64,000 nt of DNA, from assembly GCF_001886715.1 (NCBI RefSeq), contig NZ_CP018082.1, forward strand, positions 5,146,001-5,210,000, in the 5' to 3' direction. The stretch is from Nocardia mangyaensis (GTDB lineage Bacteria > Actinomycetota > Actinomycetes > Mycobacteriales > Mycobacteriaceae). The translations under genes were made by a program, and so were the position numbers. Positions 1 to 64,000 of the stretch are shown here, one piece after another (position 1 is the stretch's first letter; the number at the start of each line of letters is the position of its first letter). A model generated the notes under the pieces. That model made no database searches. It was given only the letters and a program-made list of their open reading frames with translations, and was not told where the DNA came from.

Positions 1-357
1 ACCGGCCGCTGGCCGCACATCCACTTCGAGGTCTACGACTCCCTCAGCACCGCCGTGGCCGGCGACAACGCCCGCCTCACCTCCCAGATCGCCCTCCCCC
101 AGGACGCCTGCGAGGCCGTCTTCGCCGCTGACCCCGGCTACGCCACCAGCACCCGCAACATGTCCGGCGTCACCCTGTCCTCCGACAACGTCTTCGGCGA
201 CGGTTGGGACGCCGAACTCGCCACTGTCACCGGCACACCCACCACCACCATGTCGGTTTCTCTCACCGTCGGTGTCGCCGAGAAGTCCCAGAACACCCAG
301 TCCGACAGCGAATTTCCCGGTGGCGGCCGCCCGCCTGGCGGCGGCCCGCCGCGCTGA
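1..357 (+). CDS. intradiol ring-cleavage dioxygenase-like protein, C-terminal part
   Basis: The reading frame is open from base 1 and ends with TGA at 355-357, so only the last 118 residues are present. It begins TGRWPHIHFEVYDS; the HIHFEV segment matches the part of protocatechuate/catechol 1,2-dioxygenase-like proteins that carries a ferric-iron histidine. The rest (SQIALPQDACEAVFAADPGY) fits secreted actinobacterial members of this family, which often act on unknown aromatic substrates. The last 20 residues are Gly/Pro/Arg-rich, a common disordered tail. The start, signal sequence and remaining iron ligands lie outside the window, so the substrate cannot be named. Confidence 0.72.
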   Translation, partial: TGRWPHIHFEVYDSLSTAVAGDNARLTSQIALPQDACEAVFAADPGYATSTRNMSGVTLSSDNVFGDGWDAELATVTGTPTTTMSVSLTVGVAEKSQNTQSDSEFPGGGRPPGGGPPR

Positions 358-375
358 TCGGCACACGTCTGCTCG

Positions 376-558
376 TCAGTCGAACTGCACTGCCGCCAGC
401 ATGACCCGGGCAAGCTGTTCCGGATCCGGCGACCACGCCGGCTCCGAGCCGCCGAGTGCGCCTTCGCGCCACAGCGTGGCGAAACCGTGGACCAGCGACC
501 ACTGCTCCAGGCAGTGCTTCTCGCCGCCTGCGCCGTGGTCGCCCTCAGCTGAACCCGG
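376..558 (-). pseudogene. TetR regulator remnant (C-terminal ligand domain)
   Basis: The minus strand reads EQWSLVHGFATLWREGAL ... ARVMLAAVQFD before a TGA at 376-378. The pattern (W-S-L-V-H-G-F-A-x-L-W then G-A-L) is typical of the last helices of TetR regulators with a WHG-type C-terminal domain. The frame is closed upstream by an in-frame TGA near 558 and no helix-turn-helix half is attached, so this looks like the 3' remnant of a decayed gene. It lies just beyond the stop of the intact TetR gene at 606-1277 but does not match that gene's own C-terminus, so it is not a recent duplicate of it. Confidence 0.5.
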
Positions 559-605
559 TCAGCAGAGCGAGGGCCCCGGCCCGCCGCCGAGACCGCCACC
601 AAGCC

Positions 606-1277
606 TCAGCCCGCCGACCGCGCCGCCGCCAACCCCAGGTGCACGATCTCGATGAACGCGGTGAGGTCGCGGATCAGGGTGTCGATGTCGCCCGCGGCGC
701 CGGCGTCGGTGTGCAGCCAGTCGGCGACGGTGTCGAACAGGCCGCCGATGGTGGCGACCGCCAGGGCGTGCAGATCGCGGCCGATTCCTTCGGGTGGCAC
801 GAATTCGTGGTCGCGCCAAAGGTTTTCGAGGAACTGGGCGGCCCAGCGGCGGTTGGTGCGACGTTGCAGTTCGACCTTCGCCGAGATGCCGCTGGCCTCA
901 CCGAAGGTCACCTTGGCGACGCGGGGGTCGTCGACCAGCGCGTGAGCGAGGCCGCCGATGACGGCGGTCACGATGGCGTCGCGGTCACCGGAGGTCTTCG
1001 CCAGCTCCGCGACGACCCGGTCCTGCGCCTGTTCGCTGAGCTGCTGGAGCAGCGCGAGGTAGCAGTCCTCTTTGCTGTCGAACAGTTCGTAGAACGCCTT
1101 GTTACCGACGAAGGCGGTCTGACAGATCTGCTCGATGGCGGTGTTGACATAGCCCTCGGCGGCGATCAGCTCGAACGCGGCCGCCAGGATCTGCTCGCGT
1201 CTGCGCGCGCGGCGTTGCTCGGCGTCGAGTCCTTGGATGCGCCGGGCGCGGACTTGGCTCTTGTCGGTCGAGGTCAC
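606..1277 (-). CDS. TetR family transcriptional regulator, divergent from lipase
   Basis: One-component repressor of 223 residues if it starts at the GTG at 1277; an in-frame GTG at 1298 would add seven residues. The N-terminal helix-turn-helix runs from about residue 20 (RREQILAAAFELIAAEGY) through IEQICQTAFVGNKAFYELF, the usual recognition helix with the K-x-x-F/L-Y-x-x-F signature. The C-terminal part is the variable ligand-binding domain. The gene is divergent from the secreted lipase at 1373, and the shared intergenic region carries two overlapping perfect palindromes (1300-1335). It therefore probably represses the lipase/acyl-CoA ligase unit and itself; a fatty acid or acyl-CoA ligand is inferred from those neighbours. 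Confidence 0.85.
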   Translation of the reverse strand: MTSTDKSQVRARRIQGLDAEQRRARRREQILAAAFELIAAEGYVNTAIEQICQTAFVGNKAFYELFDSKEDCYLALLQQLSEQAQDRVVAELAKTSGDRDAIVTAVIGGLAHALVDDPRVAKVTFGEASGISAKVELQRRTNRRWAAQFLENLWRDHEFVPPEGIGRDLHALAVATIGGLFDTVADWLHTDAGAAGDIDTLIRDLTAFIEIVHLGLAAARSAG

Positions 1278-1299
1278 GCAGCTCAGCCTACCGATCACC

Positions 1300-1335
1300 T
1301 GTTTAGAACAAGCACTCTTGTTCTAAACAAGAGTG
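1300..1335. promoter_or_regulatory. two overlapping palindromes, candidate TetR operator
   Basis: The arms TGTTTAGAACAAG (1300-1312) and CTTGTTCTAAACA (1317-1329) form a perfect 13-bp inverted repeat with a 4-bp spacer. A second perfect inverted repeat overlaps it: CACTCTTGTT (1313-1322) and AACAAGAGTG (1326-1335) with a 3-bp spacer. The site sits between the starts of the TetR gene and the lipase gene, where a repressor would block both promoters. Two interleaved sites suggest binding of two dimers. Confidence 0.75.
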
Positions 1336-1372
1336 CGTGCTGTAATCAGGATCACCTACCGAAGGAGATGCC

Positions 1373-2665
1373 ATGCAGCGCAGCACGGCCACCCACCCGT
1401 CACCGCGATCTCGATGGCGCCGTGTGCGCACCCTGCCGCTGGTCGCCGTCGCCGCGCTGGTCACCGCCGGTCCCGCGGCCGCGCAGGACTTCCAGCTCCC
1501 GCCCCTGCCCAACGAAGCGCAGGTGTATCCGGCGCTCGTGCCTGTCCCGACGCCGCAGAACGATCCCTGGTACGACGACCCGGCCGATTTCGCCGCCTTC
1601 GCCAACGGCGATGTGATCCGCAGCCGCGTCGTGCAGACCTACTCGCTCGGTATCCCGATCCCGGTGCACACCACCCAGCTGCTCCTGCGCAGCACCGACG
1701 CGCACGACGCGCCGCAGGCGACCGCGACGACCGTGCTGATGCCGGGCATCCCGTGGCTCGGCCCCGGTGCGCGCCCGCTGATCTCGTATCAGGAGGCCAT
1801 CGACAGCCTGGGCCAGCAGTGCAATCCCTCCTACACGCTGCGGGCCGGGCTGCAGAAGGAGATCGCGCTCATCGGCCAGTTCCTCGCCGCGGGCGCAGCG
1901 GTGGTCGTCACCGATTTCGACGGCAAGAACAACACGATCATGTCGCCGAGCGAGGGACGCATGGTCCTCGACGGCATCCGCGCGGCTCAGCGCGGCGGGC
2001 TCGGTCTCGAGAATTCGCCGATCGGGCTGTGGGGCTACTCGGGCGGCGGCAATTCCTCGGCGTCGGCGGCCGAGCAGCGCCAGCACTACGCGCCCGAACT
2101 CGACATCCGCGGCAGCGCCCAGGGCGGTATCCCCGGCGACAAGGTCGCGATCGCGCCGTTCGCCATCTCGGGGCAGCAGCCGCAGGCCAACTTCACCGGC
2201 TGGCTGGCCATTCTCGGCCTGGCTCGCGAGTTTCCCGAGTTCGACCGCGCACTGCAGCAGTATCTGACTCCGGAAGGCAAGCAGGTCGCCGAGGACCTGA
2301 GAGATCGCTGCCTCTACACCGCCGTCGGCACCACGTTCCTGCGCCCGGTCATCGACTACCTCACCGATCCGGACGCCGCGCTGGCGGCCGCGCACGCGGG
2401 TCTCGCGCAGGCGAGCTTCGGCAAGCCGGAGAACACACCCGACATGCCCCTGCTCATGTGGCATTCGACCACCGACCAGCTGCTGCCCGCCGAACTGGCG
2501 ATCACCGACATCGCCGCCGCCTACTGTGCGCGCGGAGTGGACATGCGCATGTTCTGGGTGCCGATGTCGGAGCACATCAGTGCCGAGATCGTCCCCGAGC
2601 TGGGCACGGTGGCCTGGCTGCTCGCGGTGACCGCGGGCGCCGATCCGGGGCCGCGGGTGTGTTGA
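1373..2665 (+). CDS. secreted lipase, LIP (secretory lipase) family
   Basis: An alpha/beta hydrolase of 430 residues related to the secretory lipases of fungi and actinobacteria (LIP family), which release fatty acids from acylglycerols outside the cytoplasm. The N-terminus has Arg residues, then a hydrophobic stretch (LPLVAVAALVTAGPAAAQ), a clear Sec signal peptide with an AAA-Q cleavage region near residue 38. The nucleophile elbow is WGYSGGGNSS at about residues 222-231, with the serine in GYSGG. A late Asp/His pair (STTDQLL, SEHISAEI) could complete the triad. The start is an ATG with GAAGGAG 6 nt upstream. It is followed 46 nt later by an acyl-CoA ligase, which suggests uptake and activation of the released fatty acids. 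Confidence 0.88.
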   Translation: MQRSTATHPSPRSRWRRVRTLPLVAVAALVTAGPAAAQDFQLPPLPNEAQVYPALVPVPTPQNDPWYDDPADFAAFANGDVIRSRVVQTYSLGIPIPVHTTQLLLRSTDAHDAPQATATTVLMPGIPWLGPGARPLISYQEAIDSLGQQCNPSYTLRAGLQKEIALIGQFLAAGAAVVVTDFDGKNNTIMSPSEGRMVLDGIRAAQRGGLGLENSPIGLWGYSGGGNSSASAAEQRQHYAPELDIRGSAQGGIPGDKVAIAPFAISGQQPQANFTGWLAILGLAREFPEFDRALQQYLTPEGKQVAEDLRDRCLYTAVGTTFLRPVIDYLTDPDAALAAAHAGLAQASFGKPENTPDMPLLMWHSTTDQLLPAELAITDIAAAYCARGVDMRMFWVPMSEHISAEIVPELGTVAWLLAVTAGADPGPRVC

Positions 2666-2711
2666 CCGTGTGTTCTGACCTCGACCCCCTTGACCGACAG
2701 GCTGATTCGAC

Positions 2712-4280
2712 ATGAACCCCACCCACTGGATTCGCACCGCCGGCACATCTGCGCGACAGATCCGCGCCATGCAGCGCGCCGGACTCATCGACCTCCGGCG
2801 TCCCGATCAGGTCGTCCAGACCGCCCGTGCGATGCGCATTCTCGGGCCGATCGCCGGCGGCATCCGGACCGCGGCGCGGCGCTCACCGGACCGCATCGCT
2901 GTCGTCCACGATGATCGGCAGGTCAGCTACCGGGAACTCGACGAGCGCACCGACGCGATCGCCGCCCGCTGGCATGCCGAGGGGCTGCGGGCACGAGACA
3001 CCATCGGCGTGCTCGGGCCCGATGGCCTGCGCCTGGTCGAAACCATGGCCGCCGCGGCGAAACTCGGCTGCAAGCTGGTGCTGCTGAACACCGGATTCGG
3101 TGCGGCGCAGCTGCGTGATGTGCTCGTTCGCGAACAGGTCGGCGCACTCGCACTCGACCCGAGCCTGACCGCGCTCGCGGCCGATCTGCCCGACGGGATC
3201 ACCCTGCTCGACACCGAAGGCGCCGACACCACCTCCCGCCTGCCCGACCCGGCCGAGCAAGGCGGGTTCGTCCTGCTCACCGGCGGCACGACCGGCACAC
3301 CCAAGGGCGCCCCTCGTCGGGTCGAATCACCCTTGGCTGGTGCGCAATTCGTCGATCGAGTGCCCTTGCGGCGCGGACAAACCGTTTTGCTGTGCGCACC
3401 CCTGTTCCACGGCACCGCACTGTCACAGTTCATCCTGGCGCTGAACCTCGGTTCGACGATCGTGCTGCACGGCAGGTTCGACGCGGCGCGGGCACTCGCC
3501 CAGATCGCCGAGCATCGCGCCGACATGGTGGTGCTGGTGCCGACGATGCTGCGCCGCATCCTCGATCTGGATCCAGAGGTGCTGTCCGCCACCGATACCG
3601 AGTCGCTGCGGATCATCTTCACAGCGGGCGCCGCTCTACCCTCCTCGCTGGGGACGCGGGCGATCGAGGTGTTCGGTCCGGTGATCTACAACTTCTACGG
3701 CTGCACCGAGACCGGCACCGCGACCATCGCCACGCCGCAGGACTGGCTCGCCGCCCCGGGCACGGTCGGCAAAGCGCCCGTGGGTATCTCGGTCGCGCTC
3801 TACACCGAGGACGGCACCCACATCACCGAGCCGGAGGTGGTCGGCACCGTGTACGTCGGCAACTCCATCGCCTTCAACGGGTATTCCGGTGGTGGGTCCA
3901 AGCAGGTGCGAGGCGGGCTGATGAGCACCGGCGACCTCGGCCATTTCGACTCCGGCGGCAGGCTTTTCATCGACGGCCGAGACGACGACATGATCGTCTC
4001 CGGCGGTGAGAACGTCTTCCCCGGCGAGATCGAGGACCTGCTCTACCGGCACCCGGCGATCACCGAGGCCGCGGTGGTCGGCGTCGGTGACGAGGAGTTC
4101 GGCCAGCGTCTGGCCGCCTTCATCGTTCGCGGCGCGGAACTCGACGCCGACGCGGTCCGCGCCTACGTGAAGACACACCTGGCCCGCTTCAAAGCACCAC
4201 GCGATGTCGTCTTCGTCGACGAACTACCCCGCACGCCCACCGGCAAGATCGATCGCCGCGGCATCGCGGCATTGAGCTGA
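2712..4280 (+). CDS. fatty acid-CoA ligase (AMP-binding, FadD type)
   Basis: ANL-superfamily acyl-CoA synthetase of 522 residues: it adenylates a fatty acid with ATP and transfers it to CoA. Motifs in order are the phosphate-binding loop LLTGGTTGTPKG (residues 189-199), YNFYGCTETG (adenine-binding motif), STGDLG, the hinge DGRDDDMIVSGGENVFP and the catalytic lysine in PRTPTGKIDRR near the C-terminus. Length and N-terminal leader resemble mycobacterial FadD2/FadD12-type enzymes; chain-length preference cannot be read from sequence. It lies directly downstream of the secreted lipase on the same strand and probably belongs to the same TetR-controlled unit. It is convergent with nrdF across a strong terminator. 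Confidence 0.9.
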   Translation: MNPTHWIRTAGTSARQIRAMQRAGLIDLRRPDQVVQTARAMRILGPIAGGIRTAARRSPDRIAVVHDDRQVSYRELDERTDAIAARWHAEGLRARDTIGVLGPDGLRLVETMAAAAKLGCKLVLLNTGFGAAQLRDVLVREQVGALALDPSLTALAADLPDGITLLDTEGADTTSRLPDPAEQGGFVLLTGGTTGTPKGAPRRVESPLAGAQFVDRVPLRRGQTVLLCAPLFHGTALSQFILALNLGSTIVLHGRFDAARALAQIAEHRADMVVLVPTMLRRILDLDPEVLSATDTESLRIIFTAGAALPSSLGTRAIEVFGPVIYNFYGCTETGTATIATPQDWLAAPGTVGKAPVGISVALYTEDGTHITEPEVVGTVYVGNSIAFNGYSGGGSKQVRGGLMSTGDLGHFDSGGRLFIDGRDDDMIVSGGENVFPGEIEDLLYRHPAITEAAVVGVGDEEFGQRLAAFIVRGAELDADAVRAYVKTHLARFKAPRDVVFVDELPRTPTGKIDRRGIAALS

Positions 4281-4284
4281 GGCA

Positions 4285-4319
4285 CAAGACGGCGGCGACG
4301 AGGGGTCGCCGCCGTCTTG
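4285..4319. terminator. bidirectional hairpin between acyl-CoA ligase and nrdF
   Basis: CAAGACGGCGGCGA (4285-4298) and TCGCCGCCGTCTTG (4306-4319) form a perfect 14-bp stem with a 7-nt loop. It lies between two convergent genes whose stops are about 60 nt apart, so it can end transcription from both sides. No U-run follows, as is common in actinobacteria. Confidence 0.75.
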
Positions 4320-4341
4320 GGTGTCACCCGGCGCTACCGCC

Positions 4342-5652
<1,311 letters not shown>

Positions 5653-5653
<1 letters not shown>

Positions 5654-7197
5654 CAGGACTTCGCCTCCTCGGTCACCGGCACCGCGGGGGTGCCGTCTTC
5701 GTCGTCAGGGGTGCCGGCTCGTTTCCACGGCAGCAGGGACATGAGCACACCGAACAGGATCGCCGCGCCCGCGACCCCCCAACCCGCGGCGAGCACGTAG
5801 CTCGTGGTGTATCCGCCGTAGTTCTCGTCGAACTCCTGGCGCAGGCTGTCGATCATCATCCACACCAGAACCAGCGGAGTGATCACCCCGAGCAGGATCA
5901 CCCACACCGGTCCGACCTTCAGGCTGGAGACGGTGTCGGTGTGCAGTTTGAGCACGCCCAGCTTGCGCAGTACCCAGGCCACGAGGACCACTGCGACAAA
6001 GGCCGCGAGGACGATGCCGTACTGGTTGATGAAGTGGTCGGCGACGTCGAGCAGGTACAGACCGTTGCGCGTGGGGAACAGCGCGATCGAGACCACGGCG
6101 GTGAAACCACCGATGATCAGCACCGCGGGAACCCTGGCCAGGCCGGTACGGTCCTGGACCGAGGAGACGATCACCTGGACGATGCTGATGAGCGAGCTCA
6201 GCCCGGCCAGCACCAGGCAGGTGAAGAACAGGATGCCGAACCAGGCCGCGCCAGCGGACAATTCGGAGATGATCGTCGGGAAGGCGACGAACGCCAAGCC
6301 GGGGCCGCTGGTCGACGCCTCGCTCACCGCGACCCCGGTCTGGTGCGCCATGAAGCCGAGGGTGGCGAAAACGCCGATTCCGGCGAGGATCTCGAACGAG
6401 CTGTTGGCGAAGCCGGCGACCATGGCGGATCCGCTGAGGTCGGCTTTGCGGCGCAGGTACGACGCGTAGGTGACCATGATGCCGAAGCCGACCGACAGCG
6501 AGAAGAAGATCTGCCCGTACGCGGCCACCCACACCTTGCCGTTGGTGATGCTCGACCAGTCCGGGCTGAAGAACGCGTTGAGCCCGTCGAGCGCGCCGGG
6601 CAGGAACAGCGCGCGTACCACCAGGATGACGAACAGCACGATCAGCAGTGGAATGAAGACCTTGCTGGCGATTTCGATGCCACGCCGGACACCGAGCGCG
6701 AGCACGATCAAAGTCACCGCCCACACCGCGATCAGCGGCCACAGCACCCCGGGCACGAACGGCGCGGCGAATCCGGGTTGCTCGGCGATGTGCAGGAAGT
6801 CCTCGAAGAAGAACGTCTCCGGATCGGCGCCCCACTGCTGACCCACCGAGAATCCGACATAGCGCATCGCCCACGCGATGATCACCGCGTAATAGACGGC
6901 GATGACGAAACTGATCGCCACCTGCCACCACCCGATCGGCTCGGCCGCGCGCGCCATGCGCCGGAAAGCCAGCGGCGGTGAGCCACGGAACTTGTGGCCG
7001 ATCGTGTATTCGAAGATGAGCAGCGGGATGCCCGCCGAGAGCAGAGCGACGAGATAGGGCACCAGGAAGGCACCGCCACCGTTCTCGTACGCGACATAGG
7101 GGAACCGCCAGATGTTGCCGAGGCCGATCGCCGAGCCGATCGCCGCGAGCAGGAAGCCCGCCCTCGTCGCCCACTGTTCCCTGGCCGGTGCGGTCAT
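5653..7197 (-). CDS. metP: sodium-dependent amino-acid importer, NSS family large subunit
   Basis: Neurotransmitter:sodium symporter family (LeuT fold), 514 residues with about 12 membrane helices. It starts MTAPAREQWATRAGF and has the family's TM1 signature IGSAIGLGNIWRFPY, where substrate and Na+ bind. With the small subunit directly downstream, the best match is MetP of the MetPS methionine and alanine importer; substrate specificity is inferred from that pairing. The start at 7197 is preferred over an in-frame ATG at 7245 because the family begins a few residues before the REQWxxRxGF motif. The C-terminus (DDEDGTPAVPVTEEAKS) is hydrophilic and cytoplasmic. Confidence 0.88.
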
Positions 7198-7463
7198 GTG
7201 CACTCTCCATCCGCTGACGACGCCGTCTGCTCCGATTCGCGACAAACGTAGTGTAGGGAGCCGACAGCGCTCGATTCTCGCGAAACAGGTCTCGTCATGG
7301 CGTCGATCGGGCCGGATCAGGCATCCGGCGGATCGGCGCGGTGAGCGAGCGCCTCGACGACGCGGGCCGACCTGATGCGGCTCCGCGACCGGAGATCGGG
7401 CACACTGGGCACCCGGTACAGGCAGTGGACAGGCGGGGATGCCCCGTGCGAGGGGGATTTTCG

Positions 7464-8450
7464 ATGCTGGTGCGCCGTTCGGCGATGGTCGTCGCCGTCA
7501 TGCTCGGCCTGGTGGCGTGCCAGGACGAGCTGCCCGGACAACCCGCCGACACCCCGATCTCGGTCGCCGCTTCGATGCCGGAATTCTGGAAGACCGCTCC
7601 CAGCTCCGACGACAAGCGCTGGGAGCTTCTGCGCAGGATCCGCGCGATCGACGTGTGTGCGCTCATCCCCCGCTCGGTTCTGGCACGCTTCGGCGAGCCG
7701 CTGCGCGTCGAGATCGACGATCCGGACAGCTGCTCGGCGACCTTCGGCTCCCTCGAACACGGCAAGGGAACCGAGATCAGCTGGGCGCTCGGGGTGGCTC
7801 CCCGCGGCTACACCTGGGGCGAAACCAAGCGCGACGAGGTCGACGGGATCACGGTCGGCATGCTCCGCGATCTCGATGCTTCACCGCAGCTGGAAGGTCA
7901 GCTCACCGAGCGGAGTTGCTCGGCCATTGCCAGTTTCGCCAATACCGTCACACTGCCGCTGCGGGTGAGCACGCCACTGGGCACCGAACCGTGCCCAGCC
8001 GCCCAGGCGGCGCTGACCCAGGCGATGAGCGCACTCGCCGACGAGCCTGCCCAGGGCACATCCCCGGACACCCCGGACACGGTGCTGCTCGGGGAGGATC
8101 CGTGTGCGGTGGCGACCGCCCTCGGCGTGCAGGCGCCGGTGCTCGACCAGCGACTGTGGGGCTGCCAGTTCAGCTATCGCGATGGCACCGTCGACGTGGA
8201 CTACACCTACGACAGCGAGGGTCTGGTGGTGCGCGGCGAGCCGCTGTTCGTGGTCAACGGCCACAAGGCGTACGGAGATCCGGACATCGACAGCGAATTC
8301 GGCTCCTATGCTGCGGTTCTCGGACCCGAGCTACCCGGTCCCGACACCTATGCCGGCCCGAACCTTCCCGTCGTCCGGGTCTTCGGTTCCGACCGCGCGA
8401 ACGTCGAAGCGGTCCTGCGCGCCACCACCGAACTCTTTCCCGCCCGCTGA
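7464..8450 (+). CDS. DUF3558-like lipoprotein, paralogue 1 of 3
   Basis: Predicted lipoprotein of 328 residues. The signal peptide ends in the lipobox LVAC, with the lipidated Cys at residue 19. The mature protein has two related halves: the first with AIDVCALIPRSVLARFG, the second with VLLGEDPCAVATALG. The D-x-C/D-P-C motif followed by a short helix is the hallmark of DUF3558 lipoproteins of mycolate actinobacteria. Paired Cys residues in each half suggest disulfides. The ATG follows GAGGGGGA. It is the first of three tandem genes with the same layout; function unknown. An in-frame longer version from 7341 lacks a signal peptide and is rejected. Confidence 0.75.
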   Translation: MLVRRSAMVVAVMLGLVACQDELPGQPADTPISVAASMPEFWKTAPSSDDKRWELLRRIRAIDVCALIPRSVLARFGEPLRVEIDDPDSCSATFGSLEHGKGTEISWALGVAPRGYTWGETKRDEVDGITVGMLRDLDASPQLEGQLTERSCSAIASFANTVTLPLRVSTPLGTEPCPAAQAALTQAMSALADEPAQGTSPDTPDTVLLGEDPCAVATALGVQAPVLDQRLWGCQFSYRDGTVDVDYTYDSEGLVVRGEPLFVVNGHKAYGDPDIDSEFGSYAAVLGPELPGPDTYAGPNLPVVRVFGSDRANVEAVLRATTELFPAR

Positions 8451-8528
8451 ACCGGAACGAGACGACCGAGTCAGCTGCCGGCAGTTCGAAGCGGCCTCGA
8501 CATCAGCGCCAAAGAAGGGAAAACGACT

Positions 8529-9476
8529 GTGCGACGGATTCTCATGCTCATCGCCGCGAGTCTGACGGCAGTCGCCTGTCAGGGCGGGCAGGCCACGGAT
8601 TCCATGCCCGAGGGCGGATTCTGGTCCACGGGAGCGGTATCCGATGACGAGAAGCTCGCCGTCATCCAGAAGGTGCGTGCGATCGATGTGTGCGCGCTGC
8701 TGCCTCGCGAATCGCTCGCCGCGCTCGGACAGGTGAGCGAGGTCGAGAATGTGCAGCCTGATCAGTGCCGGGCGAACATCGCCGTCGACGGACATCCGGG
8801 CGGGATCGCCGCGACCTGGAGCGTCGGGACGTCGTACGGGGTGGTGGAGCCAACGATGGGTGAGCCGGTGGTCGAGCGGGCCATGGGCGATGTGCGGGTG
8901 CTCTATCGCGACGAACCATCCACCTCCGCCGACCCGCAGGTCCGCGACAGTTGTGACGCGCGCGCCGCGTTCGTCTCCGGTGCCGACCTCATGCTGAGTG
9001 TGCGTGCGCCCCAGGATGCCTGTGCGACAGTCGAGGACCTGCTTCGCATCGCACTGGTCCAGTGGCGGGACGAACCCGCCCACGGAAGCTCGCCGGATTC
9101 CGACCGCACGGCGATCACCGGGGCCGATCCGTGCGCGGTCGCCGCCTTCCTCGGCACACGTGTCCCGGTGGCCGATCATGGCATCGCCACCTGCAGGCTG
9201 ACCGTCGATGGCCATGAGGCCATCGTCACCTTCGGCTACGGCCCGGAACGCTCGGTCACCAGCGCCACCCCCGCCTTCGCCGCCGGGCCTGGCCAGGTGT
9301 ATCGCTCCGAGGGTGCGCAATCCGACATCACCTCGCTGACCGCGATCGTCGGCCCCGCTCTCGCCGCGAGTGCGGCCGACTCGCTGCTGGGCCCACAGGT
9401 GCCGACGGTCCGGGTCACCACCGACGCCGCGGTCGCCGAGAAGATCATGCGCGAGGCGCTGGCGCTGCTGCCCTGA
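8529..9476 (+). CDS. DUF3558-like lipoprotein, paralogue 2 of 3
   Basis: Predicted lipoprotein of 315 residues starting at a GTG preceded by GAAGGGA. The lipobox is AVAC with Cys17. It repeats the two-half layout of its neighbours: AIDVCALLPRESLAALG in the first half and AITGADPCAVAAFLG in the second, linked by DEPAHGSSPDS (paralogue 1 has DEPAQGTSPDT). It lies 78 nt after paralogue 1 on the same strand and is probably co-transcribed. Divergence between paralogues is large, so this is an old duplication. No function is known. Confidence 0.72.
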   Translation: MRRILMLIAASLTAVACQGGQATDSMPEGGFWSTGAVSDDEKLAVIQKVRAIDVCALLPRESLAALGQVSEVENVQPDQCRANIAVDGHPGGIAATWSVGTSYGVVEPTMGEPVVERAMGDVRVLYRDEPSTSADPQVRDSCDARAAFVSGADLMLSVRAPQDACATVEDLLRIALVQWRDEPAHGSSPDSDRTAITGADPCAVAAFLGTRVPVADHGIATCRLTVDGHEAIVTFGYGPERSVTSATPAFAAGPGQVYRSEGAQSDITSLTAIVGPALAASAADSLLGPQVPTVRVTTDAAVAEKIMREALALLP

Positions 9477-9580
9477 CCTGCCCGCGCCGACCGGGATGTT
9501 TGCGCACCAGTTGCTGCTGCGGGCAGACTCGATGGTCGGACGCCGATTCCGGCCCGAGTCTGTCGAGGACAGGGGTGACG

Positions 9581-10561
9581 ATGTACCGCACGCTCTCGCT
9601 GGCTGCTCTCGCAGTGCTGACCGTCGTGAGTTGCGGCGGTGACGATTCGTCCGCCCCTGATCGCGCCGACCTGCCCCCACCGCCGTCCCCCGTGGTCCCC
9701 GCGCAACCACCGGAGTTCTGGTCGACGCCTGCCACCACCGAGGAACAGCGTGCGATGGTCGCCCAGGCCACCCGCCAGGTCGACGTGTGCGCCCTGCTCC
9801 CCCGCGACGTCCTCGACGAACTGGACCACGTGCACAGCGTGACCGTTGGCCTCGACTCGTGCCGGGCCATTCTCGACACCGACCAGCCCGGCCAAGGCAC
9901 CACCCTGACCTGGCACTCCACCCTGCTCGACTCGCTCGGCTCCTCGGGACGCGGCACCACCAAGCAGTTCGGTGACGCGAGCGTGCGCCTGGTGCCCGAC
10001 CGTGATGCCGGCGAGCCGCGCTCGTGCGGAGCCACCGCCCGCTTCCCCTCGGGCGCCGCGTTCTACCTGGGCCTGTCGACCCCGCCGGGGCAGAACCCGT
10101 GTGATGTCGCCGATGGGCTGATGCCCGGCATGCTGGACCGGTGGCGAGAATCGCCGCCGCAGGGCACCTCGCCCGACACCGTGTCCACGGTGCTGCTCGG
10201 CGCCGACCCGTGCGAGGTCCGCGAGAGACTGGAAGGCACGGCCGAGACCGGCGAGCAGCGGCTGACCACCTGCCTGTTCACCTATCGGGGCGAGCGGGTC
10301 ACCGTCAGCTACGAGTACCGGGTGCCCGACTACCTCGGTGCTCGCGGCACCGAAGAGCGGATCGACGACCATCCCGTCTACCGCTCGGTCTCGATCTACG
10401 ACAGCCGCATCCCGATGTTCACCACGGCGGTCGGACCCGAGTTGCCCGCCGACAGCACCCAGTTCGGCACCCGGATCCCGGTCGTCGAGGTGGTCTCGGT
10501 GACCGACGATGTCGGCCGCGATGTGCTGGGCCAGGTGCTGACGCTGTTTCCGCAGGGCTAG
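9581..10561 (+). CDS. DUF3558-like lipoprotein, paralogue 3 of 3
   Basis: Predicted lipoprotein of 326 residues, ATG at 9581 (an in-frame GTG at 9575 is possible). The lipobox VVSC places the lipidated Cys at residue 18, followed by a Pro-rich linker (PPPPSPVVPAQPPEFW). The duplicated motifs are QVDVCALLPRDVLDELD and VLLGADPCEVRERLEG, joined by RESPPQGTSPDT. The end of the gene overlaps the end of the convergent mgtE gene by four bases (CTAG), leaving no room for a terminator between them. Function unknown; probably an envelope protein. Confidence 0.72.
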   Translation: MYRTLSLAALAVLTVVSCGGDDSSAPDRADLPPPPSPVVPAQPPEFWSTPATTEEQRAMVAQATRQVDVCALLPRDVLDELDHVHSVTVGLDSCRAILDTDQPGQGTTLTWHSTLLDSLGSSGRGTTKQFGDASVRLVPDRDAGEPRSCGATARFPSGAAFYLGLSTPPGQNPCDVADGLMPGMLDRWRESPPQGTSPDTVSTVLLGADPCEVRERLEGTAETGEQRLTTCLFTYRGERVTVSYEYRVPDYLGARGTEERIDDHPVYRSVSIYDSRIPMFTTAVGPELPADSTQFGTRIPVVEVVSVTDDVGRDVLGQVLTLFPQG

Positions 10562-12006
10562 ATCCCCAGCACCAGCTTCGCGGTGGTGAAGTAGATGATC
10601 AGCCCGGTCGCGTCGACCAGGGTGGTCACCATGGGCGCCGAGACCACCGCCGGGTCGATGCGGAACCGCTTGGCCACCAGCGGCATCGTGCCGCCGATGG
10701 TGGCCGCCCAGCCGCAGATGATGACCAGCGTGATCGCCACGACGATCGCGATCTTCGGCCCGACGAACACCGTGCCGATGAGCAGCCCGGCGGCGGCCAG
10801 CATGGTGCCGAGCACCAGCCCGACCCGGCATTCCCGCCAGATCACCTTGAACAGATCCGAGACCCGCACTTCGCCGACGGCCAGCGCGCGCACGCACGCC
10901 GTCGCGGCCTGGGCGCCCGCGTTCCCGCCCGCCCCGATCAGCAGCGGAATGAACAGGGCGAGGCTCGCGGCCTGCTCGAGCGTCGTGGAGAACATGTCGG
11001 TGACGCTGACGGTCAGCGTGGCGGCGAACAGCAGCAGCATCAGCCACAGCGCCCGGTAGCGCGCCAGCTGGAACACCTTGGTGGCCATGTAGTGGCCCTC
11101 CCACGGCGCCGAACCGGCCTGCTTGGCGACGTCCTCGCTGTCGGCGGCCTCGAGCACCTCCATCGCGTCGTCGATGGTGAGCAGACCGACCACCCGGTCC
11201 TCGCTGTCGACGACGACCAGGTTGATGTCGTTGGTCGAACTCATCAACCGGGCGGCCTTCTCCGCGGAGTCGGTGGCCCGCGCGAACGGCGGTTCGGTGA
11301 CGACGAGTTCGGACACCATCGCCTCGGGCGCGTGCAGCACCAGTTCGCGCAACTCGACGATGCCGGTGAGCCTGCGGCCGCGGTCGACGACGGGCAGCGT
11401 GTACACGGTCTCGGCGGTGCCGCCCTTGACCCGCACCCACGCCAGCGCCTGGGCCACGGTCAGATTGCCCGGCAGCGCGACGACCTCCGGGGTCATGTAC
11501 TGCCCGACCGAGCCCTCCGGGTAGCCGAGCAGGGCGGCGGTCATCCGGCGTTCGCGCGGGCTCAGCCCGGCGAGCACCTTCTTGGCGACCTTGGCGGGCG
11601 CCTCGTGCAGCATGCGGGCGCGGTCGTCGGGGTCCATTGCCTCGACCAGATCGCGAAAGCTCTTCTCGCGCAGGCCCTGCAGGATCTGCTGCTGGTCCAC
11701 GGGCTCGAGTTCCTCGAACACCGCGATCGCCCGATCCTTGTCGAGCAGCCGGAACACCACGCCGGCCTGCACGGCGTCCATGCGGGCCAGCGCGTCGGCG
11801 ATGACGTGCGGTGGGCGGTTGTCGAGCCAGTCCATCGCGCCGTCGACCCGGTGGGTCTCGACGATGTCACGCACCGAATCCGACAGGATCGCCAGCGCCT
11901 CGGTCACCGAGTGGTCCTCGATGTCGGCGTTGCGCGGCGAATTCGATTCCGGCACAGCGGAATCAGCGGGTACGTGACGGGCTTCGACAAGATCGATCTG
12001 CGACAT
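10558..12006 (-). CDS. mgtE: magnesium transporter MgtE
   Basis: MgtE-family Mg2+ channel, 482 residues. The order is an N-terminal MgtE_N helical superdomain (to about residue 165, with MDAVQAGVVFRLL and LREKSFRDLVEAMDPDD), two CBS domains that sense cytoplasmic Mg2+ (about 170-290, with VGQYMTPEVVALP), then five membrane helices with the pore motif IPLLIGAGGNAGAQAA. The final helices carry STVGG-like ATIGGTMPLVAKR. Length and order are normal for the family. The ATG at 12006 has only a weak Shine-Dalgarno. The 5' region contains a candidate leader ORF and a hairpin that could regulate expression. Confidence 0.94.
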   Translation of the reverse strand: MSQIDLVEARHVPADSAVPESNSPRNADIEDHSVTEALAILSDSVRDIVETHRVDGAMDWLDNRPPHVIADALARMDAVQAGVVFRLLDKDRAIAVFEELEPVDQQQILQGLREKSFRDLVEAMDPDDRARMLHEAPAKVAKKVLAGLSPRERRMTAALLGYPEGSVGQYMTPEVVALPGNLTVAQALAWVRVKGGTAETVYTLPVVDRGRRLTGIVELRELVLHAPEAMVSELVVTEPPFARATDSAEKAARLMSSTNDINLVVVDSEDRVVGLLTIDDAMEVLEAADSEDVAKQAGSAPWEGHYMATKVFQLARYRALWLMLLLFAATLTVSVTDMFSTTLEQAASLALFIPLLIGAGGNAGAQAATACVRALAVGEVRVSDLFKVIWRECRVGLVLGTMLAAAGLLIGTVFVGPKIAIVVAITLVIICGWAATIGGTMPLVAKRFRIDPAVVSAPMVTTLVDATGLIIYFTTAKLVLGI

Positions 12007-12126
12007 GGGACAGTCCTCTGGCGCGCGTGCGGCATACCTACGGCCGGGCTGCAGGAATGCGACGAGTGGTTGGGGAGACGGCGATGTACACCGCGGGCGT
12101 CACCGCGCCACGACCATCACGCACCA

Positions 12127-12208
12127 CCGGGCCGAAACCGGCCGGGACTCAGTGCGAGGACGAAGGGGCGACGCCGCGCGGCCTTCGACTGGGGGGTTCG
12201 TTGCACAT
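12127..12208 (-). promoter_or_regulatory. candidate leader peptide and hairpin upstream of mgtE
   Basis: On the minus strand an ATG at 12208 follows a good GAGGAGG site and encodes a 19-residue ORF, MCNEPPSRRPRGVAPSSSH, ending with TGA at 12149. Directly after it, 12127-12146 can fold into a GC-rich hairpin (GGCCG/CGGCC core). The ORF is rich in Pro and Arg and lies 142 nt before the mgtE start. Salmonella mgtA is controlled by a short Pro-rich leader peptide (MgtL); the arrangement here is similar, but the function is an inference. I do not see the conserved core of an M-box riboswitch in this leader. Confidence 0.33.
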
Positions 12209-12350
12209 GGCAACACCACCTCCTCGTCGTCGCTGCAGGCTGTCGCCGATACAGATCGTTGGAGTACCCGTTCGGGCACACACTCGACCCAGAACAGTAC
12301 ACGCGGAGGCCAGGCATTTCATCTCGACCCGTGCGTACCACTGGTCACAG

Positions 12351-12932
12351 TCACCCCACCGGCGGCAACCCCGCGATGACGGTGTCGACGGCCTGTTCGG
12401 CCAGGACCCACAGCTCGGCGCGGTCGACGTGACGCAGCGGTCCGCGCAGGGCCAGCTCGGCGAAGCCGTGCACGGTGGACCAGCAACTCCAGGTCGCGCC
12501 GGTGCGGGCCGAGGGCGCCAGGTCGCCGATGTGGACCATCAGGTCGAGCGCGTCGGCGAGCGCGAGGTAGGCGGGTGAGTCGAGCACCGATTCCGGTGAG
12601 GTGTCCCCCGCACCGAAGAAGGCGGTCGCGAACCAACCCGGTTCGGCCAGCGCGAACGCGAGATAGCCGAGACCGACGGCACGCAGGCGCTGGCGCGGGG
12701 TGGCCAGGCCGCGGTCGGCCGCCATGCCCGTCGCCATCCGCACCTCGATCGCGGCCGAGACCGCCCGCAGCAGTGCCTGCCGGTCGGGAAAGTGCCGGTA
12801 GGCGGCGTTCGGCGTGACGCCGACACGGCGGGTGACCTCGCGGATCGTCAGCGCGTCGGGGCCGCCGGACCTGGTGAGTTCGAGCCCGGATTCGACCAGT
12901 GCCGCAGCGAGGTCACCGTGGTGATAGGCCAA
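12351..12932 (-). CDS. TetR family regulator, divergent from DUF899 gene
   Basis: TetR regulator of 193 residues if read from the TTG at 12932, which has GGGAAGGGGG about 6 nt upstream. The N-terminus LAYHHGDLAAALVESG is the common YHHGDL start of this subfamily, followed by the helix-turn-helix LTIREVTRRVGVTPNAAYRHF. The C-terminal domain contains STVHGFAELALRGPL, the WHG-type helix. The long in-frame upstream extension (to 13628) lies antisense to the DUF899 gene and is not real. It is divergent from that gene, with an imperfect palindrome between them, so it is likely to repress both. Confidence 0.82.
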   Translation of the reverse strand: MAYHHGDLAAALVESGLELTRSGGPDALTIREVTRRVGVTPNAAYRHFPDRQALLRAVSAAIEVRMATGMAADRGLATPRQRLRAVGLGYLAFALAEPGWFATAFFGAGDTSPESVLDSPAYLALADALDLMVHIGDLAPSARTGATWSCWSTVHGFAELALRGPLRHVDRAELWVLAEQAVDTVIAGLPPVG

Positions 12933-12977
12933 CCCTTGAACCCCCTTCCCGCGAAGTATACGCTGTGAACATATCAA

Positions 12978-12996
12978 ATGTGCACGCCGTACACAT
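12978..12996. promoter_or_regulatory. imperfect palindrome between TetR and DUF899 genes
   Basis: ATGTGCAC (12978-12985), spacer GCC, GTACACAT (12989-12996): seven of eight positions pair. It lies in the 78-bp divergent intergenic region, 15 bp before the DUF899 ATG, where a TetR dimer would occlude the promoter. The surrounding DNA is AT-richer than its neighbourhood. Confidence 0.45.
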
Positions 12997-13010
12997 CGAA
13001 GGGTGGCATC

Positions 13011-13697
13011 ATGACCGCACTGCCGAGCATCGTCGATCAGGACACCTGGCAGGCCGAGTTGGACCGGCTCCGGATCAGAGAGAAGGCGGCGACCCGCGAA
13101 CTCGACGCCGTCGCCGCGCAGCGACGCGCCCTGCCCGCGGTCCGCCTGCCCGACTACACACTGAAAGCCGAAGACGGGACCGAGGTTTCGCTCGCCGAGG
13201 TCTTCGACGGACACTCCCAGCTGATCACCTACCACCACATGTGGACCCCGGGTAACACCTGGCAGTGCCCCGGCTGCACCGGGCTCACCGCCCAATACGC
13301 ACGCCTGGACTTCCTCGACGCCTACGACGCGCGATTCGTCATCGTCACCCAGGGCCCGATCGACGAGGCCTTGGCCTACAAGCGCCGCGTCGGCAACACG
13401 ATGACCTGGTATTCGACCGCCGAGAGCCCCTTCGGCGCCGACATGGGCGCGGCACCGGGCGGGAACTTCGCGGTGAACACCTTCCTGCGCGACGGCGACA
13501 CCGTCTACCGCAGCTGGCACACCGACGGTCGCGGCACCGAGCAGCTCTCCTACACCTTCGGCCTCGTCGATGCCCTCCCCTACGGCCGCCAAGAGGAATG
13601 GCAGGACAGCCCCGAAGGCTGGCCGCAATCACCGACCTACAGTCGCTGGCCGAGTTCCCAGGACATCGCCGCCTCCTACGGCGACCCGAGCGCGTGA
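13011..13697 (+). CDS. DUF899 thioredoxin-like protein
   Basis: Member of the DUF899 family (thioredoxin-like fold, related to AhpC/TSA), 228 residues. It shows the family's N-terminal helix with EKAATRELDAVAAQRRALP, then LPDYTLKAEDG and the region TYHHMWTPGNTWQCPGCTGL, which holds a C-x-x-C. The second half has the conserved GNTMTWYSTAESPFGADMG. The biochemical role is unknown; members are often predicted as dithiol-disulfide oxidoreductases. The ATG at 13011 follows GAAGGGTGG. It is divergent from a TetR regulator that probably controls it. Confidence 0.8.
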   Translation: MTALPSIVDQDTWQAELDRLRIREKAATRELDAVAAQRRALPAVRLPDYTLKAEDGTEVSLAEVFDGHSQLITYHHMWTPGNTWQCPGCTGLTAQYARLDFLDAYDARFVIVTQGPIDEALAYKRRVGNTMTWYSTAESPFGADMGAAPGGNFAVNTFLRDGDTVYRSWHTDGRGTEQLSYTFGLVDALPYGRQEEWQDSPEGWPQSPTYSRWPSSQDIAASYGDPSA

Positions 13698-13825
13698 GCC
13701 ATGGGTGAGTATCGGCGCACACCGGCCGGTCCAGGATCAGGCCCGACGCGCGCACCACAGCTGCCCGGGCGGCCGACAGTGCGACAGTGGACCCGACACC
13801 CGCGGTGAGTCGCGCCGCGACATCG

Positions 13826-13855
13826 GTTCAGGACAACACCGTTCAGGACAACACC
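13826..13855. repeat. 15-bp perfect tandem direct repeat
   Basis: GTTCAGGACAACACC occurs twice in direct succession (13826-13840 and 13841-13855), ending 12 nt before the GTG of the luciferase-like gene. It could be a slippage duplication or a tandem regulatory site; the sequence alone does not decide. Confidence 0.6.
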
Positions 13856-13867
13856 GAGGAGAAACCT

Positions 13868-14863
13868 GTGCGCTTCGGCATCTTCATCCCCCAGGGCTGG
13901 CGACTCGATCTGGTCGGTATCGAACCGGCCGACCACTGGGCGGTGATGCGGGAGCTCGCCCAGCGCTTCGACAGCACGCCCGAGTGGGAGTCGATCTGGG
14001 TCTACGACCACTTCCACACCACGCCCGTTCCCACCGACGAGGCGACCCACGAGGCATGGACGCTGATGTCGGCGTTCGCGGCGACCACCTCGCGCGTGCG
14101 GCTCGGCCAGATGTGTACGGCCATGAGCTACCGCAACCCCGCCTACCTGGCCAAGGTGGCCGCCACCGTCGACCTGATCTCGGGCGGACGAGTCGAGATG
14201 GGCATCGGCGGCGGCTGGTACGAACACGAGTGGCGCGCTTACGGTTACGGCTTCCCGTCCGCGGGTGAGCGGCTGGGCCGCCTCGACGAGGGCGTGCAGA
14301 TCTTGCGCCAGGCCTGGCGGACCGGCCGCGCCACCCTCGATGGCGAGTACTACCAGGTCGACGACGCCATCGTGCACCCACGTCCGTTGCAGGAGCACGG
14401 GATTCCGATCTGGGTCGCGGGCGGTGGCGAGAAGAAGACGCTGCGTATCGCCGCGAAGTACGCCGACTACACCAATTTCAGCGGCGACCCCGAGGAGTTC
14501 GCCCGTAAGTCGGAGATCCTGCGCCGACACACCGTCGACGTCGGTACCGACTTCGACGCGATCACCCGCAGCGCCAACTTCAACGCCATCGTCGGCAGCA
14601 CCGAATCCGAAGTCCAGGAACGCCTCTCGGCTATCGTCGAACGCCTCACGCCCTTCCTCGGCGCCGACGAAGCCAAGGTCCACGTCCACGACCAGTTCAC
14701 CAACAGCGCCACCACCGGCACCCCCGAACAGATCATCGAACGCCTCACCACCGTCAGGGATCTCGGCCTCGCCTACGCCGTACTCAACTTCCCCGAAGCC
14801 GCCTACGACACCTCCGGCATCGAACTCTTCGAACGCGAGGTGATCCCCGCCCTCACCGCCTGA
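13868..14863 (+). CDS. LLM-class F420-dependent oxidoreductase
   Basis: Luciferase-like monooxygenase-fold oxidoreductase, 331 residues, most likely using coenzyme F420 as in other mycolate actinobacteria. It starts at a GTG with GAGGAG upstream and reads RFGIFIPQGWRLDL, the first beta strand of the TIM barrel. Conserved segments are VYDHFHT, ISGGRVEMGIGGGWYEHEW, FPSAGERLGRLDEGVQIL and IPIWVAGGGEKKTLRIAAKYAD. The substrate is unknown. The N-terminal extension in the longer frame covers a tandem repeat and is unlikely to be translated. No clear operon partner: the next gene has its own promoter-like region. Confidence 0.88.
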   Translation: MRFGIFIPQGWRLDLVGIEPADHWAVMRELAQRFDSTPEWESIWVYDHFHTTPVPTDEATHEAWTLMSAFAATTSRVRLGQMCTAMSYRNPAYLAKVAATVDLISGGRVEMGIGGGWYEHEWRAYGYGFPSAGERLGRLDEGVQILRQAWRTGRATLDGEYYQVDDAIVHPRPLQEHGIPIWVAGGGEKKTLRIAAKYADYTNFSGDPEEFARKSEILRRHTVDVGTDFDAITRSANFNAIVGSTESEVQERLSAIVERLTPFLGADEAKVHVHDQFTNSATTGTPEQIIERLTTVRDLGLAYAVLNFPEAAYDTSGIELFEREVIPALTA

Positions 14864-14969
14864 ACCTCTCCGCCGCGGCCAGTTGCACTCTCCCGGTAGC
14901 GATTTCGAATTGCTGTGGCCTTGACCACACCGCGTTGCTCCGGCTATGTTCTCTCGCCAACAGACTTGG

Positions 14970-14995
14970 ACGGACGTTCAGTTCAACGGACGTCC
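14970..14995. promoter_or_regulatory. repeat-rich site upstream of GH5 gene
   Basis: ACGGACGT occurs twice as a direct repeat (14970-14977 and 14986-14993). The segment also holds GGACGT (14972-14977) and ACGTCC (14990-14995) as an inverted pair. It lies 23 bp before the proposed GH5 start. It may be a regulator site; no regulator gene is adjacent. Confidence 0.3.
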
Positions 14996-15017
14996 TGCTG
15001 GGGATCGAGGGATACGA

Positions 15018-16568
15018 ATGATGTTGACCGATGCGCGACGAGTGCGCGCAGTCAGTGGGCGGCGGATCACTGCGCGATGGTTGGCGGTGATCTCCCTGGT
15101 CACGGGCGTGGTCGCCGCCGGAGGCGGGCCGGTGGTGGCCGAACCCGGGGGCGGGTTGAGTCCGTTGCGGACGCAGGGGGCCGAGATCGTCGACGGGTTC
15201 GGGCGGACCGTGCTGTTGCACGGGGTGAACAATGTCGACAAGTCGCCGCCGTATGTACAGCCCGGAGACGGCTTGACGCTGACCGATGCGTCGGCGGCGT
15301 TGTTGGCGCGGCACGGGTTCAACACCGTGCGGCTCGGGGTGTCGTTCGACGGGTTGATGCCGACCGAGGGCGTGGTCGACACCGCGTATCTGGATCGGCT
15401 CGCCAACGTGGTCGACACCTTGGCGGCGCACGGGATCTACACGCTGCTGGACAACCATCAGGACGGGTTGTCGAAGATCTGGGGCGGCAACGGCTTTCCG
15501 GAGTGGGCGATCCGGGCGCGACCGGCGGCCGACGAGCCGAATCCCGGGTTCCCGCTGTACTACCTGATGCCCAGCATGAACAAGGGCTGGGACGAGGTCT
15601 GGAACAACACCTATGGCGTACTCGATCATCTCGGGGTCGCGCTGGCGGCGCTGGCCGAGCGGATGAACGGGCGCGCGAGCGTGCTCGGCATCGAACTGCT
15701 CAACGAACCGTGGCCCGGCACACCATTTCTCACCTGCTTCCCCAACGGCTGCCCGGACTTCGACGCGAAATATCAACGCGCACTGCAGCAACTGACCGAT
15801 GCCGTGCACTCGCGCAATTCCGCGGTACCGGTGTTCTGGGAACCCAATGTCACCTGGAACGAGACCATGCCGAGCCACCTCGGCAAGAACCCGCCGATCA
15901 CCAGCCCCAATATCGTGTTCTCCCCACACGACTACTGCATCCCCAGCCAGCTCGCCATCTACCTGGGCCTGCCCGAGGAACTGCGCGCCCTGTGCCCGGT
16001 GCAGCAGGACAAGACATGGTCGAACATCGACTCGTTCACCGAGCGCACCGACATTCCCACCATGGTCACCGAATTCGGGGACGGCGACCCGACGGTGCTG
16101 CGCAACACCGTCACCCGCGCCGACGAACGCTTCATCGGCTGGCACTACTGGCATTACAGCGCGAGCGACGGCGATCCGTTCCGCGGCGAACTCGGCAGGG
16201 AACTCGTCCGCACCTATCCCCAGGCCACGGCGGGCACTCCGGACCGCATGATCTTCGATTCCGGCAACGGGGACTTCGCCTACCGCTACCACCCGCGACC
16301 GACCTCGGCACCCACCAAGATCTACGTCTCCGACCTCGCCTATCCCGAGGGCTACGAGGTACGGATCACCGGCGGCGCGGTCACCTCGGCGCCTGGCGCC
16401 CGCATCGTCACGGTGGAAGCCGACGGCACCGATCCGGTGACTGTCCGGATCCACCGCCCTGGCTCGCCGGGCGCCGACCTACCGTCCGGTGGTGACGGCG
16501 GATCATCGTCGGGTGGCACCGGATCGTCCTCGGGCTTCCCCCGGCTGCCCACCGGCTCGGCGGGCTGA
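15018..16568 (+). CDS. secreted GH5 glycoside hydrolase (endoglycosylceramidase-like)
   Basis: Glycoside hydrolase family 5 enzyme of 516 residues, closest in pattern to actinobacterial endoglycosylceramidases, which release glycans from glycosphingolipids. An N-terminal signal peptide (RWLAVISLVTGVVAAGGGPVVA) precedes the TIM barrel. The proton donor lies in GIELLNEPWPG (E of NEP) and the nucleophile in MVTEFGDGDP. Other barrel motifs are LLHGVNNVDK, FNTVRLGVSFDG and LLDNHQDGLS. A small beta-rich C-terminal domain follows, then a Gly/Ser-rich tail. The start at ATG 15018 (a second ATG follows) has GAGGG upstream and gives a proper signal peptide; the frame extends to 14946. The exact substrate is inferred. 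Confidence 0.85.
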   Translation: MMLTDARRVRAVSGRRITARWLAVISLVTGVVAAGGGPVVAEPGGGLSPLRTQGAEIVDGFGRTVLLHGVNNVDKSPPYVQPGDGLTLTDASAALLARHGFNTVRLGVSFDGLMPTEGVVDTAYLDRLANVVDTLAAHGIYTLLDNHQDGLSKIWGGNGFPEWAIRARPAADEPNPGFPLYYLMPSMNKGWDEVWNNTYGVLDHLGVALAALAERMNGRASVLGIELLNEPWPGTPFLTCFPNGCPDFDAKYQRALQQLTDAVHSRNSAVPVFWEPNVTWNETMPSHLGKNPPITSPNIVFSPHDYCIPSQLAIYLGLPEELRALCPVQQDKTWSNIDSFTERTDIPTMVTEFGDGDPTVLRNTVTRADERFIGWHYWHYSASDGDPFRGELGRELVRTYPQATAGTPDRMIFDSGNGDFAYRYHPRPTSAPTKIYVSDLAYPEGYEVRITGGAVTSAPGARIVTVEADGTDPVTVRIHRPGSPGADLPSGGDGGSSSGGTGSSSGFPRLPTGSAG

Positions 16569-16656
16569 CCACGTCGTCCGAACTCGGTTCCCGGACAACG
16601 CGCTACGGACGGAGCATGCCGTTTCCCGAGGAATCCGCGACCCGGTAGCCTCGACC

Positions 16657-16704
16657 CCGAATCTGTCGGATCGCCACCCGGACCGGCGATCTCGACAGAT
16701 TCGG
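16657..16704. repeat. long hairpin just before the 2-TM protein gene
   Basis: CCGAATCTGTCGGATCGCC (16657-16675) pairs with GGCGATCTCGACAGATTCGG (16685-16704) with only one bulged base, giving an approximately 19-bp stem and a 9-nt loop. It ends just before the AAGGGGG ribosome-binding site of the gene starting at 16719. It could terminate the GH5 transcript, act as an operator, or regulate translation of the next gene. No U-run follows. Confidence 0.65.
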
Positions 16705-16718
16705 AAGGGGGAATTCTG

Positions 16719-17435
16719 GTGATCGACACTCTCGCCGACACCGCGGTGCTGCTCCTCGCGGCAGGTTCGACCACGGTCGGCGCGATCTACGCGGCGGTGC
16801 TGCAGCTCTTCGATGCCCGTGGCGCGGCGCGACAGGTCGAGCAGCTGAACGAGGCCATCGCGGTGGCCGGCGACCACAGCGAGGGTGCTGCCCTCACCGT
16901 CGAGGCCAGGACGCAGACCGGCGAGGCCCGACTGGACTGGCTCGAGTCCATCGCACGGGAACGTTCCAGCCTCGATGTCAGGAACCATGCCGCGGCACTG
17001 CAGCAGCAGCGATGGACCACGGTGGCCAGCCTGCTGTGCGGTGTCATCGCGATCGGCGTGGTCATGTTCGGCCTGTTCGTCGGCAGCGCGAGCGATCCGC
17101 AAGGCGTCGCCGCCGCGGCCGCGGGCATCCTCCCCGGCGCGGCCAGCGGTCTGCTGTTCTGGCAGTCCCGCAGCGCCAGCATCCGGGCCGACAAGTTCGC
17201 CGAACGGATCTCCACCACGGCCGCGCGCGCCGAGGCACTGCGCATGTCCGCGGTGATCCTCGACCGCGGCACCCGCGACCGTTTCACCACCGCCGTCCTG
17301 CTCAGCTCGGCGTTCCCCGCACTGGCGGGGCCGGAGATCTGGCGCATGGCCGAGCAGATCGAGAGCGAATGCGAAGCGGACCGGGCCAAGGTCGACGAGG
17401 TCGTTCCAGAATCCACACTCCCGGTGGCGAATTGA
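16719..17435 (+). CDS. hypothetical protein with central two-helix membrane domain
   Basis: Unrecognised protein of 238 residues, GTG start with AAGGGGG upstream. It has a hydrophobic N-terminal helix (about residues 8-30), a soluble helical stretch rich in Glu and Arg (about 33-95), a pair of membrane helices (about 100-121 and 130-148, TVASLLCGVIAIGVVMFGLF then an Ala/Gly-rich helix), and a helical C-terminus with RADKFAERISTTAARAEALR. The two-helix segment flanked by helical domains recalls the 2-TM domains found beside TRADD-N-like domains in putative conflict systems, but that resemblance is only by eye. A long hairpin lies directly upstream. Function not assigned. Confidence 0.6.
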   Translation: MIDTLADTAVLLLAAGSTTVGAIYAAVLQLFDARGAARQVEQLNEAIAVAGDHSEGAALTVEARTQTGEARLDWLESIARERSSLDVRNHAAALQQQRWTTVASLLCGVIAIGVVMFGLFVGSASDPQGVAAAAAGILPGAASGLLFWQSRSASIRADKFAERISTTAARAEALRMSAVILDRGTRDRFTTAVLLSSAFPALAGPEIWRMAEQIESECEADRAKVDEVVPESTLPVAN

Positions 17436-17542
17436 GCAGTCAACGCCTACCGACGCCACTGCGGTGGTGACACGAGCGATCAAGCAGGGCAGCAAGGTCG
17501 TCACTTGGTGTCTGTTAAGCGGCGTTCACCACGCTGACCCGT

Positions 17543-17914
17543 ATGACCACTGCAGTACGGCCCCAGCGTGCGGCGAACGAGTTTCCGCTCACCGGAAGCA
17601 CTTCCGACGGCGACGAGACCGGGGTGATCGCGGCGTTCCTCATCGACATGACGCTGCACGCCGCGATCGGTGCCACCGCCTGGTCCATCGCGTCCGGTCC
17701 GACCGCCGTCCTCTACGGCATCGTGGCGTGGCTGGGTGCGTCCTTCCTGCACCGGACCCTCATCCAACGACTCACCCGCACCACGGTCGGCAAGTGCTCG
17801 TTCGGGCTCGAGCTGCGCCACGTGGACGGCACCTACCCCTCGACCGGGCAGTTGGTCGGCCAGTGGTTCCGAGGCGGCCTGTGCTGCTTCGATGTCTTCG
17901 GCAGCGTCGACTGA
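17543..17914 (+). CDS. RDD-like small membrane protein
   Basis: A 123-residue protein with two or three hydrophobic helices (GVIAAFLIDMTLHAAIG; TAVLYGIVAWLGASFL) and the segment RTTVGKCSFGLELRHVDG, which matches the RDD-family core (T-x-G-K-x-x-x-G-L plus D-G). RDD proteins are poorly characterised membrane proteins, some implicated in ion transport. It is shorter than most RDD members and ends soon after the core, so it is either a compact member or C-terminally shortened. Function unknown. Confidence 0.6.
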   Translation: MTTAVRPQRAANEFPLTGSTSDGDETGVIAAFLIDMTLHAAIGATAWSIASGPTAVLYGIVAWLGASFLHRTLIQRLTRTTVGKCSFGLELRHVDGTYPSTGQLVGQWFRGGLCCFDVFGSVD

Positions 17915-18036
17915 AGTCGGCGGTGGACCGTGGCCACCTCGGCCGCCGCGGAGTGGTCGGATACCACACCGACGTCTGATTCCCTGCCATACCAGAGGGT
18001 TACCGGCATCGAGAATTCCGCCGATAGCGTCGAGTC

Positions 18037-19083
18037 ATGACCACATCTGACCTGGCCCCCGGATCATCTCGACGGGTGTCGCAGCGTGGCGCCGAGGGTG
18101 ACTACGCCCGTCTGCTACGCCGGATCTCCGACGCCGGGCTGATGACGCGGCGTCCCGTCTACTATGCCGCCCGGCTCGGACTCGTCGGGCTCGCGTTCGT
18201 AGCGGGCTGGGCGGCGTTCGTGCTCCTCGGTGATTCGTGGTGGACGCTGCTGGTCGCGGCGTTCATGGCGGTGACCTTCGCACAGATCGCGCTGGTCATG
18301 CACGATGTCGCGCACCGTCAAGTGTTCCGGTTGCGGCAGCCGACGGAGCTGGTGGGGCGAATCGTCGGCAACGCCGGCATCGGCCTCGGCTACGGCTGGT
18401 GGCAGGACAAGCACACCCGCCACCACGCCAATCCGAACCACGAGGAACTCGATCCCGATGTCGCGCCCGACGTTCTGGTCTGGTCCCAGCGGCAGGCACG
18501 GTCCAGCCGAGGTCTACCGCGCCTCATCGGCCGGGCGCAGGCGTTCCTGTTCTTCCCCCTGCTGTTGCTGGAGGGTCTCAACCTCCACGTGGCAGGCGTT
18601 CGCGCGCTCCGAAATCGGTCGGTCAAACACCGCGGATGGGAGGGCGCCCTGCTGTTGGGTCACTTCGCCCTCTACCTGACCGCGCTGTTCGCGGTACTGC
18701 CCGCCGACAAGGCGCTGGCGTTCTTCGCCGTCCACCAGGGCCTCTTCGGCCTCTACATGGGCTGCATCTTCGCCCCGAACCACAAGGGCATGCCGACCTT
18801 GACCGGCAACGACCGCCCCGACTACCTGCGACGCCAGGTACTGACCTCCCGCAACGTGCGCGGTGGCGCGCTGACCGGTCTCGCCCTGGGCGGCCTCAAC
18901 TATCAGATCGAACACCATCTGTTCCCGAGCATGCCGACCCCGAACCTGCGCCACGCCCAAATGATCGTCCGCGACTACTGCACCGAAATCGGCGTGCCCT
19001 ACCACGAAACCGGGCTGATCGCCTCGTACCGAGAGGCACTCAGGCACCTGCACAACGTCGGCGCCCCGCTCCGCAACCCCTGA
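18037..19083 (+). CDS. membrane fatty acid desaturase
   Basis: Di-iron acyl desaturase of 348 residues. The three histidine boxes are visible: HDVAH (residues 89-93), HTRHH (126-130) and QIEHH close to residue 290. The Q in place of the first His of box 3 is typical of front-end/omega desaturases of the DesA3/Delta6 type. Hydrophobic pairs (YYAARLGLVGLAFVAGWAA; AFLFFPLLLLEGLN; LLLGHFALYLTALFAVLP) anchor it in the membrane. It would insert a double bond into membrane or mycolate-precursor acyl chains using reduced ferredoxin or a reductase not encoded nearby. ATG start; convergent with nrdE across a strong terminator. Confidence 0.9.
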   Translation: MTTSDLAPGSSRRVSQRGAEGDYARLLRRISDAGLMTRRPVYYAARLGLVGLAFVAGWAAFVLLGDSWWTLLVAAFMAVTFAQIALVMHDVAHRQVFRLRQPTELVGRIVGNAGIGLGYGWWQDKHTRHHANPNHEELDPDVAPDVLVWSQRQARSSRGLPRLIGRAQAFLFFPLLLLEGLNLHVAGVRALRNRSVKHRGWEGALLLGHFALYLTALFAVLPADKALAFFAVHQGLFGLYMGCIFAPNHKGMPTLTGNDRPDYLRRQVLTSRNVRGGALTGLALGGLNYQIEHHLFPSMPTPNLRHAQMIVRDYCTEIGVPYHETGLIASYREALRHLHNVGAPLRNP

Positions 19084-19089
19084 TCGGCA

Positions 19090-19132
19090 GACGGACGCGG
19101 GCGGCCCCGATTCGAGGCCGCCCGCGTCCGTC
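19090..19132. terminator. 17-bp perfect hairpin between desaturase and nrdE
   Basis: GACGGACGCGGGCGGCC (19090-19106) pairs perfectly with GGCCGCCCGCGTCCGTC (19116-19132), 9-nt loop. It separates two convergent genes and probably works in both directions. Confidence 0.8.
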
Positions 19133-19138
19133 AAACGC

Positions 19139-22100
19139 TTACAACATGCAGCTGACGCAGCCCTCCACCTCGGTCCCTTCGAGAGCCATCTGTCGCAGGC
19201 GGATGTAGTAGAGCGTCTTGATGCCCTTGCGCCACGCGTAGATCTGGGCCTTGTTGAGGTCGCGAGTGGAGGCGGTGTCCTTGAAGAACAAGGTCAGCGA
19301 CAAACCCTGGTCGACGTGCTGGGTGGCCGCCGCGTAGGTGTCGATGATCTTCTCGTAGCCGATTTCGTAGGCGTCGTCGTAGTACTCGAGGTTGTCGTTG
19401 TCGAGGTAGGGGGCCGGGTAGTAGACGCGGCCGATCTTGCCTTCCTTGCGGATCTCGATCTTCGACGCCACCGGGTGGATCGAGCTGGTGGAGTGGTTGA
19501 TGTAGGAGATCGAACCGGTCGGCGGGACGGCCTGCAGGTTCTGGTTGTAGATGCCGTACTCCCGGACCGACGCCTCGAGCACGCGCCAATCGTCCTGGGT
19601 GGGGATGTGCACGCCCGCGTCGGCGAACAGCTGGGCGACCCTGGCGGTCTTGGGTTCCCACACTTGATCGGTGTACTTGTCGAAGTACTCGCCGGAGGCA
19701 TACTTGGAGTCGGCGAAGCCACCGAAGGCGCTGCCGCGCTCCTTGGCGATCAGGTTCGAGGCCCGGATCGCGTGGTAGACCACGGTGTAGAAGTAGATGT
19801 TGGTGAAGTCAACACCCTCTTCGGAGCCGTAGTGGACCCGCTCCCGCGCCAGGTAGCCGTGCAGATTCATCTGCCCGAGGCCGATGGCGTGGGACTCGTT
19901 GTTGCCCTGCTCGATCGAGGGCACCGAGTAGATGTGGGTCTGGTCCGAGACCGCGGTCAGCGCACGGATCGAGGTCTCGATGGTCTGACCGAAGTCCGGC
20001 GAATCCATCGCCTTGGCGATGTTGAGCGAACCCAGGTTGCACGAGATGTCCTTGCCGACCTTGGAGTAGGACAGATCGTCGTTGAACTCCGAGGGGGTCG
20101 AGACCTGCAGGATCTCCGAGCACAGGTTCGAGTGGGTGATCTTGCCTGCGATGGGATTAGCTCTGTTGACCGTATCTTCGAACATGATGTAGGGGTAGCC
20201 CGACTCGAACTGCAGCTCGGCGATGGTCTGGAAGAACTCACGCGCCTTGATCTTGGACTTGCGGATGCGCTTGTCGTCGACCATCTCGTAGTACTTCTCG
20301 GTGACGTCGATATCGGCGAACGGCTTGCCGTAGATGCGCTCGACGTCGTACGGCGAGAACAGGTACATGTCCTCGTTCTTCTTCGCCAGCTCGAAGGTGA
20401 TGTCGGGGATCACCACACCCAGCGACAGCGTCTTGATCCGGATCTTCTCGTCCGCGTTCTCGCGCTTGGTGTCGAGGAAGCGGTAGATGTCGGGGTGGTG
20501 CGCGTGCAGGTACACCGCACCGGCGCCTTGACGCGCACCCAACTGGTTGGCGTAGGAGAAGGAGTCCTCGAGCAGCTTCATGATCGGGATGACACCCGAG
20601 CTCTGGTTCTCGATCTTCTTGATCGGCGCGCCGTGCTCACGAATGTTGCTCAGCAGCAACGCGACACCGCCGCCACGCTTGGACAGCTGCAGCGCGGAGT
20701 TGATCGAGCGCCCGATCGACTCCATGTTGTCCTCGATGCGCAACAGGAAGCAATTGTGCACAACCGTGCCGCGGATCGAATAGGTGTGTGTGCCCTCGAC
20801 ATGGAGGTTGTACACCTTCTCCGGCGCTTCGGTCGTGCACGTGATCGCACGAACACCGTAGACATGGCGACCGTGCACAACCTGGTAGGTCGCGCGCTTC
20901 GTACCCTTACGCCCGACGTAATTGTGCAGGTTCTTACCGATGTCGAAGATGAATTCTTCGTTGTTGCCGGGGAGACCTGGGATGAAGACCTGACCGGTCG
21001 TGTTGCCCGCTTGATTGACGTACTGGCGAACGGTCGACACGATGCTCAGGCGGCGCAGCATCAGCTGCACCTGGTCGATGAGTTCAGGATTGACCAGGTC
21101 GAGCACCATCCCACCGGTGGTGCTGCAGCCGTCCCCACGGAACAACCCGGCGAGCAGCCCGCGCTGGAAGTCCTCGTTCGCGGTCAGAACATCGTGGTTG
21201 AGCCGCTTTTCCCCGTAGCCGGTTCCTGCCAGGGACATCAGCAGCGACGCAACGACCTTGCTGTTGCACACCATCTTCGTCGAGTGATCCGAGTGATTGG
21301 TGTGCAGGGAAAGATCCGCGCCGAACACCTGCTTGAATGCCATACCGAGCTCGACGTGATATTCGGCCTCGTGTGCTCCGAGCGTGAAGTGGACGCCGTT
21401 CGGCTGAACGCCCTCGACGCCCGACCGTTTGGACACATACCCCTCGGCGACATACCAACCGAGAACCAAACCCAGTTCGTAGGACTCCTCGACGTAACGG
21501 TTGACCGAGACGAAGCGCTGGCTGTGCCGCTGCTTGTTGCGATGCTTGGCATCGACATTCACCTTGCGGATCGCGCCATCGACCTCTTCGTAGACGCCTG
21601 CGCCGACATACTCCATGAGGTCGAACGTGCGCCGGTCGCGCTCACCGAGCGGTGCGGTGGTCACGACGAAGTCGGACGGTTGCACGTCCTTGGCGGCCAA
21701 CCACACAAAGCCGTTGAACGGGTCTGCCCCGTCACCGTCGATCAACGTTTCGACATCCCTCGACGTCCACACCAGGATCGGATGCTCGGGCGTACAGCGA
21801 ATCGGCTCTTTGTGACCGAAGTGCGAAATCGACACCAGCGCTTCGGTATTCGGATTCTCGATCATAGCTTCCACCACACGGTAAGACCCGTCGTGCGAAA
21901 GTACCTTGTCACCCGGCAGCAACGTCTCGATAGCCCGCTGGCCGTCGATCGTGTCCACGGGAGTACCTGCGGGGAAGCACGACACCGGCTCGCCGCGCTG
22001 CTTCTTGCCGGAGTTGAGGAAGGTGGGGGTGGCGGGCTGGAAACGGCCGTCGATGATCTCGTCGACCAGCTTGCCCGCGAGCACCTCGTCGCCCGCGGCG

Positions 22101-22552
22101 AGGGTGAGCGCGACCATGCAGACGCGATCCTCGAAGCGCTCCAGGTAGCGCTTGCCGTCGAAGGTCTTGAGCGTGTAAGAGGTGTAGTACTTGAACGCGC
22201 CGAGGAAGGTGGGGAACCGGAACTTCTTGGCGTAGGCCTGCTGGAACAGCTGCTTGACGAAGGCGCGATCGTACTGATCGAGCACCTCGGTCTCGTAGTA
22301 GTTCTCCTTGACCAGGTAGTCCAGCTTCTCGTCCAGGTTGTGGAAGAAGACGGTGTTCTGGTTGACGTGCTGCAGGAAGTACTGGTGCGCGGCCTCGCGG
22401 TCCTTGTCGAACTGGATCTCGCCGTCGGGGCCGTACAGGTTCAGCATCGCGTTGAGAGCGTGGTAGTCCAGAACCTCGCCCGCGTCGGCACGCGTGGCGG
22501 CCTGCTCTAGACGGGCTGACTTGCCTGCCGGTGCTGTGGTTGCTGTTGCCAA
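19139..22552 (-). CDS. nrdE: ribonucleotide reductase class Ib, alpha subunit, with intein
   Basis: Catalytic subunit of class Ib ribonucleotide reductase; 1137 codons, of which 409 are an intein, leaving a mature enzyme of 728 residues, normal for NrdE. The N-terminal extein (residues 1-191) includes [11 protein letters not shown] and [16 protein letters not shown]. The C-terminal extein starts [16 protein letters not shown], whose Cys corresponds to the N-terminal redox cysteine of the active site. Later come NLCSEILQ (radical-site Cys region), [28 protein letters not shown], and the C-terminal relay [10 protein letters not shown] that accepts electrons from NrdH. The start is a TTG at 22552, overlapping the end of nrdI by 46 nt. 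The enzyme works with NrdF. Confidence 0.96.
20753..21979 (-). other. intein with LAGLIDADG homing endonuclease in nrdE
   Basis: A 409-residue in-frame insertion, residues 192-600 of the precursor. Splicing motifs: first residue Cys in [13 protein letters not shown] (block A), [10 protein letters not shown] with the TxxH of block [14 protein letters not shown] (block F), and VVHN as the last residues (His-Asn) followed by extein Cys. Between them are two LAGLIDADG motifs, [13 protein letters not shown] and [13 protein letters not shown], so it is a full-length intein with a DOD endonuclease whose acidic residues (E, D) look intact. Removing it joins EPVS to CFLLRIEDN, the uninterrupted NrdE sequence. 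Insertion immediately before a catalytic cysteine makes activity depend on splicing. Confidence 0.95.
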
Positions 22553-22977
22553 AACAATCCCAATCCCTCTCGGACGCGCGCGACGTCCTCAGCGGTTCCC
22601 ATGAGTTCGAAGCGATACAGGTACGGCACCCCGCTCTTGCGCGAGATGATGTCGCCTGCGGCGCAATAGGTATCGCCGAAGTTCGTGTTTCCGGCCGCGA
22701 TCACCCCGCGCAGCAGGGCGCGGTTGTGCGGGTCGTTGAGGAACTTGGCGACCTGCCGCGGTACGAGGTCCTTGTCGGACCGTTGTCCACCCATCACGTG
22801 CCGACCACCCCCGTAGGTGGGGGTGATCAGCACGTAGGGTTCGTCGACGCGCAGCGATTCAGCGGTGTGCAGTGGTAGTCGAGTGGCCGGGAGACCCAGC
22901 TTCTCGACGAAACGATGAGTGTTCTCCGAAGCGCTGGAGAAGTAGACCAGCCCGCCCGGAGTCGTCCGCTCGGGCAT
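22507..22977 (-). CDS. nrdI: NrdI flavodoxin-like maturation protein
   Basis: NrdI, 156 residues, the FMN protein that supplies oxidant for assembly of the Mn-tyrosyl radical cofactor of NrdF. Signature segments are [18 protein letters not shown] (phosphate/FMN loop), [10 protein letters not shown], and [20 protein letters not shown]. The ATG at 22977 has a strong GAAGGAGG site. It sits between nrdH (24-nt gap) and nrdE (46-nt overlap), the standard nrdHIE order. Confidence 0.95.
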
Positions 22978-23001
22978 GGGAGCCTCCTTCGGCGCGAAGT
23001 C

Positions 23002-23235
23002 CTAAGCGGCCGCGACGGCGAGCGACTTGATGCGGTCGGGACGGAAGCCCGACCAGTGATCCTCGCCCGCGACGACGACCGGAGCCTGCAGGTAGCCGAG
23101 CGCCATGACGTAATCGCGCGCCTCGGCGTTCTCGGAGATGTCGATGATCTCGTAGTCCACCCCGACCTTGTCGAGCGCCTTGTAGGTGGCATTGCACTGG
23201 ACGCAAGCGGGCTTGGTGTACACGGTGATGGTCAT
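23002..23235 (-). CDS. nrdH: NrdH glutaredoxin-like electron donor
   Basis: NrdH redoxin, 77 residues: MTITVYTKPACVQCNATYKA with the C-V-Q-C redox pair. It has glutaredoxin-like sequence but is reduced by thioredoxin reductase, and passes electrons to the C-terminal cysteines of NrdE. The C-terminal SGFRPDRIKSLA is the conserved W-S-G-F-R-P-D motif of NrdH. The ATG has GGAGAGGGAG upstream. First gene of nrdHIE; its transcript has a leader of roughly 240 nt from the NrdR-box region. Confidence 0.96.
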   Translation of the reverse strand: MTITVYTKPACVQCNATYKALDKVGVDYEIIDISENAEARDYVMALGYLQAPVVVAGEDHWSGFRPDRIKSLAVAAA

Positions 23236-23476
23236 CTAGGTTCTCCCTCTCCTGAGCCTGTTCGCGGCGTTCGCGAGCCCTCCGTGGTGACGCAGGCTTC
23301 CGCCTCCGGCCTCCGAGCTCACACCGCAGTGCCTGATCCACAGCCTGTGATCCGTATGCAAGTGCACGAACGGTGATGCTGCGCAAACTCCTGGATCTGG
23401 CGAAGAAAGCCCTGCTCGTAACCCCTTCCCTTGGGCCCGATCAGTGGTGGCTTCACACCGTGTTCCAGTACCGAAG

Positions 23477-23524
23477 ACACTACACCTAGTGTCCGACAGA
23501 TGTGAACAACACAAGGTGTTGCGA
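23477..23524 (-). promoter_or_regulatory. pair of NrdR boxes upstream of nrdHIE
   Basis: Box 1 is ACACTACACCTAGTGT (23477-23492), a nearly perfect palindrome; box 2 is ACACAAGGTGTTGCGA (23509-23524). Both keep the C-w-A and T-w-G positions of the NrdR consensus, and the starts are 32 bp apart, exactly as at nrdF. They lie about 240 bp upstream of nrdH, so the start of transcription must be distant from the coding region. The stretch 23236-23476 between them and nrdH holds no gene I can support. Confidence 0.8.
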
Positions 23525-23647
23525 GTCGCACAGATGTAATTCCGACGTCGTAAGTCCCAGTACACCCGATCGGCAAGCAGGCGAAACAGTGTCCCAGATC
23601 ACGATTTCGCATCCCGGCGAGTCTTCAGCAAACTCCTCGGACACGCG

Positions 23648-23687
23648 AAAGGGGCGTCGCGTCCCTACCGGATGCGACGCCCCTTTT
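23648..23687. terminator. hairpin after the FMN reductase gene
   Basis: AAAGGGGCGTCGC (23648-23660) pairs with GCGACGCCCCTTT (23674-23686), followed on the plus strand by a T. On the minus strand it lies 17 nt after the stop of the FMN reductase gene and would insulate the nrdHIE promoter from read-through. Confidence 0.75.
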
Positions 23688-23703
23688 GGAGCCGAACGAC
23701 AGC

Positions 23704-24273
23704 TTACGCGTTCACCCGCGCGCTCTCGACGGCGGCGACGAGCTGATGCACGGTCGCACCGAGCTGAGTCAGCGCCTCGGCGTCCTGGGCGGGGTGGGTC
23801 TGACCGAAGCGCTCGCCGATGGTGGCGAACTGCGCGGTGGCGGCCTCGACGACGACGCCACCGGCGATGCCGACCGACTTGACGGTGTCGCCGTGCGCCC
23901 ACGCGGCGGCGTTCGGGCTGATCGACGCACTCACCACGGCGACCGGCTTACCCTTGATCGCACCGGTGCCATAGGGACGCGAAGCCCAGTCGATGACGTT
24001 CTTGAGCACGGCAGGCAGGGTGCCGTTGTACTCGGGAGTGAGCAGCAGGACCGCGTCGGCCGCGGCGACAGCGGCGCGCAGCGACTCGGCCTGCGCGGGC
24101 ACCGAACCCGCGACGTCGAGGTCCTCGTTGTAGAACGGGATCTCGGCGAGACCCTCGTAGATGCTGATGTCGACGCCGTCGGGCGCGGTCTGCACCGCGG
24201 CCTCGGCCAGCTGCCGATTGATCGAGCCCGCGCGCAGGCTTCCGACGAGAGTGAGGATGCGGGTCTCGCTCAT
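23704..24273 (-). CDS. NAD(P)H-dependent FMN reductase-like flavoprotein
   Basis: Flavodoxin-fold NADPH-dependent FMN reductase/quinone reductase family, 189 residues. LVGSLRAGSINRQLAEAA is the FMN phosphate loop; LLLTPEYNGTLPAVLKNVID is the conserved flavin-binding loop with P-E-Y-N; KPVAVVSAS follows. Members reduce quinones, azo dyes or flavins with NAD(P)H in the cytoplasm. The ATG at 24273 has CAGGAG upstream; an extension to 24315 runs into the operator region. It is divergent from a TetR regulator across a palindrome, suggesting induction by electrophiles or quinones (inferred). Confidence 0.88.
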   Translation of the reverse strand: MSETRILTLVGSLRAGSINRQLAEAAVQTAPDGVDISIYEGLAEIPFYNEDLDVAGSVPAQAESLRAAVAAADAVLLLTPEYNGTLPAVLKNVIDWASRPYGTGAIKGKPVAVVSASISPNAAAWAHGDTVKSVGIAGGVVVEAATAQFATIGERFGQTHPAQDAEALTQLGATVHQLVAAVESARVNA

Positions 24274-24323
24274 GACAACTCCTGGTGTACTCAATGGACT
24301 GTTGCAAAGTTTCATCCGACAAT

Positions 24324-24343
24324 AACCGGACCCCGGTCCGATT
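24324..24343. promoter_or_regulatory. palindrome between FMN reductase and TetR genes
   Basis: CGGACC-CC-GGTCCG (24327-24340) is a perfect inverted repeat, extended by flanking AA/TT pairs to about 20 bp. It sits in the 88-bp divergent intergenic region and is the likely operator of the adjacent TetR protein. Confidence 0.6.
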
Positions 24344-24361
24344 ACTTCCCGCGGAGGACGT

Positions 24362-25021
24362 GTGAGCGGCGTGAGCTACACCACACCCAGGTCCGACGAA
24401 CCGCCCATGCTGCGGATCGGACCACCGACGCCCGGCAGTGCCGAACCCGTCGAGCGCGCCGATGCCGCGCGCAATCGCGCGCTGCTGCTCGACGCGGCCC
24501 AGCAGTTGGTGCGTGAGCACGGTGTCGCCGGGCTGACGATGGACGCGCTCGCCAAACGCGCGGGCGTGGGCAAGGGCACCGTCTTCCGCCGGTTCGGCAA
24601 CCGCACCGGGCTCATGCTCGCTCTGCTCGACCACTCCGAGCAGAAGTTCCAGGCGGCGTTCATGTTCGGGCCAGGTCCGATGGGTCCCGATGCGAGCCCG
24701 GTCGAGCGATTGATCGCCTTCGGGCGGACCCGGCTGCTCGACATCGAGGTCGAGGGGGACTTACACCGGGCCGCCGAGGAGAACGGCGGCCGTTTCGGCG
24801 ACGGACCATATTCACTGCACCGGGCGCACGTGGTGTTGTTGTTGCGCGAGGCGGGCGTGGCCGGCGAGTTGCCGCTGGTCGCCGACACCCTGCTGGCGAC
24901 CCTGTCGGCAGCGTTGATCACCCACCAGCTCGCGGTGAGCGGCTACACCCGCGCGCAGATCGGCGACAACTGGGAATGGCTTGTTCGCCGAGTCGTTTCC
25001 GGTGCCGCGCACGTAGAGTGA
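24362..25021 (+). CDS. TetR family regulator, divergent from FMN reductase
   Basis: TetR regulator of 219 residues starting at a GTG after GGAGG. An N-terminal disordered stretch (about 40 residues) precedes the helix-turn-helix ALLLDAAQQLVREHG ... LTMDALAKRAGVGKGTVFRRF. The C-terminal domain resembles regulators of flavoprotein or quinone reductase genes. Its place opposite the FMN reductase with a perfect palindrome between them supports control of that gene and itself. It ends 6 nt before the nadE start. Confidence 0.86.
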   Translation: MSGVSYTTPRSDEPPMLRIGPPTPGSAEPVERADAARNRALLLDAAQQLVREHGVAGLTMDALAKRAGVGKGTVFRRFGNRTGLMLALLDHSEQKFQAAFMFGPGPMGPDASPVERLIAFGRTRLLDIEVEGDLHRAAEENGGRFGDGPYSLHRAHVVLLLREAGVAGELPLVADTLLATLSAALITHQLAVSGYTRAQIGDNWEWLVRRVVSGAAHVE

Positions 25022-25027
25022 GACGGC

Positions 25028-25852
25028 ATGGGGACACTGCGTGAACAGATCATCACCGAATTGGGCGTGCTGCCCGAGATAGAGCCGAAGCAGGAGGTCC
25101 GCCGCCGCGTCGACTTCCTCAAGGACTACCTGGCGACCACACCGGCCAAGGGCTTCGCGCTCGGCATCAGCGGTGGCCAGGACAGCGCGCTGGCCGGTCG
25201 GCTGTGCCAGCTCGCCGTCGAGGAGTTGCGCGCTGACGGTGTCGAGGCGAAGTTCCTCGCGGTGCGCCTGCCCTACGGCATGCAGGCCGACGAACACGAC
25301 GCGCAGATCGCGCTGAACTTCGTCGACCCCGATCGCGCGGTCGTGGTGAACGTCCGGCCCAGCGCCGACGCGGTGGCCGCCGAGGTCGCCGGCGCACTCG
25401 ATCACGAACGGTTGCGCGATTTCGTGCGCGGCAACATCAAGGCGCGCGAGCGGATGGTCGCCCAGTACGCGCTCGCCGGGCAGGAGAGCCTGCTGGTGGT
25501 CGGCACCGATCATGCCGCCGAGGCGGTGACCGGATTCTTCACCAAGTTCGGCGACGGCGGCGTCGACCTCACGCCCCTCACCGGCCTCACCAAACGGCAG
25601 GGCGCGGCGCTGCTGCAGGAACTGGGCGCGCCGTCGAGCATCTGGTCCAAGGTCCCCACCGCCGACCTCGAAGACGATCGCCCCGCCCTGGCCGACGAAG
25701 ACGCCCTGGGTCTGCGCTACAGCGAGATCGACGACTACCTCGAGGGCAAGGACGTCACCGACGAGGTCGCCTCGCGCATCGAGACGATCTTCACCAACAC
25801 CCGGCACAAGCGCACCGTGCCGGTCACCCCCCTCGACACCTGGTGGCGCTGA
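25028..25852 (+). CDS. nadE: NAD+ synthetase, ammonia-dependent
   Basis: NadE, 274 residues: converts nicotinic acid adenine dinucleotide to NAD+ with ATP and ammonia, the last step of NAD synthesis. The ATP pyrophosphatase loop SGGQDS is at residues 48-53; [22 protein letters not shown] is represented by its conserved core [11 protein letters not shown], and [15 protein letters not shown] follows. The C-terminal [14 protein letters not shown] is typical. The length matches the short, glutaminase-less type of E. coli/Bacillus. It may be co-transcribed with the TetR gene (6-nt gap). Confidence 0.95.
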
Positions 25853-25860
25853 GCCATTGC

Positions 25861-25886
25861 ATTATGACTGACTGGTCAGTCATAAT
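25861..25886. promoter_or_regulatory. 26-bp perfect palindrome, TetR operator
   Basis: ATTATGACTGAC (25861-25872) and GTCAGTCATAAT (25875-25886) are perfect inverted arms around a TG centre. The core TGACTGACTGGTCAGTCA is a classic TetR-family operator shape. It ends 6 nt before the GTG of the downstream TetR gene, so the protein should repress its own operon very tightly. Confidence 0.85.
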
Positions 25887-25892
25887 GATGGG

Positions 25893-26450
25893 GTGAGCCC
25901 AAAGATAGTCGACAAGGCCGCGCGTCGGCAGGAGATCCTCGCCGCTGCCGTGCGGGTGTTCGCGCGCAAAGGTTTCGCGGCCGCGCGCATCGATGACGTC
26001 GCCGCCGAGGCCGGTATCGCCAAAGGCAGTGTCTACCTGTATTTCGACAGCCGCGACGCCCTGCTCGAGGCGGCGTTCGACGCGCACGCCGCCAGAGTCA
26101 CCGACACCCTCGCCGCGGCCGACGACAGCGCCGAGCCGCTGGATCGGCTCGCCACGCTGATCCGCGCCACGGTGACCATGCTCGCCGAGGACGCCGATCT
26201 GGCCCGGATCCAGCTGGATCTCTGGTCGACCCCCCTCGACATCTCGGGCGTCTATCGCGACTACCGCGCGCGCATCGGCGCCCTGCTTCGCGAGGCCGAG
26301 CTCCGGCCCGGCCTCGACCCGGACCGCACGGCCACGGTGATCATCGGCGCGATCGAGGGATGCCTGGTGCAGTGGCTGCTGGATCCGCAGATCTCGCTGC
26401 TCGAGCTCGCCGACCCGATCGTCGAGGTCTGTGTGGAGGGTCTGCGATGA
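25893..26450 (+). CDS. TetR family regulator, autoregulated operon
   Basis: TetR regulator of 185 residues, GTG start at 25893 with little room for a leader. The helix-turn-helix is AARRQEILAAAVRVFARKGF ... IDDVAAEAGIAKGSVYLYF, a strong family match. The C-terminal domain ends ISLLELADPIVEVCVEGLR. It overlaps the next gene by four bases (ATGA), so the two are translated together. The perfect palindrome directly upstream makes self-repression very likely. The inducing ligand is unknown. Confidence 0.9.
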   Translation: MSPKIVDKAARRQEILAAAVRVFARKGFAAARIDDVAAEAGIAKGSVYLYFDSRDALLEAAFDAHAARVTDTLAAADDSAEPLDRLATLIRATVTMLAEDADLARIQLDLWSTPLDISGVYRDYRARIGALLREAELRPGLDPDRTATVIIGAIEGCLVQWLLDPQISLLELADPIVEVCVEGLR

Positions 26451-26950
26451 GCGCGATTCACAACGTACTGATCGCGCCGGGCACGACCGTGCCGGACCGG
26501 GTGCTCTGCTACGGCACGGCGGTGGCGGGCGGGGTATTGGCCTGGGCACTCGCGGTCGACGAAGGGTGGCCGTGGTGGACGCTGGCCATCGTCACGGTGA
26601 TCGCCTTCGATCTGTTCGGTGGTGCTGTCGTCAACGCGACCTCGGCAGCCACCCGCAAGTTCCACGGCCCGAACCGGACGGCCCGCCATCATCTCGCCTT
26701 CGTGGCGCTCCACGTCCAGCCGTTCATCATGGCCCTGGTCGTCCCCGGTTTCACCTGGGCCACAGCGCTCGGGATCTACGTCCTCGCGCTGGCCGGTGCC
26801 GTGCTCGTGCTGCGGGTGGGGCGCCCGGCGGGGTTCGCGATCGCCGTGCTCGGCCTCACGCTGTTGCCCGCGCCCGAAGCGGTGCTGTGGTTCACGCCGG
26901 TGCTGCTGATCAAGCTGCTGCTGTCCTACCTGGAGCCGACAACCCGCTAG
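26447..26950 (+). CDS. small integral membrane protein in TetR operon
   Basis: Unrecognised membrane protein of 167 residues with about four or five helices (TAVAGGVLAWALAVDEGW; WWTLAIVTVIAFDLFGGAVV; HHLAFVALHVQPFIMALVV; ALGIYVLALAGAVLVL; then a last helix ending LLSYLEPTTR). The conserved-looking segment RKFHGPNRTARHH is rich in His and Arg between helices. The ATG overlaps the TetR stop by ATGA, so it is the presumed target of that regulator. Function unknown; possibly a transporter or permease-like protein. Confidence 0.7.
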   Translation: MSAIHNVLIAPGTTVPDRVLCYGTAVAGGVLAWALAVDEGWPWWTLAIVTVIAFDLFGGAVVNATSAATRKFHGPNRTARHHLAFVALHVQPFIMALVVPGFTWATALGIYVLALAGAVLVLRVGRPAGFAIAVLGLTLLPAPEAVLWFTPVLLIKLLLSYLEPTTR

Positions 26951-26954
26951 CAGA

Positions 26955-27122
26955 TCACGGCGCCTCACCAGATGCGTTGGCGCGCAACAGGTCTCGGACT
27001 AGGTCGAAGTCCGCGCCCGTACGGAAGCGCAGGCAGCCCTTGCCCATGTCGTGGCTCGCGAGGCGGTCGGCGAAGGCGTCGCGGACTTCGGGGGCCTTGC
27101 TCTGCACCACCTGCTCAGCCAC
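26955..27122 (-). CDS. small DUF1801-like C-terminal fragment after moaD
   Basis: A 55-residue ORF starting at a GTG that overlaps the moaD stop by 8 nt (GTGGCTGA), the same overlap seen between moaA and moaD. It reads [20 protein letters not shown], then HDMGKGCLRFRTGADFDLVR, which resembles the last third of DUF1801/YdhG-type proteins (KGxLRFR followed by D-x-D-L-V-R-x-L-L). The usual N-terminal two thirds are absent, so it is a shortened gene or a remnant kept in frame by coupling. Function unknown. Confidence 0.42.
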   Translation of the reverse strand: MAEQVVQSKAPEVRDAFADRLASHDMGKGCLRFRTGADFDLVRDLLRANASGEAP

Positions 27123-27357
27123 CCGCGAACGGGGGCAACACGTCGACGCGGTCGCGGAGCATGGCTGACGGGTCGCGGGTGAGTTCGTCACCGATGAGGA
27201 AGGCGCACACCCCGACCAGGCCGTCGACCTCGGAGCCGTAGGTGGCGGCAAGGGTGGCGCGCAGGTCGGCGACGGTGGCGCCGTCGGGTAGTTCGAGTGA
27301 TTCGGTGTTCTTGCCGACCGCGTCGGCGATGGCGGCGAAATAGCGGACCTCAACCAC
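27115..27357 (-). CDS. moaD: MoaD, small subunit of molybdopterin synthase
   Basis: Ubiquitin-like sulfur carrier, 80 residues from the GTG at 27357. It starts [20 protein letters not shown] and ends PPFAGG; the C-terminal Gly-Gly is thiocarboxylated and donates sulfur to precursor Z in the MoaD-MoaE complex. The start overlaps the moaA stop by 8 nt, implying translational coupling. The partner moaE is at 30940 on the other strand. A longer frame from 27693 is antisense-type extension and not used. Confidence 0.9.
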
Positions 27358-28408
27358 CGATGGCTCCCATCGTGCGTTCCGGGGGGACGAAACCGGCGGC
27401 ATCGATACCGTGCCCGGCCCATTTCTGCCACATCGCGCCGCGCCACAGCTCGGCGACCTCGGCGTCGTCGGCGCCTGCCCGCAGCGCGGTACGCACGTCG
27501 AACTCCTGGTCGCTGAACAGGCACGAGCGCAGCATGCCATCGGCGGTGAGCCGGGTGCGGTCGCAGCTGTCGCAGAACTTGCGGGTGACCGTCGCGATGA
27601 TGCCGACGGTGGCGGGGCCGCCGTCGACGAGCCACTTCTCGGCGGGTGCCGAGGGGTCGACGCGACCGGCGGGGGTGAGGGTGAAGCGTTCACCGAGCAC
27701 GTCCAGGAGGTCGGCGGCGGTCACCATGTGCTCGCGCGCCCACTCGTGGTCGGCGTCGAGCGGCATTTCCTCGATGAAGCGCAGTTCGCAGCCCTCGGCC
27801 AGGCACCAGGCGAGCAGGTCCGGCGCACCGGCCAGGTTCTGCCGCATGAGCACGGCGTTGACCTTCACCGGGGTGAGACCGGCATCGCGGGCGGCGCGGA
27901 TGCCGTTGAGTACCGACTCGAGGCGGTCGCGGCGGGTGAGGCGGGCGAAATCGGCCTGGTCGACGGTGTCGAGGGAGACATTCACCCTCGACAATCCCGC
28001 CTTGACCAGCGCGGCGGCGCGGTGTTCGAGGCCGACGCCGTTGGTCGTCATCGCCAGCGGTGTCCCTGGCACCGCCGCGTGACAGCCGGCGACGATCTGC
28101 TCCAGTTCCCGGCGCATCAACGGCTCACCGCCGGTGAACCGCACCTCACGCACCCCGAGTTCGGTGACGGCCAGCGAGACCAGGCGCACGATCTCGTCGG
28201 CGGTGAGCAACTCCTCGCGCGGGATCGGCGGCAGCCCCTCCTCGGGCATACAGTAGGTACAGCGCAGCGAGCACTTCTCGGTGATGGAAACGCGCAGGTC
28301 GCGTGCGATCCGGCCGAACCGGTCGACGAGGAGCGGCGTCTCGGGTCTGCCGTGCAGGGACGGCAGCTCCGATCGCACAGCGGGAATCCCCATATCGACC
28401 AGCGTCAT
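27350..28408 (-). CDS. moaA: GTP 3',8-cyclase MoaA
   Basis: Radical-SAM enzyme of 352 residues that starts molybdenum cofactor synthesis by rearranging GTP. The SAM cluster ligands are C46, C50 and C53 (CSLRCTYC). [13 protein letters not shown] is the radical-SAM GGE motif. The second cluster is in [17 protein letters not shown] and LRSCLF. The protein ends MGAIGG; the terminal Gly-Gly is required in MoaA. The ATG at 28408 has GGAGAA upstream. It heads the moaA-moaD operon, divergent from moeA. Confidence 0.96.
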
Positions 28409-28431
28409 TTCTCCAGTATGACCTGTCGGAC

Positions 28432-28506
28432 CCCGCCGGATCCGTGCGGCGGGCCGAATGGTCACGAACTCGTCGGGCTCACCGCGAGCAACCCCCCGCG
28501 GTGAGC
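28432..28506. promoter_or_regulatory. two hairpins between divergent moaA and moeA
   Basis: CCCGCCG (28432-28438) pairs with CGGCGGG (28447-28453), and GCTCACCGCG (28477-28486) pairs perfectly with CGCGGTGAGC (28497-28506). Both lie in the 143-bp gap between the divergent Moco operons. The longer one is a candidate operator for coordinated control of both directions; no regulator is next to it. Confidence 0.45.
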
Positions 28507-28551
28507 GACGCGGGCCGAACCCACCGGTCCGGCGGCGATTAGGCTGACAGC

Positions 28552-29757
28552 ATGACTCCCCGGCCCGCCACCGCGTCGGCGCGCAGCGTCGACGAGTACC
28601 GCGACACCGTCGCCGCGCTGCTGGCCCACCTGTTCGAGCGCCCCGACGAGCAGGCGCCGGTCCCGGCCGCGCTCGGCCGGGTCCTCGCCACCGATGTGGT
28701 CTCACCCACCGATCTACCGGTCTTTCGCAACTCGGCGATGGACGGCTACGCCGTGCGGGCCGCCGATGTGGCCGTCACCCCGGCGCAGCTGCCGGTGGCC
28801 GGGGTGATCGCGGCGGGCGATGCGGGGACGTCAGCGCTGGACGCCGGGTCGGCGATGAAGGTGATGACCGGCGCGCCGGTGCCGCCCGGCGCCGACTGCG
28901 TGATCCCGGTCGAGGATGTGCAGGTGGGCGCGGACCGGATCGTGGTCGAGCGCGGTCGTGGTCGGGGCGAGTTCGTGCGCGAGGCCGGCACCGATGTGCG
29001 CACCGGCGAGCTGGTCGCCCGGGCGGGCACCGTGCTCGCGCCCCGGCACATCGCGGCGCTCGCCGCCGTCGGGCTGCCCACCGTGCCGGTGCTGACCCGG
29101 CTGCGGGCGGTGTGCGTCACCACCGGTGACGAACTGCGGCCCGCGGGCAGTGCGCTCGCGCCGGGGCAGATCTACAACTCGAACGGGATCGCGCTGGCCG
29201 CGGCGTTGCGGGCCGACGGCGTCGAGGTGGTCGAGGTCGCGCACAGCACCGACGATCCCGCGCGGTTCACCGCCGTGCTGCGCGCCGCGGTCGCCGCCGC
29301 CGATGTGGTCTTCACCTCGGGCGGGGTGTCCAAGGGCGATTTCGAGGTTGTCAAGGATGTGCTGGCGCCGCTGGGCGGGACCTTCGGGCCGGTCGCCGTG
29401 CAGCCGGGCGGACCGCAGGGATACACGGTGGTCGACGGCGTTCCGGTGCTGAGTTTCCCCGGAAATCCGGTGAGCACGATGGTGTCCTATGCCGTGTTCG
29501 CGCGGCCCGTCGTGCGTGCGCTGGGCGGGCTGCCCGCGCCGGAGACCCGCGAGGTGACCCTGTTGACCCCCGTGCGCTCACCCGCCGGGCGACGCCAATA
29601 CCTGCGCGGTCTGATGACCGAGAATGGAGTGGAAGTGATCTCGGGACCGGGCTCTCATCTCATCGCGGGCATGGCCTGGGCCGACGCACTCGTCGACGTG
29701 CCCGCCGAGGTCACCACGCTGCCCGCCGGTTCCCCTGTGCGAATCTTGTCGCTATGA
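28552..29757 (+). CDS. moeA: molybdopterin molybdenumtransferase MoeA
   Basis: MoeA, 401 residues: inserts molybdate into adenylylated molybdopterin. Domain order is normal: N-terminal region with [19 protein letters not shown], then [19 protein letters not shown], the MPT-binding domain with [36 protein letters not shown] and [14 protein letters not shown], and a C-terminal domain IV. ATG start at 28552. Its stop overlaps the start of the moaC-mog gene by four bases (ATGA), so moeA, moaC-mog and moaE form one coupled operon. Confidence 0.95.
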
Positions 29758-30947
29758 GCGAGTTGTCCCACGTCGACCGCGAGGGTCGCGCGCGCATGGT
29801 CGATGTGAGTGCCAAGGCCGACACCACTCGGATCGCCGTCGCCGCAGGGGAATTGACCACCACGGCCGAGGTTGTCGCACTGGTGCGCGCCGACGGCATG
29901 CCCAAGGCGGATGTGCTGTCCACGGCGCGGCTGGCCGGAATCGCCGGGGCCAAGCGAACTTCGGAGCTGATCCCGCTGTGCCATCAGCTGGCGTTGTCGT
30001 CGGTGAAGGTCGAGTTCGGGTTCACCGACACCTCGATCACCATCCAGGCCTCGGCCAAGACCACCGGACCGACCGGGGTCGAGATGGAGGCGCTCACCGC
30101 TGTCGCCGTGGCGGGGCTCACGCTGCACGACATGGTGAAGGCGGTCGATCCGGCGGCGGTGCTCAACGGGGTGCGGTTGCTGACCAAAGAGGGTGGCAAG
30201 CATGGGCATTGGATGCGGCCCGAGGCGCGGGTGGCATCCGAGACTGCGGGTAGCGAGGCGCTGAGTCGTTGGGCACCGGTCGACGCTGCGGCTGGGCGCA
30301 CGGAGACGGCCGGTGCTGCCGGACATCGGGAGACGGTGTCGGTGGAATCGCCACGAACAGCGGCGATAGATGCCGCAGTCGAGCACACAGCATCAGCGGC
30401 GGTGGTTACGGACAGCGCCGAGCGCGCAGAGCCGTCGCCGGTCGTCACCGACAGCTCCAGGCGCGCGGTCTCGTCGCGGACCGCCGTGGTTGTCGTCGCC
30501 TCGACCGGTACCGCGGCGGGAACGCGCACCGACACGACCGGCCCTGTTCTCGCCGAATGGCTCACCGCGCAGGGGTTCTCGGTGCGCGGGCCGCTCGTCT
30601 ACGCCGATGCCGACATCGCGGCCGGGTTGTGCGATGCGCTCGACGGTGCGCCCTCCTTCATCGTCACCACCGGCGGCACCGGCGCCTCCCCCACCGATGC
30701 CACCCCAGAAGCGACGCGCGCCGTGCTCGACCGGGAACTGCCCGGTGTCGCCGACGCGATCCGGCAGCGGGGCACCGCGAAGTTTCCCTTGGCCGCGCTC
30801 AGCCGTGGTGTCGCGGGGCTGGTCGGCGGTACCGTGGTGGTCAACCTGCCCGGTTCGCCCGGCGGGGTGAAGGACGGGATCGCGGTTCTGGAACCGCTGC
30901 TGGATCATCTGCTCGCGCAAGTAGCCGGAGGGGGCGCCCATGACTGA
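29754..30947 (+). CDS. moaC: bifunctional MoaC-Mog (MogA/MoaB) fusion
   Basis: A 397-residue fusion of two Moco enzymes. Residues 1 to about 160 are MoaC, cyclic pyranopterin monophosphate synthase: LSHVDREGRARMVDVSAK, IPLCHQLALSSVKVEF, KTTGPTGVEMEALTAV, LHDMVKAVD. Residues about 243-397 are a MogA/MoaB domain that adenylylates molybdopterin: AVVVVASTGTAAGTRTDTTG, FIVTTGGTGASPTDATPEAT, VVNLPGSPGGVKDG. Between them is an approximately 80-residue Ala/Thr/Ser/Glu-rich linker with no structure. Such fusions are known in actinobacteria. It overlaps moeA (ATGA) and moaE (8 nt). Confidence 0.93.
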   Translation: MSELSHVDREGRARMVDVSAKADTTRIAVAAGELTTTAEVVALVRADGMPKADVLSTARLAGIAGAKRTSELIPLCHQLALSSVKVEFGFTDTSITIQASAKTTGPTGVEMEALTAVAVAGLTLHDMVKAVDPAAVLNGVRLLTKEGGKHGHWMRPEARVASETAGSEALSRWAPVDAAAGRTETAGAAGHRETVSVESPRTAAIDAAVEHTASAAVVTDSAERAEPSPVVTDSSRRAVSSRTAVVVVASTGTAAGTRTDTTGPVLAEWLTAQGFSVRGPLVYADADIAAGLCDALDGAPSFIVTTGGTGASPTDATPEATRAVLDRELPGVADAIRQRGTAKFPLAALSRGVAGLVGGTVVVNLPGSPGGVKDGIAVLEPLLDHLLAQVAGGGAHD

Positions 30948-31371
30948 GGACGGGGCGGTCCGCCTGACGGCGATCCTCGAGCACGATCTAGACCCCATCG
31001 CGGTCGAGAAGGCGGTCGACGGACCGGAATTCGGCGCGGTCGTGGTGTTCACCGGGAAGGTGCGCAACCACGATGGCGGGCAAGCGGTTTCGGCACTGGA
31101 GTACTCCGCGCATCCGCAAGCCGAGCGGTTCCTGCGCCAGGTGTGCGCCGAAGTGTCCACCGGCAGTGGGCTGCCGGTCGCGGCGACGCATCGGATCGGC
31201 TCGCTGAGCATCGGCGACCTCGCCATTGTGGTAGCAGTCGCCGCTCCCCACCGAGGCGAGGCGTTCACCGTCTGTGCCGAGCTCGTCGAGCGGATCAAGC
31301 ACGAGGTGCCGATCTGGAAACGCCAACTCTTCGCCGACGGACTCTCCGAATGGGTCAACGCCTGCGGCTAA
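30940..31371 (+). CDS. moaE: MoaE, large subunit of molybdopterin synthase
   Basis: MoaE, 143 residues, which with MoaD turns precursor Z into molybdopterin. Motifs: VVVFTGKVRNHDGGQAVSALEYSA (cut here to its core FTGKVRNHDGG), THRIGSLSIGDLAIVVAV, and KHEVPIWKRQLFADG with the catalytic lysine in K-x-x-x-P-I-W-K. The start overlaps the end of the fusion gene. It is the last gene of the moeA operon and is followed by an inverted repeat. Confidence 0.95.
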   Translation: MTEDGAVRLTAILEHDLDPIAVEKAVDGPEFGAVVVFTGKVRNHDGGQAVSALEYSAHPQAERFLRQVCAEVSTGSGLPVAATHRIGSLSIGDLAIVVAVAAPHRGEAFTVCAELVERIKHEVPIWKRQLFADGLSEWVNACG

Positions 31372-31386
31372 CCGCACTGGACCAGC

Positions 31387-31447
31387 GATCACCAGGCTCT
31401 GGTGCAGGTATCGGTCGAGTGGGCGAGGCCACCACAGCCTGGTGATC
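31387..31447. terminator. inverted repeat between moaE and COG0523 gene
   Basis: GATCACCAGGCT (31387-31398) and AGCCTGGTGATC (31436-31447) are perfect 12-bp arms 37 bp apart, with further CTGGTG/CACCA pairing inside. It lies in the 94-bp gap between convergent genes and is probably a terminator. Confidence 0.55.
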
Positions 31448-31465
31448 AGCTGTCCGGGTCGGGGG

Positions 31466-32509
31466 TCAGTCGACGGTCGGGGTGTAGCGCCAGATGCCGA
31501 GCATAGCCTGTTCGTCCAGCGGTGAATCGCCGTCGAACACGGTGTCGGCCAATCGTTTCCGTGCGTCGTCGGTGTTCAGACCCGACCCGATCAGGACCAG
31601 GTTCGTCACCCGCTGTTCGCCGCGAGCCCAGGTGCCCGGGGTGAACACCACATGCCTGCCGACCAGGTGCACCTCGAACTTGCGACGTTCTCCGGGTACC
31701 GCGAACGCCACGCAGCCCTTGGCGCGGAACACCCCCGGTGGCGGGTCTTCCAGGAACGCGACCAGGGCGCGCGGGTCGAGGGGGCGTTCGCTGGTGAACG
31801 AGACCGAGACGTACTCGTCGTGCAGGTGCCGGTGCTCGGGGTCGTCGTGATCGTGGTCGTGTTCGTCGAGCAGGGAGTCGAAACTCAGCTGCTGGGCCAC
31901 CTTCGGTTCCTCGGGCGCGTGCTCGTCGAACAGCAGGCCGGGATCTACCCGGCCGTGCGTCGTCGCGTAGACCGGGACCTGGCCGACCCATCCGGCGACC
32001 TGCGCGCGGAGGGCGGCGAGCGCTTCGGGTGCGACCCGATCCGCCTTGTTCACCAGCACCAGATCCGCCAGCCGCAGATGCGTCACCAACTCCGGGTGCC
32101 GCTCGCTCGCCGCACCGAACTGTTCGGCATCGACCACCTCGACCAACCCGCCGTATCCGATCCGCGGGTTCGGATTGGCCACCACCATCCTGATCAGATT
32201 CCGTGGCTCGGCCAGCCCGCTGGCCTCCACCACGATCACATCCACCGCGCTGCGCGGTTGCGCCAACCGCCCGAACAGATCGTCGAGCTCGGAGGCGTCC
32301 ACCGCACAGCACACGCACCCGTTCCCCAGCGACACCATCGCGTCGACCTGCCCCGCCACCAGCATCGCGTCGATGTTCACCGCCCCGAAGTCGTTGACCA
32401 CCACCCCGATCCGGGTCCCCCGATTGTTGCGCAACAAATAGTTGAGCAGGGTCGTCTTCCCCGACCCGAGAAACCCAGCAACGATCACCACAGGAATCAC
32501 CGAACCCAT
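31466..32509 (-). CDS. CobW/COG0523 family GTPase, putative metal chaperone
   Basis: G3E-class P-loop GTPase of 347 residues. Walker A is GFLGSGKTTLL; the metal-binding C-x-C-C motif is GNGCVCCAVD; LVLVNKADRV is the base-specificity motif. A His/Asp-rich insertion (EHDHDHDDPEHRHLHDE) sits before the CobW C-terminal domain. These proteins hand Zn, Co or Fe to client proteins or help under zinc limitation; the client here is unknown. The start at 32509 is chosen because the family begins 4-6 residues before VVIVAGFLGSGK. It is convergent with the Moco operon, but no functional link is shown. Confidence 0.85.
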   Translation of the reverse strand: MGSVIPVVIVAGFLGSGKTTLLNYLLRNNRGTRIGVVVNDFGAVNIDAMLVAGQVDAMVSLGNGCVCCAVDASELDDLFGRLAQPRSAVDVIVVEASGLAEPRNLIRMVVANPNPRIGYGGLVEVVDAEQFGAASERHPELVTHLRLADLVLVNKADRVAPEALAALRAQVAGWVGQVPVYATTHGRVDPGLLFDEHAPEEPKVAQQLSFDSLLDEHDHDHDDPEHRHLHDEYVSVSFTSERPLDPRALVAFLEDPPPGVFRAKGCVAFAVPGERRKFEVHLVGRHVVFTPGTWARGEQRVTNLVLIGSGLNTDDARKRLADTVFDGDSPLDEQAMLGIWRYTPTVD

Positions 32510-32672
32510 GGTGCCAGCCGCCGCGCAGACACCCCCGAGCACCCACCCGCGCGATCCGACTGGTTGCCCGGTGCCGACCAGTGTTGCGGTGCTGATCGAA
32601 TCGCCGACTCGGCGCACCGGCCGGCGTCACCGACATCTGGCTGGTCACCATCGACGGCGAAGCGCCGCGGTC

Positions 32673-34928
32673 CTACTTCGTCGGGCCGAAGACCAGGCCG
32701 ACCAGGGTGTAGGCGAGGTTGATCAGCTGGCTGGTGATCGCGGTGTTGTCCATGCCGAGTGCCCTGGCCAGTGGCATCAGCAGGTCGAGGACGGTGGTGA
32801 TCGGGCCGCCGAGTGAGCTCAGGTCCGGGGCTGCCTCTTCCGGGGCGGGTTCGGCCTTCGGCGTGGTGCCGCGCGTCCTCGGCGTGGTGTTGGAGGGCGC
32901 GGAGGGTGCGTCGGGGGCTGCGGTGCGGGCCGGGGCGACGGGGATCGGGGCCGGCGCGGGGGCGCGGACCGGGAGCACGCGGGGGGCGAACGCCAGTGCG
33001 GCGGCGGGCTGCCCGTTGGGAGCCTCCGGCTCCTGGGGTTCGGTTGCGGGCCGACCGGGTGCGGGGTCCGACTGGGTCGGTTCGTCGGTGGGCGAGACTC
33101 CGTCACTCGATCCGCTCGGCAGGAGAGGTCCGAGAGCGGAGTCGGGGGCGGCGGTTCCGTTCTGTGGGGCGGATTCGCTCGTGCCTGCCCCGTCGGCCTG
33201 GGGTGCCTGGTCACTCGTACCGTTCGGGAGTGGCGGCGGGGCTGCGGCGGGTGCCGCTTCCGGTGTGGTGGCGGTCGGTTCCGATGCGGGATCAGTGGGG
33301 TCGCTCGCGGGCGGTGTCACCACCCCGTGAGAGGTGGTCGGCACAGCGGTGGCGGACTGACCCGAATCCGTGCCGGGGCGACTCGAATCCTCAGCGGGCC
33401 GGTCCTGCTCGTTCGGGCTGGTCGGCGGACTGGGCGGAGGGACAGCGGTCGGAATCCGGCCGAGCACCGAGGATGCCGGGGTGGTTGCGGCGGATTCCGG
33501 GTCGGACTCGGTCGGCGGCTGATTCGGGTCAGCGGGCGCGGGTTCGGTGGAGGGTGCCTCGTCGCTCGAACCACTCGGCGGAGCCGTTTCGTCGGCTGGT
33601 GCCGCCTGGTCGCTCGAACCGGTTGCGGGTGCCACAACCGGGCCGAAAGCTGTTTTCGCGGCAGGTATTTCGATCTCGCTGCCCGAGTTGCCCGTCGCAG
33701 GTTCGGATTCGATGCTCGAGCCCGTCGAGGGGCTACGATCCGCCCCTGGCGGAATCTGGATGCTCGAACCGGTCGACGGTTCCGTTCCTTCGGCCTGCGA
33801 AGAATCTCCGCTGGATCCGGTCGGGATCGCGGCGGAGATCCGGCCCGCGGCCAGCGATGCCGGTGCCGTCGAGGTGCCGGGTTCCGATTCGGCCGGGGGC
33901 GGGTCCTCGGCGGGAGGTTCGTCGGGCTGGGTCGAATTCTCCTCGGCCGGGGCCTGGTCGGTCGGGGTTCCCTCGGCCGGCGCCTGCTCGACGGGAGCCG
34001 CGTCGGCCGGGGCTTCGTCCACCGGGGCCGACTCGGCGGGAGCTCGATCGACCGGAGCCTCGGCGGCGGGGGCCGGATCGGCGGGAGCCGACGCGCCCTC
34101 GGCCGGCGCGGGCTCGGCGGCCGGGATCGCGGCCGCGACGGGTGTGTTCAGCAGGTACCCGGCGACGCCGGTGACGATGGCGATGGCGTGCTCGAGCTGA
34201 CCCTCTCGAGATTCGAGCAGGGCCGCGTCCGCGGGATTGGCGGCATTGCCCATCTCCACGAAGACCAGGGGGACCTGCGTCAGCGCGGGCCCGGCGATAT
34301 CGGCGCGGGTCTGCAGACCGCCGCTGACGCCCGCGTACGTGGCGGCGGGGAATCCGGCGGCCAGGTAGGCGTCGCGGACGGCGGCGGAGGCGGTGCGCCC
34401 GGGGCCGGACTGGGCGCGATCGGCAGCGGCGTCGGGGATGGGCAACTGCGGGACGATCAGGTGAAATCCCCGCTGGTCGCCGGGGGCGCTGTCGGCGTGG
34501 ATGCTCACCGCGACCGCGGCGCCCGACTCATTGGCGGCGCGGGCACGATCGTCGACGCACCCGCCCCAGCCCGCGTCGTCGGTGCGGCTCAGTACCACCT
34601 GGGCACCGAGTGCCTGCAGCGACGCCTTGACCAGCTGGGCGACTTCCCAGTTGATGGTGTGTTCGGGGATGCCGTTGAGCGAAGTCGTGCCGGTGGTCTG
34701 GCAGTCCTTGGTGCCGCCGCGGCCGTTGTCGACCTGGCGGGCGAGGTTCTCCGAATGCGCCGGGCCCTGATGCCCGGGGTCGAGAAAGATTGTTCTGCCT
34801 GCGAGTTTGTCGCCGGTAGCCGGATCCGGCGCCGCGTGTGCGTTCACGGGCGCCAGCCCGGACAGCGACACGACGACCGCAGCGGAGACAGTGGAGCAGA
34901 GACCGGCCTTGATGATGTTTGGCTGCAT
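32673..34928 (-). CDS. N-acetylmuramoyl-L-alanine amidase with long repetitive tail
   Basis: Secreted zinc amidase (Amidase_3) that cleaves the MurNAc-L-Ala bond of peptidoglycan, 751 residues from the ATG at 34928. Signal peptide: KAGLCSTVSAAVVVSLSGLA then VNAHA. The catalytic domain (about 41-245) has IFLDPGHQG (Zn His53), the Glu ligand in AHSENLARQ, AVSIHADSA (second Zn His) and FVEMGN (catalytic Glu). It resembles mycobacterial Rv3717/Ami1. A Pro/Ala/Glu/Ser tail of about 440 residues follows with repeats such as APVDEAPAD and TGSS, then a conserved-looking C-terminal block (SSLGGPITTVLDLLMPLARA). Upstream in-frame ATGs (to 34982) would disturb the signal peptide. Confidence 0.82.
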   Translation of the reverse strand: MQPNIIKAGLCSTVSAAVVVSLSGLAPVNAHAAPDPATGDKLAGRTIFLDPGHQGPAHSENLARQVDNGRGGTKDCQTTGTTSLNGIPEHTINWEVAQLVKASLQALGAQVVLSRTDDAGWGGCVDDRARAANESGAAVAVSIHADSAPGDQRGFHLIVPQLPIPDAAADRAQSGPGRTASAAVRDAYLAAGFPAATYAGVSGGLQTRADIAGPALTQVPLVFVEMGNAANPADAALLESREGQLEHAIAIVTGVAGYLLNTPVAAAIPAAEPAPAEGASAPADPAPAAEAPVDRAPAESAPVDEAPADAAPVEQAPAEGTPTDQAPAEENSTQPDEPPAEDPPPAESEPGTSTAPASLAAGRISAAIPTGSSGDSSQAEGTEPSTGSSIQIPPGADRSPSTGSSIESEPATGNSGSEIEIPAAKTAFGPVVAPATGSSDQAAPADETAPPSGSSDEAPSTEPAPADPNQPPTESDPESAATTPASSVLGRIPTAVPPPSPPTSPNEQDRPAEDSSRPGTDSGQSATAVPTTSHGVVTPPASDPTDPASEPTATTPEAAPAAAPPPLPNGTSDQAPQADGAGTSESAPQNGTAAPDSALGPLLPSGSSDGVSPTDEPTQSDPAPGRPATEPQEPEAPNGQPAAALAFAPRVLPVRAPAPAPIPVAPARTAAPDAPSAPSNTTPRTRGTTPKAEPAPEEAAPDLSSLGGPITTVLDLLMPLARALGMDNTAITSQLINLAYTLVGLVFGPTK

Positions 34929-35103
34929 GTTCGGTCGGTGCCCCGGGACGGAGCACCCCTCCCTTCCCATTGGTAACATCAAACCCAGTGGTTCACTCTT
35001 GCAACGTGAGTATCATCAGAGCAAGCACAGTTACCGAAATGTGACCGCGCCCAACGATCCGTTTCCGCTGGTAAAACGCCCAAATGGGCGATCTGGGCGA
35101 CGG

Positions 35104-35640
35104 TCAGGCAACTTCGGGCAATTGACGCAGTGAACGCAGCGCGTAGTGCACCCGGGTCTTCACGGTGCCGACCGGAACACCGAAATCCTCGGCCACTTCC
35201 CGGTAGCCACGATCGCGCAGGATCACCTCGACCACGGCCGCGCGCTGCGGCTCCGGCAGCCTCGACAGCAGGTCATCGACCAGCAACCCGTCGACCAGAC
35301 CATCGGCGAAATCCGGCCCGCCGCAACCGGTCACCTCGGTGATGTCGGCCCAGCCCACATCACCGGGCCGGATCGCGCGCGCCCGTACGATGTCGACGAC
35401 GACATTGCGTTCGATCGCCAGCAGCCACGTCCGCACGCTGCCCTTGCGCGCGTCGAAGTCACCGCAGGCCCGCCACCCGCGCAGTAATGCCTCCTGCACC
35501 GCGTGCTCGGCCAGCCCGGAATCACCGAGGTCGCGCAGCGCCCGCCAGTGCAGCAGGCCACGATCGGCGGCCAGCACCTCGGCCAGCCCGTCTGTGGTAC
35601 ACAGTCGCGCGCAGTGCGGACCGCAGGAGTTCTCCGTCAT
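35104..35640 (-). CDS. ECF-type RNA polymerase sigma factor
   Basis: Sigma-70 family ECF sigma factor of 178 residues. Region 2 includes VQEALLRGWRACGDFD and RTWLLAIERNVVVDIVRAR; region 4 is LPEPQRAAVVEVILRDRGY, then VAEDFGVPVGTVKTRVHYAL, the -35-recognising helix-turn-helix. It resembles SigL/SigK-like members. The first 20 residues (MTENSCGPHCARLCTTDGL) contain three Cys and one His, unusual for this family. No anti-sigma gene is adjacent: the neighbours are the cell-wall amidase downstream (same strand, 175 nt) and a YrhB-like gene divergent. Regulon unknown. Confidence 0.88.
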   Translation of the reverse strand: MTENSCGPHCARLCTTDGLAEVLAADRGLLHWRALRDLGDSGLAEHAVQEALLRGWRACGDFDARKGSVRTWLLAIERNVVVDIVRARAIRPGDVGWADITEVTGCGGPDFADGLVDGLLVDDLLSRLPEPQRAAVVEVILRDRGYREVAEDFGVPVGTVKTRVHYALRSLRQLPEVA

Positions 35641-35731
35641 GTTCGGTTATCGCCGCAGGCGCCTCCGATGACAACGGTCGCGTTAAGCGACTCTTCAGGA
35701 TCCTGATGGCCCGGCGCGCGACACTTTTCCC

Positions 35732-35784
35732 ACGAGCCCGGCCGGGCCTGCTCCAGGAGGGGGGAGCAGGGCCACCGGGCTCGT
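35732..35784. repeat. large stem-loop upstream of sigma factor gene
   Basis: ACGAGCCCGG (35732-35741) pairs with CCGGGCTCGT (35775-35784), and inside it CCTGCTCC (35747-35754) pairs with GGAGCAGG (35763-35770). A T-rich run (TTCCTTTTCC) follows on the plus strand. It may be a plus-strand terminator or a structured leader of the sigma factor mRNA. Confidence 0.6.
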
Positions 35785-35859
35785 TCCTTTTCCGGCTTCG
35801 CCCGAATCGCTGACACGATCGCGCGTCGGCGGCGAGAATCGCGACGAGGAGCTGAGTAC

Positions 35860-36195
35860 GTGGACATCCATGCATACCCGACCGACGCACGCACGCCGGT
35901 CGATCGAGAAGAAGCCATCCGCATCGCGGCCGAACATCTGCCCGGCGAGATTCCGGAAACCGACCGGCATATCGTCGAATTCGCCGACGGTTTCACCGTT
36001 TTCGACGTGCGGCCACTGCACGCGCCATCGGATCGACCGATCCCGGTGGGCGGTTCGGTACACGTGATCGACAAGGAGACGGGGGCGGTGTCGTTCTGGC
36101 CGACCTATCCGTCCGACCTGATCGCCGCGCAGTACGCGCTGATGCGAGAGTCGGGGCGGTTGATCGTCGAGGCGAACTGGCCCGATCCGGACTGA
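35860..36195 (+). CDS. YrhB-like small protein
   Basis: Soluble protein of 111 residues, GTG start with GAGGAG upstream. It contains DREEAIRIAAEHL, VFDVRPLHAPSD and VHVIDKETGAVSFWPTYPSD, the K-E-T-G-x-x-x-x-W-P-x-Y-P pattern of YrhB/Imm35-type domains. YrhB is a chaperone-like protein in E. coli, and related domains occur as immunity proteins; no toxin gene is next to it here. Function not assigned. Confidence 0.6.
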   Translation: MDIHAYPTDARTPVDREEAIRIAAEHLPGEIPETDRHIVEFADGFTVFDVRPLHAPSDRPIPVGGSVHVIDKETGAVSFWPTYPSDLIAAQYALMRESGRLIVEANWPDPD

Positions 36196-36387
36196 CCACG
36201 CGGGACGTGGCTACACCACGATCGCGCGCTCGGGCCTAGGCTGAACTCCGGTGCGAACACCCCCGCCCGCAGGGCGGTGACCAGCGACGATTCGGACATC
36301 GCGTGCCACTCGGCAACGAGCAAATTGCATATATAGACATGTGTGCATACTATGGCGACGATCGAATGGCGGGGAGAAGGGAACGCG

Positions 36388-37365
36388 ATGGGCGCAGGAC
36401 ACGGACACGACCACGGGGTGTCGGCCAACAGCGACAAACGCTGGCTGGCCGGGGCGCTGGCGGTGATCGTCACCTTCCTGATCGGCGAGGTGATCGTCGG
36501 CATCATCGCCCAGTCGCTGGCCCTGTTGTCCGATGCGGCGCACATGACCACCGATGCCGCTTCCATCGTGCTCGCCCTGGTGGCGATCCGGCTCGCGGCG
36601 CGGCCGGCGACCGGACGGATGACCTTCGGCTGGAAGCGGGTGGAGATCCTCTCGGCGCAGGCCAATGGCCTCACGCTGCTACTGCTGGCGCTGTGGCTGG
36701 GCTACGAGGCGATCCGCAGACTGTTCGAGCCGCCGGACGTGCACGGTCCGCTGGTGCTGATCACCGCACTGGTGGGTGTCGCGGTGAATGTGCTGGCCAC
36801 CTGGATGATCAGCCGGGCCGATCGCACCAGTCTCAATATCGAGGGCGCGTTCCAGCACATCCTCAACGACCTGTACGCGTTCATCGCGACCGCGGTCGCG
36901 GGCCTGGTCATCATCCTGACCGGCTGGGTGCGGGCCGACGTGATCGCGACCCTGATCGTGGTGGCGCTGATGACCAAGGCCGGTGTCGGCCTGATCCGCA
37001 AGTCCAGCCGGATCTTCCTCGAGGCCGCCCCCGAACATCTCGATCCCGAGCGGATCGGCCGCGACATGGCCGATCGCGACGGCGTCACCGAGGTGCACGA
37101 CCTGCACATCTGGGAGATCACCTCCGGCTCCCCCGCGCTCTCGGCACACGTGCTGGTGCGAACCGGCCACGATTGCCACGCCGTCCGCGAGGACATCGCG
37201 CACATGCTCGACCACGAACACCACATCGAGCACGTCACCCTGCAGGTCGACCACGCCAGCCCGAAGCTGCTCGACATCGGCGTTCGCGACAGCGACTCCG
37301 GCCACTGCGGCGGACCGCACGGACCGACACACCTCGCGCGCGCGAGTGTGGCGCACCGGCACTGA
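36388..37365 (+). CDS. cation diffusion facilitator metal exporter
   Basis: CDF-family Zn/Cd/Co exporter of 325 residues. An N-terminal His-rich segment (GAGHGHDHGVS) precedes six membrane helices. The metal-site residues are in ALLSDAAHMTTDAASIV (D-x-x-x-H/D) and EGAFQHILNDLYAF (H-x-x-x-D). The cytoplasmic C-terminal domain has EVHDLHIWEITSG and a His-rich end (LDHEHHIEHVTLQVDH). The ATG at 36388 follows GGAGAAGGGA; earlier in-frame ATGs at 36343 and 36352 lie in an AT-rich promoter-like stretch. It is not next to a metal-sensing regulator. Confidence 0.9.
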   Translation: MGAGHGHDHGVSANSDKRWLAGALAVIVTFLIGEVIVGIIAQSLALLSDAAHMTTDAASIVLALVAIRLAARPATGRMTFGWKRVEILSAQANGLTLLLLALWLGYEAIRRLFEPPDVHGPLVLITALVGVAVNVLATWMISRADRTSLNIEGAFQHILNDLYAFIATAVAGLVIILTGWVRADVIATLIVVALMTKAGVGLIRKSSRIFLEAAPEHLDPERIGRDMADRDGVTEVHDLHIWEITSGSPALSAHVLVRTGHDCHAVREDIAHMLDHEHHIEHVTLQVDHASPKLLDIGVRDSDSGHCGGPHGPTHLARASVAHRH

Positions 37366-37450
37366 TACCAGTGAGATCCGGACCGGAGACAGCGGGGCGA
37401 TGGCGCCATGGGCGAGGCGAGGCGCGACGGTGACGGGTCGATCACCGCGG

Positions 37451-37492
37451 AAGGCCCCACACCTGGAATCCGCCGGACAGGTGCGGGGCCTT
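37451..37492. terminator. 15-bp hairpin between CDF gene and small peptide gene
   Basis: AAGGCCCCACACCTG (37451-37465) pairs with CAGGTGCGGGGCCTT (37478-37492) with a single G-T wobble, and a T-rich end follows on the plus strand. It lies between convergent genes and ends both. Confidence 0.85.
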
Positions 37493-37548
37493 CTCGTCGG
37501 TCACGCGTCAGGGCGGACCCGGTCGTTTCATCGACCTGTGCGGCGTGA

Positions 37549-37665
37549 TCAGCCGCCGAAGGAGCCGGTCCACAGGGTGTCGACCAGGCCGTGGAGGGCA
37601 GCGCCGAAGGTGTCGAAGAGGCCGTTCAGGGCGGCGCTACCGGTGTCGATGATAACGGGGATCAT
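37549..37665 (-). CDS. 38-residue amphipathic small peptide
   Basis: A short gene with an ATG at 37665 after a good AGAGGAA site, encoding 38 residues: MIPVIIDTGSAALNGLFDTF then GAALHGLVDTLWTGSFGG. There is no signal peptide. The middle is an internal repeat, NGLFDTFGAAL and HGLVDTLWTG, which would form an amphipathic helix. Its own hairpin terminator lies downstream at 37451-37492 and an AT-rich promoter-like region upstream. Short helical peptides without signal peptides form mycomembrane channels in Corynebacterium (PorA/PorH), and others act as toxins; which, if either, applies here is unknown. I recognise no family. Confidence 0.6.
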   Translation of the reverse strand: MIPVIIDTGSAALNGLFDTFGAALHGLVDTLWTGSFGG

Positions 37666-37945
37666 GGTAATTCCTCTGTTTCTCGCATAGGCCCAGCCGG
37701 AGCTGGCTTACAGAGGGAACATCGACCCACGAACACTCCGAGTTACCGAATTTCCGATTTCGTGACTCTCGTAACAACAACCCATCGAAATCTATCACTA
37801 CCTGGCCTTATGCGCGAATACAGCATCATCCTGAGGGTAATATGAGAAATCTTTGAGATTCATGTTTCGCAATCAGATAAGGCCGAGTTTCCAATGCCCA
37901 TGGAAATCGGGGCGCCAATCTCGATTGCGCTACGTCGGGTCACAG
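37666..37945. other. AT-rich intergenic region, no gene seen
   Basis: This 280-bp stretch between the small peptide gene and the lipase stop is clearly lower in GC than its surroundings. It holds a short hairpin (CCAGC/GCTGG near 37692-37705) in the 5' leader of the peptide gene and probably that gene's promoter. I see no convincing ORF. Confidence 0.5.
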
Positions 37946-39256
37946 CTACTCCGGGCGCTTGCCGCGAACCGGTCGGCCGCCGAGCATCTGAGCGACCAGC
38001 GTGAGGAAGTCGAGGTGGGTGCGCACGGTGGTGGGAGTGCGGGCGATCGAGGCGATGGTGGTGGTGCCGTGGGTGACCGGGCGGGCGGCGAAGCGGTCGG
38101 TGAGCCAGTCGAGGATCACCGGAACGGCGAGGAATTCGAGGGACAGGTGGGCGCCGCGACGTACCCGCAGATAGTGGACGGTGGCGCCCACGGCCCGGTA
38201 GCGCTCGACCTGGGCGTCGATGTCGGCGACGGCGATCACCTCGTCGTGCACGCCCTGGACCACCAGGAGCGGGGCGGCGGGTGCGCGGGTACCGGGTTCG
38301 ATGTCGGCGAGGATGCGGCGCAGGGCCGGTTCGGCGAGCAGTCCGGCCATGCCGTCGCGCAGATGCCGGGTGACGTCGCGGCGGGCGAAGCGCAGCAGCA
38401 GGGCGAAGGTGCTGCGCCGCTCGGCCTCCCCGAGCAGGGCGCGGTAGCGCTCGTCGAGGTGATCGTGCAGGACCGCGTCGAGTTCGGGATAGGCGCGACG
38501 CAGCCCGGCGACGAAGGCGGCGGGGAATCCGGCGAACCAGCCGCCATTGAGCCGGACGAACGCCGCCGCCGGATCACCGACCGGGGATCCGGCGGCGGCG
38601 CCGACGATGGTGAGCTCCGGGGCGTAGTCCTCGGCCAGTTCTGCGGCCCAGGTCGTCGCCAGACCACCGCCCGAATACCCCCACAGGGCAACGGGAGTAC
38701 TGGCCGCCAGACCCAAGGGAGCGAAACCGAGGGCGGCCCGGATCCCGTCCAGCGCACGGTATCCGGGCTCGCGGGCCGCGCCGAAACGCCCACCCAGCCC
38801 TTCGTGATCGGGCACCGACACCGCCCACCCCTGCCGCAAGGCCATCGCGACGATCGGCAGTTCCAGCGGCGCGATCGAGCCGATGGTCGCCGCCCCGTGC
38901 CGCAGGGCGTACGACGGAAAGCACTGCGGGGCAACGGCATCAATGGCGCACTGGAACGACACCAACGGACGCGCCTGCCGGGGATCGGCGCCCCACGGCA
39001 TCAACACGGTGGTCACCGCGACCTCCGGCGCATCGTCGAGATCGCACGTGCGGTACAGCAATTGCCAGGCAGTGATGCGCTGGCGGACCACCCCGAACAG
39101 TCCGAGTTCCACCGGACGGGACCGCACCACCTCCCCCGGCGCGAGCAGCTCGACGCCGGGCGGAGCCGCATAGAACGGATCCTCGGGCGGCAGGAGCGGC
39201 ACCCCGGACCGGACAGTGACGTCCGAGTCCGGGCCGACGCGATCGATGATCGTCAC
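37946..39256 (-). CDS. LIP-family lipase without signal peptide
   Basis: Alpha/beta hydrolase of 436 residues in the same secretory-lipase family as the gene at 1373 (shared pattern PLVSFQCAIDAVAPQC, then WGYSGGGLATTWAAEL at the nucleophile elbow, VVQGVHDEVIAVADID for the Asp, GAHLSLEF for the His). Unlike that gene it has no N-terminal signal peptide. It starts with a GTG whose bases overlap the stop of the upstream lipase (GTGA), so the two are translated together. Either it acts inside the cell or it is exported with its partner by another route. Confidence 0.8.
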   Translation of the reverse strand: MTIIDRVGPDSDVTVRSGVPLLPPEDPFYAAPPGVELLAPGEVVRSRPVELGLFGVVRQRITAWQLLYRTCDLDDAPEVAVTTVLMPWGADPRQARPLVSFQCAIDAVAPQCFPSYALRHGAATIGSIAPLELPIVAMALRQGWAVSVPDHEGLGGRFGAAREPGYRALDGIRAALGFAPLGLAASTPVALWGYSGGGLATTWAAELAEDYAPELTIVGAAAGSPVGDPAAAFVRLNGGWFAGFPAAFVAGLRRAYPELDAVLHDHLDERYRALLGEAERRSTFALLLRFARRDVTRHLRDGMAGLLAEPALRRILADIEPGTRAPAAPLLVVQGVHDEVIAVADIDAQVERYRAVGATVHYLRVRRGAHLSLEFLAVPVILDWLTDRFAARPVTHGTTTIASIARTPTTVRTHLDFLTLVAQMLGGRPVRGKRPE

Positions 39257-40410
39257 AGGCTGCCGCCACCGCCGAAGAACCAGGGATTGAACGCGCAGGC
39301 CAGCGGCGCGTCGCCGACGGGATCGAGGGCCCGCAGCGCGATCGAGATGGCGCGCGGCGAGTACATCATCGTCAGGTGATCGGAGAGGTCCTGTTCGCAG
39401 CCCTCCTGCAGGGTGATGTTGTCGACGGTGGCGCCGGGACCGGCGTGCAGGAAGGTCAATTCGAGCGGATTCATCACCTCGTCCCAGCGGGATCCGACCA
39501 CGGTGAAGTCGACACCGGGGACGGTGTGGCCGCCCGCGTTGAGCGTGTCGTAGAACGGTGAGCCGACCACCTGCTCCACATTGGCGACGCCGATGATCGG
39601 CCGGTAGAAGCCGAGAATGTCGATGCCGACGTTGTTGATCATGCGACCGAGCGAGGCGATGCCGAGCAGCGAGGTGCCGCGATGGGTGGCGCCGAAGGTG
39701 ATCAGCTTGCCGACCTTGCCCTGGCCGCCCTCGAATTTGAGGTAGTGGTTGGCGATCGTGCCGCCCTGGGAATGGCCGATGATGTCGACCTGGTCGGCGC
39801 CGGTCGCGGCGAGGACTCGATCGATGAACGTCGCGACCTGACGGGAGGACTCGCCCATCGGGCCGACACCGTTGCGGCCCGGCAGGATCGCGCCGAGGCC
39901 GCCGCCCTCCAGCAGTGCGGACTTGCCGTAGTTGAGGGTGAACACGCAGTTCCCGGCGTCGGCGACGCGCGGGGACAGGTAGGAGAACGTGTCGTAGGCG
40001 TTGAGCCAGGTCCCGTGCAGCAGCACGACCGGGCGTGGGCGCTCCGCGGTGGGTTTGCAGTCCCAGCGGTTGGCCTTGGGCGGTGCGGCGTCGGGATGCA
40101 GGAGCCCATAGCCGAAGGCGGGCAGGTAGGCCGACATCGCGGGGCCCTCACCGATGGTGTCGGAGGACCGGCTGGTCGACGCCGAGCCGGTGCCGCTGCC
40201 CGAACTGCTGCCGGTGTCGGCGATGGCGGTCGGGCGGCGCCCGTCGGGTGCCGCGGCGACCGTGCTGTCGAGGTATTCGGCCAGTGACTCGACGGTCGGT
40301 TCGAGTGTCGGTTCAGCCGCGACCGAGCCGGTCGCGAGCCCCGCGATCAGGCCGGTGGCGATGCCGAGTCCACACAGGACACGGCGAAGGGAATGCGTCG
40401 TTGCAATCAA
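39253..40410 (-). CDS. secreted alpha/beta-hydrolase lipase
   Basis: Secreted lipase/esterase of 385 residues, of the class-2 lipase type. It starts at a TTG (40410) and has a signal peptide (VLCGLGIATGLIAGLATGSVAA). A Ser/Gly/Thr-rich linker precedes the catalytic domain: PRPVVLLHGTWLNAYDTFSY (oxyanion region), VDIIGHSQGGTIANHYL (nucleophile Ser in GHSQG), and a late ELTFLHAGPG/DHLTMMYSP region that carries the other triad residues. Cysteines C117, C153 and others suggest a disulfide. It forms a coupled pair with the LIP-family lipase downstream and is divergent from a PucR-type regulator. Confidence 0.85.
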   Translation of the reverse strand: MIATTHSLRRVLCGLGIATGLIAGLATGSVAAEPTLEPTVESLAEYLDSTVAAAPDGRRPTAIADTGSSSGSGTGSASTSRSSDTIGEGPAMSAYLPAFGYGLLHPDAAPPKANRWDCKPTAERPRPVVLLHGTWLNAYDTFSYLSPRVADAGNCVFTLNYGKSALLEGGGLGAILPGRNGVGPMGESSRQVATFIDRVLAATGADQVDIIGHSQGGTIANHYLKFEGGQGKVGKLITFGATHRGTSLLGIASLGRMINNVGIDILGFYRPIIGVANVEQVVGSPFYDTLNAGGHTVPGVDFTVVGSRWDEVMNPLELTFLHAGPGATVDNITLQEGCEQDLSDHLTMMYSPRAISIALRALDPVGDAPLACAFNPWFFGGGGSL

Positions 40411-40604
40411 GGGGTATCACTTCCGTAGAACCGCGTCGGCGAGCGGACGGCTCGGACGCGCTCTGTGAATCTATGACCCACACCACATCGCTGTCACTGC
40501 ACCGTGAACCGAGAAAACGGCCGGCGGTTTGGCGCGGGCGCCAAGTTCTGTACGACTTCCACCGGAGTGCCCCCCATCGCCCTGTTCTCGGACACAATCA
40601 GGAC

Positions 40605-41837
40605 ATGCTCGTCGAACACCCTGTCTCCGCGTCACCCACATTGACTGTCCGTCTGCTGACCCGCTGGCCGCAGATCGCCGAGCGCATCCTCGCCGACGGC
40701 CTCGGCGCCACCGCGCCCGCCGAACTGCCCGCCGACCATTTCACCGCGGAAGTTCTGCCCACCATCTACGCCTGCGGTCGAGCGGTGCTCGAGGCGATCG
40801 CCGCCGACCGCGAGTTCACCTATGCCGAGGTGTCGGCGTTCGTGGCGCCGGTCGCCGAACGCCATGCCGAGGACCGGCTACCGCTGCCGATGCTGGTCAG
40901 CGCGATCCACGGGTCCGCACAGGCAGTACTCGCCGAGGCGTCGGCGTTGGCGGATCCGACGGAGATGGGCGAGTTCCTCCGGGTCTTCGGCCGATTGCTG
41001 GAGTTGCTGCGCCACATCAACATGACCGTCGTGGAGACCTACACCGAGGTCGAGCAGTCGATCTACCACGCCGAACGCGAGGCGCGGCGCGAGCTGTGTT
41101 CGGCGCTGGTGCGCGGGCTGCCCGCCGAGGAACTGGCCGCGCGCGCCGACACGCTCCTCGCCGAGCAGTACACGGTGCTGGCGATCCACCTGAGCGAACC
41201 GCCCCGCCCCGGCAGCGCCGCGAACCTGGTGACGCGACGTCGAATCCGCGTGCTCCAGCGCGCGCTCGACGAACTCACCGGCACCACCACGCCGGCCACC
41301 TTCGACGGTGCGAGCGGAATCGCGTTGCTGAGCAACAACTCCGAAACCGACGTCCTCGACGCCCAGCGCTTCGACGACCTGGCCGCCCTGCTGAGCGAAC
41401 AGTTCGGGGTCACGGTCTATCTGGCCGAATTCTCCGGCGTGAGCCGCGAAGCCATCCCGGCCGCGGCCAAGGACGCGAGCGAACTGACCGAGCTGGCCCG
41501 GCTCCGCGGCCGCCCCGGCGGCTGTTACCGCCTCGACGATCTGCTGCTCGAATACCAGCTCACCCGACCGGGCCCGGCCCGAGAACGCCTTGCCCAGCGA
41601 GTGATTCCCCTCCTGTCCAGCCCACACCTGATCGAAGCGCTCGAGGCCCACCTCCGTCACGGCGCCGACCGCAAGACTGCCTCACGCCGAATTCACGTCC
41701 ACCCCAACACCTTCACCTACCGCCTGCGCCGCATCGCCGAGGTCACCGGCCTCGACCCCGCCGACCCCACCGACTCCCGCATGCTCGCCGCCGCCCTCAC
41801 CGTCCACCGCCTCCACCCCCAGCGCGCCGAGGAGTAG
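40605..41837 (+). CDS. PucR/CdaR-type helix-turn-helix regulator
   Basis: Regulator of 410 residues with the PucR C-terminal helix-turn-helix (KTASRRIHVHPNTFTYRLRR, residues about 350-370) after a GGDEF-like middle region and an N-terminal helical domain. In other bacteria this class controls purine, glutamate or lipid-use genes. It is divergent from the secreted lipase pair; an effect on those genes is possible but not shown. ATG start with a weak AGGAC site, preceded by a 190-bp intergenic region that contains both promoters. Confidence 0.82.
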   Translation: MLVEHPVSASPTLTVRLLTRWPQIAERILADGLGATAPAELPADHFTAEVLPTIYACGRAVLEAIAADREFTYAEVSAFVAPVAERHAEDRLPLPMLVSAIHGSAQAVLAEASALADPTEMGEFLRVFGRLLELLRHINMTVVETYTEVEQSIYHAEREARRELCSALVRGLPAEELAARADTLLAEQYTVLAIHLSEPPRPGSAANLVTRRRIRVLQRALDELTGTTTPATFDGASGIALLSNNSETDVLDAQRFDDLAALLSEQFGVTVYLAEFSGVSREAIPAAAKDASELTELARLRGRPGGCYRLDDLLLEYQLTRPGPARERLAQRVIPLLSSPHLIEALEAHLRHGADRKTASRRIHVHPNTFTYRLRRIAEVTGLDPADPTDSRMLAAALTVHRLHPQRAEE

Positions 41838-41859
41838 CAGCGTCACCAGAGCATGGTGA

Positions 41860-42336
41860 TCAACGGTCCAGATCCGCGTCCGGGCGGTCGGTGAGGCGGT
41901 CGGCGACGGCGCTGAGGCCGGCGGTGATGGCGGCGCGTTGGGTGGGGTCGAGGACGTCGAGGAAAACTCGGCGGACCAGGGCGACGTGGTGGGGTGCCAC
42001 CTCGACGAGACGGGTCCGACCGGCCTCGGTGAGGACGGCGTTGACGCCGCGGACGTCGGTGTCGTCGTCGACACGCCGGACGAGTCCGGCGTCTTCCAGC
42101 TTGCCCACCTGGTAGGTGAGGCCGCTCTTGGAGGTGTAGAGGGCGGCGGCGAGATCGGTCATGCGCATGGCGCCGCCGGGTTCGGCGGACAGGCGGACCA
42201 GGACCTCGTATTGAGTGTGGGAGAGTCCTTCGGTTTTCAGGTGCTGGTCGACCGCGCGGTCGACGAGGGCGCCCGCGGCGAGGAATCGATCCCACAGCCG
42301 CATCTCCTCGGCGTCGAGCCACCTGGGTTCGTCCAT
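41860..42336 (-). CDS. MarR family regulator
   Basis: MarR regulator of 158 residues: GLSHTQYEVLVRLSAEPGG, MRMTDLAAALYTSKSGLTY (recognition helix), LVRRVDDDTDVRGVNAVLTEAG (wing). Adjacent to it is a perfect 18-bp palindrome that must be its operator. Divergent from a ring-cleavage dioxygenase/DoxX pair, an arrangement seen in quinone- and phenol-responsive MarR loci (inferred by analogy). ATG at 42336. Confidence 0.88.
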   Translation of the reverse strand: MDEPRWLDAEEMRLWDRFLAAGALVDRAVDQHLKTEGLSHTQYEVLVRLSAEPGGAMRMTDLAAALYTSKSGLTYQVGKLEDAGLVRRVDDDTDVRGVNAVLTEAGRTRLVEVAPHHVALVRRVFLDVLDPTQRAAITAGLSAVADRLTDRPDADLDR

Positions 42337-42381
42337 GCGCACAACCCTAGCCACCGGCGCGGAATAGCATCGCACGCGAGG

Positions 42382-42399
42382 TTGTTCAAATTTGAACAA
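42382..42399. promoter_or_regulatory. perfect 18-bp palindrome, MarR operator
   Basis: TTGTTCAAATTTGAACAA equals its own reverse complement. It lies between the divergent MarR and dioxygenase starts (46 bp and 28 bp away), the expected operator position. Confidence 0.88.
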
Positions 42400-42426
42400 G
42401 ACTGACCGAGCGTGAAGGAGCCGACC

Positions 42427-43185
42427 GTGACCATGCCGGTGCTCTACCTGTCCCACGGCGCCCCGCCGCTGATCGACCACGACACCTGGCCCGCCGAACT
42501 GGCCGCATGGGCCGATGACCTGCCGCATCCGCGAGCGATTCTCATCGTCTCCGCGCACTGGGAGTCGGCCCCGATCGCCCTCGGCGCCACCACGACGGTG
42601 CCGCTGGTCTACGACTTCAGTGGGTTCGCCCCGCGCTACTACGATGTGCGCTACCCGGCGCCAGGCGCACCCGACCTCGCGCGACAGGTACGCGCGCTGC
42701 TCGGTGGCACGGTCACCGACGCCGCCGAACGCGGCCTCGACCACGGCGCCTACGTACCACTGACCCAGATGTATCCCGATGCCGACGTGCCCGTTCTGCA
42801 ACTGTCGATCCCTACACTGGATCCGCAGGACCTGATGAAGCTCGGCCGCGCACTCGCCCCGCTGCGCGCTGATGGCGTGCTCATCATCGGCAGCGGGTTC
42901 TTCACCCACAACCTGCGGGCGCTCACCCCCGACGACCAGCACGTGCACTCGTTCACCGCCGAGTTCGACGACTGGGGCCGCCGGGCGCTCGATGATCGCG
43001 ATCTCGACGCGCTACTCGACTTCGAGCACACCGCACCCGCGCCACGACTGGCCCATCCGCGCACCGAGCACTTCGCTCCCCTGTTCCTCAGCCTCGGTGC
43101 GGGCGCCGAGGACATCGACTCCCTGCGGACCGTCATCGACGGCTACTGGTTCGGGATGGCACGACGCTCGGTTCAGATCGGCTGA
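42427..43185 (+). CDS. class III extradiol dioxygenase, DODA-type
   Basis: Non-haem Fe(II)/Zn LigB-type extradiol ring-cleavage dioxygenase of the 4,5-DOPA dioxygenase/YgiD group, 252 residues. VLYLSHGAPPLID has the first metal His; VSAHWE carries the next His; AERGLDHGAYVPLTQMYPDA the following ligands; GSGFFTHNLRA the catalytic region. Start chosen as GTG 42427 (GAAGGAG upstream; ATG 42433 is also possible). It would open a catechol-like ring; the substrate is unknown. Operon with a DoxX gene, under the adjacent MarR. Confidence 0.86.
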   Translation: MTMPVLYLSHGAPPLIDHDTWPAELAAWADDLPHPRAILIVSAHWESAPIALGATTTVPLVYDFSGFAPRYYDVRYPAPGAPDLARQVRALLGGTVTDAAERGLDHGAYVPLTQMYPDADVPVLQLSIPTLDPQDLMKLGRALAPLRADGVLIIGSGFFTHNLRALTPDDQHVHSFTAEFDDWGRRALDDRDLDALLDFEHTAPAPRLAHPRTEHFAPLFLSLGAGAEDIDSLRTVIDGYWFGMARRSVQIG

Positions 43186-43213
43186 GCCGGGCAGACACGG
43201 AAGGACACACGTC

Positions 43214-43708
43214 ATGACGACATCGACCACGGCCACCAGCTCCGGTCTGCTCGTGCTACGCCTCGGCGTCGGTACGATCATGGCCGTACACGGCACGCAG
43301 AAGCTGTTCGGCTGGTTCGACGGCGGCGGGCTCGACGGCACCGATCGCTTCTTCACCGCGAGCGGCTACCCGTCGGGCAGGATGTTCCCCCTCCTCGCCG
43401 CCCTGAGCGAGACCCTCGGTGGTATCGGATTGATCCTCGGGGTGCTCACCCCACTGGCCGCCGCGGCGATCCTGGGCACGATGCTCAACGCGATCTCGGT
43501 GAAATGGGGCAGCTTCTTCGCGCCGAACGGCGTCGAATACGAAGTGATTCTCGCGGTCGCCGCGGCGAGCCTCGCCCTCACCGGCGCAGGCGCTTTCGCG
43601 CTCGACCGGTTCCTCCCCGGACTGCGTAATTACAAGCTCTCCTATGGCATCGCGGCCATCGCGCTGGCATTCATCGCCGCGGGAATCACGCTACTCATTC
43701 GAAATTGA
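43214..43708 (+). CDS. DoxX family membrane protein
   Basis: DoxX-type membrane protein of 164 residues with four helices: LLVLRLGVGTIMAVHGTQKL, then MFPLLAALSETLGGIGLIL, TPLAAAAILGTMLNAIS and a last helix from SYGIAAIALAFIAAGI. The conserved G-T-Q-K-L-F-G-W-F segment after helix 1 is typical. DoxX proteins are linked to thiosulfate oxidation or redox stress complexes; here the pairing with a ring-cleavage dioxygenase and MarR suggests a quinone-stress role (inferred). ATG at 43214, 28 nt after the dioxygenase stop. Confidence 0.85.
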   Translation: MTTSTTATSSGLLVLRLGVGTIMAVHGTQKLFGWFDGGGLDGTDRFFTASGYPSGRMFPLLAALSETLGGIGLILGVLTPLAAAAILGTMLNAISVKWGSFFAPNGVEYEVILAVAAASLALTGAGAFALDRFLPGLRNYKLSYGIAAIALAFIAAGITLLIRN

Positions 43709-43717
43709 CTCGAAAAA

Positions 43718-43751
43718 GCCCGCTATTCGATGTGTGCATCGAATAGCGGGC
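43718..43751. terminator. 15-bp perfect hairpin between DoxX and Rpf genes
   Basis: GCCCGCTATTCGATG (43718-43732) pairs perfectly with CATCGAATAGCGGGC (43737-43751). On the minus strand a TTTTT run follows (43713-43717 AAAAA), a textbook intrinsic terminator for the Rpf gene; it also ends the DoxX transcript. Confidence 0.9.
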
Positions 43752-43792
43752 AATTCGTTTCCCGACAAGGAAAGTCTTGCAGTCAGCGCTCT

Positions 43793-44254
<462 letters not shown>

Positions 44255-44482
44255 TCAAGCCGTGACCGAATGTAGCCGGGATGCACGCTGAGATCACGCC
44301 CCGATCACGTGGGCATCTGTAGCGGACATTGTCCAAAGGGACACTGTTCGCCGCTGGTCGGCCGTGACAAATCCGTAATCACAGCACTGTTGTTATAGGC
44401 ATGTTATGTGTCCGGGATCACCCGGTGATAGAGAGCCCGGTCACGTTTACCACCCGACAAATCGGGCACGACGCGCTCGCGT

Positions 44483-44827
44483 TCAGGCGAGCAGGCGGCG
44501 TTCGGTGGCCACCGCGACGGCCGCGGTACGCGTGCCTACGCCCAATTTGTCGTCAATCCGGCCGAGGTGGGTTTCACCGTCGCCTCACTGTTGTGCAGCG
44601 CGCGGACGATCTCGCGGTTGCCCAGGCCCTGGGCCAGCTGCCCGAGGATGTCGCGGCGCACTACCCTCGGCATCCTCGGGCAGCCGGCCCACGCGCGCAC
44701 GGATGGCCGGTAGCCCCTGTCCCCGGTGTTCGGCGTGGTCCGCCGGATTCGCGGCGCCGAAGCCGCGGCCGTCGTCGGCGACATCGAGCACGCTGTTCCT
44801 CGGTGGTGGGGCGCCGGTGCGGGCCAA
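44483..44827 (-). pseudogene. decayed two-component system: histidine kinase tail fused to response-regulator HTH
   Basis: One frame reads NSVLDVADDGRGFGAANPAD then GQGLPAIRARVGRL, the ATP-binding G-box end of a NarX/DesK-type histidine kinase. It then shifts to a second frame, VVRRDILGQLAQGLGNREIV ... NSEATVK, a LuxR-type helix-turn-helix of a NarL-type response regulator. After ATVK a one-base loss near 44572 moves the rest into a third frame: HLGRIDDKLGVGTRTAAVAV and a TGA at 44483-44485. The receiver domain is missing. So a kinase-regulator pair was reduced by an internal deletion and frameshifts. Confidence 0.7.
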
Positions 44828-44923
44828 CGGTGCGGCTGTTGCCTCGCCTCGAGAAGACGTCAGCGCTGTGCTGCGACCACGATGCGACTCAGATCAGTCC
44901 GTCCCGGCGCCCCAGCCACTTGG

Positions 44924-45877
44924 TCATTGCTCGCGGCGTGCGCGGGCTCGGCGCTTACCCTCGTGCATCGCCTGAACTCGGGCGATCGGGATGGTGTGGC
45001 CCTCGGCGATCAGATCGGGTGGGAGTTTCTGGGGTGCGGGCATTTCCGTTGTCCACGGGTCGGTGTCACCGAGGAGGTTCGGGGCGGAGCGGAGGGTGAA
45101 GTCGGCGGGGGTCACGTCGTCGATGTCGTTCCAGCGCAAGGGGAACGAGACGGGGACTCCAGGGCGGATTCGGGGGCTGTAGGCGGCGATGACGGTGGCC
45201 CCGCCCGCCCGCGTGGAATCGAGGAACACCTTGCCCTCGCGGTCTTCTCGGATGAAGGCCGTGGTTCCCAGTTTCGGGTCGATCCGTTCGGCTCTGGCCG
45301 CGATCGCTCTGGTCGCCGCTGCCGCGTCCTCGATCGCGACGCCCGGTTCGATGGGCACGAAGACGTGTAAACCCTTGGCGCCGCTGGTTTTCACCGCGCC
45401 GTCGAGGCCGTCGGCGGTAAGGGCCGCACGAATCAGGTGGGCGCCTGCCGCGGCATCCCGGAATGTCTGGCCCGGTGAGGGATCGAGATCGAGCACCAGA
45501 TGCGTCGGGCCCGCACTGTGCTCAACCGGCAGCAGGGTGGGGTGGTATTCGACCGCGCGCTGATTGCCGAACCAGAGCAGGGTCCGCACATCGTCACCCA
45601 GCGCGTAGGTGACCTCCCGATGCGAACTCTCCGCCCACACCGTCACCCGCGGCACCCATTCCGGCGTGTACTTGGGCAGGTTCTTCTGCATGAACGGCTC
45701 CTGCCCCGGCCGCACCCGCACCACCGACAGCGCCCGCGCGCGCAACACCCGCACCAATCGCTCCCCGACGAACTCGAGATAGTCGACCAGATCCCGCTTG
45801 GTCGCCTCGGCTCCGTCGAACAGCAACTGATCGAGATTGCTCATCGCGACCCCGTCACGCACCTCGCCTCCCGCCAT
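44924..45877 (-). CDS. LigD-type polymerase (primase-like) domain protein
   Basis: Stand-alone LigD polymerase-domain protein of 317 residues, akin to mycobacterial Rv3730c-type proteins. It contains the archaeo-eukaryotic primase (AEP) catalytic Asp pair in LVLDLDPSPG, KTSGAKGLHVFVPI, and KVFLDSTRAGGATVIAAYSP. Such enzymes extend DNA or RNA ends in nonhomologous end joining. There is no ligase or nuclease domain fused, and no ku gene nearby. The ATG at 45877 has GGGGGAGG upstream; a longer frame starts at 45898. It ends at 44924, after which the two-component remnant follows. Confidence 0.85.
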   Translation of the reverse strand: MAGGEVRDGVAMSNLDQLLFDGAEATKRDLVDYLEFVGERLVRVLRARALSVVRVRPGQEPFMQKNLPKYTPEWVPRVTVWAESSHREVTYALGDDVRTLLWFGNQRAVEYHPTLLPVEHSAGPTHLVLDLDPSPGQTFRDAAAGAHLIRAALTADGLDGAVKTSGAKGLHVFVPIEPGVAIEDAAAATRAIAARAERIDPKLGTTAFIREDREGKVFLDSTRAGGATVIAAYSPRIRPGVPVSFPLRWNDIDDVTPADFTLRSAPNLLGDTDPWTTEMPAPQKLPPDLIAEGHTIPIARVQAMHEGKRRARARREQ

Positions 45878-45927
45878 CGCTCCACCCTCCCCCGGCACCG
45901 AGCGTCCGTCAATCGCCGCGCGATGGT

Positions 45928-46203
45928 CTACACGCGCCAGGGGGGATTGTGACGGTTCTCGCCAGCGTGGAAGAGGCAGAGGCGGTGGCCGACGGGATCG
46001 CGGAGTCTGGCTTCGCGCCAGAGCCAGGGCATGTCGGTGGGCGGCTGGTCGAACGCGACACCCGCGCGGACGAGACGGGCGAACTCGGCGTCGAGGTCGT
46101 CGGTCTCGAAGTAGAGGAGGGCATGGCGAGGCTCGAACCTGCCGTTTTGGTCGAACGACCGCTCGTCGGCTATCGTATGACCCGCACGTTCACCCCAGGG
46201 TGA
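45928..46203 (-). pseudogene. 5'-truncated VOC (glyoxalase-fold) protein
   Basis: The minus strand encodes RHALLYFETDDLDAEFARLV then RAGVAFDQPPTDMPWLWREA and DPVGHRLCLFHAGENRHNPP, ending RV and a stop at 45928-45930. This is the second half of a VOC-family (glyoxalase/bleomycin-resistance-like) protein. No start codon is available upstream: the frame runs into the tRNA-Glu gene, so the 5' half is missing. It may be a remnant cut by rearrangement at the tRNA. Confidence 0.6.
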
Positions 46204-46205
46204 AC
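46188..46205. repeat. inverted repeat just before tRNA-Glu
   Basis: GTTCACCC (46188-46195) and GGGTGAAC (46198-46205) are perfect 8-bp arms around CA. It ends 6 nt before the tRNA; it may be part of the junction where the VOC gene was truncated. Confidence 0.5.
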
Positions 46206-46211
46206 AGTTCT

Positions 46212-46284
46212 GGCCCCGTCGTCTAGCGGCCTAGGACGCCGCCCTCTCAAGGCGGTAGCGCGGGTTCGAATCCCGTCGGGGCTA
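46212..46284 (+). tRNA. tRNA-Glu(CTC)
   Basis: Folds as a 73-nt tRNA with a 7-bp acceptor stem that closes with a G-U pair, a D-arm, anticodon stem CCGCC/GGCGG with loop CTCTCAA (anticodon CTC, reads GAG), and T-arm with TTCGAAT. The CCA end is not encoded. It is followed at once by a strong terminator. Confidence 0.95.
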
Positions 46285-46290
46285 CAGCGA

Positions 46291-46323
46291 AACTCCCCGG
46301 TCATCGCGACCGGGGAGTTTTTT
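46291..46323 (+). terminator. intrinsic terminator after tRNA-Glu
   Basis: AACTCCCCGGTC (46291-46302) pairs perfectly with GACCGGGGAGTT (46308-46319), followed by TTTTTT. A textbook Rho-independent terminator 7 nt after the tRNA. Confidence 0.92.
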
Positions 46324-46345
46324 GCGCCCTCAGCGATGCGACACA

Positions 46346-46373
46346 TTGACAGATGTTGCACACGCCATACACT
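46346..46373 (+). promoter_or_regulatory. candidate promoter of the QsdR-type regulator gene
   Basis: TTGACA at 46346-46351 is a perfect -35; TACACT at 46368-46373 matches a -10 with 16-bp spacing. It lies 37-64 bp upstream of the ATG at 46410. Confidence 0.5.
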
Positions 46374-46409
46374 GTGGAAAATGTTGCGGCGGGCACAGGA
46401 GGTGGCGGC

Positions 46410-47018
46410 ATGGAGCAGACGGCGCTGGGGCAACGGCTCGCGGAGGTCGCCGCTCGACCCGATGCCGTGACCGCGTTCCGGGCGGCGCGTGCGGGGTTTC
46501 TCGCGGGGCGCCGACTCGAGATGAAGGAACTTGCCGTAGAACTCGGGGTCAACCGGGCGACGCTGTTCCGATGGGTCGGCGGGCGCGACGAGCTGCAGGC
46601 CGAGGTGATCTGGTCGGTGGCCGAACCCACGCTGCGCCGCGCGGCCCAGGCCGCCCAAGGTCGCGGCGCGCACCGAATCGCCACGGCGCTGGGCGATTTC
46701 GCGCACGCGACCAACACCTCCGAGGGCTTCCGCCAGTTCCTGCAGCGCGAACCCGAACGGGCACTGCGGCTGCTGACCACCACGGCGAGCTCGGTGCAGC
46801 GCCGCATCGTCGCGGTGATCGCCGAACTGCTCACCGAGGAGATCGCCGCGGGCGAACTCGATCCGCCGCTGCCAGTGCCGGAACTGGCCCTGCTGCTGTC
46901 GCGGATCACCGAGACCTTCATCTACACCGACGTGATCATCGGTGAGGAACCCGACGCGGACAAGGTCGTCCGCGCGTCGCTGGTTCTGCTGGGCGAACGG
47001 CCCGAACGCAAAGATTGA
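46410..47018 (+). CDS. QsdR-type TetR regulator
   Basis: Regulator of 202 residues in the QsdR branch of TetR: a weakly conserved helix-turn-helix MKELAVELGVNRATLFRWVG (R-W-V in place of the usual Y-x-x-F) and an all-helical ligand domain. QsdR controls lactone degradation (quorum-quenching) genes in Rhodococcus. Here the next gene, 12 nt downstream, is an acyl-CoA dehydrogenase, so lactone or fatty-acid sensing is a reasonable guess. The ATG at 46410 has AGGAGG 8 nt upstream. Confidence 0.8.
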   Translation: MEQTALGQRLAEVAARPDAVTAFRAARAGFLAGRRLEMKELAVELGVNRATLFRWVGGRDELQAEVIWSVAEPTLRRAAQAAQGRGAHRIATALGDFAHATNTSEGFRQFLQREPERALRLLTTTASSVQRRIVAVIAELLTEEIAAGELDPPLPVPELALLLSRITETFIYTDVIIGEEPDADKVVRASLVLLGERPERKD

Positions 47019-47030
47019 GAGAGGACACCC

Positions 47031-48176
47031 ATGCAGCGCACCGTCTACACCGAGGACCACGAGGCCTTCCGCGCTTCGGTCGCCGAATTCGTCAAGCGCA
47101 CGATCGAACCGAACGCCGAACGGTTCGCCGAGGAGCGCGCGATCGATCGCGAGACCTGGCTGGCAGCAGGCGAACTCGGCTACCTCGGCCTCGGTGTGCC
47201 CGAAGAGTTCGGCGGTAGCGACGCGGGTGACTACCGGTTCAACGCGGTGCTCGGCGAGGAACTGGCCAAGGCCAGCGCGGCCCTGTCGTCCTCGTTCGGC
47301 ATCCACTACGACGTGTGCGCGCCGTACCTGGTCGAGCTGACCACCGACGAGCAGAAGCAGCGCTGGCTACCCAAGTTCTGTACCGGTGAGATCGTCACCG
47401 CCATCGGCATGACCGAGCCGTCCGGCGGTTCGGACCTGGCCGCGCTCAAGACCACCGCCGTGCGCGACGGCGACGACTGGATCGTCAACGGCTCGAAGAC
47501 GTTCATCACCAACGGTTTCAACGCCGACCTGGTCATCGTCGCCGCCCGCACCAGCCCGGAGAAGAAGGCCAAGGGCATCACCCTCTTCGCCGTGGAGAAC
47601 GGCATGGACGGGTTCACCCGCGGCCGCAAGCTCGACAAAGTGGGCCAACCCGAATCCGATACGGCCGAACTGTTCTTCGACAATGTGCGGGTCCCCGACG
47701 CCAACCGGATCGGCGAGGTCGACCGCGGCTTCATCGCCATGATGGAGCGGCTGCCGCAGGAACGCATCGGCGCCGCGGTCTCCAATCTGGCCCACGCCGC
47801 CGCGATCCTGGACGAGACGCTCGCCTATGCCAAGGAGCGCAAGGCTTTCGGACAGCAGATCGGCAGCTTCCAATACAACAAATTCCTTTTCGCCGAGCTG
47901 GTCACCAAAATCGAAGTGACGCAGGCGTTCGTCGATCAGGGGGTGGCCGCGCACGCGGCCGGCACGTTGTCGGCTGTCGATGCCGCGAAGGCGAAGTGGT
48001 GGTCGGCGCAGGTGCAGAACGAGGTGCTCGACGCGTGCGTGCAACTGCACGGCGGCTACGGGTACATGCGTGAGTACCGGGTCGCACGGGCCTGGATGGA
48101 TGCCAGGGTCACCAAGATCTGGGCGGGTTCCAACGAGATCATGAAGGAACTGATCGGCCGCGATCTGGGCCTGTAG
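47031..48176 (+). CDS. acyl-CoA dehydrogenase
   Basis: FadE-type acyl-CoA dehydrogenase of 381 residues: oxidises acyl-CoA to enoyl-CoA with FAD in beta-oxidation. N-terminal helices (EAFRASVAEFVKRTIEPNAE), the FAD-binding middle (AIGMTEPSGGSDLAALKTTA), the C-terminal helical domain with KERKAFGQQIGSFQ, and the end KIWAGSNEIMKELIGRDL, where E of N-E-I is in the position of the catalytic base. It is co-transcribed with the QsdR-type gene. ATG with GAGAGGA upstream. Confidence 0.92.
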   Translation: MQRTVYTEDHEAFRASVAEFVKRTIEPNAERFAEERAIDRETWLAAGELGYLGLGVPEEFGGSDAGDYRFNAVLGEELAKASAALSSSFGIHYDVCAPYLVELTTDEQKQRWLPKFCTGEIVTAIGMTEPSGGSDLAALKTTAVRDGDDWIVNGSKTFITNGFNADLVIVAARTSPEKKAKGITLFAVENGMDGFTRGRKLDKVGQPESDTAELFFDNVRVPDANRIGEVDRGFIAMMERLPQERIGAAVSNLAHAAAILDETLAYAKERKAFGQQIGSFQYNKFLFAELVTKIEVTQAFVDQGVAAHAAGTLSAVDAAKAKWWSAQVQNEVLDACVQLHGGYGYMREYRVARAWMDARVTKIWAGSNEIMKELIGRDLGL

Positions 48177-48185
48177 GACGTAGGT

Positions 48186-48223
48186 GCGTCGCGCCCGGGG
48201 TGGAAACCCACCGGGCGCGACGC
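48186..48223. terminator. long hairpin between FadE and P450
   Basis: GCGTCGCGCCCGG (48186-48198) pairs perfectly with CCGGGCGCGACGC (48211-48223); inner GGTGG/CCACC extend the stem. It ends the acyl-CoA dehydrogenase transcript and, in the other direction, the conservon. Confidence 0.8.
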
Positions 48224-48231
48224 TGCGCCGG

Positions 48232-49455
48232 TCAGCTCAGGTGGATCGGCAGGGCGGCCAGATCGTTCTGCGTGAGCACCGGCAGGTTGCCGAGCTCGGT
48301 CTCGGGGACGGCCAGCCGCAGGTGCGGGAACCGCTCGAACAGCGCGGGCAGCGCGATGGCCGCCTCGAGCCGCGAGAGCGCGGCGCCGGGGCAGATGTGC
48401 GGACCGTAGCCGAAGGCCAGGTGGCGGTTGGCGGTCGGGCGGGTCACGTCGAAGTCGTCGGCGGTCTCGCCGTGCACCGTGGTGTCGCGGCCGATGGCGC
48501 GATAGGACATCACCACGCCCTCACCCTTGGCGATCACGGTGTCGCCGACGGTGATGTCCTCGGTAGCGAAGCGCATCAGCAGGTGGGTGACCGGGCCGTC
48601 CCAGCGCAGCGACTCCTCGATCACCTGCTTCCACTCCACATCTCCGGCAAGGACTTTCGCCAGCTGCTCGGGTTCACTGAGCAGCGCGCGCACGGTGTTG
48701 ACGATCAGGCTGACGGTGGTCTCGTGCCCGGCGGCGACCAGGGCCTTGATATTGCCGATCGCCTCCTCCTCGGTGAGCGGCTCGCCGCCCTCCTCGTCGG
48801 CGACGATGAACGCCGAGGTGAGATCGTCGCCGGGATTCGCGATCTTCTGGCGGACCTGATCGGTGAAGTACACGTCGAGCTCGTCGATCACCCGCAGCCG
48901 CTCGTCCTGCGGGGTCATCACCGAGAAGAACGCCTTGTACCACTGCAGCAGCTGCGGATGGTCCTCCCGGTCGACGCCCATCAGCTCGCCGACGACCCGC
49001 ATCGGCAGCGCGTAGGCGAAGACCGACTTGAGGTCGACCGGCGCGCCATCGGTCCCGGCGGCCTCGAGATCGTCGAGCAGTTCCACGGTGAGCCGTTCGA
49101 TCACCGGGCGCAGGTTCTCCAGGCGACGCGGGGCCAGCGCCTGCGCGGTCTTGAGCCGTAGGCGACGGTGCTCGGGACCGTCGACGGTGAACATGGAGCG
49201 ACCGGCGGCGATCATGCCGATCAGCGGCCACTGGCGGGTCACCACGCCATCGGTCCACAGCGACCACGCGTCGATGTCCTTGACCAGGCGGGAATCGGTC
49301 GTGAGCTGTCGGGCGACGGCGTGATCGGTGACGGTCCAGGCCGGGACACCGAGCAGGTCGATCCGGGTGATCGGGCCTTGCTCGCGTAGTCGGGCGGTCT
49401 CGCCGTCGAGGTCACCGACCATCGGGTCGATGGCGAAAGGGCATTGCGAACTCAC
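48232..49455 (-). CDS. conservon cytochrome P450, canonical (CYP154-like)
   Basis: P450 of 407 residues with normal catalytic motifs: I-helix AAGHETTVSLIV, K-helix E-S-L-R in QVIEESLRW, and the haem loop FGYGPHICPGAALS with the Cys ligand. It lies last in the conservon. Its GTG start overlaps the stop of the first P450 (GTGA). In Streptomyces, conservons end with a CYP157/CYP154 pair; this one fits the CYP154-like member. A role in a specialised oxidation step controlled by the conservon is expected but unknown. Confidence 0.9.
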   Translation of the reverse strand: MSSQCPFAIDPMVGDLDGETARLREQGPITRIDLLGVPAWTVTDHAVARQLTTDSRLVKDIDAWSLWTDGVVTRQWPLIGMIAAGRSMFTVDGPEHRRLRLKTAQALAPRRLENLRPVIERLTVELLDDLEAAGTDGAPVDLKSVFAYALPMRVVGELMGVDREDHPQLLQWYKAFFSVMTPQDERLRVIDELDVYFTDQVRQKIANPGDDLTSAFIVADEEGGEPLTEEEAIGNIKALVAAGHETTVSLIVNTVRALLSEPEQLAKVLAGDVEWKQVIEESLRWDGPVTHLLMRFATEDITVGDTVIAKGEGVVMSYRAIGRDTTVHGETADDFDVTRPTANRHLAFGYGPHICPGAALSRLEAAIALPALFERFPHLRLAVPETELGNLPVLTQNDLAALPIHLS

Positions 49456-50711
49456 GTGGAACCTCCGACGGGTCGAACTGGTGTGAAACGAACGGGCAGT
49501 GCGGTCATGCCCCGTAGAAATGCCGAAGGTCGCCGGGTCAGGTGCTCGGCGGGAACCGCCAGGTCGACATCGGGGAGCCGGTCGAGCAGCACCTCGATCC
49601 CGGTCCTGGCGATGATCTCGGCGATCTGCTGCGCCGGGAACGGGCAGCGGTATTCGCCATAGCTGAACGCGAAGTGCGCGTTGTTGCCGGTGGGCACCAC
49701 ATCGCCGTCGGTGAACGACTGGCGCACATGCGGATCGAGATTGGCCGCGGCGAGGCCGAGCAGCAGCATGTCGCCGGCGCGGATCGTCCGATCGGCGAGG
49801 CGGGTGTCGCGCGCGGCCCACCGCCCGGCCAGGATCGAGGTGGGTCCTTCTTCCCAGAGCACCTCGTTCATGGCCTGTCCGACGCTGCGCCGGCCACCGC
49901 CCAGCGCCGCGGAGAACCGGTCGTCGACCAGCATCAACCGCATGGCGCTGCCGATCCAGTCTGCCGTCGGCAGCTGACCGGCGGCGGTGATGGCCATCAG
50001 GTCCATCATGTATTCCTCGTCGGTGAACGGCTCCGGGTCGGCCAGCATGAGCGAGACCAGATCGCCCGCGGGGTGCACCTTCTTGGTCGCCACCAGGCGC
50101 ACCATGTGCTCGGCGAAGCGCGCGTGCCCGGCCTGGGCGTCGGCGCCGCCGTCGGCGAGTGCCTTCATGACCAGCACCAGGTCGGCGGCGTCGGAGTCGG
50201 GCAGGCCGAGGATGCGGGCCAGCGCGAGCACCGGCAGCGATTCGGCGAACTCGGCCACCAGGTCGGCGGTGCCGCGTCCGCAGAAGCCGTCGATCAGCCG
50301 GTCGGCGAGTTCCTCACAGGCGCGGCGCAATTCGAAGTGATCCACCGCGTCGAGCGCGGGTTCCACCATCGCCAGATGCCTGCGATGTTCGGCGCCGGCG
50401 GTGAAGTAGATCGAGGGCATGGGCCGGCCGACCATCGGCAGCAGCGGCCAGTCGTCGGGCACCCGGCCCCACTGGTTCCACAGCGAGACATCGCGCGGGA
50501 ACAGCAGCGGGTCGCTGGTCACCTGGTGCAGTTCGCGGTAGCCGATGATCAGCCAGGCCGGGAAGCCGCCGGGCAGTTCGACCGAGACGACCGGACCGTG
50601 CTCGCGCCGCATCCGCCGGTAGACCTCGTGCGGTTCGATGTGGAACTCGGGTCCGCTCAGCGGAACCGCGCCGGTGATCGGGCACGCGCCGGTGCCGGTC
50701 GATGTGCTCAT
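49452..50711 (-). CDS. conservon cytochrome P450 lacking ExxR (CYP157-like)
   Basis: P450-fold protein of 419 residues. The haem Cys is present in FSYGEYRCPFPAQQ, but the loop differs from FGxGxHxCxG. The K-helix ExxR is replaced by E-V-L-W in MNEVLWEEGPTS, and the I-helix shows AAGQLPTADWIG in place of A/G-G-x-E/D-T. The same loss of ExxR is described for Streptomyces CYP157 proteins. It may still bind haem but its chemistry is doubtful; a sensing or partner role is possible. Its ATG overlaps the GTPase stop (ATGA). Confidence 0.88.
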   Translation of the reverse strand: MSTSTGTGACPITGAVPLSGPEFHIEPHEVYRRMRREHGPVVSVELPGGFPAWLIIGYRELHQVTSDPLLFPRDVSLWNQWGRVPDDWPLLPMVGRPMPSIYFTAGAEHRRHLAMVEPALDAVDHFELRRACEELADRLIDGFCGRGTADLVAEFAESLPVLALARILGLPDSDAADLVLVMKALADGGADAQAGHARFAEHMVRLVATKKVHPAGDLVSLMLADPEPFTDEEYMMDLMAITAAGQLPTADWIGSAMRLMLVDDRFSAALGGGRRSVGQAMNEVLWEEGPTSILAGRWAARDTRLADRTIRAGDMLLLGLAAANLDPHVRQSFTDGDVVPTGNNAHFAFSYGEYRCPFPAQQIAEIIARTGIEVLLDRLPDVDLAVPAEHLTRRPSAFLRGMTALPVRFTPVRPVGGST

Positions 50712-51322
50712 GAAATGGTTTCCCCCTGCGGGACAGCGGAATACAGATGCTCGACCAGGGCGATCAGCACCTGTTTGCTCGATTCGCGCGAGCGCGCGTC
50801 ACACATCAGCAGCGGCACCGCGGGGTCGAGGTCGAGCGCGTCGCGCACGTCCTGCGGGGCGTGCGAGTCACCGAAGTCGTTGCAGGCCACCACGAAGGGC
50901 GTGCCCTGGTGTTCGAGCCGGTCGATCGCGTACCAGGAGTCGGCGATCCGGCGCTGATCGACAAGCACGATCGCGCCGAGCGCGCCCGCGAACAGCCGGT
51001 CCCACAGGAACCAGAACCGTTGCTGCCCCGGGGCACCGAACAGATACAGCACGTGCTCGTCATCGAGGGTGATACGGCCGAAGTCGAAGGCGACGGTGGT
51101 GGTCGACTTGCCCGGCACCGCGGTGGCGTCGTCGATGCCCTCGCCGACATCGGTCATGGTCGCCTCGGTGTCGAGCGGCCGGATCTCGCTCACCGAGCGG
51201 ACCAGGGTCGTCTTGCCGACCCCGAATCCACCGATGACGACGATCTTCAACCCGTGCCTGGCCGTGGAATTCAGCGGAGCACGGGCACGCTCGGGCTTGT
51301 CTTCAGAGCTTGCGGAGTCCAA
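50708..51322 (-). CDS. conservon small GTPase (CvnD-like)
   Basis: Ras/MglA-like GTPase of 204 residues if started at the TTG at 51322. P-loop: VVIGGFGVGKTTLVRSV; switch region STTTVAFDFGRITLDD; G3 is present as FGAPGQQRFWF (Gly for the usual Asp); base motif region CNDFGDS. This variant G3/G4 pattern is normal for the conservon group. It overlaps the DUF742 gene by 20 nt and the P450 by 4 nt. In conservons it acts as a heterotrimer-like switch at the membrane with the roadblock and DUF742 proteins. Confidence 0.88.
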   Translation of the reverse strand: MDSASSEDKPERARAPLNSTARHGLKIVVIGGFGVGKTTLVRSVSEIRPLDTEATMTDVGEGIDDATAVPGKSTTTVAFDFGRITLDDEHVLYLFGAPGQQRFWFLWDRLFAGALGAIVLVDQRRIADSWYAIDRLEHQGTPFVVACNDFGDSHAPQDVRDALDLDPAVPLLMCDARSRESSKQVLIALVEHLYSAVPQGETIS

Positions 51323-51647
51323 CGAGCACCTTTTCCAGAGTGGATGCGTCCAGCGACATCGCCGCCGACAGCGGCGGACGGACGGTGATCTTGCCCGCGT
51401 GCAGCAGATCCGACAGCACCACGGTGGCGACACCGACCGGCAGCCGTAGTTCCGCCGCGATCTCCACCACCGCGGTCGGCGCCCGGCACATGTCCAGGAT
51501 CGCCACCTGCTCCGACGTCATGCCCGCGGTGGGCGCCGACTCGCTGACCACCAGGGTGACCAGGTCGAAATCCTCGGTGACCGGGGTGCGTCCGCCGGTC
51601 AGCGTGTAGAACCGGTCGGGATCGTCGTCGCGGCCCGCCCTGGTCAA
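51303..51647 (-). CDS. DUF742 protein (CvnC-like)
   Basis: DUF742 family protein of 114 residues starting at a TTG (51647): RFYTLTGGRTPVTEDFDLVT then VSLDLL-type core VVLSDLLHAGKITVRPP. It has a winged-helix-like fold. Its start overlaps the roadblock stop (TTGA), and it ends inside the GTPase gene start. Third gene of the conservon. Confidence 0.88.
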   Translation of the reverse strand: MTRAGRDDDPDRFYTLTGGRTPVTEDFDLVTLVVSESAPTAGMTSEQVAILDMCRAPTAVVEIAAELRLPVGVATVVLSDLLHAGKITVRPPLSAAMSLDASTLEKVLVGLRKL

Positions 51648-52054
51648 TTCGGCGCTCCGTGTCTGGGTTGGGCAGCCATATGCTCGCCGAGCTGCTCGAC
51701 CAGCTCGTGCATGGTGTGCCCGACCAGGCCCGCGTCGGCGTCCTCGGCCGCGACCACCGCTAAATGCGCGCCGCGCCCCGCCTCGACCACGAACAGGATG
51801 CCGCCGTAGAACTCGGTCATCGACTGGCGAACACCGCCACGCCCGTCACCGAACTCGACGGAGGCCCCGTGCGACAGGCTCTGGAATCCGGCGGCGATGG
51901 CGGCCAGCTGGTCGGCGCGATCGACGTCGAGTTCCGGGGTGTGGCAGATCTTGAGGCCGTCACCGGACAGCAGCAGGGCGTGCCGGGTGCGCGGGGTGCG
52001 AGCGAGCAGCTTCTCGAGCAGCCAGCTCAGGTTCGTGGGTGCGGTGGTGGTCAT
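51644..52054 (-). CDS. roadblock/LC7 protein (CvnB-like)
   Basis: Roadblock/LC7-domain protein of 136 residues, MglB-like: NLSWLLEKLLARTPRTRHAL, VDRADQLAAIAAGFQSLSHG, MTEFYGGILFVVEAGRGAHL. In MglA/MglB systems such proteins are GTPase partners, so it probably binds the downstream GTPase. ATG overlaps the sensor stop (ATGA). Confidence 0.9.
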   Translation of the reverse strand: MTTTAPTNLSWLLEKLLARTPRTRHALLLSGDGLKICHTPELDVDRADQLAAIAAGFQSLSHGASVEFGDGRGGVRQSMTEFYGGILFVVEAGRGAHLAVVAAEDADAGLVGHTMHELVEQLGEHMAAQPRHGAPN

Positions 52055-53511
52055 CGGTCCTCCAGGGGGTCGGAAGCGGCGGCGGCGCTGCCTGATTCGT
52101 GCCCGTGGCCGGGCGCGGAACGTTGGAAGGCGCCCAGTGCGCCAGGCCTGGCCGGTGCGGCCGGCGCGGGCGGCGTACTGGTCAGACCTTCGGGATGAAC
52201 CTGGGCCAGGGTGTCGCCGCGGCGGCGGCGGGGCAGGGCGGGGGTGTCGGCGGTCCGAGGTGGGACCGCCGGCTGCTCCGGCGCGGGTCGCGCGTGCTGC
52301 CCGACGGTGTCGGCCCAGCCGAGGTCTGGGGTGTCGGCCCTGGTGTGCTGGGCGCGCGGGGTCGGGGTACTGAACTGGCCGAGGGTGGTGAGCTGGGTGT
52401 CGGTGGGGCGCGGGGTGGGCGCGGTGAGCTGATTGGGCGTGTGGCTGCGGCGCTCGGCGCGCGCGGTGAGTTCGCGCGGGACGACGACGACCACGGCGGT
52501 GCCGCCGATGGCCGAGGGCCGGTAGGACACGGTCAGTTCGTGCTTGCGGGCCAGGTGGCCGACCACGGCGAGTCCGAGCCTGGTGCCCGACAGCGAAGCG
52601 AGGTCGGTGCCCTTGCCCTTGTGGTCGCGGCCGGTGACGGCGGCCTCGGCGCGGCGCAGCGCCGAATCGCTCATCACCAAGCCGCTGTCCTCGATCGTGA
52701 TCACCACGCCCGCTGGCACTTCCGCGGCGTAAACGTGCACCTCGGTGGTGGGCGGAGAGAAGTTGCAGGCGTTGTCGAGCAGTTCGGCGAGGGTGTGCAT
52801 GACGCCCTCGGCGGCGTGTCCGGCGACGCCCACTTCGGCGACCGCGCGCAGTCGCACGCGCTGGTATCCGGCGACCCGGCCCATCGCACCGCGCAGAATG
52901 GATTCCATCGCAATCGGTTTCGCCCAGCGGCGACCGGTGCGAGCGCCGCTGAGCACGGCGATGCTGTCGGCGAGGCGCCCGGCCTGGGCGGTGCGGTGGT
53001 CGATGTGCAGCAGGTCGGTGAGCACCCGGGGATCGGCGTGCCGGTGCTCCATCTCGCGCAGTTCGGCCAGCATGCTGGTGGTCATCGCCTGGATGCGCCC
53101 CGCGGCGCCGGCGAACGCGGCCAGCGCCGCCGCGCCGCGCCGCGCGTTCTCCTGCGCTTCCCAGGCGTAGGCGGCGGAGTGTTCCTCGGCCTTGGCGATG
53201 CGGGTGCTCGCCTCGGCGACGGTGGCCGCCACCTGTTGTTCGGCGCGCTGGGCGGTGGCGCGGGCGGTGGCGGCGTGCGCGCGCTGGCGCAGGGCGACGA
53301 AGACCGCGGGGCAACCGATCAGAACCGCGCCGAGTGCCGCGGCCAGCACCGGAATGCCGATGTCTTGCGGAGCGAACACCGCGGTCACCGCCGCGATCGC
53401 GACAATGGCCACACCGGCACCGAACACGACATATCCCGCGTAGCCCCCGGATTCACCGCGGGGCACGAACTCCCCCACCGGTGCCATCGGCGTGACTTCC
53501 GCAGTACTCAC
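52051..53511 (-). CDS. conservon sensor histidine kinase-like protein (CvnA-like)
   Basis: Membrane sensor of 486 residues from the GTG at 53511 (strong GGGGG site; a GTG at 53544 adds 11 residues). Two N-terminal membrane helices (FGAGVAIVAIAAVTAVFA; AAALGAVLIGCPAVFVAL), a helical coiled region, and a HATPase domain with the N-box ELLDNACNFSPP, IEDSGLVMSD and GTRLGLAVVGHLARKH. There is no clear phospho-acceptor His box, as in other conservon sensors (nitrate-sensor-like). The last 130 residues are a Pro/Thr/Ala-rich tail. First gene of the conservon. Confidence 0.88.
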   Translation of the reverse strand: MSTAEVTPMAPVGEFVPRGESGGYAGYVVFGAGVAIVAIAAVTAVFAPQDIGIPVLAAALGAVLIGCPAVFVALRQRAHAATARATAQRAEQQVAATVAEASTRIAKAEEHSAAYAWEAQENARRGAAALAAFAGAAGRIQAMTTSMLAELREMEHRHADPRVLTDLLHIDHRTAQAGRLADSIAVLSGARTGRRWAKPIAMESILRGAMGRVAGYQRVRLRAVAEVGVAGHAAEGVMHTLAELLDNACNFSPPTTEVHVYAAEVPAGVVITIEDSGLVMSDSALRRAEAAVTGRDHKGKGTDLASLSGTRLGLAVVGHLARKHELTVSYRPSAIGGTAVVVVVPRELTARAERRSHTPNQLTAPTPRPTDTQLTTLGQFSTPTPRAQHTRADTPDLGWADTVGQHARPAPEQPAVPPRTADTPALPRRRRGDTLAQVHPEGLTSTPPAPAAPARPGALGAFQRSAPGHGHESGSAAAASDPLEDR

Positions 53512-53640
53512 AGGCCCCCAACCGCCGATCGCTCCATCGAACACGCGGCATCACAGCACGTTTCGATAACGCGGCAGAGCATATCGAGCCCTCGCCCTGC
53601 CTGCCACTCCTACGGAAACGGTTCATCGCCCGTTCGGACG

Positions 53641-53684
53641 CCGGTCAGCGGACCGTCGGATCACCACCGCGCCCCGCTGACCGG
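53641..53684. terminator. stem-loop between ridA-like gene and conservon
   Basis: CCGGTCAGCGG (53641-53651) pairs perfectly with CCGCTGACCGG (53674-53684), 22-nt loop. On the minus strand it lies just after the RidA-family stop, so it likely ends that transcript ahead of the conservon promoter. Confidence 0.6.
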
Positions 53685-53790
53685 CTCCGCGCTGGTCACG
53701 TTGGTGCGCGACCCCGCATCACCTCTGGCCCCGCCCCCTGTCACCGGCCGTCGGCGTGCCAACGATCACGCGCGGCCCAACCGCCGCCGC

Positions 53791-54198
53791 TCAGTCGAGC
53801 ACGGCGGTGGCCTCGACTTCGACCAGCAGATCCGGCTCACCCAGCGCGGCCACGCCGAGCAGGGTGATCGGCTTGACGGGGTCGACGCCGAGTTTGGCCG
53901 CGGCTCGTGCCACGCCCTCGCCGAGCAGCGGGTATTTGTCCGGCCCCCAGTCCACGACGTAGATGGTCAGCTTCGCGACGTCATCGAACGAACCGCCGAT
54001 CGCGGCGAGCGCGGTGCCGATGTTGAGGTAGGCCTGTTCGACCTGTGCGGCGAAATCGCCCGCGCCGACGGGATTGCCTTCACCGTCGCGCGCCACCTGT
54101 CCGGCGAGGAAGACCAGCCGGGAGCCGCTCGCGATCGAAAGTTGCCGATACACCTCCGGTTGCGGCAGTCCCTCCGGATTCACCAGTACCACGGCCAT
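53791..54198 (-). CDS. RidA family protein
   Basis: RidA/YjgF-family protein of 135 residues, a group that hydrolyses reactive enamine/imine intermediates. Motifs: VFLAGQVARDGEGNPV, AQVEQAYLNIGTALAAIGGS, VAKLTIYVVD, ITLLGVAALGEPDLLVEVEA (E in L-V-E-V-E is the conserved acidic residue; the usual Arg of the substrate pocket is not obvious, so it may be a non-enzymatic member). ATG with GAGGAAGGGG upstream. Confidence 0.86.
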   Translation of the reverse strand: MAVVLVNPEGLPQPEVYRQLSIASGSRLVFLAGQVARDGEGNPVGAGDFAAQVEQAYLNIGTALAAIGGSFDDVAKLTIYVVDWGPDKYPLLGEGVARAAAKLGVDPVKPITLLGVAALGEPDLLVEVEATAVLD

Positions 54199-54258
54199 GC
54201 TCGCTCCCCTTCCTCGACGGTTTCGCTCAACATAGCGGCGGGGTCCGACAGGTTTCGG

Positions 54259-55188
54259 TCATCGGCCGAGCGCATCCACGGCGAGCCTGGTCGCCTCGGC
54301 GATGCTCTCGTTCGAGGGGTCGGTGTCTCGCTCGGACTTGGTGGACAGCACCGCGAGCACGATCGGCTCGCGACCGGGTGGCCAGGCGATGGCGACATCG
54401 AGGGCGGTGCCGTAAGCGGGGGTGCCGGTTTTGTCGCCGACGGTCCAGTCAGCGGGCACCCCGGCCTGGATGCGCTCGCCGCCGGTGGTGTTGGCCCGCA
54501 ACCAGTCGGCGAGTTGCGCGCGTTCGGGTGCGGGCAGAGCGGTGCCCAGGACGAGGGCGCGATAGTCAGCGGCGATGGCGGCCGCGGTGGTGGTGTCGCG
54601 TTCGTCGCCGGGGATGGCGGTGTTGAGTTCGGTCTCCCAGCGGTCGAGGCGGGTGACGGTGTCACCGAGGGTACGGACGAAGGCGGTGAATCCCTCCGGT
54701 CCACCGAGTTCGCGCAGGAGCAGGTTGCCCGCGGTGTTGTCGGAGACGGTGATCGCGGCATGACAGAGTTCGGCGACGGTCATCCCGGTCTCGACGTGCT
54801 GCTCGGTTTCCGGGGAATACTCCACGAGATCGTCGGCGGTGTAGTGGATGACCTTGTCGAAGTAGCCGGTGTCGAGCGGATGGGCCTGCAACAGCGCGCC
54901 GCAGGCGATGCCCTTGAACATCGAGGCGATCGGGAAGCGCTCGTCGGCACGGTGATCGACGGCGGTGTTCGTACCGGTGTCGACCACCGAAAGGCCCAGG
55001 CGGACACCGTATTCCGACTCCAGGTCGGCGAACGACGGGGTGGCTGCCAGCGTTGTCGCGGTTTCGGGGACGGCGGATTCGGTGCTGGTCGAGCAGGCGG
55101 TCACGGCTACCGCGGCCATGGCCATGGCGACGGCGGCGAGGCGCCTGCGGATCGGGAACACGCGGTGGGATGGGGTGTAGGTGGTCAC
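54259..55188 (-). CDS. class A beta-lactamase, lipoprotein
   Basis: Class A serine beta-lactamase of 309 residues, of the Nocardia AST/FAR type. The N-terminus has an Arg-rich leader and a lipobox-like VTAC (Cys32), so it is probably membrane-anchored outside the cell. Active-site motifs: S89-M-F-K (S70xxK), S149-D-N (SDN loop), E185 in RWETELN (E166xxLN), K253-T-G in [10 protein letters not shown]. All catalytic residues are present, so it should hydrolyse penicillins and perhaps cephalosporins. GTG start. It is divergent from a LysR gene that probably controls it. Confidence 0.92.
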
Positions 55189-55233
55189 CGGTGCACCACA
55201 CCATCGTCGGCCTGCTCGCGGCCAATACCCGGT

Positions 55234-55248
55234 CTCGGCGCGTCCGAG
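55234..55248. promoter_or_regulatory. LysR-type T-N11-A site between beta-lactamase and LysR genes
   Basis: CTCGG (55234-55238) and CCGAG (55244-55248) form an inverted repeat around CGCGT, and the T at 55235 and the A at 55247 are separated by 11 bases, the LysR-box shape. It lies in the 169-bp divergent intergenic region. Confidence 0.5.
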
Positions 55249-55357
55249 TCGCGTTCGATATCGGGGCAGGTCGGCGTGGGCGGAACCGGGTGGGTGGACC
55301 AGCGGATTTCCGGTCGATCGGCGTGGCGAGAACGGCCGCGCTGGTTCAATGGCCGTC

Positions 55358-56224
55358 ATGGATCTGCTCCGCCATCTCCGGTTCTTCGTCTCCGTCGCGG
55401 ACGAGGGCCATTTCGGGAAGGCGGCAGCCGCGCTGCAGATGACCCAACCGCCGCTCTCGCAGGGTCTGCGCCGGCTCGAACAGCATCTCGAGGTCGAGCT
55501 CATCCACCGCACCAGCCAGGGCGCGATGCTCACCGAGGCGGGGCGGCAGCTACTGCCGCGCGCCCGGCTGCTCGTCGACGATGCCGATCGGCTGCTCGCC
55601 GAATCGCGGCGGATCGCCCAGCTCAGCGGGTCGGTGCGGTTCGCGGCGACGACGGCGCTGCCTGATCGGCTGGTCGCCGCCTGCGTCACGGCGTTGCGGG
55701 TGGACGGCGCCGAGGTGTCCACGACGCTGAGGCCGACCGTCGATCTCGTCGCCGAGGTGCGCGCGGGGGTGTGCGATGTCGCGGTGATCGAGCATCCCGC
55801 CTTGGTCGACGGCGTCGAGGCCGGGCCGGTGGTGAAGCTGCCGCGCTGGCTGGTCGTGCCCGGCCGGCATCGCACCACCACCGCCGAGCGGCCCACCTTC
55901 CCGATGCTGGCCGGCCTGCGGTTCGCGCATCCACCGCGTTCGGCCAACCCGCCCGCCTTCGACAGCGTGCGCGATCTGCTGCGCGAGCGCGGACTCGACG
56001 CCGAGCCGCTCGCCGCCGCCGATGATCGGGCGGTGCTCGCCGCGGTCGCCGCGGGATCGAGTTTCGGATTGACGGCGACACCGCCGACCCCGACGCCCGG
56101 GGTGGCCTGGATGACATTGGCACCGCAGTCGGTTGCCCTGCGGGTCAGGGTGGTTCGGCGCGCCGATGCCGAGACGCAGGCAGATGCGCTGGATCGGGTG
56201 CTGTACCGGGAGCGGCTGCGATGA
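55358..56224 (+). CDS. LysR regulator of the beta-lactamase (BlaA/AmpR-like)
   Basis: LysR-type regulator of 288 residues: N-terminal winged helix ([40 protein letters not shown]), then a periplasmic-binding-like effector domain. ATG at 55358 (an ATG at 55349 adds three residues). It is divergent from the beta-lactamase and overlaps the serine-protein gene by ATGA. The same order occurs in Streptomyces cacaoi, where the LysR protein BlaA activates blaL. Confidence 0.85.
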
Positions 56225-57195
56225 ACGCGCCGCACGCCGACGGTGTCCGCGGCGGGCCACGACGTGGCGATGCGGTCGCCAGGGGCAGCACACGCGCGAG
56301 GTCGTCCGATGGCACGGTGGGCCGGATTCGCGCGGTCTTCGCCGATGCCGGTTGCAGCGGATGGTTACATGCCCGCCGGTGTGATGATTCCGGCGCGGAG
56401 GTCTGCGTGGACGGTCGGGACCGGGTGGTGCTCGCGTCGGTGTACAAGGTGTTGCTGTTGGTGGCGTTCTGCCGACGGGTCGAGGACGGAACGATCGACC
56501 CGACGGCTCGGCTCACCATCGATCCGGCCGAGTGCACGCCGGGGCCCACCGGCCTCGCCGCATTGCATGATCCGGTGACGTTGAGTCGCCGGGATCTGGC
56601 GACATCGATGATGACGGTGTCCGACAACGCGGCCGCCGACGTGCTGCTCGGTGAAGTCGGTCTCGCCGCGATGACCGAGCTGGTCGACGAACTCGATCTG
56701 ACCGAGACGCGGGTACTCGGCGGGACCGCGGACCAGCATCGAAGCCTGGTGCGTGACACCGACACGCACAGTACCGCCGAGGCGTTCGCCGCATTGGCCG
56801 ACAACGACGAAGCCTGGACCGTTGCGGCATACGACCCCTCCTATGCGAGCGCGACGACACCGGAGGAGATGACCCGGCTGCTGCGGCGGCTGTGGACTGG
56901 CGAGGTGTTGTCGACCGCGAGTGTCGAATTCGTTCGCTCGGTGATGGGACGCCAGATCTGGCCGCATCGGATAGCCGCCGCCTTCCCCCATCGAGGAGTG
57001 CTGGTCGCGGGCAAGACCGGGACCATCGGGGTGATCCGCAACGAAGTGGCTGTCGTGGAGTTCCCCGGCGAAACCCCGGTCGCGGTGGCGGTCTTCACGC
57101 GGGCGGCCCGCGCCGATCCGATGCTGCCTGTGGTCGATGCGGCCATCGGCGAGGCCGCGCGCATCGCGGTCACCGAACTGCGCCGTCCCCGCTGA
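56221..57195 (+). CDS. cytosolic serine beta-lactamase-like protein (BlaB-like)
   Basis: Beta-lactamase-fold protein of 324 residues without signal peptide. It keeps S73-V-Y-K (SxxK), S134-D-N, and K265-T-G in VAGKTGTIG, but has no ExxLN deacylation motif, so it may not turn over beta-lactams. In S. cacaoi, BlaB, a cytosolic serine protein with the same motifs, is needed together with BlaA to induce the beta-lactamase. ATG overlaps the LysR stop (ATGA), so both are made together. A sensor of cell-wall fragments or drug is the inferred role. Confidence 0.85.
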
Positions 57196-57428
57196 CCGCC
57201 GCCGTGACAGGTGACGGACATCGGTCGGGGGCGCGTCGATCCGGACCACCGAGTTCGTCGAGTCGCGCACGGCGGGCGCGTGCTCGTCGCCGTCGACCTC
57301 GCGACACCCGATCAGGCGGTTTACCGTCGCCGACGGATTCTGGGCGACCCGGTCGCGGAGCTGGACGCTAGGCTGGGTGGTCGATTCGTGGTCGCGCCAC
57401 CGGGCGACCCTGCCCAGGACGGAACCCC
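57196..57428. other. intergenic region before metallophosphoesterase
   Basis: A 233-bp gap between same-strand genes. A 73-codon frame (57211-57432, GTG) runs through it but has no good ribosome-binding site and reads as GC-driven sequence; I do not call it a gene. Confidence 0.5.
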
Positions 57429-58571
57429 GTGAAGCTCGCTGTGCAACTGCTGTTGTTCTTGCTGGTCCCCGCCGTGATGTTCGCGGTGCCGTGGTGGACG
57501 CTGGTCGCGGCGCCCACCGGCGGCAGCGGGCCGCTGTTCCGGATCGGCACCGCACTGTGCGTGCTCGGGGTCATCGGCCTGCCCCTGGCGATGTTCCTCG
57601 GACACGGACCGATGCAGTCCGATCCGGCGTCGATCATCGGTGACACCGCGCTCGGCGTGCTGTGGGTGGTGTTCTGCTGGTCGGTGATCGGTGTGTTCGT
57701 GCGCGGGGTGCTCGCGGTCGGCGGGGTCGACGGCAGGCTGGCCGCGAAGATCGTCGCGGTCGGCGTGGCGGTGGTAGCGGTCTCGTTGAGTTCCTGGGGC
57801 GTGTACGAGGCGCGCAAGGTACCGCAGGTACGCACCGTCGAGGTCGCGATCACCGGCCTGCCCGACGGGATGGACGGGCTGCGCATGGTCGTGGTCACCG
57901 ACACCCACTTCGCCGCTCTCGACCGGCAGCGCTGGTCGGAGGATGTGGTGGACGTGATCAACGCGCAGAATCCCGACATCGTCGCGCACACGGGCGATCT
58001 CGCGGACGGCTCGGTCGAGCAGCGCAGCGCGCAGGTCGACCCGCTGGGCAAGGTCGACGCGCCGCTGGGCCGGTTCTACATCACCGGCAACCACGAGTAC
58101 TTCGGTGATGCCGAGAGCTGGATGGACCACATGGCCTCGCTCGGCTGGCAGCCGCTGCACAACGAGCACCGCACCGTCACCCGGGGCGAGGACCAGCTCG
58201 TCATCGCCGGCATCGACGACCCGACCGGCACGATCCTGCCCGGCCACGGCCCGGATCTGCCGCGCGCGCTCGAGGGTGCCGATCCGGACGTGCCGGTCGT
58301 GCTGCTGGCCCATCAGCCCAAACAGATCGTCGACGCCGCTGCCGCCGGGGTGGCCCTGCAGATCTCCGGGCACACCCACGGCGGCCAGATCTGGCCGTTC
58401 CACTACCTGGTCCGGCTCGATCAGCCGGTCGTCGCCGGGCTGAGTCGCCATGCGGACAACACGCAGCTCTACACCAGTCGGGGCACCGGATTCTGGGGTC
58501 CGCAGCTGCGGGTGTTCGCGCCGAGTGAGATCACCGTGCTGGTCCTGCGGGTGGAGCGCAACGCCTCCTGA
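57429..58571 (+). CDS. membrane metallophosphoesterase
   Basis: Calcineurin-like phosphoesterase of the YaeI/YkuE type, 380 residues. Four N-terminal hydrophobic helices (residues about 5-110) anchor it. The catalytic domain has VVVTDTHFA (D-x-H), VAHTGDLADG (G-D), YITGNHEYFGD (G-N-H-E), LLAHQPKQ and SGHTHGGQIWP (G-H-x-H), all the metal ligands of the fold. Members cleave phosphodiesters such as UDP-sugars or phospholipid headgroups; the substrate is unknown. GTG start. Confidence 0.9.
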   Translation: MKLAVQLLLFLLVPAVMFAVPWWTLVAAPTGGSGPLFRIGTALCVLGVIGLPLAMFLGHGPMQSDPASIIGDTALGVLWVVFCWSVIGVFVRGVLAVGGVDGRLAAKIVAVGVAVVAVSLSSWGVYEARKVPQVRTVEVAITGLPDGMDGLRMVVVTDTHFAALDRQRWSEDVVDVINAQNPDIVAHTGDLADGSVEQRSAQVDPLGKVDAPLGRFYITGNHEYFGDAESWMDHMASLGWQPLHNEHRTVTRGEDQLVIAGIDDPTGTILPGHGPDLPRALEGADPDVPVVLLAHQPKQIVDAAAAGVALQISGHTHGGQIWPFHYLVRLDQPVVAGLSRHADNTQLYTSRGTGFWGPQLRVFAPSEITVLVLRVERNAS

Positions 58572-58589
58572 CCAGCACGGCCAACCGGG

Positions 58590-59258
58590 TCAGCGGTGCG
58601 GCTGGGTGACCTCCGGCGGCAGCGGGTCGCTCATCGCGACGCCCGAGCCGGTCCAGGTGTAGGTGATCGTGGCGGGGCCGCCCTGGGGCGCGGCGAAGGG
58701 TTCGTCGCCGACGAGCCACTTGTACTCGACGGTGACCGCGTTGCCGTTCGCCCCGGCCACATGGGTGAAGGCGTAGGGCTCGGACGTGGCTGTGCCCAGG
58801 TAGGCCCCCTCGTGGAAGAACATGATGTGGATCGGGGCGCCCGCGGAGTTGCCGCCCACGGCGCGGACCCACAGCAGTTGTCCGCAGTTACCGGGCTGAT
58901 CGGGGGACGCCTGCACGGCGACCCAGCCCCCACCGAATCCGGCCAGCGCGTTCTGCACACCGGCCGACGCGGGATCGATGCAGCGATCGGGGCCGCTGAT
59001 GTCGTCGCCGGGCTGGGGTCCGGGGTTTCCGGCGGTCGGGCCGGGATTTCCCGCCGTCGGTCCGGGGTTTCCGGCCGTCGGGCCTGGCTGTTCGGCGGCC
59101 GGGGCTTCGGTCTCCGTGCCGGGTGCGGGCTGAACCGGGGTGCTCGTGGTGGCCCGGGACGTGGATGTGCCGGTGGCCGAACCGCTCTCGTCGCCGCATC
59201 CGACGATCAGCGCTGCGGCGACGGCGATCAGCGCTCCCATGCGCACGGTCTTCTTCAT
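58590..59258 (-). CDS. LppP/LprE family lipoprotein
   Basis: Lipoprotein of 222 residues: signal peptide ending LIVGC (Cys21), a Pro/Thr-rich linker with three copies of PGPTAGN, and a domain from about residue 92 (GPDRCIDPASAGVQNALAGF) matching LppP/LprE proteins of Mycobacterium. Cys residues C93 and C124 may pair. Function unknown; LprE is linked to survival in macrophages. ATG at 59258. Confidence 0.78.
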   Translation of the reverse strand: MKKTVRMGALIAVAAALIVGCGDESGSATGTSTSRATTSTPVQPAPGTETEAPAAEQPGPTAGNPGPTAGNPGPTAGNPGPQPGDDISGPDRCIDPASAGVQNALAGFGGGWVAVQASPDQPGNCGQLLWVRAVGGNSAGAPIHIMFFHEGAYLGTATSEPYAFTHVAGANGNAVTVEYKWLVGDEPFAAPQGGPATITYTWTGSGVAMSDPLPPEVTQPHR

Positions 59259-59496
59259 GATGTCCTCGATTCTGTATCCCCCGCGCAGTGCGCGCGTACT
59301 GCTGACTCCATCGGGACACTCGAGGGGGCCGTTAGGCGATTTTCCGGGATCTGCACCCTAGGGTGCGAAATCATCACCCTTTGACCGGCCGGACCGAAAA
59401 ACGACGAATCCAGCGGGGCCGCAGGTCCACATCGAGCAGTGGCGCGGCCACCACGTCGACCCGGCCCCACCACCGACTGGGCCGGGCCGGAGTAGG

Positions 59497-59880
59497 TCAC
59501 AGGCGCGCGATCACCAACGCGGCGCAGCCGATCAGCGGCGGGGTGAGCTGGATCAGGGCGGCCCGGGCCTTGTCCGGCGAAGAGATCAGCAGGATCAGCC
59601 CCGCGGCCACCATCGAACCCGCCCCGGCCAGTACCAGCGCCAGCCCGATTCCGGCGTCGCCGAAGGCGGTGAAACCCATGCCGACCGCGGCGACGATAGC
59701 CAGGAACAGGTTGTAGAAGCCCTGGTTGAAGGCCATTTCTCGGGTGGCCTCCGCCTCCTGGGCGGAGGTACCGAAGGTCGCTCGCGTGCGCGGTGCGGTC
59801 CACTGCAGCGATTCCATGACGAAGATGTAGCCGTGCAGCAGCACAGCGATCCCGGTGAAGACCAACGCCACTACCGTCAT
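59497..59880 (-). CDS. DUF1304 membrane protein
   Basis: DUF1304 family, 127 residues, four helices: LVFTGIAVLLHGYIFVMESL, NLFLAIVAAVGMGFTAFG, LALVLAGAGSMVAAGLILLI and a last one. The N-F-x-N-Q-G-F-Y-N motif (EMAFNQGFYNLF) is characteristic. Function unknown. The 236-bp gap before 59258 holds nothing I can name. Confidence 0.82.
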   Translation of the reverse strand: MTVVALVFTGIAVLLHGYIFVMESLQWTAPRTRATFGTSAQEAEATREMAFNQGFYNLFLAIVAAVGMGFTAFGDAGIGLALVLAGAGSMVAAGLILLISSPDKARAALIQLTPPLIGCAALVIARL

Positions 59881-60021
59881 CGATCCGCCTTCCGACGTGG
59901 CCCGGCGAACGCCGCGCGCTGATCGTGATTATGACCCACGGTGACAGGTGGGGGCCGGGTAGAATCGCAGCCAGATGGCCAGCGTCGGCCGGATGGCCGG
60001 GTGTGGTCACGGGAGTGGCAG

Positions 60022-62922
60022 ATGAGCGCACACGACGGATCCGCTTCGACCCAGCTGCCGCGAGGGCTGCGGCGGCTACTGATCGCGGTCACGGTGTTCT
60101 TCGTGGCGCTGATCATCGTGCCGCAGCTGATCGGCGCCTACATCAACTGGTTGTGGTTCGGGGAAGTCGACTACCGCGCGGTCTGGGCGACCGTCTTGCT
60201 CACCAGGATCACCCTGTTCGCCCTGATCAGTCTGTGCGTCGGCGGCGCCGTGTTCACCGCGATGTGGCTGGCTTACCGCTTTCGCCCCGCCTTCTTCCCG
60301 CGCACGAAAACCGACGATCCGCTCGATGTGTATCGCCAGCTCCTGGCCCGATGGCCGCTGCGGTTCGGCCTCGGCGTCGCGATCGGTCTCGGGCTGATCT
60401 GCGGCGCGATCGGGCAGTCGCGGTGGGAGACGGTGCAGTTGTTCCTGCGCGGCGGCTCGTTCGGCCAGCGCGATCCCGAATTCGGACTCGACGTGGGCTT
60501 CTTCGTCTTCGATCTGCCGTTCTACCGGCTCGTGCTCAGCTGGCTGTTCGTCATCGTGTTCTTCGCCTTCCTGGTCTGCCTGGCCACGCACTATCTGTTC
60601 GGCGGAATCCAGCTGCGCGGCAAGGGCGTCGGGCTGTCGCACGCGGCCCGCATCCAGCTCGCGGTCCTGGTCGGAACGTTCTTCCTGTTGAAGGCGGTCG
60701 CCTACTGGTTCGACCGGTACGCGCTGCTGACGAGCAAGCGGCGGGAGCCGACCTTCGCCGGAGCGGGGTACACCGACGTCAACGCTGTGCTGCCCGCGCG
60801 GTTCATTCTGTTCGCCATCGCGCTGATCTGCGCGGTCGCGGTGTTCTCGGCCCTGGTGCTCCGCGATCTGCGAGTGCCGGCGATGGCCGCAGCGCTGCTG
60901 TTGCTGTCCTCGATCGTGGCCGGTGGCGTGTGGCCGCTGGCGGTCGAGCAGTTCTCGGTGCGACCCAACGCCGCCGATATGGAGAGCCCGTACATCGAGC
61001 GCAACATCGCGGCCACCCGGCAGGCGTACAACATCGGCAGTGATCGCGTCGAGTACCAGTCCTATCCCGGTGTCGGTTCCGCGCCGCCGCCACAGGTGCC
61101 CGCTGACCGGACCACCATCGCCAATATCCGGCTGCTCGACCCGCAGGTGCTCTCGCGGACCTTCACCCAGCAGCAACAGCTGAAGAACTTCTACAGCTTC
61201 CCGGACAATCTCGATCTGGATCGCTACCGCCTCGATGGTGACCTGCGCGATTACGTGGTGGCGGCCAGGGAGTTGACGCCCAGCGCGCTCAGTGGCAATC
61301 AGGCGCACTGGGTCAATCGGCACACCGTCTACACCCACGGCGACGGGTTCGTCGCGGCGCCGGCCAACCGGGTCAACGCGGCGGTCAGGGAGGCCGGGGA
61401 CGCCTCGGCCAGCAACAGCGGCTACCCGATCTACGCGGTCAGCGACATCGCCTCCCAGCAGGCGGGCAACCAGGTGATCCCGGTGGAGCAGCCGCGCATC
61501 TACTACGGCGAGGTGATCGCCCAGGCCGACCCGGATTACGCCATCGTCGGCGGTGGCGACGAGCCACGCGAATACGACACCGACACGACCAAGTACACCT
61601 ATACCGGTGCCGGCGGGGTGCCGATCGGGAACTGGCTCAATCGGCTGGCCTTCGCTGCCAGCTATGGCGAGCGAAACATCCTGTTCGCCAAGGCGATCGG
61701 TCCCGAATCGAAGATCATCTTCCATCGCGATCCGAGCACGCGGGTCGAGCGGGTGGCGCCGTGGCTGACCGTCGACAGCAATCCCTATCCGGCGGTCGTC
61801 GATGGCCGGATCGTCTGGATCGTCGACGCGTACACCACGATCGACGGCTATCCCTACGCGGCGCGGACCTCACTGTCGGCACTGGGCGGCGACGAACCGA
61901 CCGCGCCGGGCTCGCAGCGCGAGATCTCCTACGCGCGTAACTCGGTCAAGGCCACCGTCGACGCCTACGACGGCACCGTCACGCTCTACCAGGTCGACGA
62001 GCAGGATCCGGTGCTCGCGGCCTGGATGCGAGTGTTCCCCGGCACTGTCGAACCCGAGGACGCGGTGAGCGAGGACCTGCGCGCGCACTTCCGGTATCCG
62101 GAGGACCTGTTCGTCATCCAGCGCGAGATGCTGGCCCGCTACCACGTGGACGAGCCGCGAGAGTTCTTCACCAACAACGCGTTCTGGTCCGTGCCCAGTG
62201 ATCCGACCTCCGACACCAATCCGCAGCAGCCACCGTTCTACGTACTGCTCGGCGACCCGGCACCCTCGTTCCGGCTCGCCAGCGCGATGGTCGGGTTCCG
62301 TCGAGAATTCCTCTCCGCCTATATCTCCGTGCGGTCCGACCCCGAGGACTACGGCAAGTTCACGATTCTGCAGCTGCCCACCGACACCCTCACCCAGGGG
62401 CCACAGCAGATCCAGAACTCGATGATCTCCGACACCAGAGTGGCTTCCGAGCGAACGCTGCTCGAACGATCGAACCGGATCCAGTACGGCAATCTGCTGA
62501 CGCTGCCGATCGCCGACGGCGGGGTGCTGTATGTGGAACCGCTGTTCACCGAACGGATTTCGACGAGCCCGAACGGGTCGACCTTCCCGCAGTTGGCGCG
62601 GGTGCTGGTGAGTTACCGCGAGCCGGGCACCGGCGGGGTGCGAGTCGGTTATGCCCCGACCCTGGCCGAGGCGTTGGATCAGGTCTTCGGCCCCGCGACC
62701 GGCAATCTGGCCACCGCGCCCGGTGGAAGTCCCGCCGCGCCGCCACCGCCGGGCCGACCGGAGGCGCCGCCCGAGGAACCCGGCGAGGACGCGCCGACGG
62801 TGGCGCCGCCCGTGCTCGACGAGGCGGCGATCGCTCGGCTGGAGGCGGAGCTGGACGCGGCCCGGCGCGCGCTCGACCGGCTCGAACAGCAGCTCGGTGA
62901 GGTGCTGCGGCCCGGCGAGTGA
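60022..62922 (+). CDS. UPF0182 family membrane protein
   Basis: UPF0182 (DUF1614-like large membrane protein), 966 residues; the family is widespread in actinobacteria and cyanobacteria. Seven helices in the first 340 residues (LLIAVTVFFVALIIVPQLIG; ITLFALISLCVGGAVFTAMW; and others) and the family hallmark GQRDPEFGLDVGFFVFDLPF. The large extracytoplasmic part follows (IERNIAATRQAYNI, NNAFWSVPSDPTSDTN), ending in a Pro-rich and a coiled C-terminus. Function unknown. Start at ATG 60022 with GGGAGTGG upstream, shorter than the open frame from 59941. Confidence 0.9.
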   Translation: MSAHDGSASTQLPRGLRRLLIAVTVFFVALIIVPQLIGAYINWLWFGEVDYRAVWATVLLTRITLFALISLCVGGAVFTAMWLAYRFRPAFFPRTKTDDPLDVYRQLLARWPLRFGLGVAIGLGLICGAIGQSRWETVQLFLRGGSFGQRDPEFGLDVGFFVFDLPFYRLVLSWLFVIVFFAFLVCLATHYLFGGIQLRGKGVGLSHAARIQLAVLVGTFFLLKAVAYWFDRYALLTSKRREPTFAGAGYTDVNAVLPARFILFAIALICAVAVFSALVLRDLRVPAMAAALLLLSSIVAGGVWPLAVEQFSVRPNAADMESPYIERNIAATRQAYNIGSDRVEYQSYPGVGSAPPPQVPADRTTIANIRLLDPQVLSRTFTQQQQLKNFYSFPDNLDLDRYRLDGDLRDYVVAARELTPSALSGNQAHWVNRHTVYTHGDGFVAAPANRVNAAVREAGDASASNSGYPIYAVSDIASQQAGNQVIPVEQPRIYYGEVIAQADPDYAIVGGGDEPREYDTDTTKYTYTGAGGVPIGNWLNRLAFAASYGERNILFAKAIGPESKIIFHRDPSTRVERVAPWLTVDSNPYPAVVDGRIVWIVDAYTTIDGYPYAARTSLSALGGDEPTAPGSQREISYARNSVKATVDAYDGTVTLYQVDEQDPVLAAWMRVFPGTVEPEDAVSEDLRAHFRYPEDLFVIQREMLARYHVDEPREFFTNNAFWSVPSDPTSDTNPQQPPFYVLLGDPAPSFRLASAMVGFRREFLSAYISVRSDPEDYGKFTILQLPTDTLTQGPQQIQNSMISDTRVASERTLLERSNRIQYGNLLTLPIADGGVLYVEPLFTERISTSPNGSTFPQLARVLVSYREPGTGGVRVGYAPTLAEALDQVFGPATGNLATAPGGSPAAPPPPGRPEAPPEEPGEDAPTVAPPVLDEAAIARLEAELDAARRALDRLEQQLGEVLRPGE

Positions 62923-63039
62923 GGGGGTCGCTCCGACGGGCGCAGTGCGGTCAGCTCGGCGGCGACGATGAGTGGGCGTCGTCTGCGACCCCTGGGCCGG
63001 TCGGGAAAACCAGTGGATTGGCCGTGACAAGATCAATCA

Positions 63040-64000
63040 GTGCTGTTGACGATCTCCACGACCCATTCACCCGCGACCGATCTCGGGTACCTGCTGGTCA
63101 AACACCCCGACCGGGTGCAGTCGTTCGAAACGACCGGCGGGACGGCACATGTCTTCTACCCGCGCGCCGATGTCGAGCGCTGCACGGTCGCCCTGCTGCT
63201 CGAGATCGACCCGGTGGAGTTGGCGCGACCGGCCAAGGGCCACCACGGTTCCGCGCTGGGACGGTATGTCAACGACCGACCCTATGTGGCGTCGAGCCTG
63301 CTGTCGGTGGCCCTGGGCAAGGTGTTCCGGTCGGCGCTCAACGGCACCAGCCGTGATCGCGCCGAGCTGGCGGACACCGCGATTCCGCTCGAGATCGAGG
63401 TGCCCGCCGTGCCGTGCCGTGGCGGCGGCGCGATCGTGGAGCGGCTGTTCGCGCCGCTGGGCTGGACCGTCACGACGACGACGGTGCCGCTGGACCCGGA
63501 GTTCCCGGATTGGGGCGATTCGCCCTACATCCAGCTGCGGCTGACCGGCACGCTGCGATTGGCCGACGCGCTCAATCACCTCTACGTGCTGCTGCCGGTG
63601 CTCGACGACGCCAAGCACTACTGGGTCGATCAGGACGAGGTCGACAAGCTGTTGCGCGCCGGTGACGGCTGGCTCGGCGACCACCCCGATCGAGAGTTGA
63701 TCGCCCGGCGCTACCTGGCCGGACGACGCTCGCTGACCCAGTCCGCGCTCGAACGCCTGCGCGGGGTGGACGAGCAGGCCGAGGACGTGGACGCACCCGC
63801 CGACGCCGTCGAGCGCGCCGAAGCCGCCGAGCGGCGCACGCCGTTGGTCCGGCTGCGCACCGCCGCCGTGCTCGCCGCGCTGGCCGAATCCGGCGCGGCC
63901 CGCGTCCTCGATCTCGGTTGTGGTCCCGGCGCGCTGCTGCTCGCCCTCGATGCCGAACCCCGCTACACCCGGATCGTCGGCGCTGATGTGTCCGCGGCCG
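63040..64000 (+). CDS. hen1: 3'-terminal RNA ribose 2'-O-methyltransferase Hen1, N-terminal part
   Basis: Begins at a GTG (63040) and runs off the window after 320 codons. The N-terminal domain (LLTISTTHSPATDLGYLLVK, DDAKHYWVDQDEVDKLL, DHPDRELIARRYL) matches the bacterial Hen1 N-terminal domain; the methyltransferase starts with VLDLGCGPGALLLALD near residue 289. Bacterial Hen1 methylates the 3' end of cleaved tRNA so that the partner Pnkp can reseal it and the toxin cannot cut again. pnkp is normally next to it and should lie beyond 64000. Confidence 0.9.
   Translation, partial: MLLTISTTHSPATDLGYLLVKHPDRVQSFETTGGTAHVFYPRADVERCTVALLLEIDPVELARPAKGHHGSALGRYVNDRPYVASSLLSVALGKVFRSALNGTSRDRAELADTAIPLEIEVPAVPCRGGGAIVERLFAPLGWTVTTTTVPLDPEFPDWGDSPYIQLRLTGTLRLADALNHLYVLLPVLDDAKHYWVDQDEVDKLLRAGDGWLGDHPDRELIARRYLAGRRSLTQSALERLRGVDEQAEDVDAPADAVERAEAAERRTPLVRLRTAAVLAALAESGAARVLDLGCGPGALLLALDAEPRYTRIVGADVSAA

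What the first reader, a model, noticed from the sequence alone, without database searches (positions are those of the whole stretch)
20753..21979. Intein placed immediately before a catalytic cysteine of NrdE
The 409-residue intein ends HN and its +1 extein residue is the Cys of CFLLRIEDN, which corresponds to the N-terminal redox-active cysteine of class I reductases (E. coli NrdA C225). The same thiol is used first as splicing nucleophile and then for ribonucleotide reduction, so the host cannot make dNTPs by this route unless splicing is exact. The LAGLIDADG motifs look complete, so the element may still be mobile. Placement inside an essential, NrdR-repressed operon makes splicing a possible checkpoint under redox or metal stress.
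Basis: partly seen in the sequence, partly recalled or inferred. Interest (0 to 1): 0.72.

Follow-up and report, generated by a model that had tools for sequence, protein, structure and literature searches.

The report
Mobile intein at NrdE's active-site cysteine
A protein insert of the self-splicing, gene-hopping kind sits exactly before a cysteine that a Nocardia's DNA-building-block enzyme needs for catalysis; it looks like an ordinary intein of a widespread family, but the shared cysteine is a recurring pattern in these enzymes and is worth knowing.

Summary
NrdE (19139-22552, minus strand) carries a 409-residue class 1, LAGLIDADG-bearing intein at exactly 20753-21979. Its +1 residue, Cys601, aligns with Cys225 of E. 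coli NrdA. It is the only PF02867 reductase found in the genome, and no NrdD was found. Splicing residues and endonuclease acids are conserved; the endonuclease is under purifying selection.

Among 148 Nocardia NrdE genes, 20 are occupied and 128 exactly empty. The extein tree needs 18 gains or losses; intein and extein trees reject each other; two genomes with near-identical NrdE (dS 0.05) carry inteins at dS about 1.3. So it moves horizontally.

The cysteine coincidence is not unique. Of 201 collected proteins, inteins precede the C225 equivalent in 129, the thiyl-radical C439 equivalent in 61, both in 22. NrdE's five highly conserved cysteines are the functional ones (C-terminal pair recalled), so a Cys +1 at a conserved site is nearly bound to be catalytic.

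The redox checkpoint has no evidence here. New member of a known kind; splicing was not tested.

The parts
19139..22552 (-). nrdE precursor (TTG start), 1137 aa, class Ib ribonucleotide reductase alpha subunit with intein
   Evidence: TIGR04170 1245 bits
21980..22552 (-). N-extein (residues 1-191), ends ...RGEPVS
20753..21979 (-). intein, 409 aa, class 1, LAGLIDADG homing endonuclease inside
21977..21979 (-). Cys1, first splicing nucleophile (invariant in 46 of 46)
21782..21793 (-). block B TxxH (T63-P-E-H66; invariant in 46 of 46)
21434..21475 (-). first LAGLIDADG motif [14 protein letters not shown] with presumed catalytic acid E179
21119..21157 (-). second LAGLIDADG motif [13 protein letters not shown] with presumed catalytic acid D283
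   Evidence: Pfam LAGLIDADG_3
20753..20815 (-). blocks F and G, ending in His408-Asn409
   Evidence: (TIGR01443)
20750..20752 (-). Cys601, +1 extein nucleophile = E. coli NrdA C225 = residue 178 of chain 1pem_A
19139..20752 (-). C-extein with all five highly conserved cysteines of the enzyme
20120..20122 (-). codon of the E. coli C439 (thiyl radical) equivalent; a second intein site in other RNRs, empty here
20039..20041 (-). codon of the E. coli C462 equivalent (redox partner of C225, recalled)
22507..22977 (-). nrdI, overlaps the start of nrdE
   Evidence: TIGR00333
23002..23235 (-). nrdH
   Evidence: TIGR02194
23477..23492 (.). NrdR-box-like inverted repeat ACACTAGGTGTAGTGT (perfect 6-bp arms) upstream of nrdHIE
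   Evidence: consensus recalled, function not tested
4342..5304 (-). nrdF, partner subunit, about 14 kb away, with its own NrdR-box-like inverted repeat at 5404-5419
   Evidence: TIGR04171

Best explanation
This is a canonical class 1 intein with an intact-looking LAGLIDADG homing endonuclease, lodged at a recurrent landing site in nrdE. After translation Cys1 forms a thioester with Ser191. Cys601 then takes over the N-extein, Asn409 cyclises, and an acyl shift joins Ser191 to Cys601, leaving unscarred NrdE in which the same Cys601 becomes the redox-active cysteine (C225 type). At the DNA level the endonuclease cuts intein-free nrdE genes and the element is copied in; lineages also lose it exactly. 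Insertion before a catalytic cysteine is best explained by two ordinary constraints acting together: homing needs a DNA target that hosts cannot change, and splicing needs a Cys, Ser or Thr at +1. In NrdE every strictly conserved cysteine is a functional one. Shown here: anatomy, residue equivalence, exact empty sites, horizontal movement, purifying selection. Inferred: that it splices, that the endonuclease cuts, and that losses (not only gains) occur.
Against: No splicing or cleavage assay. Pfam's own Intein_splicing model stays under its cut-off (20.7 against 35.8 bits), though Hint_2, LAGLIDADG_3 and TIGR01443 pass theirs. Intein and extein distances correlate (r = 0.38, Mantel p = 0.0045), so part of the history is shared. 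No homogenised flank around the site was seen. A short codon footprint on the 3' side (8 of 20 against 11 of 128) is not significant with phylogenetically independent pairs (median p 0.125 and 0.219). No close phage carrier was found: no match in IMG/VR with the single query and only distant ones (19-44% identity) with the alignment.
Confidence: 0.93

Rival explanations
1. Conditional splicing checkpoint: oxidants or Zn(II) block Cys1 or Cys601, NrdE stays as precursor, and dNTP supply pauses until stress is over.
For: Both junction nucleophiles are thiols and one is the enzyme's redox cysteine. C62 next to block B and C238/C285 are conserved in 46, 45 and 46 of 46 inteins. Precedent: M. smegmatis DnaBi1 splicing is inhibited by H2O2 through a disulfide of its catalytic Cys (PMC6195587, passages incl. 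abstract read). The operon looks NrdR-regulated.
Against: Sensitivity to thiol reagents is expected of any Cys-based intein (inference). 128 of 148 Nocardia lack it, and its scatter on the extein tree is close to random (18 changes, shuffled mean 19.1, 108 of 500 shuffles as low), which does not look like a retained regulator. No Cys in the six N-extein residues before the junction.
Confidence: 0.06
2. Old vertical inheritance: one ancient insertion in the ancestor of Nocardia, Mycobacterium and kin, now seen only where it was not lost.
For: Same site in Nocardia, Mycobacterium and relatives, Gordonia and Lolliginicoccus. Some clusters agree between intein and extein trees (e.g. G064/G099), Mantel r = 0.38.
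Against: AU tests reject congruence in both directions. G052/G059 are near-identical in the extein and far apart in the intein.
Confidence: 0.05
3. A non-splicing relic or assembly artefact, with reductase supplied elsewhere.
For: Splicing was not assayed.
Against: Open frame of 1137 codons without stops in a single-contig genome rated 100% complete; only PF02867 gene and no NrdD; strong purifying selection on both intein parts; 40 of 41 named public loci show the same architecture, the 41st being cut by a contig end.
Confidence: 0.01

Closest known systems
NrdE (RIR1) inteins at the C225 site of Nocardia, Mycobacterium and kin (e.g. Nocardia caishijiensis, 91% identity; cluster P0015 named N. 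farcinica, 80%)
   Same: Same host gene, same insertion point, same architecture, 70-91% identity
   Different: Nothing essential; this is one more allele. Its InBase allele name could not be checked.
Corynebacterium phage P1201 NrdE intein
   Same: Class Ib NrdE, +1 Cys is an active-site cysteine; P1201 nrdE is reported functional (PMC3653736, passages read)
   Different: 159-residue mini-intein at the C439 (thiyl radical) site, not C225
Aquifex aeolicus R2 intein
   Same: RNR intein inserted among catalytic residues, there between two iron ligands, with Cys230 at +1; it splices and the intein-bearing construct loads more iron (PMC8772380, passages read)
   Different: Other subunit; there the +1 Cys is not one of the two flanking iron ligands
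M. smegmatis DnaBi1 intein
   Same: Intein of a related genus in a replication gene; thiol chemistry makes it redox-sensitive (PMC6195587, passages read)
   Different: Class 3 intein with Ser +1 and an internal catalytic Cys118 that forms a disulfide with Cys48; this one has class 1 residues
PI-SceI / Mtu RecA inteins
   Same: Hint splicing fold; PI-SceI also has the inserted LAGLIDADG endonuclease
   Different: Other host genes; about 14-23% identity in the structural alignments

Membership tests
Class 1 intein | Cys/Ser at position 1 | tested here: met
   Cys1, 46 of 46
Class 1 intein | block B TxxH | tested here: met
   T63-P-E-H66, 46 of 46
Class 1 intein | penultimate His, terminal Asn, Cys/Ser/Thr at +1 | tested here: met
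   H408, N409, C601; TIGR01443 above cut-off
Class 1 intein | in-frame insert at a site that is exactly empty in relatives | tested here: met
   128 empty junctions in 148 Nocardia NrdE genes
Class 1 intein | Hint fold | tested here: met
Class 1 intein | autocatalytic splicing | not testable with these tools
   needs expression
LAGLIDADG homing endonuclease | two motifs with acidic residues | tested here: met
LAGLIDADG homing endonuclease | cuts the empty allele | not testable with these tools
   needs cleavage assay; mobility inferred
Class Ib RNR alpha subunit (NrdE) | family profile and active-site cysteines of C225/C439/C462 type plus C-terminal pair | tested here: met
   TIGR04170 1245 bits; E. 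coli equivalents of the three core cysteines; C-terminal CVSC present (not mapped on E. coli because the fetched gene ended before it)
Redox-conditional intein (DnaBi1-like) | splicing reversibly inhibited by oxidants | not testable with these tools
   no assay
Redox-conditional intein (DnaBi1-like) | class 3 intein with internal catalytic Cys | tested here: not met
   class 1 residues present, Cys1 included; DnaBi1 features from PMC6195587 passages

The most novel reading that the evidence does not exclude
Active-site cysteines of RNR alpha subunits are dedicated, recurrent intein sites: both the redox cysteine (C225) and the thiyl-radical cysteine (C439) serve as +1 splicing nucleophiles, in some proteins both at once. 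The boldest reading is that thiol oxidation then stalls splicing and reduction together, so the intein acts as a dNTP-supply gate that some lineages tolerate or exploit.
Probability: 0.07. Interest if true: 0.7.

Novelty: new member of a known kind. Interest (0 to 1): 0.38.

Why it matters
It gives a clean case in which one thiol has two successive chemical jobs, in an enzyme with no backup found in the genome, and it explains why the coincidence recurs: the strictly conserved NrdE cysteines are all functional. The very uneven distribution in one genus (20 of 148) with exact empty sites makes Nocardia a good natural system for measuring gain and loss of an intein in a sole-copy gene. The double-intein RNRs (C225 and C439) would be useful substrates for testing order of splicing and redox sensitivity.

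Tried and rejected
Considered and rejected: (a) that C601 is not the redox cysteine - rejected by alignment to 1pem and E. coli NrdA. (b) Long co-conversion tracts around the site - not seen in binned third-position distances; the one bin with markedly closer occupied genes (1.5% of random draws as low) lies 409-529 codons downstream, far from the site. (c) A short 3' codon footprint (two or more AT-ending codons at +2 to +6 in 8 of 20 occupied and 11 of 128 empty genes; Fisher p 8e-4; Mann-Whitney p 0.0035 over codons +1 to +8) - kept only as a hint because 70 codon positions were looked at and independent pairs are not significant. (d) A close phage vector - none: no IMG/VR match with the single query, 69 distant loci (19-44%) with the alignment, best cultured phage 46.6%; plasmids gave 2 distant hits. 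(e) First-pass BLAST mapping of insertion sites gave noisy boundaries and was replaced by a gap-tolerant alignment and by motif counts. In one search, 12 of 201 proteins were set aside as poorly aligned and 5 had no insert over 90 residues; 5 of the 46 rows at the C439 site show a wrong +1 letter; NrdA-type rows map badly on the NrdE reference and scatter; a few NrdE rows (P0069, P0090, P0097, P0117, P0124, P0125, P0136, P0137) show other long inserts, without an intein-like pair of junctions as I read them, probably fusions or frame errors. In the motif count the C225 state stayed undecided in 26 of 201 and the C439 state in 21 of 201. (f) A second structure job, on the whole precursor, was not run.

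Literature: ten searches of the held open-access library, the listings being capped and empty. No listed title or abstract start describes a Nocardia NrdE intein or the C225/C439 coincidence. Passages of nine papers were read (PMC3653736, PMC8772380, PMC2795772, PMC5874633, PMC4031507, PMC5050341, PMC1635734, PMC6195587, PMC2814812), no paper in full. InBase and most subscription papers could not be searched. That such inteins are catalogued as RIR1 alleles in InBase is recalled.

Full report
WHAT IS THERE. The window lies in a 7.31-Mb single-contig genome. Its genus is Nocardia by inference: an unnamed same-genus genome shares contig positions with a named Nocardia record (G033 with N. caishijiensis). 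The frame at 19139-22552 (-) encodes class Ib NrdE, 1137 aa. Residues 192-600 are an insert absent from the solved NrdE chains shown. It starts at Cys1, ends His-Asn, and is followed by Cys601; the coordinates 20753-21979 are exact. NrdI (22507-22977), NrdH (23002-23235) and, 14 kb away, NrdF (4342-5304) were confirmed by family models.

WHICH CYSTEINE. Aligned to E. coli K-12 NrdA, the residue after the intein is C225; the other two core cysteines are C439 and C462. In chain 1pem_A it is C178. So the thiol that must resolve the splicing intermediate is the N-terminal redox cysteine of the mature enzyme (roles of C225, C439 and C462 are established knowledge, recalled).

INTEIN ANATOMY. In 46 inteins (20 Nocardia genomes and 26 further named loci whose intein DNA differs) C1, T63, H66, H408 and N409 are invariant; the LAGLIDADG acids are E179 (46 of 46) and D283 (45 of 46). 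Pairwise dN/dS among the 20 Nocardia sequences has medians of 0.086 (splicing part), 0.097 (endonuclease) and 0.119 (extein), so the endonuclease is maintained by selection, not decaying. An AlphaFold2 model (pLDDT 75.2, pTM 0.59) matches complete homing inteins, isolated splicing domains and I-DmoI. Some relatives at the same site are shorter and lack the LAGLIDADG Pfam match: P0098-P0102 (931 aa) and P0105 (909 aa).

ESSENTIALITY. The genome has one PF02867 match and no NrdD match (6 of 14 control genomes rang). Among the 20 intein-bearing Nocardia, 19 have a single PF02867 gene; G064 has a second frame of 696 aa. Class III enzymes were looked for only in the window's own genome. NrdR is encoded. 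A pattern made from the recalled NrdR-box consensus finds two sites without mismatch, each an inverted repeat with perfect 6-bp arms, at 23477-23492 upstream of nrdH and at 5404-5419 upstream of nrdF (4 strand matches with up to one mismatch against 0.26 expected, 0 of 100 shuffles as many). NrdR control is therefore plausible, not shown.

DISTRIBUTION AND MOVEMENT. Of 150 Nocardia genomes, 148 gave NrdE at E <= 1e-60; the two misses are rated 78% and 88% complete. 20 carry the intein; 128 have the uninterrupted junction. Three further genomes had only weak partial matches (E 3e-5 to 9e-4) to the intein query and were not counted. In the wider family 22 of 401 sampled genomes, 5 of 31 genera, have it at E <= 1e-60. 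Named carriers include Mycobacterium, Mycolicibacterium, Mycolicibacter, Lolliginicoccus and Gordonia. On a quick tree of exteins with 180 nt on either side of the site left out, the label needs 18 changes (14 forced by starred branches); shuffled labels need 19.1 on average and 108 of 500 shuffles are as low, so presence is nearly unrelated to descent in this gene tree. For the 20 bearers the AU test rejects the extein tree on intein data (1.9e-50) and the intein tree on extein data (1.75e-7), although distances still correlate (r 0.38, Mantel p 0.0045). The clearest case is G052 and G059: extein dS 0.048, intein dS 1.27 (splicing part) and 1.25 (endonuclease part). The window's intein has GC3 0.78 against 0.91 and 0.92 in its exteins. 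Together this is a horizontally moving element, repeatedly gained and, by inference, lost.

THE RECURRENT PATTERN. Some precursors related to this intein carry a second one directly before the C439-type cysteine. To see whether other sites exist I searched with long double-intein proteins, whose length filter keeps out most intein-free enzymes, using the segment between the two sites (of 510 hits only the best 120 are listed, and one search gave 42). By motif, 129 of all 201 collected proteins are occupied at the C225 site, 61 at the C439 site and 22 at both; the C462 site is never occupied among the 140 in which its motif is recognised. By alignment to the window's NrdE, intein-like junctions fall at these two sites: 123 and 46 rows, 16 with both (noise described under Tried and rejected). 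The set is biased towards these sites by its queries, so other sites are not excluded; other RIR1 site names exist in print (PMC1635734, passages read). Corynebacterium phage P1201 has a 159-residue mini-intein at C439, and its nrdE is reported to be functional (PMC3653736, passages). In 141 class Ib rows exactly five cysteines are at least 95% conserved (192, 402, 429, 723, 726), the three core ones in 141 of 141; they are functional by their E. coli equivalents or, for the C-terminal pair, by recalled enzymology. The same rows also have 28 Ser and Thr positions conserved that well, so Cys is not the only possible +1; but an intein that uses Cys at a conserved site will nearly always sit before a catalytic one. 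That inteins favour catalytic and ligand sites is established (PMC5874633, PMC2814812, passages); the A. aeolicus R2 intein splits two iron ligands (PMC8772380, passages).

PHAGES. Enterococcus phage vB_Efa29212_3e carries a 46.6% identical intein at the same point; its relative EF24C has the empty site with 98.4% identical N-extein DNA over 495 nt. This suggests a recent gain or loss in that lineage, but no phage close to the Nocardia intein was found.

REDOX CHECKPOINT. M. smegmatis DnaBi1 shows that an intein of a related genus can pause under H2O2 (PMC6195587, passages). For the NrdE intein there is no test. Thiol sensitivity would be expected of any Cys intein, and absence from 128 of 148 congeners argues against a retained regulatory role. 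I put it at 6%.

VERDICT. It is one more allele of a known kind of element, with a tidy general point about why RNR inteins meet catalytic cysteines.

Noticed in passing
window 23477-23492 and 5404-5419: Two NrdR-box-like inverted repeats with perfect 6-bp arms, upstream of nrdHIE and of nrdF, which lie about 14 kb apart; consensus recalled, no regulator binding shown.
   Followed up: partly
nrdE codons +2 to +6 after the intein site (window 20735-20749) in 148 Nocardia: Two or more AT-ending codons right after the site in 8 of 20 occupied and 11 of 128 empty genes: possible co-conversion scar, old intein loss, or endonuclease-resistant sites. Not significant with independent pairs; the window's own gene does not show it.
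   Followed up: partly
L069 (Enterococcus phage vB_Efa29212_3e), 3506-5323 and downstream: Its NrdE frame holds the intein at the C225 site and is also cut shortly after it by an insert with an HNH-endonuclease-like reading frame (by eye); its relative EF24C has an uninterrupted 716-aa NrdE.
   Followed up: partly
G064 contig C1:38911-40302: The only one of 20 intein-bearing Nocardia with a second PF02867 reductase frame, 696 aa and intein-free by length.
   Followed up: no
P0122, P0127, P0136, P0141; P0124, P0137: Pfam columns suggest NrdI-NrdE fusions and NrdE-NrdF fusions among the long RNR proteins; could be real fusions or frame errors.
   Followed up: no
P0192: A 1300-aa frame with DNA polymerase sliding-clamp domains (by Pfam accession, names recalled) and an RNR alpha domain; possible fusion or assembly artefact.
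   Followed up: no
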